NCBI GenBank assembly: GCA_019745275.1 | Contig: JAIETJ010000037.1 | Span: 30,618 to 94,617 of the forward strand | From: Pseudomonadaceae bacterium | GTDB lineage: Bacteria > Pseudomonadota > Gammaproteobacteria > Pseudomonadales > Pseudomonadaceae | DNA length: 64,000 nt | Direction of reading: 5' to 3' | In this document: positions 1 through 64,000 of the stretch, piece after piece | Position numbering within the stretch: the stretch's first letter is position 1 | How the letters are laid out: every line of letters begins with the position of its first letter | The notes under the pieces: generated by a model | Seen by the model: only the letters and a program-made list of their open reading frames with translations | The model's database searches: none | What the model was told of the DNA's origin: nothing | Made by a program: the position numbers and the translations under genes

Positions 1-576
1 GGTCATGCCTTCCTGTGCGAGGGTCTGCATTACATCGAGCACTTCGCCGACCATCTCCGGGTCGAGCGCCGAGGTCGGCTCGTCGAACAGCATAACTTTC
101 GGTTCCATCGCCAACGCTCGGGCAATCGCCACGCGCTGCTGCTGACCACCCGACAAGCGCGACGGGAACTCGTGGGCTTTCTGCGCGATGCCGACCTTCT
201 CCAGCAACGCCAGGGCCTTCTGCTCGCTGTCTGCACGGCTGAGTTTGCGCACCACTTGCTGGGCAAGGCAGAGGTTGTCGAGCACGCTCATGTGCGGGAA
301 CAGGTTGAAATGCTGAAACACCATGCCGACTTCGCGGCGGTAGGCGTTAACGTCGGTCTTCGGGTGACTCAGGTCAAGGCCGTCGATGCTCACCGAGCCA
401 CTGTCGAGGGTTTCCAGACCGTTCAGGCAGCGCAAGAAAGTCGATTTACCCGAACCAGACGGGCCGATCACCACCAGCACTTCGCCCTTAGCCACATGTG
501 TGCTGACGTTATCCACCGCGCGCACCACTTGGCCGTGGGCATCGAAGACTTTAACCAACTGTCGAACTTCAATCAC
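1..576 (-). CDS. Amino-acid ABC transporter ATP-binding protein (partial, runs off the left edge)
   Basis: Minus-strand translation [54 protein letters not shown]...[36 protein letters not shown]: Walker A, signature and Walker B motifs of the GlnQ/HisP class. GTG start at 576. Confidence 0.93.
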
Positions 577-1531
577 TTTGCGCGAGCCTCCGCTCCAGCC
601 GCCGAGCAATCTGCGACAGCGGTAAATTAATCAGCAGGTACATGGCGGCCACGCAGAACCAAATCTCGAAGGTCGAGAACGAGGTGGTGATGGCTTCGCG
701 ACCGCTCTTGGTCAGCTCGGTGATGGCAATCACCGAAACCAACGAGGTATCTTTAACCAAGCTGATGAACTGCCCGGCCAAGGCCGGCAACACCCGTTTG
801 AAAGCTTGCGGCAAGACCACGTAACGCATCGCTTGCAAGCCCGTCAGCCCGAGCGAGCGCGCTGCCTCGGCCTGACCTTTGACCACTGACTGCACTCCCG
901 CGCGCACAATCTCCGCCACATAAGCGCCGGTAAACAGCGCCAACGCCGCCACCCCGGCGAACTCGCGGGACAGATTGAGCACGGTGCCAATAAAGAAGTA
1001 GAAAATGAAAATCTGTACCAGCAAGGGCGTGCCGCGTACCAGTTCGACGTACACCGTCGACAGGTCGCGCAGGGTCGGATTGCTCGACAAACGGCACAGC
1101 CCAGTGAACAAACCGATCACTAGCGCTAGCGCGCCGGCCGCCAGCGAAATCCATAGGGTAGTCAGCAAGCCCCAGATCAGTGGCCCAGCGGCCCAATGCC
1201 GAGTCACGCCCAGCACATCGCCTTCGGCCACATCGTCACCCACGCGCAGGTGCACACTGTCGCTGGCGACCGTCAGTAACTGCTCGCGACCGTCGCTGCC
1301 GCGCAAGCTGACGTTACTAAGTTCACCTTGCGCGGTGATGGCGCTTACTTGGCCGAAGTCATCGGCACGCTGCGACTCTTCAGCCTGATAGACAAAGTAT
1401 TGCGGCACGCGGTTCCAGTGCCACTCATAGGAAATCAAAGAGGCAGCAAACCATAGGCTGCCGGCCAACACGACAAGGATCAGCCCGGTCAATAAATGCC
1501 AAGGCCATTGAGCTTGCTTCAATTTAGCCAC
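569..1531 (-). CDS. Amino-acid ABC transporter permease (HisM/GlnP family)
   Basis: EAA-type motif region ([53 protein letters not shown]); overlaps the ATP-binding gene. Confidence 0.93.
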
Positions 1532-1564
1532 GCGTTAGGGTCCGAAAAAAGGCCATAAATAACA

Positions 1565-1589
1565 ACGCGCAGGCTATTCACCTGCGCGT
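1565..1589 (-). other. Intercistronic stem-loop between binding-protein and permease genes
   Basis: Perfect 9-bp arms ACGCGCAGG / CCTGCGCGT with a 7-nt loop. Confidence 0.55.
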
Positions 1590-1618
1590 CGGGGGTAACC
1601 TAGGAGTCAGCCGAGGGC

Positions 1619-2413
1619 TTACTCCATATCCTTCAACCAGGTGGTGTCTTTAAACCACTTGGCGTGCAGACGATCATAGGTGCCATCGTGGCGAATCTGC
1701 TGCAGGTAGTTATTGATCCAGTTAATGCTGTCGTAGTCGCCCTTCTTCAAGCCAAACGCCAACGGCTCATAGGTGAAGGGCTGCTCTAGATAAACCAACT
1801 TACCGGCACCGGCCTTATTCACCGCTACCACGTTGTAAGGGGCGTCATACACGAAGGCATCAGCCTTGTCATTGACCACATCCATGACCGCTTCTTGCTC
1901 GTTATCAAAGCCGTGGTACTGGGCCTTGCTGATCAGCTTCTTGGCAATGATTTCGCCGGTTGTGCCGATCTTCGAGGTAAGCCGGTACTTAGGGTCATTC
2001 AAATCTTTATAGGATTTGATTTGATCTTGCAGGTCTTTGCGCACCAACAAAGTTTGCCCAACGACGATAAAGGGGTCGGTAAAATTCAGGCGCAAGTTGC
2101 GCTCTTGGGTCAGGGTCATGCCGCTGCCAATCATGTCGAACTTATTGGTCATTAGCGCCGGGATGATCCCGTCATAACTGGTAGAGACCAGTTCCAATTT
2201 AACGCCCATGGCCTTGGCCATGTCTTTAAGCACGTCGACTTCAAATCCGATGATTTCACCACGCTTGTTGGTCATTTCGAACGGCATATAGGTAGGATCC
2301 ATGCCAACGCGCAGGGTGCCGCTCTTAACCGCGTCATCAATGGCGCCAGCCTGAGCCGCAACGCCAGCACAGGCACTCGCGACCACTATCAATGTGGCGA
2401 GAAACTTTTTCAT
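1619..2413 (-). CDS. Family 3 periplasmic amino-acid-binding protein
   Basis: Signal peptide MKKFLATLIVVASACAGVAAQA; TLRVGMDPTYMPFEMTNKRGEIIGFEVDVLKDMAKAMGV motif. ATG at 2413 preferred over the longer ORF start at 2545. Confidence 0.92.
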   Translation of the reverse strand: MKKFLATLIVVASACAGVAAQAGAIDDAVKSGTLRVGMDPTYMPFEMTNKRGEIIGFEVDVLKDMAKAMGVKLELVSTSYDGIIPALMTNKFDMIGSGMTLTQERNLRLNFTDPFIVVGQTLLVRKDLQDQIKSYKDLNDPKYRLTSKIGTTGEIIAKKLISKAQYHGFDNEQEAVMDVVNDKADAFVYDAPYNVVAVNKAGAGKLVYLEQPFTYEPLAFGLKKGDYDSINWINNYLQQIRHDGTYDRLHAKWFKDTTWLKDME

Positions 2414-2565
2414 CTTCGCTCCAAAAAGCACTAAAGCACTAAAGAATAAATTTGCAGCCAAACCTAGTAATGGCGGCCACTGATGGTCGCGCATAGTACC
2501 CGTTGCTGACCAAGGTGACGAGTTTCGCAGGCTTTTCTCGACCACTGGGCAGCGCGGCGCAATAT

Positions 2566-3003
2566 TTAGCTTTGCAGTAAAAAGGTTACCGGCCCGTCAT
2601 TCACCAGATGCACTTGCATGTCGGCGGCGAACTCGCCGCACGCCACCTGCGGATGGGCGAGCCGGGCTTGCGCGAGCAGATAATCGAACAGTTGCGCGGC
2701 CAAGGCCGGCGGTGCCGCGTTGGAGAAACTCGGGCGCAGGCCGCTATTGGTGTCGGCCACCAAGGTGAATTGCGAGACCAGCAACAAGCCGCCACTAACG
2801 TCACGCAGCGATAGGTTGGTCTTGCCGGCTGCATCGGCAAATACCCGGTAGTTGAGCAATTTCTGCAAGAGCTTGTCGGCACTGGCTTGGCTGTCTTGCG
2901 GCTCAACTCCGACCAGCACCAGCAAGCCCTGCTCGATCGCGCCGACCACCTGGCCGGCAACCTCAACCCGCGCCTGCGTGACGCGCTGCAGCAGCGCCTT
3001 CAT
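2566..3003 (-). CDS. dtd: D-aminoacyl-tRNA deacylase
   Basis: [34 protein letters not shown]... [18 protein letters not shown] motifs. Confidence 0.96.
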
Positions 3004-3971
3004 GCTTCCTCTGGAGCCAGGTCGAGCAAGCGTCGCGCCATTTCATCGGCCGCCCGCACCAGCGCATCGGTAATCCCCACCTCGGAAGCCGCGTGGCCGG
3101 CATCGCGAATAATCTGCAACTCGCTGTTCGGCCAGGCCTGATGCAAGGCCAAGGCGTTATCCAAAGGACACACCACATCGTACCGACCGTGCACGATAAC
3201 GCCGGGCAAATGGGCGATCTTGGGCATGTCGCGGATCAGCTGATCGGGCTCGAAAAAGGCTTTATTGACGAAGTAATGGCATTCGATCCGGGCAATCGAT
3301 AACGCTCGATGCGCATCACTGAAGCGCTCGACCACCTGCGGATTGGGCCGCAGGGTGGCGGTGCGCCCCTCCCACGTCGACCACGCCTTAGCCGCATGCA
3401 TCTGCGCGATCTGATCCGGCCCGGTTAAACGCTGGTAGAACGCCTGCATCAAGTTACCGCGTTCTTCGAGCGGAATCGGCGCTAGATAGTCTTCCCAGTA
3501 ATCAGGGAACAACCGGCTCGCACCCGCTTGGTAGAACCAGTCAAAATCCTGCTGCCGACAGAGGAAGATACCGCGCAAAATCAGCCCATGGACACGCTCT
3601 GGATGGCTTTGCGCGTAGGCCAGCGCCAAGGTCGAGCCCCAGGAACCACCAAACAACACCCACTTTTCAATGCCTAACTGCTGGCGAATATGCTCAAGGT
3701 CGTCAACCAAGTCCCAAGTAGTGTTGCGTTCGAGGCTGGCGTGCGGGGTTGAGCGGCCACAACCACGCTGATCGAAAGTGATGATGCGGTACAGATTGGG
3801 GTCAAAAAAGCGCCGACTCAGGGCGTCGCAGCCCGCGCCGGGGCCGCCATGAATAAACACCACCGGCAAACCATTGGCCGAACCACTCTCGTCGACATAC
3901 AGCACATGCGGCTGCGCGACGGGCAACTCATGGCGGGCGTAAGGTTTAATTTCCGGATAAAGCGTTTGCAT
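3000..3971 (-). CDS. pip: Proline iminopeptidase (alpha/beta hydrolase)
   Basis: [34 protein letters not shown] nucleophile elbow; overlaps dtd by ATGA. Start at 3971 ([11 protein letters not shown]). Confidence 0.95.
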
Positions 3972-4060
3972 GCTGTACTCCCGAAGCTGCGCACGCGGAC
4001 CCAATTGGGCACCGCTCTGATACTCTAGAGGCCATCATAACCACGAAAAGGAACTTCGGC

Positions 4061-4492
4061 ATGCGACTCAGGTTATTTACTCTGGCCAGCCTGCTAATTG
4101 TTAGCCTGCTGAGCGGCTGCGGCCAAACAGACCCACAGGCGGCACTCGAGGCCGCCGTGCAACAACTGCAAGACAATCTGGAAAACAAGCAAACCAACGC
4201 GCTACTCGAACAACTGCATGCACAGTTCAGCGCCGAGCAACAATACGATCGCGAATGGGCCAAGCGGACCCTGCTGATGGTTTTTTTACGTCATCAAAAA
4301 GTCAGTGTGATCGCCTTTAGCAAGACCAGCCAGATCGACCCGACCTACCCCGACAGAGGCAACACCGAAGCGGAAATTGCCGTAACTGGCGCCAGCGGGC
4401 TAATTCCGGACGACGCTGCGCACTATCATGTGCAACTGCAGTGGTGGCTAGAAGATGGTGAGTGGCAGTTAGCGCGACTGAATTGGCGCTAA
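4061..4492 (+). CDS. Hypothetical lipoprotein
   Basis: Lipobox LLSGCGQ; no other recognised domain. Confidence 0.75.
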   Translation: MRLRLFTLASLLIVSLLSGCGQTDPQAALEAAVQQLQDNLENKQTNALLEQLHAQFSAEQQYDREWAKRTLLMVFLRHQKVSVIAFSKTSQIDPTYPDRGNTEAEIAVTGASGLIPDDAAHYHVQLQWWLEDGEWQLARLNWR

Positions 4493-4493
4493 C

Positions 4494-5054
4494 TCAGGGA
4501 CGCGGCATGGCTTGATCGGCAGTTCGCCAAATCAATCCTTCAGTGTCGTAACCGCGCTCGCGGGCAATCGCCAGCATCCGCTCACGGCTTTGCGCCGACA
4601 CCTGCGGGGTACGCGACAGTAACCACAGGTACTTACGATTAGGATTACCCACCAAGGCTAGCTGGTAACCCTCATCCAGATACAGCACCCAGTACTCGCC
4701 ACGGGTAACGTCGGGAAACAGTCGGCTAAACCAGTTATCAAAACGCACCCAGAGCTTATCGGTTTGCCCGGCCTGTTGTGGCACTGCCTCACCATTTGCC
4801 TGCAAGCCCTCGCCACTTAGGCTCAGGCAGCTATTCAGCACGGCTACGCGGCCATCCGCCTGCAACTGGTAATGTGCTTGCGCCTGGGCACAATTGCGCT
4901 GAAAGAACATCGGCAAGCGCGCCAACTCGTACCAAGTGCCCTGATAACGCTGCAAGTCAACCTGACCGGCCGTTTGCGGAGCAGCCAACTGGCCGGCCGA
5001 ACTGCTGCAACCAGCCAGCAGCATGAACAAGCAGAAACCTGCAATGCGACGCAT
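4494..5054 (-). CDS. blc: Lipocalin-family outer-membrane lipoprotein (Blc-like)
   Basis: Lipobox LLAGCSS; YQGTWYELARLPMFFQRNC and YWVLYLDEGYQLALVGNPNRKYLWLLSRTP lipocalin signatures. Confidence 0.9.
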   Translation of the reverse strand: MRRIAGFCLFMLLAGCSSSAGQLAAPQTAGQVDLQRYQGTWYELARLPMFFQRNCAQAQAHYQLQADGRVAVLNSCLSLSGEGLQANGEAVPQQAGQTDKLWVRFDNWFSRLFPDVTRGEYWVLYLDEGYQLALVGNPNRKYLWLLSRTPQVSAQSRERMLAIARERGYDTEGLIWRTADQAMPRP

Positions 5055-5062
5055 GACGACCT

Positions 5063-5317
5063 CTACTTCAGGCCTTGGCCGGAAAACAGCAACACTTTAT
5101 CGGCCGCAAACTGCACGCTGATCGAGGTTTTTGCATCACCCCAAGTACAACTGCTGATGCCCAAAGCACCAGAACATTCGCTTGGCGCACCGAGCAAGGT
5201 TTGCACCTCGGCTTTATCCATGCCGGCAGTAAGCTTGGCGTAGTTGGCTTCAGTGACCTTGCTGCAAGCGCCTAACAACAGCAGCAATGACAGTAAGGCG
5301 AAAGGACGAATAGACAT
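5063..5317 (-). CDS. Small lipoprotein, SmpA/DUF3862-like
   Basis: LLLLGACSKVTEANYAKLTAGMDKAEVQTLLGAPSECSGALGISSCTWGD. Confidence 0.75.
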   Translation of the reverse strand: MSIRPFALLSLLLLLGACSKVTEANYAKLTAGMDKAEVQTLLGAPSECSGALGISSCTWGDAKTSISVQFAADKVLLFSGQGLK

Positions 5318-5412
5318 GGCTGAACTCCTAAGTAGCTAACTAACACTACGCCGACCGTTACGTGATTTACGGCTGCTGGCCTGCCAATCACGGCAAGCCA
5401 GCCAAGGCCTGG

Positions 5413-6420
5413 TTACTCTTGGTGATAAGCAGTAACGCGGGCCACTTCTTCTTTCGAACCCAAGAATACCGGTACGCGCTGGTGCAGCGAAGTCGGCTGA
5501 ATGTCCAAAATGCGCTGCTGACCATCGGTAGCGGCGCCGCCAGCTTGCTCGATGATAAACGACATAGGATTGGCCTCGTACATCAGGCGCAATTTGCCCG
5601 GCATCGACGGGTCACGCGAATCGCGCGGGTACATAAACAGACCGCCACGGGTCAAAATACGATGCACGTCGGCAACCATCGAAGCCACCCAGCGCATGTT
5701 GTAGTCCTTACCCAGCGGCCCGGTTTTACCAGCCAGCAACTCATCCACATAACGGCTAACAGGTGCATCCCAGTGGCGCTGATTGGACATGTTAATAGCG
5801 AACTCTTTGGTTTGCTCCGGCACTTGGATGTTGTCATGGGTCAAGATAAAGCTGCCCAGTTCACGGTCCAGAGTGAAGCCTTTAACGCCATTACCCAAGG
5901 TCAACATCAGCATGGTTTGCGGGCCGTATACCGCGTAACCGGCGGCGACTTGCTCGGTGCCAGGCTGCAAGAAAGCCTCCTCACCGAGGTCGCCCTCGGC
6001 GCCGTTACGCTCAGGGCAGCGCAGTACCGAGAAGATAGTCCCGACCGAAACGTTAACATCGATATTGGATGAACCATCCAACGGGTCGAACACTAACAAG
6101 TAAGCACCTTTTGGGTACTTACCGGGAATTTGATAAGCGTTGTCCATTTCCTCTGACGCCATGCCGGCCAAGTGACCGCCCCACTCGTTGGCCTCAAGCA
6201 GAATGTCATTAGACAGCACATCAAGTTTTTTCTGGATCTCGCCCTGAATATTTTCAGTGCCCATGCTACCAAGCACGCCGCCCAGCGCCCCCTTGGAAAC
6301 CGTGTGGCTAATTTCCTTACAGGCACGGGCCACGACTTCAATCAGAAAACGCAAATCCGCCGGGGTATTGTTACTGCGGGTTTGTTCAATCAAGTAGCGG
6401 CTCAGGGTAATGCGCGACAT
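5413..6420 (-). CDS. fbp: Fructose-1,6-bisphosphatase class I
   Basis: [23 protein letters not shown] active-site region; [13 protein letters not shown] start at 6420. Confidence 0.97.
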
Positions 6421-6446
6421 GGGAGGCACCGATGCTGGATATTAAT

Positions 6447-6476
6447 TGCGCGCAGTTTACCCTGTAACTGCGCGCA
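6447..6476. other. Hairpin in the estA-fbp intergenic region
   Basis: Perfect 11-bp arms TGCGCGCAGTT / AACTGCGCGCA with an 8-nt loop. Confidence 0.55.
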
Positions 6477-6503
6477 GTGCCTCACACGGCTAGCTGATTT
6501 GAC

Positions 6504-8402
6504 TTACCAGTCGAACGCCAGCGAAACGTTTACCCCTTGCAGCGTTTGCTCTTGAGCTTTGCTGTAGTTGTACGCACCACGCAGCGACAGGTTTTTGCTC
6601 AGCAGATGGCTTACACCAATAGTGCCGCTATCCAAACTGTCGCCTGGGGTGTAACCCTGTAACTCAAATGCAACTCCGGGCAAGCTAACCAGCTCAGACT
6701 TAAGCTCAGTGGTGTCGTCGTCGTACTCACGCTGGTGGCTGTATTCGGCGAACATGGCTGTTTGCGGGGTCAGCTGGTAACGCCCCTGAATGCCCGCACC
6801 TAAACGCCGCGAATCGCGCTGCTGACTGTCAAAGCTGAGCGCGGTAGAGGCGGCACCCTCTTCTGCGTAGCTGTCGACATCCACCCGCGCATAGTCACCA
6901 CTAATAAATGGGCTTAGATGCCACTCGCTACCGGCTTGGGCAATGTCATAGCCTACGCGGCCCGAAGCACCCCAGATATTACCGTCGGTGTCGCCCTGCT
7001 CGGTACGCTTAACTTGCCCTAAATCGAAGGAACGATCCAAGCTGTCATAATTTAGCGAGCCAACACTCATGGCCAGATCTGCCCACCAGCGATTTTGCTC
7101 GTACTGAGCAAAGGCTGTAGCCAAATAACTCTTCAGCTTGTAGTCCGAGTTAGCGTTACCCACCTCTAACTTTTGCTCGTACGCACCCAATACTGCGCCA
7201 ACACGCCATTCGTCGGCGAAGCGATAGCTGGTGCCCACGTTCAGGCTATAGCCATTCCCATCGCCACTTTGCGAGTTATCTTGATGAGCATAGTCTTGAT
7301 GCTGACCTCCGCCAACCACAAAGCCACGCCACTCGTTAACAGCCTGCCAAGCACTCCAATCAGCTTGCCATTGGTTACGCAATAGATCTTGCTGAGCCTG
7401 CAAAGTACCCAGTGCCATTTCCGGCAACAAGGTTAGCTCCTGCGGTGCGCTTAAGATCGAGTAGGCATAATCAGCGGCAATTTGCTGTACCGCGGTGGTC
7501 GGGTGAACACCGTCGTTAAACATCAACTTGCTCGGATCAGGCGTCGCGCTGTTGATGCCCCAAGCCGCATTGACGTTGCTGCAGCCGTTAAAACAAGTTC
7601 CGGTTAAATTCTGACTGGCATCAAAACCATAGGCGCCGGCACTGGCCGTCACTTCAGTCACTAACAACGGTAAGTTGAGTGGAATGACATTGGCATTCAG
7701 GCCACGCAACTGACTGACCAGTTCGGTATTTACATCACTCGCAAGACCCGAGAAAAAACTATTAGAACCATTAAACGTTGGCGTATTACCAACATTAGGC
7801 AGCAACGACACCATGATGTAACGAGCGCCAGCCCCCTGCAGCGCCTCAACGCTGTCGACTACACGACCAGCTGCTGCCTGAGCCTGGGAGGTACTAAGAA
7901 TGCGCCCTTGGAGAAAGTCGTTACCGCCACCATTGACGTAATAGAGCGCATTGCGATCTAGACTCAAACCGCGGTTGGCCAGATCAACTAAAAAGCCATC
8001 CCGGGTCCGGGTTCCGGCAACCGAGCCACCGGCTTTAGTGATGGAATCCAACACTTGGTCGGTGCGATAACCACCTACCGCCCAGTTATTGCCATCCGCC
8101 CAGCCATTTGCTTGAAACACCGACGAAGTAGAAGGCGTTTGCAAACCCAAACCCAGCGCCTGACCAATCAGCATTGGCGAGCTTTGCCCGTAAATCTCAC
8201 CGCTGGCATCGGTAAACAGCGGGCCAATACGATTGGTGAAACGCCGGGTTTGAGTACTCGAATTTACCGAATCCGGGAATTGCCCAGCATCACTGAGACT
8301 ATCGCCGAACACATACATGGCGCTGTACGGTGCGGCAGTAACGGAGGGGGCTACAGTTGCTAGCAAGCAGGCAGCCGCTAACGGGGTAAGCAGATGTTTC
8401 AT
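6504..8402 (-). CDS. estA: GDSL-family autotransporter esterase (EstA type)
   Basis: Signal peptide; FGDSLSDAGQF GDSL block; DGVHPTT; C-terminal autotransporter beta-barrel ending ...GVNVSLAFDW. Confidence 0.93.
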   Translation of the reverse strand: MKHLLTPLAAACLLATVAPSVTAAPYSAMYVFGDSLSDAGQFPDSVNSSTQTRRFTNRIGPLFTDASGEIYGQSSPMLIGQALGLGLQTPSTSSVFQANGWADGNNWAVGGYRTDQVLDSITKAGGSVAGTRTRDGFLVDLANRGLSLDRNALYYVNGGGNDFLQGRILSTSQAQAAAGRVVDSVEALQGAGARYIMVSLLPNVGNTPTFNGSNSFFSGLASDVNTELVSQLRGLNANVIPLNLPLLVTEVTASAGAYGFDASQNLTGTCFNGCSNVNAAWGINSATPDPSKLMFNDGVHPTTAVQQIAADYAYSILSAPQELTLLPEMALGTLQAQQDLLRNQWQADWSAWQAVNEWRGFVVGGGQHQDYAHQDNSQSGDGNGYSLNVGTSYRFADEWRVGAVLGAYEQKLEVGNANSDYKLKSYLATAFAQYEQNRWWADLAMSVGSLNYDSLDRSFDLGQVKRTEQGDTDGNIWGASGRVGYDIAQAGSEWHLSPFISGDYARVDVDSYAEEGAASTALSFDSQQRDSRRLGAGIQGRYQLTPQTAMFAEYSHQREYDDDTTELKSELVSLPGVAFELQGYTPGDSLDSGTIGVSHLLSKNLSLRGAYNYSKAQEQTLQGVNVSLAFDW

Positions 8403-8545
8403 ATGCAGTCCTTATTATTGTGTTTATGACTTAGCCCACGGACTGTACCGAGTTTTCAAATATGTAACAGGCGTATCTACCTCCATTCATCTGAACACAT
8501 GTACACCATTCAGCCTGCGAATTAGCTGGCACTACGGGCAACTTC

Positions 8546-10201
8546 TTAGCCGCCTACTGCGCTCAGTTCAACCCTATTACGCCCAGCATTTTTAGCGGCG
8601 TACATGGCGCTGTCGGCCGCGCTCAAGAGTTGTTCAAGGCTCTGGCCTTGCGCCGGCCAGAGCGCTAAACCGATCGAAACAGTAATGGTTTGCGGACCGT
8701 CACGCGTATGCAACGGCGTACTGGCCAGTTCACGGCAAATCGACTGTAAGCGGCTGAGCGCCACTGCCGCATCGGCACCCGGCATGATCAACACAAACTC
8801 CTCGCCGCCAATGCGAAACAACGCATCGGAGCTGCGTAAATGACCACTCAACTGCGCCGCCAAGGCTTTCAGTACGTCATCACCGACCAAGTGCCCAAAG
8901 CTGTCGTTCAGCGCTTTAAAGTGGTCAAGATCGAGCATGGCCAACGCTAGGTTGTGATTGTCACGCTGGGCATGAGCACGTTCGCGCAAAAAGAATTCGG
9001 CCAAATATCGCCGGTTGTACAAGCCCGTGAGCGGGTCGCGCAGGGCTTGCTCGCGCAATTGTTCATGCAGCGCCGAAATAGTCTGCAAGCGCTCCTCGCT
9101 AACACTCAAAGCGGCTACCAGCTTTAGCTCGCTTTGATGCGACTCAGTGACATCGCGCAGATAGAGCATCTCGCCAAGAATCCGATTGCCGCTGTGTAAG
9201 CGGCGCTCGATATTGCGCCGACGTACCTCGAGATAACGCGCGGGGGTATCCAGCGTCAGTAGCTGAGCTCCCTCAGCACTGCCCGGCTGCTGCAACATTT
9301 CAGCTAAGGCGCGCCCGAACACCGGCCAAAGGCGTAACTCTCGGCCTTGCCAATTCGCACCTGAGCCGGCCAGTTGCAGCGCCGCTGGGTTGGCTTCAAT
9401 CACCCGCTGCTGGGGATCCAGAACCAACACCGGATCAAGCAAGGCTTCGAGCAAAAGATGCCGCGCCACTGGCAGCACATCGAACAAACGTACACCGACA
9501 ATCAGCCAACCAAAAGCCAATAAGGTCAAGGCAAAACTGAACGGGGTAGGGTCAAAGCCAAACAAGGTCACACCGACGCCGACATAACTCAAATTGGCCG
9601 ACCATGGCAGTAGGGTCAGCAATACAAAGGCTAAATAATGTTGGCGATACAAGCCCTGATTTTGCTTGGCGGCGCGCAACACCACCGCAAAGCAGAACAG
9701 CATAAGCAGATAGACATAAACGGCGGCGGCAAAAAACAACGGACCGTGCTCATAACGAATGGGCGCGCCTAACTGTGCAGAAACAGGCCCACTGCCGGCA
9801 CCATAGAACCAGCCATGCCAAGGATTGCTCAACGCCAGCAGCCAACAAACCCCAGGTGCAAGCGTCAGACTGAAGACCTGACGAGCAGGCAGGGATTGAC
9901 TGTCGCTGTTAACGTACTGCCAGAGAAACACCGCCCAACAGGTTGGCACGCTCATGATCCCCGGCCAAGCCATAGCGGCCCAAAACATTTTGCACTCGGC
10001 GCCCTGCACGGCAAGTTCTAGGGCGGCGCTTAAAAGCCACCAGAGCATCCCCAGGTGCATCACAAAAAAGCTGTTCCGCCCTGGAAAATAGCGCTGCTGT
10101 AAAATCCAACGCGACAACCAAAGCACGCCCAGCCAGACCAGCAGGGTGAATACTACCGGTGCCGAGAGGCTCCAGCCCGCGCTGCAACCACTCACCGCCA
10201 A
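8546..10201 (-). CDS. Membrane diguanylate cyclase (7TM sensor, PAS-like and GGDEF domains)
   Basis: N-terminal multi-TM region; DPLTGLYNRRYLAE, LDLDHFKALNDSFGH, IGGEEF active site, RSSD five residues upstream (I-site). Confidence 0.9.
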   Translation of the reverse strand: MAVSGCSAGWSLSAPVVFTLLVWLGVLWLSRWILQQRYFPGRNSFFVMHLGMLWWLLSAALELAVQGAECKMFWAAMAWPGIMSVPTCWAVFLWQYVNSDSQSLPARQVFSLTLAPGVCWLLALSNPWHGWFYGAGSGPVSAQLGAPIRYEHGPLFFAAAVYVYLLMLFCFAVVLRAAKQNQGLYRQHYLAFVLLTLLPWSANLSYVGVGVTLFGFDPTPFSFALTLLAFGWLIVGVRLFDVLPVARHLLLEALLDPVLVLDPQQRVIEANPAALQLAGSGANWQGRELRLWPVFGRALAEMLQQPGSAEGAQLLTLDTPARYLEVRRRNIERRLHSGNRILGEMLYLRDVTESHQSELKLVAALSVSEERLQTISALHEQLREQALRDPLTGLYNRRYLAEFFLRERAHAQRDNHNLALAMLDLDHFKALNDSFGHLVGDDVLKALAAQLSGHLRSSDALFRIGGEEFVLIMPGADAAVALSRLQSICRELASTPLHTRDGPQTITVSIGLALWPAQGQSLEQLLSAADSAMYAAKNAGRNRVELSAVGG

Positions 10202-10328
10202 CCGCCCATTAAGTTAGCGGCCTGATGGTCCAGCGCAAGCGACAAAAAATGTTTCATCGGTACAGCCATCCCTAGCAAAGCTACTTAATTGGTCAGCTTA
10301 TACACCGACATGAGTGCTTAATCCTAGC

Positions 10329-11723
10329 TCACGATTTTGCCGGTGCCGCCCGCAGCAAGCTCAGCGCCATCAACACCAGCAAACCGACGCCCAGTAGCAA
10401 CACCGCCCACAAGCCGATGCGCTTCCAATCGGGGCCACTGGCGACGCTTGCTACGACGACGGGAGAGTCGGGAGTCGTAACCGCACTACTGACCGTCGCC
10501 AGCCCCAGCCGACTCAAGCGCTCCGGTTGAAAGCCCGGGATCAACGTAGTCAACGCCAGGTTGGCGGCCTTGGCGCCGGCATTACCTAAGGCCAAGGTGT
10601 AGGGCGGCGTGCCACGGGCGAGAAACACCAGTTCGGTGGCGCGCATACCCACTTGTAGTTGTGGCGCTTCAGTGCCCAAACCTCCGCCGCGCTGGTCGAC
10701 GACTAGTTTGAGCTGCTGCACGGGCGCACCATACAGCTCGATGACGTTTTGCACGGACTCAACCTCCGGCTTACCTGTCTGCGGCAAGCGATACAGCAAG
10801 CTACGGCTGAGCAGCTGCCATTGCACCTTGCCATCGCGGCGCCCGTAGAGCTGCACCGGTGCCAAGGTATTGGTCTGCGGCAGATTGATTTTGAATCGCT
10901 CCAGCGGCAATGCCAGCGGTAAATCCCAGATAAATTCGCCGCTCTTGACGCTGTTTGGCACGAGCACCGCCGACCACGCCATAGGTGCTGGCAGGCTGTC
11001 ACTGGTACGGCTGAATAGTTGCGCCTCGGTCAGAGCCGGAGCTTGCTGCGGAGCGAGCCAAAGCAAGCGCAAATAGCGTGCCCGCTCACCGGGCAGCTGG
11101 ACGCTGCGCTGCTCAAGCTGTTCGTCGGCAAACGACATACGGGCAATCTGTCCCTGCCCCCAACTCTGCCAATGTTGCAAGTCATCGCTGGCCTCGATCG
11201 AGAAGCTCTGAAAGCCCTCGGCATCACCACTCCAATTCAGCTGGAGTTTTTCCAACGGCGCAGCGATTACACTGGCATCCAGTAACCAGCCGCGCAATTG
11301 TTCTTCAGCCGGTGCGGCTCCGCTCGGCGCCGTCACTTCAACCAAGGTGCCACTGCTGTTGCGCTGCACACGAATGCCAGAGGCATCGAGGGGGGCATCT
11401 TTAGGCCCGCGCAAGGGGAACCACTTAACCGCCGTTTGCTGGATTTTTTCGCGTTCCTCGGCACGCCCCAGCGTTAGCGCATAGGCCTGTGCTTGGCCTT
11501 GCGCGTTAAACACCCGAGCATCGCGTAAATCGGCAAATTGCGCGGCAAAATGCAACGTCATCGGCAGCTCTAAGCGGTACCAAGGCCCCTCGCCGCTGAG
11601 TGTCAATGGCACTTGGCTGCGAAAATCTGCAGGTGCGTCTTGCGCGCTAGCCAGCGGCGCCAGCAGGCTGAACGCCACGGCCACAAGGCTAATCCAGCGC
11701 CCCGACAAAGAGTTCTGACTCAT
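10329..11723 (-). CDS. DUF3999 family protein
   Basis: Signal peptide and C-terminal TM; paired with and overlapping the DUF2339 gene, a typical Pseudomonas pairing. Confidence 0.8.
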   Translation of the reverse strand: MSQNSLSGRWISLVAVAFSLLAPLASAQDAPADFRSQVPLTLSGEGPWYRLELPMTLHFAAQFADLRDARVFNAQGQAQAYALTLGRAEEREKIQQTAVKWFPLRGPKDAPLDASGIRVQRNSSGTLVEVTAPSGAAPAEEQLRGWLLDASVIAAPLEKLQLNWSGDAEGFQSFSIEASDDLQHWQSWGQGQIARMSFADEQLEQRSVQLPGERARYLRLLWLAPQQAPALTEAQLFSRTSDSLPAPMAWSAVLVPNSVKSGEFIWDLPLALPLERFKINLPQTNTLAPVQLYGRRDGKVQWQLLSRSLLYRLPQTGKPEVESVQNVIELYGAPVQQLKLVVDQRGGGLGTEAPQLQVGMRATELVFLARGTPPYTLALGNAGAKAANLALTTLIPGFQPERLSRLGLATVSSAVTTPDSPVVVASVASGPDWKRIGLWAVLLLGVGLLVLMALSLLRAAPAKS

Positions 11724-14700
11724 GATTTGACCTGCTCTAATTCAGGCTCCGCACGCCGGGGAGGTAGCGGAGCAAAGTAGCCTACGATCAGCAGCAACAC
11801 GCCGACCCCAATAAACGAAACGATGCGAGCCAAGCCGCCTTGATTACCCAGCTCGATAAACAACAACTTGGCCACTACCACGGCGATTAACGCCGCGCCG
11901 ATCAGCCAGAGTTCGCGGCGCACATGGCGATGACCAACGATCATCAGCGGCAAGGCGATCAGGGTCCAGACAATCGACAGGCCGGCTTGCACCAGCATGG
12001 AGTCGAGCAGTGCCGACAGCTCGTATGGCACCGAGCCCCAGTGATGCGCAGCGCGAAACACTGCCGCGGTAAACAAACTGAACAGCGCCACACCGGCAAT
12101 ACACTGCGCCCACCAATCGGCCCGCTGCGCAGTCCAGCCCAGCTGCGGCAAGCCGCTGCGCAACCACTGGCAGGTGCCGAATAAGGCAAACAACAAGCCC
12201 AACTCCAGCGGGTTAATCAACGGCAGATACGGCAAGGGCTCGGCTGCGCCATCGCTGGCGATATTGGCCAAGCCAAACCAACCCAGCATCAGCGCCGCCA
12301 AAGGCGCAGCCGCCAGCACGCGGTACTCCCGCAGGTATGCTGTGAATGGCCAAGGCAGTCGACTGAGCCGCGTTTGCGGCTGAGCCATTAACCATAAATA
12401 GCCACTTGGCAGCAGCGCCCAACCCAGCCAGCGCCAGGCGTTGTAATGCTCGGCCAACTGCGCCAGCAGGTAGCGCAACTCCAGCGCCAGCAGGCCCAAC
12501 AACAACCAACAGCCCAGCACATGTGCCGCACTGACTGCGCGCCGTGGCAACAAATTGGGCAATTTGCGCAACAGACCAAGGTGCACGGCAAACAGCAGCG
12601 TCCAAGCCAACCAGGCAAAGTTCGCGGCGGGGTGCCAATCGCTGCGCCACGCCAGCGCCAACAAAAGCCCGGCCACGGGAATCAATAAGCTGCTGACTCG
12701 CGCCAGAGCCCGCCAGTCGCTACGCAAGGCGCACAACGCCGCCAGCGCCACGCTGACGGCCAACGTCAGCAGTAACAGCGTGGTCTGCAACTCGGCAGAC
12801 GCAAAGCGCAGCACTTCGCTGACCCAGGCCAAGGCCCACCAACCTACGCCCCACACCAATAACAATTGCGACAAGCGCTCAAGACTCAAGCGGCCCAAGT
12901 CGCCAGCGGCCTCGCGACGCACCACCTGATGCAACCGCCAAGCGCCCACTAGGGCGGCCAAACCCAGCACCAGCGGCGTCCAGAAGCCGCCATGCGCCAA
13001 TGGCTTGAGCCCCTCACTGGCCAAAGGCCCGAGCAGCACCGGCCCAGCCAGCAGAAACGCCGCGCCGCCGATCACTTGCAGCAGCAAACCGAAGACAAAA
13101 CTGGCGCGCTGTTGCAAGTGCAAACTCAGCCAGATGATCAGCAAGCCACTGCCCGCCCACACCGCGCTCGCGGTCTGCCACGGCAGCACGAACAACACCG
13201 CCAAGTTGATAAATACCAAGCCGACCAACAACACCACTGACAGGCTGCGCAGCAGTCGCACATCGCTGCGCACCAGCTGATCACGCGCCGCCAACAGCAT
13301 CCCACCGATCAGCGCCAAGCCAATCAGCGAGGCGGTCATTAGTCCACGCCAACCGGCGCTGAACACCCCAGCGCCGGCGCCCGTCGAACCCTCCAATTGC
13401 GCCAGAAACACCACACCACCGAGCAACTGCACGGAGAAGGCAGTGAATAGAAAACTGCGCTCTTGCAAGCGCAAACCAGCAAACAGGGTCACCAGACCGG
13501 CCAGCGACCAGATGATGGCGGTGGCTTCTGCGCCGAAGCACAGCGGCGCGATCAAGTACAGGAAGCCCAGACCTGTGCAGGCCAGTACCGGCAACAGGCG
13601 CCGCTCCCAGGCGGCCGTGGCATCGGCCGGCGCTTGGCGTAACTGCCAGTAGCTGAACAGCAGGCTGCCGAGCATCAAAGCGCCCAGCGGCGGACCGGCG
13701 AGCAAGCTGTCCTGGCCATGGCTAAGCTCAGTAACAAAGGCCAACACAGCCGCAGTTTGTAGCAACAAAGCGAAGATGCGCGCCAAGGGCCTGCGCTGAT
13801 GCAGGCCCAGCCAGTAGATAGCCGAACCCTCCACCGCCCAGACAGCCGAGGTCCAGCCGGCGCTTAGACCGAGCGGAATCGCGAGAGTGCCGAACACCAC
13901 GCCCAAGGCGATACAGGTTTCGACCAACAGCAAGGCACGCTCGCCAGTGCGCCCAGCCAACAGACGCGCCAGCCCCATGTAGAACAACCCCAGCGCCAGC
14001 GCACTGAAGGCGGCGGCAAACTCCAGATGCTGAATGACGGCGTACTGCAAACCAAAACCAATCAGCGGTGGACCAAACAACACACTGCCATCGACATAGT
14101 CTCCCTGACGCGCCGACCAGCGCAGCAACTCGGCCCGCTCGACAGGGGCGGCCAGCGCCTCGCGCAACTTGCGTCGAGCAAACAACAGACCGATGCCGAC
14201 ATACATCAAGAAAAACAGCACCAGAAACGGCTCGGTGCTCCACAGTAGCTCTGGCGTGTAAGAGCGCAGCCCCCACGCAAAGCCAATCCCGAAGGTGCCG
14301 ACAAAACCGATCAGGTTGAGCACGCGCCAGGCTTTAAACCAAGCAATGGCTAAAATTCCGCTGTTGAGCAGAATGAAATAGGAAAACAATGCAACATGGT
14401 TGCCGGCACCGGTCGAGGTCAAAATCGGCGCGGCAAAACCACCCAACGCTGCCGCTGCCGCCAACCCCAGCGCATCTTGAGTGATGGCTAAAATGGCCGA
14501 ACAGACGGTGATCACCACCAGCAAGCTCAGCGCCTCGGTGGAACTTAGCAGCGGATGCAGGCGCATTGCGGCAAACACCGTCAGATATAGCACGGCAATC
14601 CCGGTGCCTTGCAGCATCAAGCCGTAGTTGGTGTTGCGCAGCCGCAACCACCAACCCAGCCCGAGTAAGGCCACCGCCGTCGCCGCCACCCCGGCATAAC

Positions 14701-15352
14701 GCACTTGCACCGGCACTACCATGCCTTCAGTGGCGTAGCGCAGCAAAAAGGCCAAACCGAGAAACAACAGCACCACCCCCACACGCAGCACCGTATTGCC
14801 GCCAAACAGCCAAGCCTTGGCCTGAGCAATGGCCCGCTCAATAAGCGATGGCTCACGGGGCTTGCGTGGTGACGGTGGTGCGGCTGGACGGGGCGGCTGT
14901 GGCGCCCAAACCTGCGCCGGCAACTCACGACTCGCCGGCAACGGCTCAAGCACTGGCAACTCCCAGACCAACTCGCTGTCAGCGGCGGCCTCAGAGGCCT
15001 GCGACTCGGGCAACTGCCACACCAGACCATCGTCCGCGTCGACTTGCGCAGCGCTATTGGTAAGCGCTACAGCCTCGGCGGGTTCGGGCGTGACCGGCGT
15101 AACGCTAGGCGGAGCAGGCGCGCCCGCCTCAACCCCGAGTAAGCGCTGATGAATGGCCGCAGTGCCCTGCTCGAAGCGCTCGGCAAACGCCTGCAGCTCT
15201 TTGCGTAAGGCGCTTTGTTCAAACTCCAGAGCGCGCACCTTGAGCGCTTGGCCCAACGCCAAACCGATCAAACCACCAAAAATAGCGCCGCTGAGCGACT
15301 CGTCGGAGGCCGCACCAACTATTAAGCCGGCCAGCATGAAAATCCATTGCAT
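11720..15352 (-). CDS. DUF2339 large polytopic membrane protein
   Basis: 1210 aa, about 30 hydrophobic segments; NTVLRVGVVLLFLGLAFLLRYATE motif region. Confidence 0.85.
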   Translation of the reverse strand: MQWIFMLAGLIVGAASDESLSGAIFGGLIGLALGQALKVRALEFEQSALRKELQAFAERFEQGTAAIHQRLLGVEAGAPAPPSVTPVTPEPAEAVALTNSAAQVDADDGLVWQLPESQASEAAADSELVWELPVLEPLPASRELPAQVWAPQPPRPAAPPSPRKPREPSLIERAIAQAKAWLFGGNTVLRVGVVLLFLGLAFLLRYATEGMVVPVQVRYAGVAATAVALLGLGWWLRLRNTNYGLMLQGTGIAVLYLTVFAAMRLHPLLSSTEALSLLVVITVCSAILAITQDALGLAAAAALGGFAAPILTSTGAGNHVALFSYFILLNSGILAIAWFKAWRVLNLIGFVGTFGIGFAWGLRSYTPELLWSTEPFLVLFFLMYVGIGLLFARRKLREALAAPVERAELLRWSARQGDYVDGSVLFGPPLIGFGLQYAVIQHLEFAAAFSALALGLFYMGLARLLAGRTGERALLLVETCIALGVVFGTLAIPLGLSAGWTSAVWAVEGSAIYWLGLHQRRPLARIFALLLQTAAVLAFVTELSHGQDSLLAGPPLGALMLGSLLFSYWQLRQAPADATAAWERRLLPVLACTGLGFLYLIAPLCFGAEATAIIWSLAGLVTLFAGLRLQERSFLFTAFSVQLLGGVVFLAQLEGSTGAGAGVFSAGWRGLMTASLIGLALIGGMLLAARDQLVRSDVRLLRSLSVVLLVGLVFINLAVLFVLPWQTASAVWAGSGLLIIWLSLHLQQRASFVFGLLLQVIGGAAFLLAGPVLLGPLASEGLKPLAHGGFWTPLVLGLAALVGAWRLHQVVRREAAGDLGRLSLERLSQLLLVWGVGWWALAWVSEVLRFASAELQTTLLLLTLAVSVALAALCALRSDWRALARVSSLLIPVAGLLLALAWRSDWHPAANFAWLAWTLLFAVHLGLLRKLPNLLPRRAVSAAHVLGCWLLLGLLALELRYLLAQLAEHYNAWRWLGWALLPSGYLWLMAQPQTRLSRLPWPFTAYLREYRVLAAAPLAALMLGWFGLANIASDGAAEPLPYLPLINPLELGLLFALFGTCQWLRSGLPQLGWTAQRADWWAQCIAGVALFSLFTAAVFRAAHHWGSVPYELSALLDSMLVQAGLSIVWTLIALPLMIVGHRHVRRELWLIGAALIAVVVAKLLFIELGNQGGLARIVSFIGVGVLLLIVGYFAPLPPRRAEPELEQVKS

Positions 15353-15642
15353 GCGCTGAGTTCCAAGATCAAATGATTGAAAGAAACACCTGCTTCCCTG
15401 CCAAACCGCCAGCCGCCTGTGGCAGACGACCAGCCCAAAGCAAAACGACTGACCAGTATAGAGTCAACCCGTTTTCACTGACAAAGACGAGTGCACAGTC
15501 CGGCATCGACACATAAAACGGCATTTATGCACTTATTAACCAACAAACCGGCCAGATGGTCGTTCATAAAGGCGCAGACATCGCTATCATCGCGCGCCGA
15601 GCACGCTCACCTTCCGAGTCTCACACACAGGTACACAGCGAC

Positions 15643-16038
15643 ATGAGTAAGTTATTGATCGTCGGTGCAGATTTAGACCGTACCGATACATGGATCAAAT
15701 ACGAGCGCACCATGTGCGGCAGCTGCGTATCGTCGTGCTGCACCATGCCGGTCGAAGTGCGCTTTAACGACCTGCTACGCATTGGTCTGGTACAAGAGTT
15801 CGAGCGCAGCGAGCCGCGCAAAGACATCGCCAAGCGCCTGCAAAAAGAAGGCATCGTCGAGCGCTACAACCAGAAGCAAGAAATCTTCACCTTGGTGCGC
15901 ATGGGCAATAACGACTGCCTGTACCTAGACCGCAAGAGCCGCCTGTGCACCATCTACGACCTGCGCCCAGACACCTGCCGCAACCACCCAAAAATCGGCC
16001 CACGCCCGGGTTTCTGCGCCTTTAAGCCGAAGCTGTAA
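15643..16038 (+). CDS. YkgJ-family Cys-cluster (zinc/iron-chelating) protein
   Basis: CGSCVSSCCTMPVEV...DCLYLDRKSRLCTIYDLRPDTCRNHPKIGPRPGFC. Confidence 0.88.
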   Translation: MSKLLIVGADLDRTDTWIKYERTMCGSCVSSCCTMPVEVRFNDLLRIGLVQEFERSEPRKDIAKRLQKEGIVERYNQKQEIFTLVRMGNNDCLYLDRKSRLCTIYDLRPDTCRNHPKIGPRPGFCAFKPKL

Positions 16039-16064
16039 TCGCCCCGCGACTAACCCGCACGCAA

Positions 16065-16101
16065 TAAAAAAGCCCCGCGCATGCACTGCCGGGGCTTTTT
16101 G
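16065..16101. terminator. Bidirectional rho-independent terminator
   Basis: AAAAAAGCCCCG CGCATGCACTGC CGGGGCTTTTT between convergent genes. Confidence 0.85.
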
Positions 16102-16117
16102 TTTCAGTTGCCGCTAT

Positions 16118-17863
16118 TTACTGCTGGGCCAAATCCGCAGGTTTGCTCTCAACCGCCACCACCTTAGGTTTGATCAGGCTGAAATCGATCAGCGACTTGG
16201 GCTGATACGGATCGCCGATTATCAGCGGGCGCACCTTAAAGTCGGCACTCACCAGGCTCTTGCTGGTGTCCAACTCGGCAAAGCTTAATCCGGCCAAATT
16301 AGCCCAGGTGTGAATCAGGTTTGCGCTGCTGTAGGGCCGACTCAGCGCCGTCGTATAGTCAGCCGGGTTGTTGGCCCGCCACTGCTCGGAGGTCCAGAGC
16401 ATAAAGGGAATGGTGTACATCGGTGCCGTAGGTTTGCCCTCGTTACGGCCGAGCACGCTGCCCTCGGGCGAATCAAACACCGCCTCGCCGTGATCAGACA
16501 AATACAACAGGAAGCCATTGGGCTTAGTCGCGGCGAAATTTTCAATCAAGCTCGCCACCACAAAGTCGTTGTACAACACCGCATTGTCGTAGCTGTTGTA
16601 GGTCGGCAACTGATCATCCGTCACCCAAGCTGGCACACCTTGACGGTCGTTAAACTGGTCAAACTCGGCTGGGTAGCGGTACTTGTAGCTCATGTGGGTG
16701 CCGAGCAAGTGAATGATGATTAGCTTGCGCGGCGCGGCATCGCCCAAGATCTTATTGAACGGCGCTAACACATCGCCATCGTACTGCCGGGCATCCTGAT
16801 TGAGGTTGTTATTCAGGTACACCTGCTCATCGGCCTGCTTTGAAAAAGTTGTCAACATGGTGTTGCGCTTGGTCATGGTCTGCTGATTGGTAATCCAGTA
16901 GGTCTTGTAACCAGCCTGCTTCATCATATTCATGATCGACGGAGTGGTCAGATACGCATCCGGGTTTTTCTCATCAGCAAAGGTCAGCACCTGCTGCAAC
17001 GCTTCAATGGTGTAGGGGCGCGGCGTAACCACGTTGTCGAACACCGCCAATTGCTCACGCAACTTATCCAGTTTTGGCGTAGTCGCGCGCGGATAACCGT
17101 ACAGGCTCATGCGTTGACGATTAGTTGATTCCCCCAAAACCAACACCAAAGTGCTGGGGAGATCGACATGTTTATCAAGCATGTTTTGCAACGGAGCAAT
17201 TTTGGCGTTATCTGCCAGCAGTAGCTGCATATCGCTGAGTTGCTCCAGGTATTTACGGTACCCCACCACTAACTGCCACGGCACAGCCGGCTCAACCCGC
17301 GCCTCAAACTTCTCCAGCGCCTGCTGTAATGTAGGGCGCTTTTGAATTTGCTTGGCCAGCGGATACACCAGCACACCCACGAAAATGGCCAAACTCAAAA
17401 GTAGTGCTTGTTTGCGCGAAAAACCTAACGGGCGCACCCGCCTCCACAGCAACCAAGCGCCAAAGCTGTAGGCCAGATACACCGGCACCATCCACCAGGC
17501 AAAGTACTGGGCAAAGTACTCGCTGCTCTCGGCAATATTCGATTCAAACATGATAAAAATCACGCTCTGCGAAAACTGCTGACCATAGATACAAAAATAG
17601 CCCAGACCAACCAGCGAGCTCAGCCACAGCACCACACCGACAGTACCGGCAATGGCACGCGCTTTAGAGGGAAACAGCAACACCGGAATCAGCCAGATGG
17701 TGCTCATCAACAAGGCTTGGCGAAAATTCTCAAACCCGCTGGTGCCGGTTAGCTGGATCAGTAAATGGGTGACCCCGGAGAAGTACCAAAAAAACAGGAA
17801 CAACCAACCAAGGCCAGCCCAATCCATACCCTGCCGGCCTTTGGCCTGTGCTATCGCTTGCAT
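16118..17863 (-). CDS. Lipid A/LPS phosphoethanolamine transferase (EptA/CptA family)
   Basis: N-terminal TM domain; LVLVLGESTNRQRMSLYGYPRATTP, LGTHMSYKYRYP, YLSDHGEAVFD sulfatase-fold motifs. Confidence 0.92.
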   Translation of the reverse strand: MQAIAQAKGRQGMDWAGLGWLFLFFWYFSGVTHLLIQLTGTSGFENFRQALLMSTIWLIPVLLFPSKARAIAGTVGVVLWLSSLVGLGYFCIYGQQFSQSVIFIMFESNIAESSEYFAQYFAWWMVPVYLAYSFGAWLLWRRVRPLGFSRKQALLLSLAIFVGVLVYPLAKQIQKRPTLQQALEKFEARVEPAVPWQLVVGYRKYLEQLSDMQLLLADNAKIAPLQNMLDKHVDLPSTLVLVLGESTNRQRMSLYGYPRATTPKLDKLREQLAVFDNVVTPRPYTIEALQQVLTFADEKNPDAYLTTPSIMNMMKQAGYKTYWITNQQTMTKRNTMLTTFSKQADEQVYLNNNLNQDARQYDGDVLAPFNKILGDAAPRKLIIIHLLGTHMSYKYRYPAEFDQFNDRQGVPAWVTDDQLPTYNSYDNAVLYNDFVVASLIENFAATKPNGFLLYLSDHGEAVFDSPEGSVLGRNEGKPTAPMYTIPFMLWTSEQWRANNPADYTTALSRPYSSANLIHTWANLAGLSFAELDTSKSLVSADFKVRPLIIGDPYQPKSLIDFSLIKPKVVAVESKPADLAQQ

Positions 17864-18024
17864 CTATATTCCTCCACCGGGCAATCAAAAATGGCTAAAC
17901 ATCAAACATTACAACCCACCAACCATGCACTGGCGGGCAATTTTGCCGCATATCTTAGCCATGCGCATGTGAAAACCGTGTCTGAACCAAGCAGACCTGT
18001 GCCTGCCGCATTTCGCCCAATAGC

Positions 18025-18062
18025 AAAAAGCCCCCGCCATCGAGGATGGCGGGGGCTTTTTT
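18025..18062 (-). terminator. Rho-independent terminator downstream of typA
   Basis: AAAAAGCCCCCGCCATCGAGGATGGCGGGGGCTTTTTT, near-perfect 13-bp stem. Confidence 0.9.
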
Positions 18063-18076
18063 AAGCGCAGTACGAG

Positions 18077-19897
18077 TTACTTACTGCTTTTCTTGCCGGC
18101 GCGAGTACGCTCGCTTTCGCCAAGAATTTTCTTACGCAGGCGAATCGACTTCGGCGTTACTTCGCACAGTTCGTCTTCTTGCACGAACTCCAGCGCTTGC
18201 TCCAGGGTGAAACGGATTGGCGGAACCAAAGCAATGGTTTCGTCCTTACCGGAGGCACGCATGTTGTCGAGCTTCTTACCCTTGGTAGGGTTAATGCCCA
18301 GGTCGTTGTCGCGGCTGTTGATGCCGACGATTTGACCTTCGTAGATTTCCTGGCCGTGCTCGACGAACAGCTTGCCGCGCGCTTGCAGGGTTTCCAGCGA
18401 GTAAGTCAGAGCCTTACCAGTAGCCACCGAAACCAGTACACCGTTCTGACGGCCGGACATGTCGCCCGACTTCATTGGTGCGTAACGGTCGAAGATGCTG
18501 GTCAGGATGCCGCCACCACAGGTGATGGTCAGGAACTCGTTACGGAAACCGATCAAGCCACGGGCCGGGATGTTGTACTCAAGGCGCACACGGCCCTTGC
18601 CATCCGGAACCATGTTGGTCAGGTCGCCTTTACGCACACCCATCTGCTCCATCAACGCGCCCTGATACTCTTCTGGCAAGTCGATGGTGACGTTTTCGAA
18701 CGGCTCGTGCTTGACGCCGTCGACGTTGCGGATGATCACTTCTGGACGACCCACACCCATTTCGAAGCCTTCGCGACGCATGGTTTCGATCAGTACCGAC
18801 AAGTGCAACTCGCCACGGCCAGACACTTTGAACTTGTCTGCGCTGTCGCCTTCTTCAACGCGCAGAGCCACGTTGAAAAGCAGCTCCTTGTCCAGACGCT
18901 CACGGATGTTACGGCTGGTGACGAACTTGCCTTCTTTACCGCAGAACGGCGAGTCATTTACCTGGAAGGTCATGCTCACAGTTGGCTCATCAACCGACAG
19001 CGGCTTCATCGCCTCGACGTTCTGTGGGTCGCACAGGGTGTCGGAGATGAACAGCTCGTCGAAACCGCTGATGCAGACGATGTCGCCAGCGGCGGCTTCT
19101 TCAACGTCAACGCGGTGCAGACCGTGGTGACCCATCAGCTTGAGGATACGGCCGTTACGGCGCTTGCCGTCAACGTCGATAGCCACCACCTGAGTGTTTG
19201 GCTTAACGCGACCACGGGCGATCCGGCCAACGCCGATAACACCGAGGAAGCTGTTGTAGTCCAGAGCCGAGATTTGCATCTGGAACGGACCATCACGGTC
19301 AACTTGTGGCGCAGGAACGTGGTCAACAATGGCCTGATACAACGGGGTCATGTCTTCCGCCATGTCGGTGTGATCCAGACCGGCAATACCGTTCAGGGCC
19401 GAGGCGTAAATAACCTTAAAGTCCAACTGCTCTTCGGTGGCACCGAGGTTGTCGAACAGGTCGAAGATTTGATCCAGAACCCAGTCTGGACGTGCGCCCG
19501 GACGGTCAACCTTGTTGATCACCACGATCGGACGCAGGCCGGCTTCGAAAGCCTTCTTGGTCACGAAGCGGGTTTGCGGCATTGGGCCGTCTTGGGCGTC
19601 AACTAGCAGCAGCACCGAGTCAACCATCGACATTACCCGCTCAACTTCGCCGCCGAAGTCGGCGTGACCTGGGGTGTCAACGATGTTGATGTGGTAGCCG
19701 CCCCAGTTGATGGCGGTGTTCTTGGCCAGAATGGTAATGCCGCGCTCTTTTTCCTGGTCGTTGCTGTCCATCACGCGCTCGTCGTTGAGCTCGTTGCGCT
19801 CAAGAGTGCCGGACTGACGCAGGAGTTTGTCTACCAGGGTGGTTTTACCGTGGTCAACGTGAGCAATGATGGCGATGTTACGTAGATTTTCGATCAC
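18077..19897 (-). CDS. typA: Ribosome-associated translational GTPase TypA/BipA
   Basis: [56 protein letters not shown] start. Confidence 0.98.
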
Positions 19898-20030
19898 TTT
19901 TGTATCTCGATCAGAGGATTCGGTGTGCCGCCTAGTTTAGGCTGCATTGAGTAAAGAGTCTTATGCAACTGTGACACTAGGTCGGTCGGGAGGGCGATGG
20001 CGGATACTGCCGCCATTTAACCCCGGGACT

Positions 20031-21485
20031 TTATGCCGGACGATAAACGCGCACATTGGCATGTCCCTCGCTCAACAAGTGGTGAACATGCAGGCGGCTC
20101 ATCACCCCCTTATCGCAATACAGCAGGTACTGGCGCGTCGCATCCAGCTCCTTGAAGCGGCTGTTCAAAGCAAAGAACGGCAGCGTTTGAACCTCTATGT
20201 CGCCCAACTGCAGCGGCGCATCTTCTTGGGCGTCGGGGTGACGAATATCCAACACTATCTGCCCCGGCAAAACTTGGGTGACTTCTTCGACCTGAATATC
20301 ACGACCCAGCTCGTCCATCACGTGATCAATCGACACCCGCCGCGCATTGCCGATGGCACGCTCCAGCACGCTCATGTCGAACTGCTCTTCTTCATATACC
20401 ACGCGCGGCAACTTGGCTCGGGTGGTGGGGCCGACCGAAATCACCCCGCAGTATTCCGGCATGTGCTTGGCGAACTCGGCGGTGCCGATGGCGGCAGCGG
20501 TGTCGATAATGTCTTGCTTGTGGCTGGCGATTAACGGGCGCAAGACCAATTTATCGGTCACGGCGTCAATCACCGACAGGTTGGTCAGGGTCTGACTCGA
20601 CACCTGAGAAATCGCCTCGCCGGTCACCAGTGCGTCAATTTCCAAACTCTCGGCAATCGAACCGGCGGCGCGCAACATCATGCGCTTAAGGATCACACCC
20701 ATATGGGCGTTATCCACTTTACCGAGGATTTCACCGAGCACTTCTTCAAAGGGCACGCTGATGAACAGCACTCGATGCGAGCTGCCGAACTTTTGCCACA
20801 GATAATGGGCAACTTCCATCACGCCCAACTCATGGGCGCGACCACCGAGATTAAAGAAGCAAAAATGCGTTAGCAGACCGCGGCGCATAATTTGATACGC
20901 GGCCACTGTCGAATCAAAACCACCCGACATCAGCACCAGTGTCTGCTCCACCGTGCCCAGCGGATAACCGCCGATGCCGTTGTGCTGGTGGTGAATAACA
21001 AACAAGCGTTGATTGCGAATTTCCAAACGCACCAGCACCTGTGGACTTTTTAGCTCAATCCCGGCGGCCCCACACTGCTGGCGCAACTGACTGCCGACAT
21101 AGCGCTCCACCTCCACAGAGGTAAAGCTGTGCGCACCGGCACGCTTGCAGCGCACGGCAAAGGTTTTGCCCGCTAATAGGTCGGCGTAGTGCGCCTTGGT
21201 TTTGGCCACCACATCGTCCAGATCCGCTAGCGGGTACTCATTAATCTCCAGGCAATGGGTGATGCCAGGAGTGCAACTCAAGCGCTCAATCATCGCCGCC
21301 AAAGTTTTTGGCTCACTCACCTGAGTCACTAGCTCTAGGTTGTCCCACTCGCCAGTCACCGTCACCGCCGAATCCAGATCACGCAAAACCGAGCGAATAT
21401 TCTTCGCTAACTGGCGGATGAACTGCTTGCGCACCGGCCGGCTTTTAATGGTGATTTCTGGAAACACTTTTACGATAAGTTTCAT
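20031..21485 (-). CDS. thiI: tRNA 4-thiouridine sulfurtransferase ThiI with C-terminal rhodanese domain
   Basis: [28 protein letters not shown]-loop [27 protein letters not shown] rhodanese loop. Start 21485. Confidence 0.97.
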
Positions 21486-21591
21486 GGTGATAGGGCGTGA
21501 CAAGGCGACCAAAAAAGAGGGGCGCGGATTATAGCGGAAATCGCTCACGATTTAACCAACTATATGCAATCAACACGACGACGCTCGAACT

Positions 21592-21618
21592 TGGTGCGCA
21601 AATACCGCTAGCGCACCA
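21592..21618. promoter_or_regulatory. Inverted repeat upstream of glnA (candidate activator site)
   Basis: TGGTGCGC-N11-GCGCACCA perfect 8-bp arms; GCACC/GGTGC resembles NtrC half-sites but in reversed arrangement. Confidence 0.35.
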
Positions 21619-21702
21619 TTTTAGATCGCAAGTCTCGGCGTAAAAATCCCGGATAACCGAATAGAAAGCACCCCGCCACCCTGCTGACTCAATAAAAAGC
21701 AC

Positions 21703-21718
21703 TGGCATACATATTGCT
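21703..21718 (+). promoter_or_regulatory. Candidate sigma-54 promoter of glnA
   Basis: TGGCAT-N5-TTGCT matches the -24/-12 consensus with correct spacing, about 100 bp upstream of the glnA ATG. Confidence 0.75.
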
Positions 21719-21819
21719 CCCTTGTTGCAGAGGCTGCCGGGTGGGGTATTATCGCGCTCGGCAGCAAATACATCCGTGGGCTCACTATTATTCAGCCCTC
21801 ATTCCATCTGGAGGACACC

Positions 21820-23226
21820 ATGTCGAAGGCGCTTCAATTAATTAAAGATCACGACGTGAAGTGGGTTGACCTGCGCTTCACCGACACCAAAGGCAAGCAA
21901 CATCACGTGACCATGCCGGCTCGCGATGCTTTCGAAGACGATTTCTTCGAAGTAGGCAAGATGTTCGACGGTTCCTCCATCCATGGCTGGAAAGGCATCG
22001 AAGCCTCCGACATGATTTTGCTGCCAGTTGACAGCACTGCCGTGATCGACCCGTTCACCGAAGACCCAACGCTGATTCTGGTCTGCAACATCATCGAACC
22101 GACCACCATGCAAGGCTACGATCGCGACCCGCGCTCGATCGCTACCCGCGCCGAGGAATACCTGAAGACCACCGGTATCGGCGACACCGTATTTGTTGGC
22201 CCAGAGCCTGAGTTCTTCATCTTCGATGAAGTGAAGTTCAAGTCAGACATTTCTGGCTCGATGTTCAAAATCTACTCCGAGCAAGGTTCGTGGAACACTG
22301 ACGCCGACATCGAAGGCGGCAACAAAGGCCACCGCCCTTGCGTTAAAGGTGGTTATTTCCCCGTTCCGCCGTGCGACCACGATCACGAAATCCGTACTGC
22401 CATGTGTAATGCCATGGAAGAAATGGGCCTGATTATCGAAGTGCATCACCACGAAGTGGCGACTGCCGGTCAAAACGAAATCGGCGTGAAGTTCAACACC
22501 TTGGTGGCCAAGGCTGACGAAGTTCAAACCCTCAAGTACTGCGTGCATAACGTTGCTGATGCCTACGGCAAAACCGCAACCTTCATGCCGAAGCCACTCT
22601 ACGGTGACAACGGCTCGGGCATGCACGTGCACATGTCGATCGCCAAAGACGGCAAGAACACCTTCGCTGGCGAAGGCTATGCCGGCCTGTCTGACACTGC
22701 CCTGTACTTCATCGGCGGTATCATCAAGCACGGTAAGGCCCTGAACGGCTTCACTAACCCGGCAACTAACTCGTACAAGCGTCTGGTTCCAGGCTTCGAA
22801 GCACCGGTAATGCTGGCCTACTCGGCACGTAACCGTTCGGCTTCGATCCGTATTCCATACGTTTCCAGCCCACGCGGCCGCCGTATTGAAGCACGCTTCC
22901 CAGATCCAGCAGCGAACCCATACCTGTGCTTCGCAGCACTATTGATGGCTGGCCTAGACGGCATCCAGAACAAAATCCACCCAGGCGACGCTGCTGACAA
23001 AAACCTTTACGACCTGCCGCCGGAAGAAGGCAAGCTGATCCCGCAAGTGTGCGGCAGCTTGAAAGAAGCGCTGGAAGAGCTGGATAAAGGCCGTGCGTTC
23101 CTGACTAAGGGCGGCGTATTCAGCGACGACTTCATCGATGCTTACATCGAACTGAAGAGCGAAGAAGAAATTCGCGTACGCACCTTCGTGCACCCACTGG
23201 AATACGACCTGTACTACAGCGTCTAA
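21820..23226 (+). CDS. glnA: Glutamine synthetase type I
   Basis: [61 protein letters not shown]. Confidence 0.99.
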
Positions 23227-23259
23227 ATCCAGGGTAACCGCTTCGGCAGTTACACAGAG

Positions 23260-23285
23260 AGGCCTCCTTCGGGAGGCCTTTTTTA
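23260..23285 (+). terminator. glnA rho-independent terminator
   Basis: AGGCCTCCTTCGGGAGGCCTTTTTT. Confidence 0.9.
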
Positions 23286-23431
23286 TGCATTCAATTAAGT
23301 TAATGCAGCGCCCGCACAGCAACCGGCAAAGCACTATTTTCGGCCGCAGAGCACAGGTCGAGCGGGCAAAACTTGCCAGTTGCTCGAAGCAGTGCAAGGC
23401 TTAGGGTCTATTCCTGCTAAGGAGCTTACTC

Positions 23432-23818
23432 ATGCGCCGTTTATTGACCTGCCTTGCGCTTCTATTCAGCCTGCCAGCAATGGCCGAAATCTTTAGCTAC
23501 ACCGATGCCAACGGCAACCAGGTGTTCACTAATGAACCGCCACAAGGCAGCAACGCCCAGATCATCAGTCTGCCACCGACTAATGGCGCTACCGCACCTC
23601 CAGCCAGCAGTTCAAGCCCAGCGCCGCAAGATGACAGCAGCGCAGCCACTAGCCAGCCAGTGAGCAATAATCCAAGCCCGCCACCCAGCACCCAAGTGAC
23701 AACAAACCCAAATGACGATGACGGGGATAATTACGACAACAACCTGAACGTGGACCAGCCTAGACGTGAAGCCCTCGGCGAACCGAGAGTCGAACTCCGT
23801 GAGCCCGCTCGGCGTTAA
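23432..23818 (+). CDS. DUF4124 periplasmic protein (copy 1, short)
   Basis: Signal peptide plus IFSYTDANGNQVFTNEPPQGSNAQ; low-complexity tail. Confidence 0.82.
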   Translation: MRRLLTCLALLFSLPAMAEIFSYTDANGNQVFTNEPPQGSNAQIISLPPTNGATAPPASSSSPAPQDDSSAATSQPVSNNPSPPPSTQVTTNPNDDDGDNYDNNLNVDQPRREALGEPRVELREPARR

Positions 23819-23900
23819 GATAACTTTCAACTGAGTAATCGCGCAGCATCGTCAAGGCAAGCTACGCGAAATTTAATCCCTAACACCCAGGAGTCAGCCG

Positions 23901-24452
23901 ATGCGCCCATTACTTGCCTGCCTATTACTGGCACTCAGCCTACCGGCGACCGCGCAGATTTATAGTTACACCGATGCCAATGGCAATCGGGTATTTACCA
24001 ACGATCCGCCGCAAGGCAGCAACCCTCAAGCCGTGCAATTGAATCCCACCAACAGCATTACCGCGCAACCCTCCAGCAACATGAGCAACAACGGCGCGCC
24101 TAACAACACACCGAGCGCAGCATTCTCGGTTCTGCAACTCACCGGGCTGCCGTCCGATGAAGCCATGCGCGCCAACAATGGCACCTTTAGCGTTGGCGTC
24201 AGCAGCACCCCCGAACTGAGTGGCAGCCAGCAATTCCAGCTTATTCTCGACGGTGCCCCGTACGGCCAGCCAAGCCGAACTCCACCACTGCAACTGAGCA
24301 ATCTGCCGCGGGGCGAGCATACGCTTGCCGTGCAAGTGCTCAGCGGCGGCCAGATGATCCAACAAAGCGACGCCGTGACCTTTACCGTGCAACGAGTTAA
24401 CACCCAAAGCCCAGCTCAGCGACCAAAACCCACCCCTAGAGCGGCTAACTAA
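23901..24452 (+). CDS. DUF4124 periplasmic protein (copy 2)
   Basis: IYSYTDANGNRVFTNDPPQGSNPQ; C-terminal region LILDGAPYGQPSRTPPLQLSNLPRGEHTLAVQVL. Confidence 0.85.
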   Translation: MRPLLACLLLALSLPATAQIYSYTDANGNRVFTNDPPQGSNPQAVQLNPTNSITAQPSSNMSNNGAPNNTPSAAFSVLQLTGLPSDEAMRANNGTFSVGVSSTPELSGSQQFQLILDGAPYGQPSRTPPLQLSNLPRGEHTLAVQVLSGGQMIQQSDAVTFTVQRVNTQSPAQRPKPTPRAAN

Positions 24453-24455
24453 CAG

Positions 24456-25088
24456 ATGCGTTTACCCCTGTGGCTCTTACTCGCGGTGTCGCTGCTTAGC
24501 CCAGCGCACGCCGAGGTTTACACCTACATCGATGCCGATGGTAATCGGGTATTTACCGACCGACCCAAAGCCGGTAACACCAAGCGGGTCGAGATGGCAC
24601 CGACCAACTCCATGGGACAACCCAATGCGCCGCGCACCCGCGTGCTGCAGATGGAGACACCGGTCAAGGCGCCCGAATATCAAATGCTGCGCATTTTGAT
24701 CCCCGAACCGGACGCTGTGGTGAACGATGGCACGGGTGACGTAGTGGTCAGCGCCAACAGTGAGCCGGCCTTATTACCTAGCCACAACTACCGTTTGATC
24801 GTCGACGGTCAACCCAGCGCAGAGCCAAGCCGTAGCCCGGTATTTGCGCTGCAAGGGCTGGCCCGCGGCACCCACCAATTGGCAGTGGAAATTCTCGACG
24901 CCAACGGCCTCACACTCGAGCGCACACCCAGCCAACCGCTGCATATTCGCCTGACCTCGCTGGATCAGAAACGCAAAGTCAGACCCTGTAAAAGACGCGA
25001 CTATGGCGTGCGCCCGGAATGCCCGATCAAAGACAAACCCGCACCTAAGCCCCTCATTCCCTACCTGCCCTTTTTCTACGAAGAATAG
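24456..25088 (+). CDS. DUF4124 periplasmic protein (copy 3)
   Basis: VYTYIDADGNRVFTDRPKAGNTKRVEM; C-terminal region LIVDGQPSAEPSRSPVFALQGLARGTHQLAVEIL, similar to copy 2. Confidence 0.85.
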   Translation: MRLPLWLLLAVSLLSPAHAEVYTYIDADGNRVFTDRPKAGNTKRVEMAPTNSMGQPNAPRTRVLQMETPVKAPEYQMLRILIPEPDAVVNDGTGDVVVSANSEPALLPSHNYRLIVDGQPSAEPSRSPVFALQGLARGTHQLAVEILDANGLTLERTPSQPLHIRLTSLDQKRKVRPCKRRDYGVRPECPIKDKPAPKPLIPYLPFFYEE

Positions 25089-25153
25089 CGCACCGTACTG
25101 GTGCGCCAGCCTGCTACCCTAGAGACACCCTCCCCATTTTGGTTCGCAACCGA

Positions 25154-25176
25154 GCGAGCTAGCCGCGCTAGCTCGC
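25154..25176. other. Perfect palindromic hairpin between DUF4124 genes and ntrB
   Basis: GCGAGCTAGC-CGC-GCTAGCTCGC, 10-bp perfect arms, no following T-run. Confidence 0.5.
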
Positions 25177-25231
25177 ACCATTACAGCCTCTAAACGTTAA
25201 TTAACGCTGTTTGCGCGCACTTTGTGGGCGT

Positions 25232-25247
25232 TGGTTTGCTTCTTGCA
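25232..25247 (+). promoter_or_regulatory. Possible sigma-54 promoter upstream of ntrB
   Basis: TGGTTT-N5-TTGCA: GG/GC spacing fits, but only about 32 bp before the start codon. Confidence 0.35.
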
Positions 25248-25278
25248 TTTTGCCCTGCATACCTAGGGATGTTCGATC

Positions 25279-26364
25279 ATGACCATTGATGACGCACTGC
25301 ACCGCTTACTGCTCGACAACCTGACCACCGCCACTATTTTGCTGGATGCGCAGTTGTGTCTGGAATACATGAATCCGGCAGCGGAAATGCTTTTGGCGGT
25401 CAGCGCGCTGCGTAATCATGGACAATTCATCAGCGAGTTATTCACCGAGTCGCCGGAGGCTCTGCACGCCCTGCAACAGGCCGTGCTGCAGGCTCACCCC
25501 TTTACCAAGCGGGAAGCGGTGCTGACTGCCTTAACCGGGCAAACCCTGACCGTCGACTACGCGGTAACGCCGATTCTGCACCGTAATGCGACCATGCTGC
25601 TGCTTGAGGTACACCCGCGTGACCGCCTGCTGCGCATCAGCAAAGAAGAAGCGCAGCTGTCCAAACAAGAGTCGACCAAGATGCTGGTGCGCGGTCTGGC
25701 CCACGAGATTAAGAATCCGCTCGGCGGCATTCGCGGCGCGGCGCAATTGCTGGCCCGCGAACTGCCCAGCGAAGACCTTAAGGATTACACCAACGTCATC
25801 ATCGAAGAGGCCGACCGCCTGCGTAATTTGGTCGATCGCATGCTTGGCTCCAATAAGCTGCCATCACTGTCCATGACCAACGTGCACGAGGTGCTGGAGC
25901 GTGTGTGCAGCTTAGTCGCGGCCGAGAGCCAAGGCTGCATCACTCTGGTGCGCGACTATGACCCGAGCATCCCGGATCTACTCATCGACCGCGAGCAGAT
26001 GATCCAAGCCGTGCTCAATATCGTGCGAAACGCCATGCAAGCCATTGGCGTGCACAACGAACTACGCCTCGGCCGTATCACCTTGCGCACCCGCACGCAG
26101 CGCCAGTTCACCATCGGTCAACAGCGCCACCGCCTCGTTGTCAAAATCGAGATTATCGACAACGGCCCGGGGATTCCTGCCGAGTTGCAAGACACCATTT
26201 TCTATCCCATGGTCAGCGGGCGTGCTGATGGCACTGGCCTAGGTCTGGCCATCACGCAAAACATTATTAGTCAGCACCAAGGGCTGATCGAGTGCGACAG
26301 CCATCCCGGCCACACCGTGTTCTCGATCTTCCTGCCGCTGGAACAAGGAGTATTGTCGTCATGA
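25279..26364 (+). CDS. ntrB: Nitrogen regulation sensor histidine kinase NtrB/GlnL
   Basis: PAS region; GLAHEIKNPLGGIRGAAQLLARELP H-box; NIVRNAMQAI N-box; GTGLGLAITQNII. Confidence 0.96.
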   Translation: MTIDDALHRLLLDNLTTATILLDAQLCLEYMNPAAEMLLAVSALRNHGQFISELFTESPEALHALQQAVLQAHPFTKREAVLTALTGQTLTVDYAVTPILHRNATMLLLEVHPRDRLLRISKEEAQLSKQESTKMLVRGLAHEIKNPLGGIRGAAQLLARELPSEDLKDYTNVIIEEADRLRNLVDRMLGSNKLPSLSMTNVHEVLERVCSLVAAESQGCITLVRDYDPSIPDLLIDREQMIQAVLNIVRNAMQAIGVHNELRLGRITLRTRTQRQFTIGQQRHRLVVKIEIIDNGPGIPAELQDTIFYPMVSGRADGTGLGLAITQNIISQHQGLIECDSHPGHTVFSIFLPLEQGVLSS

Positions 26365-27791
26365 GTCGCACTGAAACTGTTTGGATCGTCGACGACGACC
26401 GCTCCATCCGCTGGGTGCTGGAAAAAGCTCTACAACAAGAAGGCATGACCACCGTCAGCTTTGAAAACGCCGACAGCGTGATGACTCGGCTTAACCGCGA
26501 ACAGCCCGACGTGCTCATCTCCGACATCCGCATGCCCGGCACCAGCGGCCTCGATCTGCTGGCCAAACTGCGCGAGCAGTATCCGCGCCTGCCGGTGATT
26601 ATCATGACCGCGCACTCGGACCTCGACAGCGCCGTCGCCTCCTATCAAGGCGGCGCTTTTGAATACCTGCCTAAGCCGTTTGACGTGGACGAAGCGGTAT
26701 CCTTGGTTAAGCGCGCCTTTCAGCATGCCCAAGAGCAAAACGGCCTGACCGTAGCGCCGGCAGAAGCGGCCCGCACCCCGGAAATCATCGGCGAAGCGCC
26801 GGCCATGCAAGAGGTGTTTCGCGCCATCGGCCGGCTCAGTCAGTCGAATATCACGGTATTGATTAACGGCGAGTCGGGCACCGGCAAAGAGCTGGTCGCC
26901 CACGCCTTGCACCGCCACAGCCCGCGCGCCGCCTCACCGTTTATCGCCCTAAACATGGCCGCCATCCCCAAAGACCTGATGGAGTCCGAGCTGTTCGGTC
27001 ACGAAAAAGGTGCCTTTACCGGCGCGGTCAACCTGCGTCGCGGCCGCTTCGAACAAGCCGACGGTGGCACGCTGTTTCTCGACGAAATTGGCGACATGCC
27101 CGCAGACACCCAAACCCGCTTGCTACGCGTGCTGGCCGACAGCGAATTTTACCGCGTCGGCGGCCACACCCCGGTCAAGGTCAACGTGCGGATCATCGCC
27201 GCCACCCACCAAAACCTGGAAACCTTGGTGCAAGAGGGTAAGTTTCGCGAAGACTTATTCCACCGCCTCAACGTTATTCGCATTCACATCCCGCGCCTGT
27301 CTGACCGCCGCGAAGACATCCCGACTCTAGCGCGGCATTTCTTGAGCAGCGCCGCGCAAGAGTTGGCGGTTGAGCCAAAACTGCTGAAAAGCGAAACCGA
27401 GAGCTTCCTGCAAAACCTGCCGTGGCCCGGCAACGTGCGCCAGTTGGAGAACACCTGCCGCTGGATCACCGTGATGGCCTCGGGACGCGAAGTGCATGTC
27501 GACGACCTGCCACCGGAACTGCTGACCCAACCGCAAGAGAATTCACCGGTCAGCAATTGGGAGCAAGCCCTACGCCAATGGGCTGATCAATCGCTAGCGC
27601 GCGGCCAAAGCAACCTGCTCGACAGCGCCGTGCCAACCTTCGAGCGGATCATGATCGAAACCGCCCTCAAACACACCGCTGGCCGCCGCCGCGATGCCGC
27701 CCTGCTGCTCGGCTGGGGCCGCAACACCTTGACCCGCAAGATCAAGGAACTGGGCATGAAGATTGACGGCGATGAGGGCGACGACGAATAA
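26361..27791 (+). CDS. ntrC: Nitrogen regulation response regulator NtrC/GlnG
   Basis: [24 protein letters not shown]; sigma-54 AAA+ [21 protein letters not shown]-terminal Fis-type HTH. Overlaps ntrB by ATGA. Confidence 0.98.
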
Positions 27792-27799
27792 GACCAGAC

Positions 27800-27829
27800 G
27801 TAGGGTGGATGACGCCTCACCCATCCACC
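27800..27829. repeat. GTAGGG-type short palindromic repeat
   Basis: GTAGGGTGGATGACGCCTCACCCATCCACC; arms GGTGGATG / CATCCACC, just after ntrC. Confidence 0.65.
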
Positions 27830-27952
27830 ACCGCGCCAATCAGTGGCGGCCAAGCTTCGCGCTGACCACACTACCAAAGCGCCGTGCAACACCTAACTCG
27901 CCACCCCCAAGGTCACCTTCGCCGCTGGCCTTGATTTTATTACCGATACAGC

Positions 27953-30900
27953 TCACGGCGAACGATACAGTTCTCGCCTAAAGATCAACGGCGTAGCGCC
28001 GCGATAGATGCCGAAGGTGGCCAACGCACTGGCAGCGCGGCGTCCGCCCGCCACCCCAGTAGCATCCCAGTCGTAGTCCAGCCATGTGGGTTGGCTGGCG
28101 AAGCGCGCTTGCACACTGCCATCATTACCCGCGCCCGGCGCGCTTAACTGCACCTGTCCGGCAGCCGCTAGCGGCCCGCTAACAGTCGCCACTGTCTCGC
28201 CGGCCGTTAAGTTGCCGGTGTGCGAACTCAGTGCAGGCGAGCCCAACACCGAGGCAGTTGTGCAGCTGTCGGTGAGTTCTGGTTGAAAACTCGCACCCGC
28301 GACCGCCTGCCACGTTTCTAAGTTAAAGGGTAAAGCCAAACCTTGCAGCTCCGAGCCATGGGCATTGCTTAACCGTAAACGACCCAAGCGCACTTGGCTG
28401 CCCGGCACGTTAGCAAAGTCATAGTTAAACGCCAAACAACCACTGCCAACGCCGTTGCAGACGGTATCCGCATCGGTCAACGCCGCCGCACTAAAGCCTT
28501 GGCGCACGGCCGCAGTAAAGGGCAGATCATCCGCCAGCGGCAGTACCGCTGGGCTGTATTGCAAGGTTTCGCCACTCCAGCGATAGCTGCGCGCACCATC
28601 GCCGGTGTCCGCCCCACTTTGCACCGGGGCAACCGCCGCGCTACTGCTCAAGCGACCCGCCGCATCCAACGTAGTCTTGCCAGTAATCGACAAATACGCA
28701 TCCCGCGTCGGCGTGCCCAGCCGCCAAAAGCTGCCACGGTCGTAGTTATTCGTCACGTTGCCGCTGCGATTCTTGCCAGTGACCGTCAGGCTCGGCTCCT
28801 GACCAACAGCAAACGCCATCGGTTGTCCCTGATAACTGAACGCCGCTCCGCAACTGGGGGTCAAACTGGCACTGCCGCTGGCGGTCAAATAGGCCGGGGC
28901 AAAGCGCCCAACCAAGCCACTCACGCTAGCGTTTACAGTCTCGCCAAAATAGCCATTGAGCGGCGGCGTAGCGGTCAGACTAAACACCCCAACTTCGGAG
29001 ATCGTCTGGCTAACCGTGGTGGTATTGCTATTGGCCACATTGCCCAACACATGGCTGTAACTGCTCACCCCGAGCGTTCCAGCGCTGCCGCCAATAGGCG
29101 CCAACAGCTGACTGCTGAGGGCGATACTGCTTAACTGAAAGTTTGGCGTAACTAAGTTATCCGCCAGCGCCGCCGCCGTGAGCGCCTCGCCATCAGACTG
29201 CCAAGCCACAGCTTTGACTTTCAGATTAAAACCATCACCGGCCCGCACAGTGCCGGGATACAGCGGGCAACTAATGCCCGCCACCGTGCAACTGCTAAGG
29301 GTGTCGGTTTGCAGCAGCAGGCCGTAGGGACGGCTAACAAACAAGTCCGAACCGTTCATATCCAGACCATTTTCCAAGCCTGACGTCGGCGCGTACTTGG
29401 CCGCTAGCGCCATCTCTCCGGCATCGTTGTATTGCACCGTTAGCGGGGCCGTAGCGGTGGCATCGAAGTTCAGGGTCACTGGCGTGGCACTGGTTACCGG
29501 CGTGCCATTGACCGATACCGACTGCGTGCCGGTATTCGGATTGCTGTAGCTACGAGTAAAGGCCACGCTGCGCGAGCCACTGGCAAAACCGGGCGCACAC
29601 GACTGGCTATTGTCGGCCTGTTTAACCGCCTGAATAGTCGCTGCAGTCGGTTTAGCGGCCAGCACATTAGGCACATTCAGCAAAAACCCGCTCGCTGCAT
29701 AATTAATTTTGCAGCCACTGGTGGAGCACACGGAAACCGTCAGCGGCTTGGTGGTTGGCGTTGAGGTGGACATACCGACAACCACATCGCCCAGCGTATT
29801 ACTGCGCAACTGCGCCGTTGCCGTACCCCCGCTAAAGCTCAAAATATTACCGCCACTCATGCTAGCAGGTGCACTGGCGGTCCAGCCAGCACTCGGGACT
29901 AACGTCACGCTGACTGGGTCGGTATATAAACTGCTGCATGAACTGTTTAGACAAGCCTTAACCGTAACGGGCTGCGGACTGCAGGTTAGCGCGCTGCCGC
30001 TATAACTAAACTCAAAGTGGTCAATTTGTAGGCCAACAGGATTGAGTGCGGTGGCGCACACTTGAATATCATCCAGCTCATGGATGTTAGTTGCTCCGCC
30101 AGATGAACCGGTCACTGACAAGTAGAAGTTTTGCGGCAACCCAGCCTGCCCTGCAGCCGCAAGTACATCAACGCCATTGATGCCCGTTAACACGCTAAAG
30201 CCCGCCCCGGTATCGCGCTCAACCGTTAGTAACGCTTTGCCGCTGACACGACCGTCGACCGTAATGCGGTAGGTATAACCCGGCCCGGCGCTACTACCCG
30301 CTTTATCAATCCCCGGAATTAAATTCGCGGCGGTGCCGGCCACGTATCGATAGCCTGAAATTCGATTAGCCGAGCCGGACCCACGCACTGCCACTGAGTC
30401 AACCCGCTGTCCCGGACCATCCGTACCGCCCTCGTTAGAAAAATTGCCATATTCATCAATACCCACACCCAACCAACCGCCGGCAAAACCCGGATTTGCG
30501 ACGTTACCTCGAGTGCCATAACCCAGCGGGCCGCCATAGCTACCGGCCAAAGGGGCAATGCTCGCATCCGAGAGAATGACTCCCATACCGTCAGCACCAC
30601 TGCCGTTATAGGCGTAGTGTTTAAACTGTACCTGCACATAGTTACCCGCCGCTGGAAACAGGCGCTGCAAGGTGGCGGCGGTGGCCACGTTTCCAGTGTT
30701 ATCAGTCAGACGCATACGGCCAGTGACGATCACCGGCAGACCAAAACTACCGCCGCTGGTAGTGGTGGCCCAATCGCTACCAAGACTGCTGCGAGTGAAG
30801 TTATCGCTGAAGCAATTGGGCGCAGGATTGGTAATGCAGGCATTAGCCGGGGTTGAGTTAGGCAAACAGGTGCCGTAGACCTTGCTCGGGCTGTTGACAT

Positions 30901-31771
30901 TGACCGTTGAATAACTCGGTGCCGTTAATGCACCAAACACCGTGGAGTTATTCAGGCTAATCGCCCCGCTCGCCGAGGTCAGCGTCACTGCTGCACTGGC
31001 ACCACCGACTAGACTATCGCTGAAACTGATGACACTGGCACCCGTCACCGAGCCACTGAGCAGGGTCACACCAGAGAAGGTAGCCGGGTTATTACCGGCA
31101 AAAAAATCGCCCTGCAGGGTGCCACCGGTGATGTTGAGGGCACCTGAGTCTGAACGCGCTCCGCCGAGCAGATTGGTGCCATTGCTGGTCACTGTGCAGC
31201 AGTTGCTGCGCACTAACCCGTTAACGCTACCGCCCGTCAGGCTGATTGATCCACTGCTATTGGTCAGCGTCCCGCCGATGCTGGTGCCATTGGTCGTGAT
31301 CGCGTTGCTAGCGCTGACATTGCCGCCGACACTGCCGCCCGTCAGGCTAACGGTGCCAGTTCCAGTCACAGATCCGGAAACACTGGCCCCCGCGAGGTTA
31401 ATCGCACCACTGCCCGCCGTCGCGCTGCCATTGATAGCATTGGTACCAGTGGCGGTCAGGCTGCCGGCGCCGGTCTGCAGGCTAATATTTCTACTGCTTG
31501 TACCGACGGTATTACCGACGAGGTTGATGTTGCCGCTGGCCACTACCGTGATGTTGCTCGCCGTCGACACCACCAGCACATCCCCCGAGGCCAAGCTGAT
31601 AATGCCACTGCAGGTAAATGTAGTGGCGCTGCGCGACCAAGTGCCAGAGCAAATGTTTGGGCTGCCACTGACAATGGTCGCGCCTGACGTGTTGAAGGTA
31701 TAAGTCGTCGCTTGGGCGGTGCCGGCCAGCAACAAACCGAGCAACAGCCATGCACGCAGTACTAAGTGCAT
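27953..31771 (-). CDS. mshQ: MshQ-like large extracellular pilus-associated protein (repeat region + LamG/lectin-like region + DUF6701-like C-terminus)
   Basis: Last gene of the MSHA cluster; signal peptide MHLVLRAWLLLGLLLAGTAQA; GGSV.G.V repeats; CFSDNFTRSSLGSDWATTTSGG...[26 protein letters not shown]; long Cys-containing C-terminal region. Confidence 0.8.
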   Translation of the reverse strand: MHLVLRAWLLLGLLLAGTAQATTYTFNTSGATIVSGSPNICSGTWSRSATTFTCSGIISLASGDVLVVSTASNITVVASGNINLVGNTVGTSSRNISLQTGAGSLTATGTNAINGSATAGSGAINLAGASVSGSVTGTGTVSLTGGSVGGNVSASNAITTNGTSIGGTLTNSSGSISLTGGSVNGLVRSNCCTVTSNGTNLLGGARSDSGALNITGGTLQGDFFAGNNPATFSGVTLLSGSVTGASVISFSDSLVGGASAAVTLTSASGAISLNNSTVFGALTAPSYSTVNVNSPSKVYGTCLPNSTPANACITNPAPNCFSDNFTRSSLGSDWATTTSGGSFGLPVIVTGRMRLTDNTGNVATAATLQRLFPAAGNYVQVQFKHYAYNGSGADGMGVILSDASIAPLAGSYGGPLGYGTRGNVANPGFAGGWLGVGIDEYGNFSNEGGTDGPGQRVDSVAVRGSGSANRISGYRYVAGTAANLIPGIDKAGSSAGPGYTYRITVDGRVSGKALLTVERDTGAGFSVLTGINGVDVLAAAGQAGLPQNFYLSVTGSSGGATNIHELDDIQVCATALNPVGLQIDHFEFSYSGSALTCSPQPVTVKACLNSSCSSLYTDPVSVTLVPSAGWTASAPASMSGGNILSFSGGTATAQLRSNTLGDVVVGMSTSTPTTKPLTVSVCSTSGCKINYAASGFLLNVPNVLAAKPTAATIQAVKQADNSQSCAPGFASGSRSVAFTRSYSNPNTGTQSVSVNGTPVTSATPVTLNFDATATAPLTVQYNDAGEMALAAKYAPTSGLENGLDMNGSDLFVSRPYGLLLQTDTLSSCTVAGISCPLYPGTVRAGDGFNLKVKAVAWQSDGEALTAAALADNLVTPNFQLSSIALSSQLLAPIGGSAGTLGVSSYSHVLGNVANSNTTTVSQTISEVGVFSLTATPPLNGYFGETVNASVSGLVGRFAPAYLTASGSASLTPSCGAAFSYQGQPMAFAVGQEPSLTVTGKNRSGNVTNNYDRGSFWRLGTPTRDAYLSITGKTTLDAAGRLSSSAAVAPVQSGADTGDGARSYRWSGETLQYSPAVLPLADDLPFTAAVRQGFSAAALTDADTVCNGVGSGCLAFNYDFANVPGSQVRLGRLRLSNAHGSELQGLALPFNLETWQAVAGASFQPELTDSCTTASVLGSPALSSHTGNLTAGETVATVSGPLAAAGQVQLSAPGAGNDGSVQARFASQPTWLDYDWDATGVAGGRRAASALATFGIYRGATPLIFRRELYRSP

Positions 31772-31772
31772 A

Positions 31773-32213
31773 TCAATTCTCCACGGTCGCACTTAAGCGA
31801 CGATAGGCGTAATCGGGCCGTGAACCTGCCGTGCCATTTTGCGCAGTGGCAGTGAGCTGATAAATATTCACTGCCGCGCCGTCCTCGCTGTAAGCGTTCA
31901 CGCTACAGGTCACCCGTACGCCATCAAACTCAGACAAGTTTGAGCCGGTCATATCCAACGTCTTGCTGGGCAAACAGGTGCCGGCCAGTGCGCTGCTAAT
32001 GCCCCACTCCAAGCCCGAGCGCGCCGCCTGATAGGCCCGTGCCTGCTGGATGGCTAGGCTATTGGTGCCGTGTTGATTACCGGCCATGCGCATCATCGCG
32101 GCGATCACCAAGGCTATGATGATGATCACAAACATCGCCGCCACTAAGGCGAAACCGGCCTGCTGGGCGCGTGGCATAGGCATAGCCCCTCGGCGCATGT
32201 TTTTAAGGTGCAT
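31773..32213 (-). CDS. mshP: MSHA pilin-like protein MshP
   Basis: QQAGFALVAAMFVIIIIALVIAAMMRMAGNQHGTNSLAIQQARAYQAARSGLEWGI. Confidence 0.85.
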   Translation of the reverse strand: MHLKNMRRGAMPMPRAQQAGFALVAAMFVIIIIALVIAAMMRMAGNQHGTNSLAIQQARAYQAARSGLEWGISSALAGTCLPSKTLDMTGSNLSEFDGVRVTCSVNAYSEDGAAVNIYQLTATAQNGTAGSRPDYAYRRLSATVEN

Positions 32214-33243
32214 TGTCGACATGCACTTGCTGGAATAGCTCAATACTCTCGCCCTCCAATGTCAGTTGTAGGCGCAGCGTGACCAGCCCGGCACGCACGC
32301 TGCTGCCGGCGGCATAGGTCATGCTGCAGCCCGTGACATGAGTGGCTTGCACGGCCTCGGCGGCGGCATTGGTGCCGGCAAAAGTCGGGGTGCGCGCGGT
32401 GCGACTAAAGCGGATCAGCTGGTTGCCGGCTGCATCACAGCGGTAACCGATAATTTGATCAGACAGGTAAAAGCGCCGCTGCGGCGAGGCAAAGGCGAAG
32501 TTAAAACTGCCGCCCGGCGGGGTCATGCTCAGCAAGGTTTCGCTACCGGCCACAGCAGACGCCGCAAACGTGCTGCCATCCGGGCTGATCACACTCGCAA
32601 CGCCAGCCACCGGGGTAGCCCAGACATTGGCGCCGGGCGTCGCCACACCGCCAGTTTCTGCGCCGATGTTGTACACCACCAACCAACGCGCCCCAGCCAC
32701 AGTGACTGCCGTATTGAGCGCCTGAAAGGCCGAGCAATTGCCCTGCCCCGAAGCGGGAAGCGCAACAAAACTGGCCGTACAGCTTGGGCCAGTGCCCGAC
32801 GCGAAGCTCAGCCCGGCGCCGCCAACGCGATTCGGTCGATAACGCCCGGCATCCAGCACATTGAACATTTCGATGGCATTGTTGCTGGGATTGATGCGCA
32901 CCGAGTTAGGCACCGCCAAACGAATGTCCCGCGCCATGCGATTCAGCGCACCAGCCGCTAAATCGACCAATTCGGCGCGGCGGCTCTGCGCAACAAAACC
33001 CTCAAGTGGGCGCGACAAGGCGCCAGAGATCATCACCGCAACGGCTCCGGCCAAGGCAATCACCATGACCAGTTCGACCAAGGTAAAACCGCGCTGCGGG
33101 TTGCGGCACCTTCGGGTGGGCTCAGGGTGGGAAACCCGCGAAGTGGTTCCCCACCGGCCAAGGCGCGCGCCAATACGGTAACCAAAGCGGTGGAAAAGGC
33201 CTGCGGCCGTTTTACACCCTACGCATTCGGTTGATGTACGCAT
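32203..33243 (-). CDS. mshO: MSHA prepilin-like protein MshO with atypical 52-aa leader
   Basis: QRGFTLVELVMVIALAGAVAVMISGALSRPLEGF; ATG at 33243 overlaps the mshD stop (TGATG); no other in-frame ATG/GTG/TTG before GFTLVEL. Confidence 0.82.
   Translation of the reverse strand: MRTSTECVGCKTAAGLFHRFGYRIGARLGRWGTTSRVSHPEPTRRCRNPQRGFTLVELVMVIALAGAVAVMISGALSRPLEGFVAQSRRAELVDLAAGALNRMARDIRLAVPNSVRINPSNNAIEMFNVLDAGRYRPNRVGGAGLSFASGTGPSCTASFVALPASGQGNCSAFQALNTAVTVAGARWLVVYNIGAETGGVATPGANVWATPVAGVASVISPDGSTFAASAVAGSETLLSMTPPGGSFNFAFASPQRRFYLSDQIIGYRCDAAGNQLIRFSRTARTPTFAGTNAAAEAVQATHVTGCSMTYAAGSSVRAGLVTLRLQLTLEGESIELFQQVHVDNAP
33126..33222. repeat. Two-hairpin GTAGGG-type repeat inside the mshO 5' coding region
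   Basis: Hairpin 1 GGTGGGAAACCCGCGAAGTGGTTCCCCACC (33126-33155); hairpin 2 GGTGGAAAAGGCCTGCGGCCGTTTTACACC (33189-33218), flanked by CCCTAC. Confidence 0.7.
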
Positions 33244-33758
33244 CAGCGCGTCCGATAGCCGCCGAGCTCTAGGCTCTGGCCGGCAGGGTCGGTGACCGTG
33301 ATGCGGATATACAGCACGTTGCTGGCGGCCAAGCCATTCCACGCCTGCGCAGTGACTTGCACGTTAACCTGATAAGCCTCCAAACCACTCAAAGGGGTGC
33401 TCGATAGGGCGTTGCGCGGCGCATTGGCTTGGCTGCTGTAGAACAAGCTGTTGTAGTCGCAAACATCATCGAAGCTGCCGCGCCCGGCGCCGTTATTGCT
33501 CGCTGGGCAAGCGCTGCTGGCGGGAAACGCTTGTAACTCGATCTCCTCCAAATAGGCCTCGGCAATCGCCAAGCTTTGCTGGCGCAACATCGGATCGGCC
33601 GAACGCCCGGTGATAGAGGCCATGGCCGTATACAGCGCCGCCGAAGCGATGCCGATAATGACGATGGCAATCACCAACTCGATCAGGGTCATGCCGCGCT
33701 GAGGCGTCATGCCGCCCGCCCGTAGGCCGGATTGAGCGCCGCGATAGCCAGTGCTCAT
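33243..33758 (-). CDS. mshD: MSHA pilin-like protein MshD
   Basis: QRGMTLIELVIAIVIIGIASAALYTAMASITGRSADPMLRQQSLAIAEAYLEEI. Confidence 0.85.
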   Translation of the reverse strand: MSTGYRGAQSGLRAGGMTPQRGMTLIELVIAIVIIGIASAALYTAMASITGRSADPMLRQQSLAIAEAYLEEIELQAFPASSACPASNNGAGRGSFDDVCDYNSLFYSSQANAPRNALSSTPLSGLEAYQVNVQVTAQAWNGLAASNVLYIRITVTDPAGQSLELGGYRTR

Positions 33759-34195
33759 TGCACCAGCCCGGTTTCGGCCGCCACGTTAAGGGTGAAAGTG
33801 CCAATAGTGGCGCTGGCCGCCGAACCGGGCTTGCCGAGGGAGTCGAATACCACTGGAAAGCTGGTCGGAGTCACCGTAACGCCGCCAGGCAAGGTATTGG
33901 CATAGGGCGACTGACCATCGGCAGCTATGACCTCCAAGCTATAGCCGCCACTGGTACAGCCTGCGGCTTGGCGCACGTGATAGCCGCCACTGCCTAGGCT
34001 CACCTGAGTGAAGCAACCGCTGGCCAGCGCCAGCTTTTGCGCATAACGCACGGCACCGATGCTCTCCTCGAAAAACATCCGCTCGTCGAAAACCTGTCGG
34101 TCAAAAAACCGCGGCCCCACCACAGCAGCGAGGATACCGGTGATAACGATCACCATAATCAGCTCGATAAGGGTGAAGCCGCGATTGGTAGTCAT
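33755..34195 (-). CDS. mshC: MSHA pilin-like protein MshC
   Basis: [58 protein letters not shown]. Confidence 0.87.
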   Translation of the reverse strand: MTTNRGFTLIELIMVIVITGILAAVVGPRFFDRQVFDERMFFEESIGAVRYAQKLALASGCFTQVSLGSGGYHVRQAAGCTSGGYSLEVIAADGQSPYANTLPGGVTVTPTSFPVVFDSLGKPGSAASATIGTFTLNVAAETGLVQ

Positions 34196-34629
34196 TAGCA
34201 ACCAGGTGTTGTGGCATCCGTGTCTGTAATGGCGCCAATAACTGCGGGCACTGTAGCCGATGTCGCTTCCGTATAAGTGAAACTACAGGTACCCAGCGTA
34301 ATAGTGCCTGCTGTGGCAGTGTTGTAATCCGTACCCAACTGCGCGGCGGTGATTATGGAGGCCTGGGTGGCGTAGCCAAATGCCGTTGCGATTGGCGTAC
34401 CCTCAAGCGTTACGCTGCCTGTTAACCCAGTCTGATTTCTAGCTAAAGCCGAGGAGTGCACAATTGCACTAGCCGAACGGACAGACCCCAAAGCACCATT
34501 CAAAGAGGAAGCTCGCGCATCACCACTCAAATCCGCAAACCTCGGCAAGGCAAAGGCTGCCAAAATCCCCAGAATTACAATCACCATAATCAATTCGATC
34601 AGGGTAAAACCGCTTTGTTGATTTTTCAT
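34195..34629 (-). CDS. mshA: MSHA pilin (MshA-like)
   Basis: [63 protein letters not shown]-terminal Cys pair (GTCSFTY...TTPGC). Confidence 0.83.
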
Positions 34630-34656
34630 CGTTGTGTCCTTTGGCTGCATTCGAAA

Positions 34657-35172
34657 TTATGGAACGTACACGGTTGTTACTGTGCCGTTAGTGGCGTTGT
34701 AGGTAATAGTGTCGTCCGGTGCACCAGCGGTAGACGGGTCGTTCTGGTAAGTGTAGGTGCAAACCTGTCCCGCTTGGGTCACGCGGTAATCACTACCCGC
34801 TGCGGTCGCCACTGTCGGCGCCGAGCCTTGCAGCGAGTTGACCCATAAATCGACGCAATCCTGAGCCGAGCCAATGGTTGCACCATCATCAGTTCCGACG
34901 GGCCAACCCGTTGCATTGACATCAACCACGCTAGAGCCAAAACCCAACACATTGAGGTTCGGCGTAGCGGTGCCGTTGCTACGATTGACCTCCCACTGCG
35001 AGCGCACCAGCGTCACCGCAGAAGCCAAGCCACCGCCAGCCCCTCTAACAGCCGCCTCATGGGCATCCTTGGTGACGTTAATAAAGCGCGGCAACGCCAC
35101 CGCAGCGAGAATGCCGAGGATAACGATCACCACCACCAGTTCAATCAGGGTAAAACCTTTGCTGCGTTGCAT
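34657..35172 (-). CDS. mshB: MSHA prepilin-like protein MshB
   Basis: [78 protein letters not shown]. Confidence 0.83.
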   Translation of the reverse strand: MQRSKGFTLIELVVVIVILGILAAVALPRFINVTKDAHEAAVRGAGGGLASAVTLVRSQWEVNRSNGTATPNLNVLGFGSSVVDVNATGWPVGTDDGATIGSAQDCVDLWVNSLQGSAPTVATAAGSDYRVTQAGQVCTYTYQNDPSTAGAPDDTITYNATNGTVTTVYVP

Positions 35173-35191
35173 ATGATTACTCCAATAACAG

Positions 35192-35719
35192 TTACTGATA
35201 CGTATCGGCCAGTGCAGTAACTTCTGCAGCGGGCACTGGGTTGAGCTCCAAGCTGATTAACGCCTCCTTTGATTCTGTGCTGCCGAGCAGTGGTTTGGGA
35301 ACTGCCTGCAGCTGAAAAACCTGCAACTCGGCGGCTAACTCAGCCTGCTCGTCGGCAAAGCGGCTGCGGTGCAACAGCCAGCCCCGCGCCGGCAGGTAAT
35401 GCCAACAACCGGCTTGGGGCGGCTGGCGCTCCAGCAGCTCGCCGCAATAATCGCTATTCACCCAGCGTAGCAATTCAAACGGGTTACGCCGCAGCCAACT
35501 GGCATCCGCTGGTAAACCTTGAGCCACTCGCTCGGCGGCTAAATTGCTGAGGCTGGCCAGCAGGTTTTCTCGAGTTGCCGCGACTGCCCGCACCTCGCTG
35601 ACCTGTAATACTTTTACCCCCATGGCCCACACCAAACCTAAACCAATTACAGCGCACACAGCCGCGGCTAACCGGCGCACGTTACGCACCGTGCGCGGGC
35701 TGTCGTAATCGCTTTTCAC
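35192..35719 (-). CDS. mshF: MSHA biogenesis protein MshF-like
   Basis: Single N-terminal TM, position between mshG and mshB; GTG start at 35719 overlapping the mshG stop (GTGA). Confidence 0.72.
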   Translation of the reverse strand: MKSDYDSPRTVRNVRRLAAAVCAVIGLGLVWAMGVKVLQVSEVRAVAATRENLLASLSNLAAERVAQGLPADASWLRRNPFELLRWVNSDYCGELLERQPPQAGCWHYLPARGWLLHRSRFADEQAELAAELQVFQLQAVPKPLLGSTESKEALISLELNPVPAAEVTALADTYQ

Positions 35720-36948
35720 CCGTGGCCCTTGGCCGCCGAGGCCAGCTCCCACATGGGCAAGAACACCCCGAGGGCGAGAATCAACACCATGATGCCCATG
35801 GCCACGATCAGAATTGGCTCAATGGCGCTGGCCAGCTGGCCGAGGTCGTAATCGACCTCTTGCTCGTAAAAATCAGCCACTTCGATAAACAAATCGTCGA
35901 TGGCGCCGGTTTCCTCTCCGACCGCCATCATCTGCAACACCAAGGGGGTAAACAAGCCGCTGGCGGAGGCGGTGCGGGTCAGTGCTTCGCCACGCTCCAC
36001 GCCCTCGCGCATGCTCAGAATCGCTTGGCCGATGTACTTATTACCGACGCTGGCACTGTTGATCGATAAGGTTTGCAGCAGCGGCACGCCGGCCTTGTAC
36101 ATCATCGCGAAAGTACGGGTGAAGCGCGCCAAAGCGATACGTTCGAAGATGCCGCCAACTATCGGAATGCGCAGCTTGAGCTGATCCCATTTCAGCCCGC
36201 CGGCGGGGGTTTCTATCCATTTAAAGAAGCCGTAAATGCTGCCCCCCAGCAGCAAGGCCAGCAGCCACCAGAAATCCTGAAAAAACTGCGAGGTGCCGAT
36301 TAAAAACCGCGTCGGCCACGGCAATTGCGCATGAAACTGGGCGAACACCTTGGCAAAGGCTGGGATCACAAACAGGTTAATCACGGTCATAGCCACCACC
36401 ATGGCGCTGAGCACGAATAACGGATAACGGGTGGCTTGCTTGATCCGCTTGCGGGTCTCGCGCTCTAGGTCCAGATAGCTGGCCAACTGGCGAAAAGCCT
36501 GATCGAGCTGGCCGGTGTTCTCGCCGACGCTGATCATGCTGACAAACAAGGTGCCGAAGACTTTCGGGTGCGCGTTCAGGGCCACGGCCATGCTCACGCC
36601 GCCCTCCAAGTCGCTGCGCACCTTCTGTAATATTTCCCGGAAATAGCGATTGCGATTGGACTCACCGAGGCCGGCCATGGCCCGAATGATCGGCACTCCG
36701 GCCTTGGCCAAGCTGTACATTTGCCGGCAAAAAATAATCAGTTCGTCGAGATCGACATGTTTGCTGCGCAGTTTTTCACTGATGGCGGCAAACACATCGG
36801 CATCGACACTGTCTTGCTGCTCAATGGTCAGCGGCGTGACGCTTTTGCTCAGCAGTTCGGCAGCCACCGCATCGATACTAGTGGCGTCAAGAATGCCGGC
36901 CACCTTGGCGCCCTCGGCGTTGCGTCCGCTGTAGCGAAAGCGGGCCAT
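35716..36948 (-). CDS. mshG: MSHA inner-membrane platform protein MshG (GspF/PilC family)
   Basis: MARFRYSGRNAEGAKVAGILDA; LIIFCRQMYSLAKAGVPIIRAMAGL; FTRTFAMMYKAGVPLLQTL. Confidence 0.95.
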   Translation of the reverse strand: MARFRYSGRNAEGAKVAGILDATSIDAVAAELLSKSVTPLTIEQQDSVDADVFAAISEKLRSKHVDLDELIIFCRQMYSLAKAGVPIIRAMAGLGESNRNRYFREILQKVRSDLEGGVSMAVALNAHPKVFGTLFVSMISVGENTGQLDQAFRQLASYLDLERETRKRIKQATRYPLFVLSAMVVAMTVINLFVIPAFAKVFAQFHAQLPWPTRFLIGTSQFFQDFWWLLALLLGGSIYGFFKWIETPAGGLKWDQLKLRIPIVGGIFERIALARFTRTFAMMYKAGVPLLQTLSINSASVGNKYIGQAILSMREGVERGEALTRTASASGLFTPLVLQMMAVGEETGAIDDLFIEVADFYEQEVDYDLGQLASAIEPILIVAMGIMVLILALGVFLPMWELASAAKGHG

Positions 36949-36952
36949 TAGC

Positions 36953-37003
36953 GTGGGGCGCCATCACAACGAAGACCGCCATGGCGGATTACAACCCGCC
37001 CTA
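36953..37003. repeat. GTAGGG-type repeat in the mshE-mshG gap
   Basis: Minus-strand CCTAGGGCGGGTTGTAATCCGCCATGGCGGTCTTCGTTGTGATGGCGCCCCACGC; inverted CGCC/GGCG blocks. Confidence 0.55.
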
Positions 37004-37018
37004 GGCAGCGCCGCAGAG

Positions 37019-38743
37019 TCATGTCACCACCTCATCGGTGAGCGTCGCGCAGACCTTCAGCACTTCCTCGACGCTGGTTACCCCAGCCAAGGCGTAGTCC
37101 AGCGCGCAGGCGGCCAGCGGCCGGTAATGCGGATTGGCCTTGGCCGCTTCGGCGAAGCCTTGCGGATCGCTGCGGCGCAGGGCGGCAATCATCGGTTCAT
37201 CCATCTCCAGCAACTCGTAAACGCCGACGCGTCCCGAGTAGCCGCTGTTATGACACTGATGACAACCACTGCCGCGCTTGAACGTACGGCCGGCCAAGGA
37301 GCTGCCATACAAATTTTCCAGCCACGCCAGTTCGCGCGGCTCGGGCGTATGTTCGCCCATGCAGTTTTCGCAGACTTTGCGCACCAAACGCTGGGCCAAT
37401 ACCGCGTTCAGCGCGGTGGCCACTAGAAACGGCTCGGCGCCCATGTCGATCAGGCGCATGGCCGAGGTCAGGGCGTCATTGGTGTGCAGGGTCGAGAGCA
37501 CCAAGTGACCGGTTAAGGCGGCGCGCAGGCCAATTTCGGCGGTCTCTTGGTCACGCATTTCGCCGATCAGCACGATGTCCGGGTCTTGCCGCAAGGCGGC
37601 GCGCAGCACGCGACCGAAGGTCAAATCGATTTTGCTATTGACCTGCACCTGATTAACCCGTGGCAGGCGGTATTCCACCGGATCTTCCACGGTGATGATT
37701 TTTTTCTCCGGGCTATTAAGCTCCGATAAACCCGCGTACAGGGTGGTGGTTTTCCCCGAACCGGTCGGCCCGGTGACCAACACCATGCCAAACGGGCGCT
37801 GCAATAAGCGCCGAAAACGCACCAGCAAATCCGCCGGCATACCGGTGCCGTCGAGCTGGAACATCGCGCCACTCTGGTCGAGCAGCCGCATCACCACCGA
37901 CTCGCCAAACTGCACCGGCATGGTCGAGACCCGCACATCGATATTGCGGCCCTTAACCCGAATATTAAAACGCCCGTCTTGCGGCAAGCGCTTCTCGGAA
38001 ATATCCAAGCCGGACATGATTTTCAGGCGCATCACCAAGGCCGAGGCGATCCGATGCTCCTTCATCACCTGCTCGCTGAGCACCCCGTCGATCCGCTGGC
38101 GAATCCGCACCAAGCCATCATCTGGCTCGATGTGGATGTCCGAGGCTTTCATCTGCACCGCTTCTTCAAACAGGGTTTGCAGCAGACGCACCACCGGCGC
38201 TTCGCTGTTGCTGTCGGCGCCGAGCTTGGACAGGTCAAAATCGCTTTCTTGCAGATCGCCTTCCAGTTCACCGGCAATCGAGGCGATCTCGCTGGTGCGC
38301 CGATACACGGTGTCCAAGGTGGCAAGCAAATCCGACTCGCGCACCACCGCCGGCGTCACGCGAGTTTTCAGCAGGCGGTCCATCTCATCGAGGGCGAATA
38401 AGTCCAGCGGATCGGACATGCCGACCAGCAGGCCACCGCCTTCGCGGGTCAGAATAATCGCGCGAAAGCGCCGCGCCATGGCCTCGGGCAGTAACTGCAC
38501 CAAGGCGTTATCGAACTTAAAATGGCGCAGTTCGATAAAAGGAATTTTCATCTGCTCAGACAAGGCCGTGAGCAACTTCACCTCGGCGACAAAACCGAGG
38601 TCGATCACCGCCCGACCGAGTTTGGAGCCACTGCGCTTTTGCTCTTGCAGGGCTAACTGCAGCTGCGCATCGGTAAGTAAGCCGGCCTGAATGAGTAAAT
38701 CACCGAGGCGAATTTTGCGCTGGCGCAGGTCGTCTTGACTCAT
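37019..38743 (-). CDS. mshE: MSHA pilus extension ATPase MshE
   Basis: N-terminal MshEN-like motif pair (RLGDLLIQAGLLTDAQLQLALQEQ / KLGRAVIDLGFVAEVKLLTALSEQ); GPTGSGKTTTLYAGL Walker A; VCENC...CHQCHNSGYSGRVGVYE Cys motif. Confidence 0.96.
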   Translation of the reverse strand: MSQDDLRQRKIRLGDLLIQAGLLTDAQLQLALQEQKRSGSKLGRAVIDLGFVAEVKLLTALSEQMKIPFIELRHFKFDNALVQLLPEAMARRFRAIILTREGGGLLVGMSDPLDLFALDEMDRLLKTRVTPAVVRESDLLATLDTVYRRTSEIASIAGELEGDLQESDFDLSKLGADSNSEAPVVRLLQTLFEEAVQMKASDIHIEPDDGLVRIRQRIDGVLSEQVMKEHRIASALVMRLKIMSGLDISEKRLPQDGRFNIRVKGRNIDVRVSTMPVQFGESVVMRLLDQSGAMFQLDGTGMPADLLVRFRRLLQRPFGMVLVTGPTGSGKTTTLYAGLSELNSPEKKIITVEDPVEYRLPRVNQVQVNSKIDLTFGRVLRAALRQDPDIVLIGEMRDQETAEIGLRAALTGHLVLSTLHTNDALTSAMRLIDMGAEPFLVATALNAVLAQRLVRKVCENCMGEHTPEPRELAWLENLYGSSLAGRTFKRGSGCHQCHNSGYSGRVGVYELLEMDEPMIAALRRSDPQGFAEAAKANPHYRPLAACALDYALAGVTSVEEVLKVCATLTDEVVT

Positions 38744-40167
38744 GGTAGATCCTGTAACGCGGCAACGCGTTCGCCCGCAAAGCCGCGCGAACCTGCGTCC
38801 AAACCCTGGCCCTCGAGGGCTAGGCGATAATGTTTAGCGGCGTCGCTGGGCCGCTCGATTTGTTCAAGGGCAATCGCCAAGCCCAGTTGCCAGGTGGCCT
38901 GAGAAGGCCGCAAGCGCACCAACTGCTGATACAGCGCGGCGCTCTCTGGCCACTGCCGGGTTTGCTGATAACTGGCGGCGAGTAACGCGTGATAAGCCGG
39001 ATCACTGGCCAACGACGGGGCATTTTGTTTGAGGGTGGCCACCGCCGCCGGCATCGCGCCCGTCTGCAACTGCGCCCGCGCCAAGAGCATGCGCAGGTCG
39101 CTGTCTTGCGGGTGCGCCTGCACCTGGGCCGGCAACCAGCTGAGCAACTGCGCTGGCTGACCGTCGCCCAGATAGGCTTGCGCGAGTAACCGCGCAACGT
39201 CGCTATTGCTCGGCTGACGCTGGCGCAACAACTCAAGCTGGGCAATCGCACTGGGATAGTTTTGCTCGATTAAGGCTTGCCGAGCTAAGGTCATGGCGTC
39301 CGCTTGATGACTGCTGATGCGCACCTCGGCCGGACCTTTACGCGCTGTGCTAACGGCTGCCGGGCTTGGCGTTGGTTGGCTCGCAGGCAGCGGGTCAGCC
39401 TGCGCGGCAGGCACTTGGCGGGAACTCCAATCAGGCAGTTCGGGTTCATCGCTGCTGGCGCTGCTAGCGGCCGGGAATTCCTCCAGTGCCGCGTCAGTGG
39501 CCAGCGGCGCCGCCTGTAGCGGCACCTCTAACCACAGCAGCCAGCGATCACCGGCCGGCTCTAGACGGTCATGCACCTGTAGTTGCTCGCCCAAACCGAC
39601 CAACAATACCTGCACCCCAGTGCCACGCGCCTCGACCCGCCACGACAAGCTGCGCCCTGCGCCCTGCACGCGGCCCTGAGAGGGTTCGCCGCGCAGTTGT
39701 ACGCCGGGCAATAACAAACTCACCGCGCCGCTCTCATCGGTGCGCTGATAAGCCACCGAACTGTCCAGCAACAGTTGCAGAACTAACCGCTGGCCATCGT
39801 TTTGCGGCAGCACATCAAGCAACTGCGGCGCCGGAACGCTTGGCACCGCGACAGGTGCAACGACCACCGCAGGTTCAACCGCAGGCGTTACCGCTACGGA
39901 TGTGGTTAGCGGTTCCGGCGCCGGTTTAGCCGTGGCGAACAGCGACGGCGGGTCACCATTGACCACTCGACCGATCATCAGACCAATCATCACCGCTACC
40001 AGCATCACCGCAGCAAACCAAATCGAGCCACGCCGCAGCCGTTCGATTTTCTCCCGCCGGGCCGCGCCCTCCTCGTTCACCGACTGCAAGGCATCGCGCA
40101 ATGGCCATTCACCGGGTGCTGCGCGACGGTTATCCAAGTCACGCAGCAGTTCATTCACCAAACTCAT
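38740..40167 (-). CDS. mshN: MSHA biogenesis protein MshN (TPR)
   Basis: MSLVNELLRDLDNRRAAPGEW start; TM segment; C-terminal TPR repeats. Confidence 0.88.
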   Translation of the reverse strand: MSLVNELLRDLDNRRAAPGEWPLRDALQSVNEEGAARREKIERLRRGSIWFAAVMLVAVMIGLMIGRVVNGDPPSLFATAKPAPEPLTTSVAVTPAVEPAVVVAPVAVPSVPAPQLLDVLPQNDGQRLVLQLLLDSSVAYQRTDESGAVSLLLPGVQLRGEPSQGRVQGAGRSLSWRVEARGTGVQVLLVGLGEQLQVHDRLEPAGDRWLLWLEVPLQAAPLATDAALEEFPAASSASSDEPELPDWSSRQVPAAQADPLPASQPTPSPAAVSTARKGPAEVRISSHQADAMTLARQALIEQNYPSAIAQLELLRQRQPSNSDVARLLAQAYLGDGQPAQLLSWLPAQVQAHPQDSDLRMLLARAQLQTGAMPAAVATLKQNAPSLASDPAYHALLAASYQQTRQWPESAALYQQLVRLRPSQATWQLGLAIALEQIERPSDAAKHYRLALEGQGLDAGSRGFAGERVAALQDLP

Positions 40168-41090
40168 GGCAGCCACTCCCGCAGGCTGGGCAGCCACGGC
40201 CAAGCACTCAGCAGTAGCAGCGAAGCTAAGCCGCCGAGCAAGCTGCAACTCAGCCAAACTGGCAAGCCTCTACGGGCCACCACCCCATCGGTATCCGCCA
40301 GCGCCCGGCGCACTTGAGCGGCGCCCACTTGGCGGCGGCCTTCACCGTAGGTGGCCATCAAGGCTTTGTTGCCAAGAATATTCAATAAGCGCGGAATTCC
40401 GCCGCTGCCGCGCACCAGCAAACGCACGGCGGCGCGGCTGAACAACGGCTCACCGCGATAACCGGCCACACTTAACCGCTCCTGCAAGTACCGCCCGGTA
40501 TCGGTGACATCCAGCGGGCGCAGGCGATAGGAGAAGGTGATGCGCTGCAACAATTGCCGGAATTCATGCCGAGCCAAGGTGGCATCCAACTCTGGCTGGC
40601 CAAACAACACCACTTGCAGCAGTTTGTTTTGCTCGGTTTCCAGATTGGTCAGCAAACGCAGGGCTTCTAGGGTTTTATCTGGCAAGGCCTGCGCCTCATC
40701 AATCAGCAGCACGGTGCTCTTACCCTGCGCCGCCAACTCGATCAGTCGATGGTGCAAAGCATCCAGTAAACTCATAGCATCGTGGCTCTCGACATCGGTG
40801 ATACGTAGTTCACGAGCCAATGCTTGGCGTAAATCCAACGGCGACAAGCAAGGGTTAGGCAGATAGGCCAGCTGGTATTTTTGCGGATCGAGCAGGTTCA
40901 ACAAGGCCCGGCACAGCAAGGTTTTGCCGGTGCCCACCTCGCCCGTCACCTTAATAAAACCCTCGCCTTCAGCCAGTGCCACCCGCAGTAAATTCAAGCA
41001 GGCCTGATAGGGCGCCAGTTGCACCAAAAACTCGGTATTCGGCGTCAGCGCAAAGGGTTTTTCGCGCAGTCCAAAATAGGCCTGATACAT
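40164..41090 (-). CDS. mshM: MSHA biogenesis ATPase MshM (ExeA/GspA-like AAA)
   Basis: MYQAYFGLREKPFALTPNTEFLVQ; TGEVGTGKTLLCRALLN; LLIDEAQALPDKTLEALRLLTNLET. Confidence 0.94.
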   Translation of the reverse strand: MYQAYFGLREKPFALTPNTEFLVQLAPYQACLNLLRVALAEGEGFIKVTGEVGTGKTLLCRALLNLLDPQKYQLAYLPNPCLSPLDLRQALARELRITDVESHDAMSLLDALHHRLIELAAQGKSTVLLIDEAQALPDKTLEALRLLTNLETEQNKLLQVVLFGQPELDATLARHEFRQLLQRITFSYRLRPLDVTDTGRYLQERLSVAGYRGEPLFSRAAVRLLVRGSGGIPRLLNILGNKALMATYGEGRRQVGAAQVRRALADTDGVVARRGLPVWLSCSLLGGLASLLLLSAWPWLPSLREWLP

Positions 41091-41094
41091 ACGC

Positions 41095-42708
41095 TTATCT
41101 CAACTCTTTAAAGGCTTCGGCGCTTTTTTGGATTTCATTTAGCCAGACGTCTTCAGTAATCACTTGCGGACGCATCAGAATCACCAGTTCGCTCTTACCA
41201 AGGTTCTTGCGTTGCTGCTGAAACAACCAGCCCACCAATGGCAGCGATGACAACCAAGGAACGTTGGCATCGACGTTCTCGTTGTCGCTTTGCAGCAAGC
41301 CACCAATAACGATCACCTGGCCATTGCGCGCACGCACGATAGAGTCCGACTGACGCGAGGTAGTGCGTGCCGTTGGCAAGTTTAGAGTGCCAAACTTATC
41401 GCCCAAGTTGATCTCAGTGTCATCCTGAGTAACCTTACTTACCGAAGGACGAACATGCAGCGTTACATTGCTCTGCGAATCGATTTGCGGGGTCACGTCC
41501 AGCGATATGCCGGAGAAGAACGGGGTTAAGGTGATATCCGGAGTTGACGAACCATCGCCGTTGGAGCTGGTTGTAGTGCTGGATGACACATCGGTAACAA
41601 AGTATTCATCAGTGCCAACTTTAATTACCGCTTTCTGGTTATTCAGCGTTGAAATACGTGGGGTCGACAGTACCCGCACTTCGCCTTGGGTCTCAAGCAG
41701 TTGGAGCACAGCGGTAAAGTCACCGGCGGTAACTGTCGCGCTGAATACCCCGCCAATCGTTTGCACCCCGGACAGCGCTGCACCCACAAGGCTCGCGCCG
41801 CCATCACTGCCGTTCTGCGACCAATTCACCCCTGCCTGAAAGCGATCAAACAAATTCACTTCAAGAATTTTGGTTTCCAAAATCACCTGACGCTGCAGGT
41901 TGCTATGCGCCAACTTTAGAAAGCCCTCGACACTTTGCTGATCGGTCGCCGAAGCGTGCACTACCAACAAGCCAGCCTGGGGATTGACCACCACATTGTT
42001 ACCTTGCTCAGTGCCAACGATCATGCTGACCACACCGCTGAGTTCTTTCCAGAAATCAACATTGCTGGTGGTAATTAACTGGGTAGACGGCCGCGTAGTG
42101 GAGCTCGTAGTGTTGGTGGTGGAGCTACCACTGCTGTCGCTGTTATCACTGGTAGTGACTTGCCCGGAGCTGACCTCGGTATCGGTAATGCCTTGGCGTT
42201 GCAGGTTCAGATAATTAACGTCGTAGGTACGGGTAACCGCCTGATTAGGCATGATCTGATAGCCGTAACTGGTGCGGCTAAAGTCATAGCCATAACTGTC
42301 GCGCACCGCTGCCAACACCTCCTCAAGGGTCACGTTGCGCAAGCTAAAGGTGATATTGCCGGTCACCTCAGGATGCACCACGATGTTCTTGCCCGCGCCA
42401 TCCATCAGGCTCAGGAAGAACTCGTTGGCCGGCATGTCTTTGGCCGCCACATCAAAGCGCGGCCCGCTGCGCGCCAGCTGCGTTGGCGCCAGCGGGGCAA
42501 TCAGCGCCGCCTGCACCGAAGGCGGCGGGACAGCCTTGGCGCGGCTTTGCGCCAAGGTTTCGGCGAGGATCCGATTGCTTTGGTCGTACAGTTGCTTGTC
42601 GCCATCGACAAAGGTTTGGCAAGCCGACAACAGACAAAGCGCCGGCAACAACGACAGGCGAGCGTGCTTGAGCGGTACACCGAGAATAATTAATTGTTTT
42701 GGCAACAT
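41095..42708 (-). CDS. mshL: MSHA outer-membrane secretin MshL
   Basis: Lipobox LLSACQ; secretin C-terminus (GEVRVLSTPRISTLNNQKAVIKVGTDEYFVTDV...VIVIGGLLQSDNENVDANVPWLSSLPLVGWLFQQ). Confidence 0.95.
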   Translation of the reverse strand: MLPKQLIILGVPLKHARLSLLPALCLLSACQTFVDGDKQLYDQSNRILAETLAQSRAKAVPPPSVQAALIAPLAPTQLARSGPRFDVAAKDMPANEFFLSLMDGAGKNIVVHPEVTGNITFSLRNVTLEEVLAAVRDSYGYDFSRTSYGYQIMPNQAVTRTYDVNYLNLQRQGITDTEVSSGQVTTSDNSDSSGSSTTNTTSSTTRPSTQLITTSNVDFWKELSGVVSMIVGTEQGNNVVVNPQAGLLVVHASATDQQSVEGFLKLAHSNLQRQVILETKILEVNLFDRFQAGVNWSQNGSDGGASLVGAALSGVQTIGGVFSATVTAGDFTAVLQLLETQGEVRVLSTPRISTLNNQKAVIKVGTDEYFVTDVSSSTTTSSNGDGSSTPDITLTPFFSGISLDVTPQIDSQSNVTLHVRPSVSKVTQDDTEINLGDKFGTLNLPTARTTSRQSDSIVRARNGQVIVIGGLLQSDNENVDANVPWLSSLPLVGWLFQQQRKNLGKSELVILMRPQVITEDVWLNEIQKSAEAFKELR

Positions 42709-42712
42709 GGCG

Positions 42713-43105
42713 TTATCGACTCGGTTTCATGATGGGTTCGACCAAGCGCAACACCTGCTGCTGGCCTTGGCGCTCAAGCACCACTGAATGGGTATAGATC
42801 GCGCGTAACTGGGCGCCGGCAACGTCATCGCCTACCCGCCGCAACTGGCCGTTGATCACCGCTTGCGATTGCCCCGCGCCACGCACTATCGACTGCAAGC
42901 GTAACGTCGCTGGCGCGCCTTCATTGGCGCTAGCGGTGAGCGCCGAAGCTGGCGGCTGGGTTGGGTCTAGGGCTGCGTGCGCGACCGAACAAAGCCCAAG
43001 CAGTATCAATAAACCGACTGGCTTAACAGGTTGTTGAAAAATGTAGCGAGCGACGGCTAGGCAAGGCGAAATCAGCCGAAAAAGCGCAGTGTACAAGTTG
43101 TACAT
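42713..43105 (-). CDS. mshK: MSHA biogenesis protein MshK with repeat-derived N-terminus (start uncertain)
   Basis: KPVGLLILLGLCSVAHAALDPTQPPASAL signal region and ...LRLQSIVRGAGQSQAVINGQLRRVGDDVAGAQLRAIYTHSVVL; the only ATGs (43105, 43111, 43159) lie inside the 43025-43168 repeat. Confidence 0.78.
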   Translation of the reverse strand: MYNLYTALFRLISPCLAVARYIFQQPVKPVGLLILLGLCSVAHAALDPTQPPASALTASANEGAPATLRLQSIVRGAGQSQAVINGQLRRVGDDVAGAQLRAIYTHSVVLERQGQQQVLRLVEPIMKPSR

Positions 43106-43168
43106 GAGCATTTTGAGGCTGATTTCAACGCCGCATAGCCTAGCGTAGTAATTTTTCATCCACCTGTT
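43025..43168. repeat. 144-bp MITE-like imperfect inverted repeat at the mshJ/mshK junction
   Basis: Left end AACAGGTTGTTGAAAAATGTAGCG...GGCTAGGCAAGGCGAAATCAGCC; reverse complement of right end AACAGGTGGATGAAAAATTACTACGCTAGGCTATGCGGCGTTGAAATCAGCC; centre TGTACAAGTTGTACA. Confidence 0.88.
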
Positions 43169-43835
43169 AAACACCAATCCACCCCGCTTCGCGGCTCAAG
43201 GTATAGAGCACCAGGTTAATTTTTGCCTGCCCTGGGCCGCCTTCGCCCACTTGGTAATCCAAGCTGTCCCAGTGCAGCTTCCAACCGCTGGCTTGAATCG
43301 CCTGCAAATACAGCAACAAATCAAAATAGCCACCCTGCAGGCTAATTTTTAAGCCATGCCGGTACAGGGTTACCGGCACTTTAGCGGCTACGTCCGCGGT
43401 CTTCACCGGCTCATCGGCAGCCAATTGCAGGGGCTCAGAAAAACTCTGCAAGGCCAGCAGACGGAGCTTTGGTTGGGCGCGCAGCAACTCTTGCAACACC
43501 GCGCGCATTTTTGCCGGTGGCAACAGGCCCGCGGTGTCGTGATCAATTTCTCCGATCAACTGCTCGCCACTGGCCTGCGCAGTAAGCAAGGCGCTGCGAT
43601 ACGGCGCATTAGGGTCGGCGGCGAGCTTAGCTTGCAAGTCGGCCAAGCCCACTTGCGCCGCTTGCTGACTGAGCACTGCGGTTTTAGTCAGCGCCTCTTG
43701 CTTGGCCACCCGCAGGGTTAGCGGGTCGCCAAGCAGCAGCATGTACAGCATGCCCACCACAGCCAAGGCCACGGCGTAACTCAGCCACTGTTCACGCGGT
43801 TCGAGCAGTAGCCAGCGCTGGAATAATTTATTCAC
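43167..43835 (-). CDS. mshJ: MSHA biogenesis protein MshJ (PilO-like)
   Basis: N-terminal TM, coiled region, position in operon; GTG start. Confidence 0.83.
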   Translation of the reverse strand: MNKLFQRWLLLEPREQWLSYAVALAVVGMLYMLLLGDPLTLRVAKQEALTKTAVLSQQAAQVGLADLQAKLAADPNAPYRSALLTAQASGEQLIGEIDHDTAGLLPPAKMRAVLQELLRAQPKLRLLALQSFSEPLQLAADEPVKTADVAAKVPVTLYRHGLKISLQGGYFDLLLYLQAIQASGWKLHWDSLDYQVGEGGPGQAKINLVLYTLSREAGWIGV

Positions 43836-44436
43836 CGGTTTTGCCCTCCTCGTCTAATCGCGAAGACAGGCGAAAACCCAGTAGCCCGGCGTCGTTACGC
43901 TGCAATTCAAAGCGGGCAAATTCGCGCCCACGAAACACCGGGCTGACGCCCAAACTCTGCAAATACAATGGTAATAGCTGCTGGTCTTGAGTCACGCCTT
44001 GCAGGCTCAAGGTGCTGCCGCCATCGCGCAGGGCAATCTCACTGAGCCATAAACCATTCGGTGGATGGCGTTCCGACAAGGCCGCCAGCGGTGCAACAAA
44101 ACCTGCGCTTTGCTGCTGGGTTAACAACTGCAAATGCGCGACCAAACGCTGCAATTGCAAGTTGCTGCGTTCCTGCTGGGCCAACTGCAGCGGCAACTGT
44201 GGGTCGAGTTGCGGCTCGACGAAACTGGCCTGCAGCGCACTTAACTGATCTTGCAGGTTTTGCGCCCGCGCTTGCGCCGCGCTGGCAAGCGTCGTTGCTC
44301 GCTGTAACTGCCAGCCTTGCCAAGCGCCATGCACCAACAGCAGCGTAAATAGCACGATCCAGCCGAGTACCATCTGCTTGGGCCGTGGGCCACTGCGGCG
44401 TTTTTGTTCGACTTGGTAGAGGTTAATGTTTTGCAT
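43828..44436 (-). CDS. PilN-like MSHA biogenesis protein (MshI2-type)
   Basis: MQNINLYQVEQKRRSGPRPKQMVLGWIVLFTLLLVHGAWQGWQLQRA; ATGA overlap with the upstream gene. Confidence 0.82.
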   Translation of the reverse strand: MQNINLYQVEQKRRSGPRPKQMVLGWIVLFTLLLVHGAWQGWQLQRATTLASAAQARAQNLQDQLSALQASFVEPQLDPQLPLQLAQQERSNLQLQRLVAHLQLLTQQQSAGFVAPLAALSERHPPNGLWLSEIALRDGGSTLSLQGVTQDQQLLPLYLQSLGVSPVFRGREFARFELQRNDAGLLGFRLSSRLDEEGKTGE

Positions 44437-45368
44437 CAGACCTCCAACCGTAAAGCAGCGCCAACGGCGGAGAAACAATAAGCCTGCTGCACTTCATCCA
44501 GCTCAGCGGCGGCTTGACCGACAAATAAATCGCGCAAATTCAGCGCCTGCAGATTCACCGCCAAACCATCACCGAGCGCTTTTAACGCCTGCGCACCGTC
44601 ACGCTTCATCGGCATCATCAATAAACGACTGATGTAGCCTTTACCCAACTGGCTTTCGAAGTAATCGAGAGAGCGCTGAATCTCCAGCGTAACACCGGCA
44701 AAATCCTGACTGGCTTGATCCAAGCCTTGCTCAATCCGGCGAGCCATATACAGATCAGCACCTTGCTGAACGCAGATCAACCCTTCGCTGGAGCGCAACC
44801 GCAGCAACGCCAGATTCAGCCCCTCGGCGCCGGCCAGTAGGCCCAGATTACGAAAGGCCATCTCAGTGACATCAATGCTCTGCAGTTTTAACTCGGCGTG
44901 TTTAAGCATACCGACCCATGCACTCACCCGGCTTTTCGCCAGCACCGCGCAATAGGCCATGCGCGAGCGACCTCGATAAGCATCGGCGGGCAACGCGAAA
45001 GCATCGACCAGAACCTGCTCAATGGGTTCGCTAATTTGCTCTTTGACCTTCCAGCGCATCGCGTCGCGTAGCTCGGCCGCGGGTACGTCGGGGCTATCGA
45101 GCAGGAGCATTTGGTAGACCGCCGGGTGCAGCAACAGATTCACCGGCATGCCGGCCAAGCCGAACTCCTCGACCATGCCCTTGAGCACAGCGGCCTGCTG
45201 GTCCGGCAACGCGGGACGAAACACACAACGTAGCAACTGCACCGGCTGGCCTGGGGTGCGCAGCACATGGGCCATGGCAATACCTTCAGGGCTGGTTTCG
45301 ATACCGAGCAAACCCTGCGGAGCTTTCTTATTTTTATTCAGCCATGCCAACAAGGGCGTCCCCTTCAA
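44436..45368 (-). CDS. mshI: MSHA biogenesis protein MshI (PilM-like)
   Basis: GLLGIETSPEGIAMAHVLRTPG; LRDAMRWKVKEQISEPIEQVLVDAFALP; first gene of the cluster, likely TTG start at 45368. Confidence 0.84.
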   Translation of the reverse strand: MKGTPLLAWLNKNKKAPQGLLGIETSPEGIAMAHVLRTPGQPVQLLRCVFRPALPDQQAAVLKGMVEEFGLAGMPVNLLLHPAVYQMLLLDSPDVPAAELRDAMRWKVKEQISEPIEQVLVDAFALPADAYRGRSRMAYCAVLAKSRVSAWVGMLKHAELKLQSIDVTEMAFRNLGLLAGAEGLNLALLRLRSSEGLICVQQGADLYMARRIEQGLDQASQDFAGVTLEIQRSLDYFESQLGKGYISRLLMMPMKRDGAQALKALGDGLAVNLQALNLRDLFVGQAAAELDEVQQAYCFSAVGAALRLEV

Positions 45369-45605
45369 CTCTGCCTTGTGTTGATTTACTACAGATTAAC
45401 TCGCACCTGTAGAATGCACCTTTGCCTCAACCTTGAGTTCTAGTACCTCGGCACACAGGTTTCGGACAAATCCTGGCGGCGCCTTTTGCCGCCAAGCAGC
45501 GTTGCCATTCCTCGCCATAGCCAGCTATGACTCGTCATGGCGCCTTGCCCGGCAACAAAATCCACTCGCCATCCCTTCGCCAAACCTATGAGTCGAGGCA
45601 CTATC

Positions 45606-46070
45606 ATGTTCCACGTCGTGCTGTTTCAGCCAGAAATCCCGCCCAACACCGGCAATATAATCCGCTTATGCGCCAACAGTGGCTGCCAACTGCATTTAAT
45701 CGAGCCGCTCGGTTTTGAGCTGGACGACAAACGTTTAAGACGCGCCGGCTTGGACTATCACGAATACTCAAGATTAAAGCGACATCAAACACTTAGCGAA
45801 TGTATAGCAGAAATCGCTGGAGGTCGGATATTCGCTTTTACCACCAAAGGCAGCCACTGCTACAGCGAGAATCAGTTTGCCCCCGGTGACATCTTCTTGT
45901 TCGGCCCGGAAAGCCGTGGCTTGCCGGCGGAAATCCTTGCTAGTTTGCCGGCCGAACAGCGTTTGCGCCTGCCGATGCAACCCGGTAACCGCAGTCTAAA
46001 TTTATCCAATACTGTCGCTATTGCCGTGTACGAAGCCTGGCGCCAACAAGGTTTTGCGGGCGCGGAGTAA
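45606..46070 (+). CDS. trmL: tRNA (cytidine/uridine-2'-O-)-methyltransferase TrmL (YibK)
   Basis: [68 protein letters not shown]. Confidence 0.97.
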
Positions 46071-46080
46071 GAAATCGCGC

Positions 46081-46107
46081 AAAAAAAACGCCCATCAGGG
46101 CGTTTTC
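46081..46107. terminator. Bidirectional terminator between trmL and secB
   Basis: AAAAAAAACGCCCATCAGGGCGTTTTCT. Confidence 0.85.
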
Positions 46108-46123
46108 TGTACCGCGTAACGGT

Positions 46124-46597
46124 TTAGGCGTTACCGGCGGTTTGCATCCGCTCTAGCTGCTGGGCGTAGAGCGCATCAAAGTTCACCGGAGCCAACATCA
46201 GCGCTGGGAAAGAGCCACGTACCACTAGGCTGTCCAAGGCTTCGCGGGCATACGGGAATAGCAGGTTCGGGCAAAAAGCGCCAAGGGTGTGGCTCATGGC
46301 GGCAGCATCGAGGCCTGCGATCAAGAAAATCCCGGCTTGCTGCACTTCAGCAATAAACGCGGTTTCGCCACCGGTTTTCACCGTTACCGAAAGGGTTAAT
46401 ACCACTTCGTGGAAGTCGCCTTCCAACGGCTTTTGCCGTGTATTCAGGTCTAGCTCAACGCTTGGTGCCCACTCCTGGCGGAAAATCTCTGGGCTCTTTG
46501 GCGCTTCAAACGACAGGTCGCGCACATAAATGCGTTGCAGCGAAAACTGTGGACCTTGGTCTTCTTGAGTTGCGCCGGTGCTTACTTGTTCAGTCAT
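46124..46597 (-). CDS. secB: Protein-export chaperone SecB
   Basis: [68 protein letters not shown]. Confidence 0.98.
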
Positions 46598-46653
46598 GAC
46601 AGAGCCTTATTGTAAGTTTAGTAGTGCTACGACTAGTTAATGGGGTGCAGCGA

Positions 46654-46908
46654 TCAAGCATTCAATAGCGCGTCGAGTTTGCCGGCGCGCTCTAGGGCAT
46701 ACAGATCGTCGCAACCGCCAATATGGGTGGCGCCGATCCAGATTTGCGGCACCGAGGTGCGCCCGGCCTTACGAATCATCTCGGCCCGCACCGCCGGGGC
46801 GCCATCAATGCTCAGCTCAGTGAACGCCACGCCTTTGTTCTTGAGCAATTGCTGGGCGCGCCGGCAATAGGGGCAGTAGTCACTGGAATACACAACAACA
46901 GCGGCCAT
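46654..46908 (-). CDS. grxC: Glutaredoxin 3
   Basis: VVVYSSDYCPYCRRAQQLLKNKGVAF; TSVPQIWIGATHIGGCDDL. Confidence 0.97.
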   Translation of the reverse strand: MAAVVVYSSDYCPYCRRAQQLLKNKGVAFTELSIDGAPAVRAEMIRKAGRTSVPQIWIGATHIGGCDDLYALERAGKLDALLNA

Positions 46909-46939
46909 TACGGCTCTCCTCATGGTGCCTTAAACGGCC

Positions 46940-47353
46940 TTACTTGATCAGCGGCAAATTGTCGCCGCGCCAGCTAGCAATCCCGCCGCCGAGCTTGGCG
47001 GCAGTATGCCCAGCTTTTTCCAACTCGCGGCAGATGGTGCCGGCGTGCTGACCAAGGGCATCAACCAGAATAATGCTTTTGCCTTTGTACTTGTCGAGTT
47101 CAACCATGCGCTCGGCGAACTTTTCATACGGAATGTTCAGCGCATCAACAATGTGGCCAGTGGCGAAGTCTTTGTGCGAGCGCAAATCGACAATCACGCC
47201 CTGCTCACTATTAACCAGCGCCGTCAGCTCACGGCAGCTGAGGCTTTTGCCCGCGCGCTGCAGTTCGCTGTAGATCAGCACAGCCAGAATAACGGCGGCG
47301 CTGCCGCTAAGCAGGTAATGGTTCGTGGCGAATTCAAGCAGTTGAGCAAGCAT
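46940..47353 (-). CDS. Membrane-anchored rhodanese-like protein
   Basis: N-terminal [29 protein letters not shown] rhodanese fold. Confidence 0.92.
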
Positions 47354-47545
47354 CAAAAGATTCCAGAAGATGAAGAAGAGGTTGGGCAAGTACGGCCTAG
47401 AGCACAACAGCAACCCGGCCGTGTCGCACAATGGCGGCCAGTATACACAGCCCCCTTATCGCACCAAACCCGTCCGGCGGTGACGAAAGCGTCGCGCGGG
47501 CTTAATATTCGCGCTCTTTTTATCTTTCGTCGCTCGGGTGCGTCT

Positions 47546-49081
47546 ATGTCAACCACAGCAAAACCATTAGTGCTGATCATTTTGGATGGCTTCGGTCACA
47601 GCGACAGCCCCGAGTACAACGCCATTTACGCGGCCAACACCCCGGTTTACGATCACTTACGCGCCACTCAGCCGCATACCTTGATCTCAGGCTCAGGCAT
47701 GGACGTGGGCCTGCCGGATGGCCAGATGGGCAACTCGGAAGTCGGCCATATGAACCTCGGCGCCGGCCGCGTGGTGTATCAAGATTTTACCCGGGTGACA
47801 AAAGCGATTCGCGATGGCGAGTTTTTTACTAATCCAACCCTGTGCGCGGCAGTCGATAGCGCCGCCAGTGCTGGCAAGGCCGTGCACATTCTTGGCTTGC
47901 TCTCGGATGGCGGCGTCCACAGTCATCAAGACCATCTGGTGGCCATGGCCGAACTGGCCGCCCAGCGCGGCGCAGAGAAAATCTACCTGCACGCTTTTCT
48001 CGATGGCCGCGACACCCCGCCGAAAAGCGCCACCGCACCGATCCAACTGCTCGACGCCGCCTTCGCCAAACTCGGCAAGGGCCGCATCGCCAGCATTATC
48101 GGGCGTTATTTTGCCATGGACCGCGACAACCGCTGGGACCGTGTCGAGCAAGCTTACAACCTGATCGTCGATGGCCAAGCCGAGTTCACTGCGGCCAATG
48201 CGCTGGCTGGCTTGCAAGCTGCCTATGCACGCGGCGAAAACGACGAATTCGTTAAAGCCACCACTATTGGCGCCCCGGTACGCGTGGATGACGGCGACGC
48301 CGTGGTGTTTATGAACTTTCGCGCCGATCGCGCTCGCGAACTGACCCGCACCTTGGTCGAGCCGGATTTTGGCGACTTCAACCGCGCCCGCGTGGCGCAA
48401 CTGAGCAGCTTCGTGATGCTCACCCAGTACGCCGCCAGCATCGACGCGCCCAGCGCCTTCGCACCCGGTTCGCTGGACAACGTGCTCGGCGATTACCTGG
48501 CCAAGAACGGTAAAACCCAACTGCGCATCGCCGAGACCGAGAAATACGCCCACGTGACCTTCTTCTTCTCCGGCGGACGTGAAGAGCCGTTCCCCGGCGA
48601 AGAGCGAATCCTAGTTCCCTCACCGAACGTCGCCACCTACGACCTGCAACCGGAGATGAATGCCCCGCTGGTCACCGATCAACTGGTCGAGGCCATCGAG
48701 CAGCAGCGTTATGACGTGATCATCGTCAACTACGCCAACGGCGACATGGTCGGCCATACCGGGGTGTTTTCCGCCGCTGTTAAGGCCGTGGAATGCCTAG
48801 ACAGCTGCGTCGGACGGATCGTTGCGGCGCTGGCTAAAGTCGGCGGTGAAGCACTGATTACCGCCGATCACGGCAACGTCGAGCAAATGGAAGACGAATG
48901 CACCGGCCAAGCCCACACCGCCCACACCTGCGAGCCGGTGCCGTTTATCTATGTCGGTAAGCGCAACATTAACCTGCGTGACGGCGGCGTCCTGGCCGAC
49001 GTAGCGCCAACCATGCTGACCTTAATGGGCCTGCCGCTGCCAGCAGAAATGACCGGCAAGTCGATCATCGAACTGCGCTAA
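47546..49081 (+). CDS. gpmI: 2,3-bisphosphoglycerate-independent phosphoglycerate mutase
   Basis: [64 protein letters not shown]. Confidence 0.98.
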
Positions 49082-49094
49082 GCGGCTTATTTAC

Positions 49095-49178
49095 TCTGCG
49101 CACAACCCCGTGCGCAGTGAATTACTCGGCTATTTAGCTAAAACGCCCGCCCGCCGATGCTTGCGGGCGTTTTTTTTG
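49095..49178 (+). terminator. gpmI terminator region (two consecutive hairpins)
   Basis: CTGCGCACAACCCCGTGCGCAG followed by ACGCCCGCCCGCCGATGCTTGCGGGCGTTTTTTTT. Confidence 0.8.
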
Positions 49179-49231
49179 CTTGGCCAGCCGGGCATACTAG
49201 GCCATCGCCCTTCGCCGGTTTAATCCTGCCC

Positions 49232-50518
49232 ATGCTCCGTTCCTTAGTCTTCGTTTTGCTTGCCTGCCTGCTCAGCCCGGTCATGGCCGATTCGCGTAGC
49301 GACGCCCAGTTGCAATTGGACGCCGCGCAAAAAGACGTGGGCGAACTAAAAAAGCTGCTGGAGCAGCTGCAAAAAGATAAATCCGGCGTGCAGCAAGACC
49401 TGAAAAAAACCGAAAGCGAGATGGGCCAGCTGGAAAACCAGGTCAAAGGCCTGCAAAACGAGCTAAACAAAAGCACTGAACAAATCCAACAACTCGATCA
49501 ACAGAAAAAAAAACTCCAAGAGTCGCGCCTTGAGCAGCAACGCCTGATCGGCATTCAAGCCAGAGCCAGCTACCAGAGCGGCCAACAGGAATACCTGAAA
49601 CTGCTGCTCAACCAACAAAACCCGGAAAAATTCTCGCGCACCCTGACCTATTACGACTACCTCAGCCACGCCCGCCTCGAACAACTGGCTACCTTCAACG
49701 AAACCCTGCGCCAACTGGCCAATGTCGAGCAAGACATCGTCACCCAACAAGCGCAATTAGCCGAACAGAAAAGCGCCCTCGACGGACGCCGCGAACTCTT
49801 GGCGCAAGCGCGTAAAGAACGCCAATTGGTGCTGGCCAAGCTGAATAAAGAGTCCAGCGCCGGCAGCCAAAAACTTAAAGCCCGCCAACAAGAGCAAGTG
49901 GCACTCGGCAATGTGCTGAAAACCATCGAAGAAACCCTCGCCCGCCAGGCCCGCGAAGCCGAACAGGCGCGCAAACTGGCGCTCGCCGCAGCGGCTGCAG
50001 AGGCCGCCGAACAAGCACGCCTCGCCAGCCTGCCGAGCACCGGCAAACCCGCCGCCACAGCTAAACCGGCCACTGGAGCCTTGGTCTCCAGCGCTGGCGC
50101 CGGCTACGGCGGTGCGTTTAGCGGCGCCAAGGGCAAGTTGCCGTGGCCAGTCAATGGCCGCTTGCTGGCCAATTTCGGCAGCACCCGTGGCGACGACGCG
50201 CGCACCAAATGGGACGGTGTACTGATCAGCGCAGCACTCGGCAGCCAAGTGCGTGCCGTGCACGGCGGCCGGGTAGTGTTTGCTGACTGGTTGCGTGGCG
50301 CCGGCTTGCTGGTGATTCTCGACCACGGCAATGGCTACCTGAGCCTGTATGGTCACAATCAAAGTTTATTAAAAGACGCCGGCGATATTGTTAAAGCCGG
50401 CGACGCCATCAGCACCGTCGGTAGCAGCGGCGGCCAAGCCGTTCCCGCACTGTACTTTGCCATCCGCCAACAAGGTCGCCCAAGCAACCCGGTTCAGTGG
50501 TGTCGCGCCCAAGGCTAG
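49232..50518 (+). CDS. envC: EnvC-like murein hydrolase activator (coiled coil + LytM/M23)
   Basis: Signal peptide; long coiled coil; LPWPVNGRLLANFGSTRGDDARTKWDGVLI...ILDHGNGYLSLYGHNQSLL. Confidence 0.93.
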   Translation: MLRSLVFVLLACLLSPVMADSRSDAQLQLDAAQKDVGELKKLLEQLQKDKSGVQQDLKKTESEMGQLENQVKGLQNELNKSTEQIQQLDQQKKKLQESRLEQQRLIGIQARASYQSGQQEYLKLLLNQQNPEKFSRTLTYYDYLSHARLEQLATFNETLRQLANVEQDIVTQQAQLAEQKSALDGRRELLAQARKERQLVLAKLNKESSAGSQKLKARQQEQVALGNVLKTIEETLARQAREAEQARKLALAAAAAEAAEQARLASLPSTGKPAATAKPATGALVSSAGAGYGGAFSGAKGKLPWPVNGRLLANFGSTRGDDARTKWDGVLISAALGSQVRAVHGGRVVFADWLRGAGLLVILDHGNGYLSLYGHNQSLLKDAGDIVKAGDAISTVGSSGGQAVPALYFAIRQQGRPSNPVQWCRAQG

Positions 50519-50543
50519 TCAGCTTTTTAGGAGTTCTGTTGTT

Positions 50544-51887
50544 ATGCCGCATTTTTCCCGCCCAACCTCATTGGCCTTAGCGATTGCCTTGCTGATCGCC
50601 GCTCCCGCGTTGCAGGCCAGTGGCAAGGTGGCGGAAAAAATCCCAGCCGCCGCCATCAGCAGCGACGCCAACGCACCGCTGCCACTAGAAGAACTGCGCA
50701 CCTTTGCTGAAATCATGGACCGCATCAAAGCGGCCTATGTAGAGCCGGTGGACGACAAGACCCTGCTGGAAAACGCCATCAAAGGCATGCTCAGCAACCT
50801 TGACCCGCATTCGGCGTACCTCGACCCGGCCGACTTCGCCGAGTTACAGCAAAGCACCAGCGGTGAGTTCGGCGGTCTGGGGATCGAGGTTGGGCAAGAA
50901 GAAGGCTTCCTCAAAGTTATCTCGCCAATCGACGACACCCCCGCCTCCAAAGCTGGCATTCAACCCGGCGACCTGATCATCAAGATTGATGGGCAGCCGA
51001 CTAAAGGTCTGAACATGACCGAGTCGGTGGACAAAATGCGCGGCAAAATCGGCAGCAAAATTCTCCTGACCATCGTCCGCGAAGGCACGCCGAAACCCTT
51101 TGATGTCGAGCTTGAGCGCGCCGTGATTAAGGTCAAGAGCGTCAAGAGCCAATTGCTCGACGAGCACTATGGTTACCTGCGCATTTCCCAGTTTCAGGTC
51201 AATACTGGCAGCGAAGTGGGCAACGCTTTAGCTCAGTTGAAAAAGCAAAACGACGGCACGAAACTGCGCGGCATTATTCTCGATTTACGTAACAACCCTG
51301 GCGGCGTGTTGCAAGCCGCGGTCGAGGTTACCGATCACTTCCTGAGCAAAGGTTTGATCGTCTATACCAAAGGCCGCATCGCCAACTCTGAACTGCGCTT
51401 CTCGGCCGACGCCGCTGACGCCAGTGGCGGCGTGCCGCTGGTGGTATTGATTAACGGTGGCAGCGCCTCGGCTTCGGAGATCGTCGCCGGCGCCCTGCAA
51501 GACCACAAACGTGGCGTGGTCATGGGTACCGACAGCTTCGGCAAAGGCTCGGTGCAAACCGTGCTGCCACTGAACAATGAGCGCGGCCTGAAACTCACCA
51601 CCGCCTTGTACTTCACCCCCAACGGTCGCTCGATTCAGGCCCAGGGGATAGTCCCGGACATACTCGTGCGGCGCGCCAAAATTACCAGCGAGCAAGACAG
51701 CGAAAACTTCAAAGAAGCCGACCTCGCTGGCCACCTCGGCAATGGCAATGGTGGCGCCGACAAGCCTTCGATCAGCAAGGGCAAAGGCAAAACCGCAGTT
51801 GCTGTGCCGCGCCCACAGGATGACGACTTCCAACTCAGCCAAGCCCTGAGCCTGCTCAAAGGCTTAAGCGTGACGCGCGGCGAGTAG
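50544..51887 (+). CDS. ctpA: C-terminal processing protease, S41 family
   Basis: PDZ region GIEVGQEEGFLKVISPIDDTPASKAGIQPGDLIIKIDG; GGSASASEIVAGALQDHKRGVVMGTDSFGKGSVQT catalytic region. Confidence 0.95.
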   Translation: MPHFSRPTSLALAIALLIAAPALQASGKVAEKIPAAAISSDANAPLPLEELRTFAEIMDRIKAAYVEPVDDKTLLENAIKGMLSNLDPHSAYLDPADFAELQQSTSGEFGGLGIEVGQEEGFLKVISPIDDTPASKAGIQPGDLIIKIDGQPTKGLNMTESVDKMRGKIGSKILLTIVREGTPKPFDVELERAVIKVKSVKSQLLDEHYGYLRISQFQVNTGSEVGNALAQLKKQNDGTKLRGIILDLRNNPGGVLQAAVEVTDHFLSKGLIVYTKGRIANSELRFSADAADASGGVPLVVLINGGSASASEIVAGALQDHKRGVVMGTDSFGKGSVQTVLPLNNERGLKLTTALYFTPNGRSIQAQGIVPDILVRRAKITSEQDSENFKEADLAGHLGNGNGGADKPSISKGKGKTAVAVPRPQDDDFQLSQALSLLKGLSVTRGE

Positions 51888-51902
51888 CTTTTGCGCAGAG
51901 GT

Positions 51903-51929
51903 AAAAAAACCGGGCTTGCCCGGTTTTTA
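51903..51929 (+). terminator. Terminator downstream of ctpA
   Basis: AAAAAAACCGGGCTTGCCCGGTTTTTAT. Confidence 0.85.
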
Positions 51930-51948
51930 TTAGGTCAAAACAACCCGA

Positions 51949-52707
51949 TCAGAGATAGCGCTTAAGCACCTCAGCCGCGAAGCCATCGGCACGCATCTGC
52001 TCAAGGGCCGCCTGCAGCTTCTGCACCACCGCATCAGGGGTTTGTTTGTTCAGCGCCAGATAGAGTTGCGCGGTATTAAAGCGCAGTACGCTTTTCAAAC
52101 CACTCACGCCCTCTTGCCGGGCCAGATACAAACCAGCCGGATCACCGGTGGCCCACAGGTCAATATCGCCACGCTGGAGCTTCTTGGCGTTTTCTTGATC
52201 GCGCAACACGGTCAGCGGCTGCAAACCTTGCTGAAGCAAATGCTCGGCAATTGCATCGCCCTGGTAAGCGCCGATTTTGTATTGTTTGGCATCATCTAGG
52301 CTACTGAGGCTGATCGGACTGTCGGCCTTAGCTAACAACACCCAATCATCCGGACTGAGCGGGCCAACCCATTTAAAGTCGTTCTCGCGCTCCGGCAGGC
52401 GCGCAGTGCTAAATACGCCATAGCCAGGAGTTTCCAGCGCTTGGGTATAAATCCGCTGCCAAGGAAACCGCAGGGTTAGTTGATACTTAACCCCGGCGCG
52501 CTTAAACATCTCGCGCACTAAGTCGACGGAAATACCGCTGATATTTGCATCTTTGGCGTAGTTTTTACCTTCCGCGGCCATGTTGTTCGGCGGGAAGTTC
52601 TCCGTGAGCAGAATAAGCTCAGGGCTTTCGGCTAAATCGTCGGCGTGTGCCGCACAGGCAAACAACATTACCGTTGTGAGTAGAGCCAACATCAGACGCT
52701 GCAACAT
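51949..52707 (-). CDS. Family 3 solute-binding periplasmic protein
   Basis: Signal peptide; LILLTENFPPNNM...ISGISVDLVREMFKRAGVKYQLTLRFPWQRIYTQAL. Confidence 0.88.
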   Translation of the reverse strand: MLQRLMLALLTTVMLFACAAHADDLAESPELILLTENFPPNNMAAEGKNYAKDANISGISVDLVREMFKRAGVKYQLTLRFPWQRIYTQALETPGYGVFSTARLPERENDFKWVGPLSPDDWVLLAKADSPISLSSLDDAKQYKIGAYQGDAIAEHLLQQGLQPLTVLRDQENAKKLQRGDIDLWATGDPAGLYLARQEGVSGLKSVLRFNTAQLYLALNKQTPDAVVQKLQAALEQMRADGFAAEVLKRYL

Positions 52708-52751
52708 AAGAACTCTCCTACCAAGAAACCCATTTCGACAATAACAACCGC

Positions 52752-53522
52752 TTAACGCACCACAATGCCACGGCTGGCCATATAGGCCTTGGCTTCTGGC
52801 ACTGTGTATTCGCCAAAGTGGAAAATACTCGCCGCCAGCACCGCTGAAGCTTTACCTTCGATAATCCCTGCGGCCAAATGTTCGAGGTTACCGACGCCGC
52901 CTGAGGCGATCACCGGAATGCCCAGGGCTTCGCTGATGGCGCGGGTCACGCCCAAGTCGTATCCGCTTTTGACACCGTCCTGATCCATGCTGGTGAGCAG
53001 AATCTCACCGGCGCCCAGATCCTCCATCTTCTTGGCCCAGAGCACCGCGTCCAAGCCGGTCGGTTTGCGCCCGCCGTGGGTGAAAATCTCCCAGCGCGGC
53101 GTCTCGCCCGGCTTGGAAACTTTCTTGGCGTCGATTGCCACCACGATGCACTGCGAGCCAAAACGCGAGGCTGCTTCGCCGACGAACTCGGGGTTAAACA
53201 CCGCCGCGGTGTTGATCGAGACTTTGTCTGCACCGGCATTCAGTAGGTTGCGAATGTCCTGCACGCAGCGCACACCACCCCCCACGGTCAGCGGGATAAA
53301 CACCTGACTGGCCATCCGCTCCACCGTATGCAGGGTGGTGTCGCGGCCGTCGACGCTGGCGGTAATGTCGAGAAAGGTAATCTCGTCGGCGCCCTGCTCG
53401 TCATACAGGCGGGCGATTTCTACCGGGTCACCGGCGTCACGAATGTTCTCGAACTTGACGCCCTTAACCACCCGACCGTTATCGACGTCGAGGCAAGGGA
53501 TGATGCGTTTAGCTAAAGCCAT
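52752..53522 (-). CDS. hisF: Imidazole glycerol phosphate synthase subunit HisF
   Basis: [35 protein letters not shown]. Confidence 0.98.
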
Positions 53523-53532
53523 ACGGTGCTCC

Positions 53533-53595
53533 GTAGGGTGGGTGCAACCCACCGATATCGATTACGTCGGTTGCGGCGGGTTTCACCCGCCCTAC
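53533..53595. repeat. GTAGGG-type repeat filling the hisA-hisF gap
   Basis: GTAGGGTGGGTGCAACCCACC...GGCGGGTTTCACCCGCCCTAC: terminal inverted GTAGGG/CCCTAC plus two inner hairpins. Confidence 0.75.
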
Positions 53596-53596
53596 A

Positions 53597-54334
53597 TTAG
53601 CCGCCGTAGCTGTCGCAGAACGCCTGCGCTTCGGCCACATCGAGGGTGCCTTCGTAAATCGCCCGGCCAGTGATGGCACCGATAATGCCCGGCGCCTTGG
53701 CCGCCAACAGAGCGCGAATATCACCCAAGTTGTGGATGCCGCCCGAGGCGATTACCGGAATCTTGCTGGCGGCGGCCAGCGCAGCGGTGAAGCTAACATT
53801 GCAGCCCTGCATCATGCCGTCTTTGGCGATGTCGGTATAAACGATGGCCGACACGCCGTCCGCTTCGAAACGCTTGGCCAGATCGATCACCTGCACAGTA
53901 CTGATCTCAGCCCAGCCGTCGGTGGCGACGAAGCCGTCTTTGGCATCCAGACCGACAATCACCTTGCCCGGAAACGCCTTGCAGGCGTCAGTCACAAACT
54001 GTGGATCTTTGACCGCCTTGGTGCCGATGATCACGTAGCTGACCCCAGCTTTAACGTAAGCCTCGATGGTCTCCAGCGAGCGAATGCCGCCGCCGATCTG
54101 GATCGGCAAATGCGGGTAGCGCTTGGCAATCGCGGTGACCACTTCTCCATTGACTGGCTGTCCTTCGAAGGCGCCGTTCAAGTCGACCAAATGCAGACGA
54201 CGGCAACCTCCCTCGACCCATTTAGCGGCCATGCTCACGGGGTCATCGGAGAACACCGTGGAGTCTTCCATACGGCCCTGACGCAGACGCACACAAGCGC
54301 CGTCCTTGAGATCGATTGCGGGGATAATCAGCAT
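53597..54334 (-). CDS. hisA: Phosphoribosylformimino-5-aminoimidazole carboxamide ribotide isomerase
   Basis: [32 protein letters not shown]. Confidence 0.98.
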
Positions 54335-54398
54335 CGGCAAACCTACTTAAGTCGCAAAAAAGTTAAATATCAGGTGGTCAACAGCGCAGGCTAACGGC

Positions 54399-54662
54399 TC
54401 AGCCTTTCTCGAGCGCCCAGAGGTCGGACTCAATACTCTCGAAGCGCTCTTTAAGCACGCCCTGTACATCCAGTACCGCTTGGTTATAGATCAACGGGCC
54501 ACACTCTTTAATAAAAAAATCCAGCAATTCCTCGGCCTCAAAGCCGCCCATGTCCAGCTCGAAGCGTTCGGCCATCAAGGCTTTAATCGCCTGGCCGAGC
54601 ACGCCACGCTGCAGGACGCTGAACTGAAACACCGGCTCAACCGGCTTCTTGACCCGGCTCAT
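54399..54662 (-). CDS. DUF2164 family protein
   Basis: ERFELDMGGFEAEELLDFFIKECGPLIYNQAVLDVQ; lies in the his cluster, overlapping the hisH stop. Confidence 0.8.
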   Translation of the reverse strand: MSRVKKPVEPVFQFSVLQRGVLGQAIKALMAERFELDMGGFEAEELLDFFIKECGPLIYNQAVLDVQGVLKERFESIESDLWALEKG

Positions 54663-55300
54663 TACCAGCGACCATCCCAGGCGGCAAAGTTTTGCAGTAA
54701 CTGCAAGCCGTGGCTGTGGCTTTTTTCTGGGTGAAACTGCACGGCAAAGCGCGAGCCTTCGGCCAGGGCGGCGGCAAAGTCTTTGCCATAATGCCCACGA
54801 CCGACCACCTGCGCCGGGTTGCCCGCTTCGATGTAATAACTGTGCACAAAATAGAAGCGCGCCAGATCGGGAATGTTGTGCCAGAGCGGATGCTTAACCG
54901 CCTGCGCCACTTCGTTCCAACCCATGTGTGGGACTTTCAGCGGCTCGCCGTCTTCGACCATGCCCTTGCCAAAGAAGCGCACTTGGCCGGGAAACTGGCC
55001 GATGCAATCGACCCCGTCGTTCTCTTCGCTGTGTTCCAGCAACGCCTGCATGCCCACGCAAATACCGAGAAACGGCCGATCGGCACTAACTTCCCGCACC
55101 AGCTGATCGAAGCCCAGCCGCTTGATCTCCGCCATGCAATCGCGAATCGCGCCGACCCCGGGAAACACCACCCGGTCGGCTTCACGAATGACCGCGGCAT
55201 CGCTGGTGATCAACACTCGACCGGCGCCCACGTGTTCCAGCGCCTTGGCGACTGAGTGCAGGTTGCCCATGCCGTAGTCGATGACTGCCACTGTTTGCAT
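54662..55300 (-). CDS. hisH: Imidazole glycerol phosphate synthase subunit HisH
   Basis: [39 protein letters not shown] glutaminase Cys; [11 protein letters not shown]. Confidence 0.98.
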
Positions 55301-55894
55301 TTACAAAACGCCCTTGGTCGACGGCATTTGCCCGGCCATGCGCGGGTCCAGCTCACTGGCCATACGCAGGGCACGGCCGAAAGCCTTGAACACGGTTTCG
55401 ATCTGATGGTGAGTGTTGGTGCCACGCAGGTTGTCGATGTGCAGAGAAACCAAGGCGTGATTGACGAAGCCTTGGAAGAACTCTTGAAACAGATCCACAT
55501 CGAAGCCGCCAACTACCGCGCGGGTAAAAGGCACGTGCATTTGCAGGCCCGGACGCCCGGAGAAGTCGATGACCACCCGCGACAGCGCTTCGTCCAACGG
55601 CACATAGGAATGGCCGTAACGAACCAAGCCTTTCTTATCGCCGACCGCCTTAGCAAAGGCCTGACCGAGGGTAATGCCGACGTCTTCGACGGTGTGGTGA
55701 TCGTCGATTTCGAGGTCGCCTTTACACTCGATATCCAGATCGAACAGCCCGTGACGGGCGATTTGGTCAAGCATGTGCTCAAGGAAAGGCACACCAATAG
55801 CAAAGCGCGCCTTGCCGGTGCCATCCAAATTGATCGAGACCTTAACTTGGGTCTCTAGCGTGTTGCGCTCGACGCATGCGGTACGTTCGGCCAT
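55301..55894 (-). CDS. hisB: Imidazoleglycerol-phosphate dehydratase
   Basis: [38 protein letters not shown]. Confidence 0.98.
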
Positions 55895-56211
55895 CACCAG
55901 CTCCAGAATTAGCTTGCGCAAAAGGCGGCCATTATAGGCGGGCTAGGCCTTTGCCGGCTACCAGCGCGGGCCGAGCGGGTTAAGCGCGCAGACTAGCGCC
56001 AGCTTACGCAGCGCCAACCTCAACCAACCCGACCAAGCAAACGCAATCCGCACACAACCCACGCGTCCGCGACAGGGAACCGCCGGCCAACTTCGCCCTC
56101 CAAGCTGCGCAGGCATCCAGCCTCGGCGCCGCGCCAACTGTGGCAAACGGCACGGTATACTCGCGGCAATATGGCTATTTCACCTATTTGCTCTCACTAA
56201 AGGACTGGTTC

Positions 56212-58422
56212 ATGAAAGCGCTCGGCAAACTCGCGGGTCTGATTGTTCTCGGCTTACTGCTGACCCTAGTGGCACTGGGCTTTGCCCTGACGCAGTTGTT
56301 CGACCCCAACGACTACAAAGACGAAATCCGCCAAATTGCCCGCGACAAGGCCAATCTTGAGCTGACCATCAACGGCGATATCGGCTGGAGCCTATTCCCG
56401 TGGCTGGGCTTAGAGCTTACTGACACCACCTTGGCCAGCGCCGCCAGCCCCACCCAGCCGTTTGCCGACCTGCGTCTGCTCGGCCTGTCGGTGCGTGTGC
56501 TGCCATTGCTGCGCCGCGAAGTGCAGATGAGCGACATCCGTATCGACGGCCTCAATTTGAGCCTTGAACGCGATGCCCAAGGCCACGGTAACTGGCAAGA
56601 CATCGGCCACCCGGCCAAGCCCACAGCGAGCACGCCAAGCAGCACCGCAACAGCCGAGACCAGCGCTGTCACGCCGCCCGCTACCAGCAAACAACCGCTG
56701 CGCTTGGACATCGACAGCCTCAGCCTGACTAACTCGCGCATCGCCTATCACGATGCAAAAAGCGGTCAACAATACAGCGCCGAAAATATCCAGCTGAGCA
56801 GCGGTGCGATTCGCGAAGGCGCCAGCATCCCGCTGCAATTGACTGCCTTGCTGTCCAGCAACCAACCGGCGCTGCATGCGCGCACTGAACTGCAAGGCCA
56901 ACTGCGCTTTGACCGCGCCCTGCAGCGTTACCAATTTGAAGACCTCAAACTGTCTGGCGAACTCACTGGCGAGCCGTTACAAGGCAAGAGCCTGACCTTC
57001 GCCACCCAGGGCCAGCTATTGCTCGACCAAGTGGCACAGGTGGCCGAATGGCGCGGCATCAAACTATCCCTGAACCAACTGCGCGGCCTTGGCGAACTGA
57101 AAATTCGCAACCTCAATACCCAGCCAGAGCTAGAAGGCGCTCTGTCGATTGCCACACTGAATCTGCGCGAATTTCTGCCCGGCATCGGCCAGAGCTTACC
57201 GGCCATCAGCGACGCGAGCGCGCTGAGCCAATTCGAGCTGGTCAGCCGCCTGCAAGGCACCGCCAGCAGCCTGACCTTGAACGAGCTGAAACTGAAGTTG
57301 GATGACAGCCATTTCACCGGCAGCCTCGCCATCAGCGACTTCGCCACACAAGCCTTGCGCCTGCAACTCAAAGGCGACCGCCTCAACCTCGACCGTTACT
57401 TACCTGCTGCCAGCAGCGAGACGGCCAGCGCCCGCCAAGCCGAAGTCAAAACCGCGCTGGCTGCCGCCGGGCAAGCCGGCACTACCGATCTGCCACGCGC
57501 ACCCACCGAGCAAGCATGGAGCGAGGCTAAGTTGCTGCCGATTGAGCGCCTGCGCAACCTCGATGTACAGCTGGGCCTGAGCCTTGAGCAGCTAACGCTG
57601 CAACAGCTGCCGCTGGAGCAACTCAAGCTCAATGCCAGCGGCAAAAACGGCGCGCTCAAGCTCAGCGAACTGCGCGGCCAACTGTATGGCGGCAGCTTTA
57701 ACAGCAGCGCCAGTCTCGACGTGCAACCCGCCAGCCCGCTAGTCACTGCGCAGCTGCAGCTCAAGCACATCGCCGCCGAGCAACTGCTCAAAGGCCTCGG
57801 GCAAAAACCCAGCCTGAGCGGCGCGCTCGACCTCAACGCCGACCTGCGCAGCAACGGCAATAGCCAAAAAGCCTGGATCGACAGCCTCACTGGCGACGCC
57901 AGCTTTACCCTCCGCGACGGTGTGTTGTTTGACGCCAATCTCGAACAGCAACTCTGCCAAGGCATCGCCACCCTCAACCGGAAAACCCTCAGCGGCCCAG
58001 CGCACGGCCAAGACACGCCCTTCGCCTCGCTCGGCGGCAACCTCGCGATCATTAACGGAGTGGCCAGCAACCCCGACCTAAAGGTGCGCATCCAAGGCCT
58101 AAGCGTCAACGGTAACGGCAGCCTCGACCTGCGCGTACTGGCCATGGACTACCGTATCGGCATCATCATCGAAGGTGACAAGAGCGCCATGCCCGACCCC
58201 GCCTGCCAGATCAACAAGCACTACATAGGCCTCGAATGGCCACTGCTCTGCCGTGGCCCACTGGAGCTCGGCGCCAAAGCCTGTCGAGTGGATAAAGACG
58301 GCTTAGGCAAAATTGCCGGCAAACTAGCCACCGACAAACTCGGCGATAAAATCGAAGAAAAACTCGGCGACAAAGTCAGCCCCGAACTGAAAGACGCGCT
58401 CAAAGGCTTGTTCAACCGATGA
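56212..58422 (+). CDS. asmA: AsmA family protein
   Basis: N-terminal [19 protein letters not shown]-terminal AsmA region [29 protein letters not shown]. Confidence 0.9.
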
Positions 58423-59501
58423 GCCCTGAACAGTTCGGCGCGGCCGTACTCAACTGGTACGACCAGCACGGCCGCAAAGACCTGCCCTGGCAACAGGGCA
58501 TCAACCCATACCGGGTTTGGGTCTCGGAAATCATGCTGCAGCAGACCCAAGTCAGCACCGTGCTCGGCTACTTCGAGCGCTTTATGGCCGCCCTGCCGAA
58601 CGTGCAGGTGCTGGCCGCCGCGCCCAGCGATGAAGTGCTGCACCTGTGGACCGGACTGGGTTACTACACCCGCGCACGCAACCTGCAAAAAACCGCGCAA
58701 ATCGTAGTGGCCGAACACGCCGGGCAATTCCCCGCATCGGTCGAGCAATTAATCGAACTACCCGGCATCGGCCGCTCCACCGCTGGCGCCATCGCCAGCC
58801 TGAGCATGGGCCTGCGCGCACCGATATTAGATGGCAACGTCAAACGCGTACTGGCCCGCTACGCTGCTTTTGAGGGTTATCCGGGCGAGCCGAAAGTTGC
58901 CGCGCAACTCTGGGCACTGGCTGAACAACTGACCCCCAGAGCACGGGTGGATAACTACACCCAAGCAATGATGGATCTTGGCGCGACCCTCTGCACCCGC
59001 AGCAAACCGAGCTGCCTGCGGTGCCCGCTGCAAAGCGGCTGCAAAGCGCACATGCTCGGCCTGCAAACACGTTACCCAATCCCCAAGCCGCGCAAAGAAC
59101 TGCCGCAAAAGCACTGCTTAATGCCGCTATTAACCAACCGCGACGGCGCGATTTTGCTCTATCGCCGCCCACCCAGCGGCCTCTGGGGCGGCCTCTGGAG
59201 CCTGCCCGAATTGCACAGCAGCGAGCAGCTCGGCGCCTTCGCCCAACAACACGGGCTGAACCTCGGCCAGCAGCACGCCATGGCGCCGCTTAAACACACA
59301 TTCAGCCACTTCCAACTGACCATCGAGCCACAACTGGTGCGCGTCGAACACGCGGTAAGCGCCGTGGCCGAGGGCGACTGGCTCTGGTATAACCTCGCCA
59401 ACCCACCGCGCCTCGGCCTAGCCGCGCCGGTCAAAAAACTACTGAAACGCGCCGCCGAGCACCTCTCGGCAGGCCAACTGAACACCGGAGAATTGCCATG
59501 A
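58419..59501 (+). CDS. mutY: Adenine DNA glycosylase MutY
   Basis: [34 protein letters not shown]; Fe-[19 protein letters not shown]-terminal NUDIX-like domain. Confidence 0.98.
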
Positions 59502-59770
59502 GCCGCACCGTTAACTGCCGCAAACACAAACAAGAACTGCCGGGCCTTGAGCGCCCACCCTATCCCGGCGCCAAAGGCGAAGACATCTTCCAAAATGTCT
59601 CCAAGCAAGCCTGGGACGAATGGCAAAAGCACCAAACCATGCTGATCAACGAACGCCGCCTGAACATGATGAATGCCGAAGACCGCAAATTCCTGCAAAC
59701 CGAGATGGACAAGTACCTGTCCGGCGAAGAGTACGCCCAAGCCGACGGCTACGTGCCCCCCAGCGCCTAA
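59498..59770 (+). CDS. yggX: Fe(2+)-trafficking / oxidative damage protection protein YggX
   Basis: [52 protein letters not shown]. Confidence 0.97.
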
Positions 59771-59860
59771 GGCAAAAAATGCGTAAGCGGCGGTAATCGC
59801 TAAGTATTTTTCAATAAACGTTTGACAGGCACCCGTAAAAACAGTCTAATGCGCCCCGTT

Positions 59861-59936
59861 GCCCGGATAGCTCAGTCGGTAGAGCAGGGGATTGAAAATC
59901 CCCGTGTCGGCGGTTCGATTCCGTCTCCGGGCACCA
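59861..59936 (+). tRNA. tRNA-Phe (GAA)
   Basis: GCCCGGATAGCTCAGTCGGTAGAGCAGGGGATTGAAAATCCCCGTGTCGGCGGTTCGATTCCGTCTCCGGGCACCA; full cloverleaf, GAA anticodon, encoded CCA. Confidence 0.98.
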
Positions 59937-59947
59937 CAAATACCGAG

Positions 59948-59983
59948 AAACCCCAAGCGAAGTTACATTCCTTGGGGTTTTTT
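59948..59983 (+). terminator. tRNA-Phe transcript terminator
   Basis: AAACCCCAAG...CTTGGGGTTTTTTC. Confidence 0.85.
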
Positions 59984-60152
59984 CTTGGCTGCGATTTAAC
60001 CTGCCAACCCTGTTTTTCCAGCCCACGCAAGCGGCGACAGCTCGTACAGATGGCTAAAACCAGCCGACCAGCGCGCATGGAAGACTGGCATTTGCACTGC
60101 AATACTCAAGCGAGCAGGCGACGCACAGTTGCGCCGGCGCAGGGAGTTTGCA

Positions 60153-62117
<1,965 letters not shown>

Positions 62118-62163
62118 CCACCCCGCACCGGAGCCGCGCAGGCCTTACGGATAAGGCTCGGAT

Positions 62164-62250
62164 GTAGGGCGGATTCAGGAGCGTAGCGAGCAATCCGCCA
62201 TGTGCTGCACAGTGAATATCCCGCGTGCTACGCAGCGAACAATCCGTCAC
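62164..62250. repeat. GTAGGG-type dispersed repeat, degenerate copies
   Basis: GTAGGGCGGATTCAGGAGCGTAGCGAGCAATCCGCC (arms GGCGGATT / AATCCGCC) followed by a diverged CGTGCTACGCAGCGAACAATCCGTCACC unit. Confidence 0.6.
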
Positions 62251-62331
62251 CTCACACAGTCTGATTGGCTGCGTACCACTCAATGGCGTACTGCCTGCGG
62301 CGAGTACGTACATCCATCACCTAGCACCAGC

Positions 62332-63231
62332 TCAAGGCCGACCAGAAATGCTTATCAGGTAACGATCATCCAAGGTCAGTTGACTGCCACGATTACTCAG
62401 CCGGTCGAGATACTCATAGGTTGGCTGCAACTCGGTTAGCCGGTCACCGATATTCGGGTGCACCTTAAGAAAGGTCAGCAGCGTGGCGTCGTCCTGTTTC
62501 ATGCTGGCCAAGCTTTGCAGCACCGTGGCCAAACCGTAGGAGTCGTAGCCGGCGCGTGTGGCAATCACGGCGCCCATGGCATCGGCCTGATACTCATCGC
62601 CCCGATCCAGACCGCGGGTGTACACATTGGTCACCAACTGCTCGAATTTCTCATTGTTCTGCAAATTGCTCGGCGCCGGGCTACTCGACGAAGCTTGGCT
62701 TGCCTGTACCGCGAACAAAGACAGATTAGTTAACAGCCCAGCTCCGGCATGCTGCTGAATCGCCTTGAGGTGATGCTTACTGACCACATGCGCCACCTCA
62801 TGGGCGAGCACCCCAGCCAGCTCCGCCTCGCTGTTCATCTGCGCGAGCATGCCGCTGGTGATAAACACATAACCACCGGGAGCCGCATAGGCGCCAACCA
62901 CGCGGTTATTAAGCACGGCAAAATGCCAGTTCAGTTCGGGGCGTTCGCTGTTTTGCGCGACCCACATACCCACCGAATTCACATAAGCCTGCACCGCCGG
63001 ATCATCCAGCAGCGGCGCTTGCGCCAGCAGCAAGCTGGCGGTGTTAGCACCAATAACTAACTCCTCGTCTTCACTCTTGGCGCCCATGTCGGCGATGTTT
63101 TCCCCGGCGCTGACCAGCCGACCAACATCCACACCTTGTATATTCAAGCCTTTGAGGCTGTCCATGCCTTTACAGGCGACCAGCAGTAGAGGCAGCAGCA
63201 ACAGTCCAGCCCGCAGCAATGACGTAGACAT
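62332..63231 (-). CDS. M48 family metalloprotease lipoprotein
   Basis: Signal peptide with lipobox LLVACKG; AGVLAHEVAHVVSKHHLKAIQ (HEXXH); YQADAMGAVIATRAGYD. Confidence 0.92.
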   Translation of the reverse strand: MSTSLLRAGLLLLPLLLVACKGMDSLKGLNIQGVDVGRLVSAGENIADMGAKSEDEELVIGANTASLLLAQAPLLDDPAVQAYVNSVGMWVAQNSERPELNWHFAVLNNRVVGAYAAPGGYVFITSGMLAQMNSEAELAGVLAHEVAHVVSKHHLKAIQQHAGAGLLTNLSLFAVQASQASSSSPAPSNLQNNEKFEQLVTNVYTRGLDRGDEYQADAMGAVIATRAGYDSYGLATVLQSLASMKQDDATLLTFLKVHPNIGDRLTELQPTYEYLDRLSNRGSQLTLDDRYLISISGRP

Positions 63232-63246
63232 GACAATTACTCCGGG

Positions 63247-63756
63247 TTATTTGGCAGCGTCTGGATAGGCAATCGGCTGGCTGCGCAAGCCGCCCGACTG
63301 AGCAAAGGCGCGCGCGCGGCTGGCACTGACCGCATAGCGGTCGAGCGTCTGCAAGGGCGAACTGCTGGCGCCAGCACCGGCCTCTAACTTGTCATCGGTA
63401 ACCCCGCGCACGCCGGTGGCGACGCTGCTGGCCGGCTCCACCGCCGTGCTGCCTTGCAGCAAGTCGGAGACACTCGCGCCTTTAGCGTTACTCGACTTGT
63501 CAAACCGCACTTTTAACAACGCCAACCACCCTTGCTGGCCACTGGCAGTCTGCACCTGATACCAACCACCTTGCCGTTTGTGAATGCGCAGGCGCGTGTC
63601 GGCGGGTAACTCGTGCACGCTGGCCGCAGTGTTACTGGCGCTAGCGCGCAGCGCCGTGGACTCGACCGTAATGGCGCTGCCCAGGTCGGCGTGCGCCAAG
63701 CCACAACTTAGCCAGCCGGCGATTAACAGCGTGAAAGCGCGCATCCCTTTGCTCAT
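63247..63756 (-). CDS. SH3-domain (bacterial) periplasmic protein
   Basis: Signal peptide; [51 protein letters not shown]. Confidence 0.85.
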
Positions 63757-64000
63757 GAGGTTTTCCTCCGGGGTTCAAATAAACTCACCGCCTCTGCGCG
63801 GCCCTTTACCTGAAAATCACCATGGGCGATAAACTCAAACTGCTCGCCACAGGCCTGCCGAGTGGCCGCTGACACCAGTAAGCAGGCTCGCCCCTTGGTT
63901 AAGCCTTCGATGCGACTGGCCAAGTTCACCGTGTCGCCAATGGCAGTGTAGTCGTAGCGCTGGCTGGCGCCGACCATCCCGACGACTGCACTGCCGGTGT
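63753..64000 (-). CDS. Class III adenylate/guanylate cyclase (C-terminal part; runs off the right edge)
   Basis: [70 protein letters not shown]. Confidence 0.9.

Follow-up and report, generated by a model that had tools for sequence, protein, structure and literature searches.

The junction of mshJ and mshK in the Pseudomonadaceae genome GCA_019745275.1 is occupied by a long palindrome, which raises the question of what the palindrome is, how it came to lie there and what it has done to the start of mshK. The window analysed here is a 64,000-nucleotide stretch of contig JAIETJ010000037.1. A previous sequence-only reading of it had described a 144-bp MITE-like element at 43025-43168 that appeared to have replaced the native mshK start and now to encode an N-terminal extension. 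The features resulting from our analysis are listed in Table 1.

Table 1. Features of the mshJ-mshK junction (positions are those of the window).
Feature	Position	Strand	Basis
Type A MITE, complete, 140 bp	43027..43166	+	Own-genome copies, empty site in G341, analysis of target site duplication (TSD)
TSD TTAA, mshK side	43023..43026	.	Sequence; single TTTAA(G) in the L195 empty site
TSD TTAA, mshJ side, includes mshJ stop codon	43167..43170	.	Sequence
Left terminal inverted repeat (TIR), type A, CAGGTTGTTGAAAAA	43027..43041	+	Matches the CAGGCCGTTGAAAAA ends of the 1331-bp IS5-family IS, loci L161-L166
Right TIR, type A, CAGGTGGATGAAAAA on the minus strand	43152..43166	-	Further diverged than the left TIR
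Core hairpin, conserved, common to MITEs with different ends	43043..43150	+	R1 covariance model; covariation over 52 copies
mshK reading frame from native GTG, 48-codon in-frame insertion after codon 2	42713..43174	-	Native start kept in 28 empty orthologs
Native mshK GTG start codon, overlaps mshJ stop	43172..43174	-	Ortholog comparison
Ribosome binding site (RBS)-like GGGGTGG upstream of GTG, kept	43179..43185	-	Same motif and spacing in the window and L194-L199
mshJ, intact, TAA within the target duplication	43167..43835	-	Reading frame

Results

The palindrome is a mobile IS5-type MITE

The segment 43023-43170 consists of TTAA, 140 bp and a second TTAA, the 4-bp duplication being perfect. 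The net length of 144 bp given by the sequence-only reading is therefore correct, but its span is shifted relative to the true unit; the element does begin at the mshJ stop and end where the signal-peptide part of MshK starts. The imperfect palindrome is where that reading placed it, and the 140 bp fold as one long hairpin (-62.4 kcal/mol, z = -7.95, none of 200 shuffles equally stable), as does the opposite strand (-56.6 kcal/mol, z = -7.43, 0/200 shuffles). The core matches covariance model R1 with 125.1 bits (E 2.8e-38). The genome itself contains 52 matches by BLAST and 56 core matches by the covariance model. Since it is multicopy and its hairpin withstands shuffling, the element is a dispersed repeat and not a chance palindrome. 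A weak core-model match within the mshL coding sequence (41626-41707, minus strand; 16.2 bits, E 0.0097) is probably due to chance.

The window element is a real, mobile, IS5-type MITE. Like other MITEs it is multicopy, non-coding and under about 300 bp; it has TIRs that match those of an autonomous IS (the left TIR is identical to that of L161-L166 at 13 of 15 positions), a TTAA/TTAA duplication of the YTAR type and an empty site in L195 and others. Copy number and empty sites, the checks proposed with the sequence-only reading, thus speak for its MITE-like element, the exact empty site being found in G341. An extended MshK N-terminus occurs in no element-free ortholog, and the junction is no single-copy conserved sequence, as the element is multicopy and 28 orthologs are without the insert.

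A presumed transposase source

Identical 4-bp flanks were found in 38 of 97 type A copies, and 36 of these are YTAR (CTAG 16, TTAA 13, CTAA 4, TTAG 3); YTAR stands on both sides in 55 of the 97. Duplication of YTAR is a property of an IS5 subgroup. The matching autonomous IS, located via PF01609, is 1331 bp long and present in at least six copies in genome G012 (L161-L166), with the same CAGGCCGTTGAAAAA ends and with CTAG or CTAA duplications. Its transposase belongs to the IS5 family (NF033581, 263.9 bits against a cut-off of 140). Only the ends are common to this IS and the MITE, and no internal IS sequence is retained: core model R1 finds nothing in L161-L163. Origin of the MITE by internal deletion of the type A IS was accordingly rejected, the interior being unrelated.

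A search of four genomes for long-range pairs of type A TIRs returned only MITE-sized pairs. The type A transposase was found neither in the own genome nor in nine others, including the copy-rich G410-G412, and the eleventh genome searched (G124) gave only a match of 26% identity; donor transposase and recipient MITE were not seen together in the genomes searched, some of which are incomplete. Absence of the matching transposase from MITE-rich genomes is common for MITEs. The shared ends and duplications suggest that the type A MITE is presumably moved in trans by an IS5-family transposase.

mshK keeps its native start

In the relative G341 (L053/L195), whose mshJ is 82-85% identical to that of the window, the junction reads GGTGTTTAAGCC, with a single TTAA and without the element. 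All 28 distinct element-free mshK orthologs examined begin at a GTG that overlaps the stop codon of mshJ (GGTGTNTAR or GGTGTCTGA). The sequence-only reading had counted only ATGs, which led it to a wrong picture of the mshK start; the ortholog alignment that it called for points to this ancestral GTG, upstream of the element, and not to an ATG within it. Comparison with these orthologs indicates that the native start, with its RBS-like motif, is kept and not replaced.

The 140-bp element and its 4-bp duplication add 144 bp, or 48 codons, free of stops in the mshK frame. The predicted product is M-F-NRWMKNYYARLCGVEISLKMLMYNLYTALFRLISPCLAVARYIFQQPV (48 residues)-K-P-V-G-L-L-I-L-L-G-L-C-S-V-A-H-A, a leader 48 residues longer with the signal-peptide core unchanged behind it. 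At the sequence level an N-terminal extension is thus encoded, as had been claimed, but its predicted start is the GTG and not an internal ATG. Since the hairpin begins at about codon 2-3 of mshK and the computed cost of opening the region from -15 to +15 around the native start is 22.5 kcal/mol in the window against about 14.5 kcal/mol in the empty L195 and L196, mshK is likely to be initiated less efficiently, unless translational coupling with mshJ makes up for this.

One core between many ends

The same core occurs between further kinds of end, namely type B (CAGACTGTGTGAAAAC), type D (AGAACCTGTTCACGATCT), GGCACCTCTAAAAA, GGCTCTGTCTGAAAA and more. A 1607-bp IS of the IS1182 family (NF033551, 418.5 bits against a cut-off of 270) has the type B ends, and many insertions of both this IS and the type B MITE lie in the loop of intrinsic terminators. 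A 3-5-bp duplication accompanies 21 of 37 type B insertions, and often the duplicated bases are the terminator loop. Pairing between the two flanks is stronger than in shuffles for type B MITEs (-14.9 vs -10.5 kcal/mol), but hardly so for type A MITEs (-12.3 vs -11.8 kcal/mol). For type D, a 3-bp TNA duplication tried by script gave no identical flanks; by eye, one base further inward, some agree.

Each of the two inner-arm types is combined with the A end in some copies and with a different end in others (L009, L118, L010, L095), and the GCGAGCGAAGG inner arm was found with A, B and other ends. These several combinations point to module exchange. The IS5-type and IS1182-type transposases both carry DUF772 and DDE_Tnp_1 and are, for this reason, distant relatives and not unrelated.

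Some individual loci deserve mention. Insertions into terminator apical loops were seen for the IS1182-family IS and for MITEs sharing its ends in G012 (L155, L157-L160, L167-L169) and in the own genome (L004, L005, L007, L016), where the 4-5-nt loop is often the target duplication. GC-rich extra modules of about 57 bp sit at fixed core-arm positions on the left and/or right, giving variants of 200-300 bp (L022, L025, L030, L039, L043, L188, L189). The edge of a type B element overlaps a sub-threshold match to the yybP-ykoY manganese riboswitch (L020:508-617, minus strand; 34.2 bits, E 1.7e-6), and the element may have interrupted a riboswitch there.

Conservation and spread of the core

Across 52 copies, 88.4% of cells in the core pairing are paired (72.9% in shuffles), and both sides have changed in 40 of 48 pairs. 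Double-changed cells number 414 against 140 in shuffles, a total that none of 500 shuffles reached, and covariation scores 0.455 compared with 0.183; in slid controls pairing falls to 36-44%. Internal loops are recognisable by unpaired residues that are conserved, for instance near GGCAAGGC/AACGCCG and G(C/G)AG/TGA.

R1 matches occur in 120 of 274 evenly sampled Gammaproteobacteria genomes (about 44%), covering 101 of 222 genera, and in 94 of 299 genomes of a phylum-wide draw that included other classes; the E-values are rough, but many matches exceed 70 bits. Two distant matches, without annotation, came from a plasmid collection. Orthologous copies (L015/L143, L024/L105, L021/L131) retain 89-96% identity, whereas the genes beside them have diverged by about 18-35% at third codon positions, and this slower change implies constraint or conversion in place. 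In the fadB-fadA gap, the own genome and G251 both carry a core element (L024:592-735, L105:1484-1627), with a compensated base-pair change between them.

Discussion

We consider it very likely that a type A MITE was inserted into YTAR by an IS5-type transposase, that mshK stayed open from its native GTG and that the core has been recombined between ends. The MITE, mobilised in trans by an IS5-family transposase, would have entered the target TTAA, a YTAR site built into the overlap of mshJ stop and mshK start, GTGTYTAR. The element with its duplication adds exactly 48 codons and, being stop-free in this orientation and frame, leaves mshK open from the GTG, placing a 48-residue insert between MshK residue 2 and the signal peptide. 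The extended MshK would be made and secreted, with the hairpin lowering initiation. At the level of the family, a single conserved core hairpin would have been recombined between the ends of DDE transposons (IS5-type, IS1182-type and others), and since one core is found between such different ends, it is probable that the element exploits more than one transposase for its spread.

The proposal of the sequence-only reading that an internal ATG now starts MshK has some appeal: three in-frame ATGs (43159, 43111 and 43105) do lie in the element, the first of them is preceded by AGGTGG, and opening the native start is computed to cost more with the hairpin present. However, the window retains an intact, in-frame GTG with its GGGGTGG, both of which are conserved throughout the relatives, two other carriers have CTG at the position of ATG 43159, and translational coupling would be expected where GTG overlaps the mshJ stop. 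We regard replacement of the native start as unlikely and retain the GTG start.

The two other carriers, L194 and L197, are MAG species with an in-frame insert at the same mshK site and in the same orientation; their sisters L195 and L196 are empty, and the window branches outside all four. One old insertion common to the window lineage and L194/L197, with later precise loss in L195/L196, would account for the shared site and orientation. Precise loss is feasible for a hairpin flanked by 4-bp repeats, a tree in which the three copies form one clade is compatible with the data (AU p = 0.32), and the orthologous copies elsewhere also change slowly. Against this, the element tree does not group the window copy with those of L194/L197, and it is closer to other copies (94% identity) than to these (88.5%). 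Its target duplication is perfect, that of L194/L197 decayed. In the msh trees the empty L195/L196 share one clade with carriers L194/L197, with recombination among them. Repeated insertion is plausible because the YTAR target, present in nearly all mshK orthologs, is part of the conserved start/stop overlap. Two independent insertions are slightly favoured, and we give the single old insertion somewhat less than an even chance. Trees built from the upstream and the downstream half of the L194-L197 msh locus disagree, which suggests recombination in this species group.

The presence of an in-frame, stop-free insert of identical length at one site in three species (window, L194, L197) could also mean that the peptide has been domesticated and the extension selected as part of MshK. 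The insert (window vs L194) has pN 0.095 and pS 0.117, a ratio of about 0.8, against pN 0.19 and pS 0.63 between species in the rest of mshK, a ratio of about 0.3; these values indicate purifying selection between species on mshK outside the insert and give no evidence for selection on the added peptide. Other type A copies (L009, L135, L138) are likewise open in this frame, so openness is a property of the family, and the close relatives L195 and L196 do without the insert. Domestication is thus improbable. That the element is kept as a functional RNA hairpin, acting in the msh mRNA as an attenuator or a site of processing, appears likewise improbable: the hairpin is very stable on both strands, covariation in the family is strong and orthologous copies change slowly, but 28 orthologous operons lack the element, and covariation would also be expected if transposition or copy-to-copy gene conversion favoured paired arms. 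Insertion of an IS5-type MITE in frame behind the native GTG remains our preferred account.

Bacterial MITEs such as Correia/NEMIS, ERIC, RUP and QMITE (reviewed in PMC10969869) share with the present element short length, multiple non-coding copies, TIRs, short target duplications, a hairpin RNA and an autonomous IS with the same ends. It differs from them in an interior that does not derive from the matching IS and in one conserved core between several ends. With the YTAR-duplicating IS5 elements (NF033581) it shares the TIR type and duplications seen in the 1331-bp G012 IS, yet it retains only the ends, without transposase or internal IS sequence. Type B relatives share TIR and terminator-loop target with the 1607-bp IS of the IS1182 family (NF033551); the window element, by contrast, is bounded by type A TIRs and sits in a YTAR site. 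Derivation from an IS1182-family element was rejected, as TIR CAGACTGTGTGAAAAC and the terminator-loop target are missing. Rickettsia palindromic elements (PMC10969869, PMC3733652) are likewise palindromes of about 150 bp in frame in a protein gene with one open frame, but the window element has IS5-type TIRs and TSDs; it works like them by its in-frame insertion, but shows no sign of a conserved encoded peptide (pN/pS about 0.8), and it is not counted here as one of that type.

REP units measure 20-40 bp and are tagged at one end by an unpaired GTAG or CGTC (PMC3733652). A REP/REPIN assignment was rejected, the element being a single 140-bp hairpin with a 4-bp duplication and GTAG in direct rather than inverted positions. 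The mosaic TIMEs, miniature elements derived from Tn3 (PMC4133298), are also non-autonomous, modular and found in Pseudomonas, but have Tn3-type 38-bp ends, 5-6-bp duplications and 262 bp. Membership of an Rfam family was discarded too: Rfam 15 gives only the Xanthomonas sRNA sX9 (RF02228) at 43032-43105 (minus strand), with 25.5 bits below the gathering score of 44. The 76-nt sX9 aligns to one half of the 140-bp hairpin, including GCUCGCUACGUU, and is possibly transcribed from an element of this kind.

The mshK insertion is an IS5-type MITE in-frame event of a known kind, and it comes with a corrected gene model, a GTG start followed by an in-frame insert. It offers a clear example from nature of a transposon lengthening the gene of a secreted pilus-assembly protein by 48 codons. 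The family-level finding of one core, many ends and very wide spread is of higher interest; it is apparently unnamed, as the open-access literature covered gave no name or description of core or TIR, exact 12-15-mers included, and the core hairpin apparently has no Rfam family. A more tentative reading, which we think possible but would not favour, is that the core of about 108 bp is itself the selfish or functional unit, captured between several IS5/IS1182-type and other transposon ends. If so, it would be a structured RNA or ssDNA hairpin with conserved internal loops and one of the most frequent small mobile structures in Gammaproteobacteria, its host-related function being as yet undescribed. 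Annotation of the core would explain many orphan intergenic repeats and terminator-embedded inserts, and perhaps some predicted sRNAs. It would also make it testable how MITEs swap transposases.
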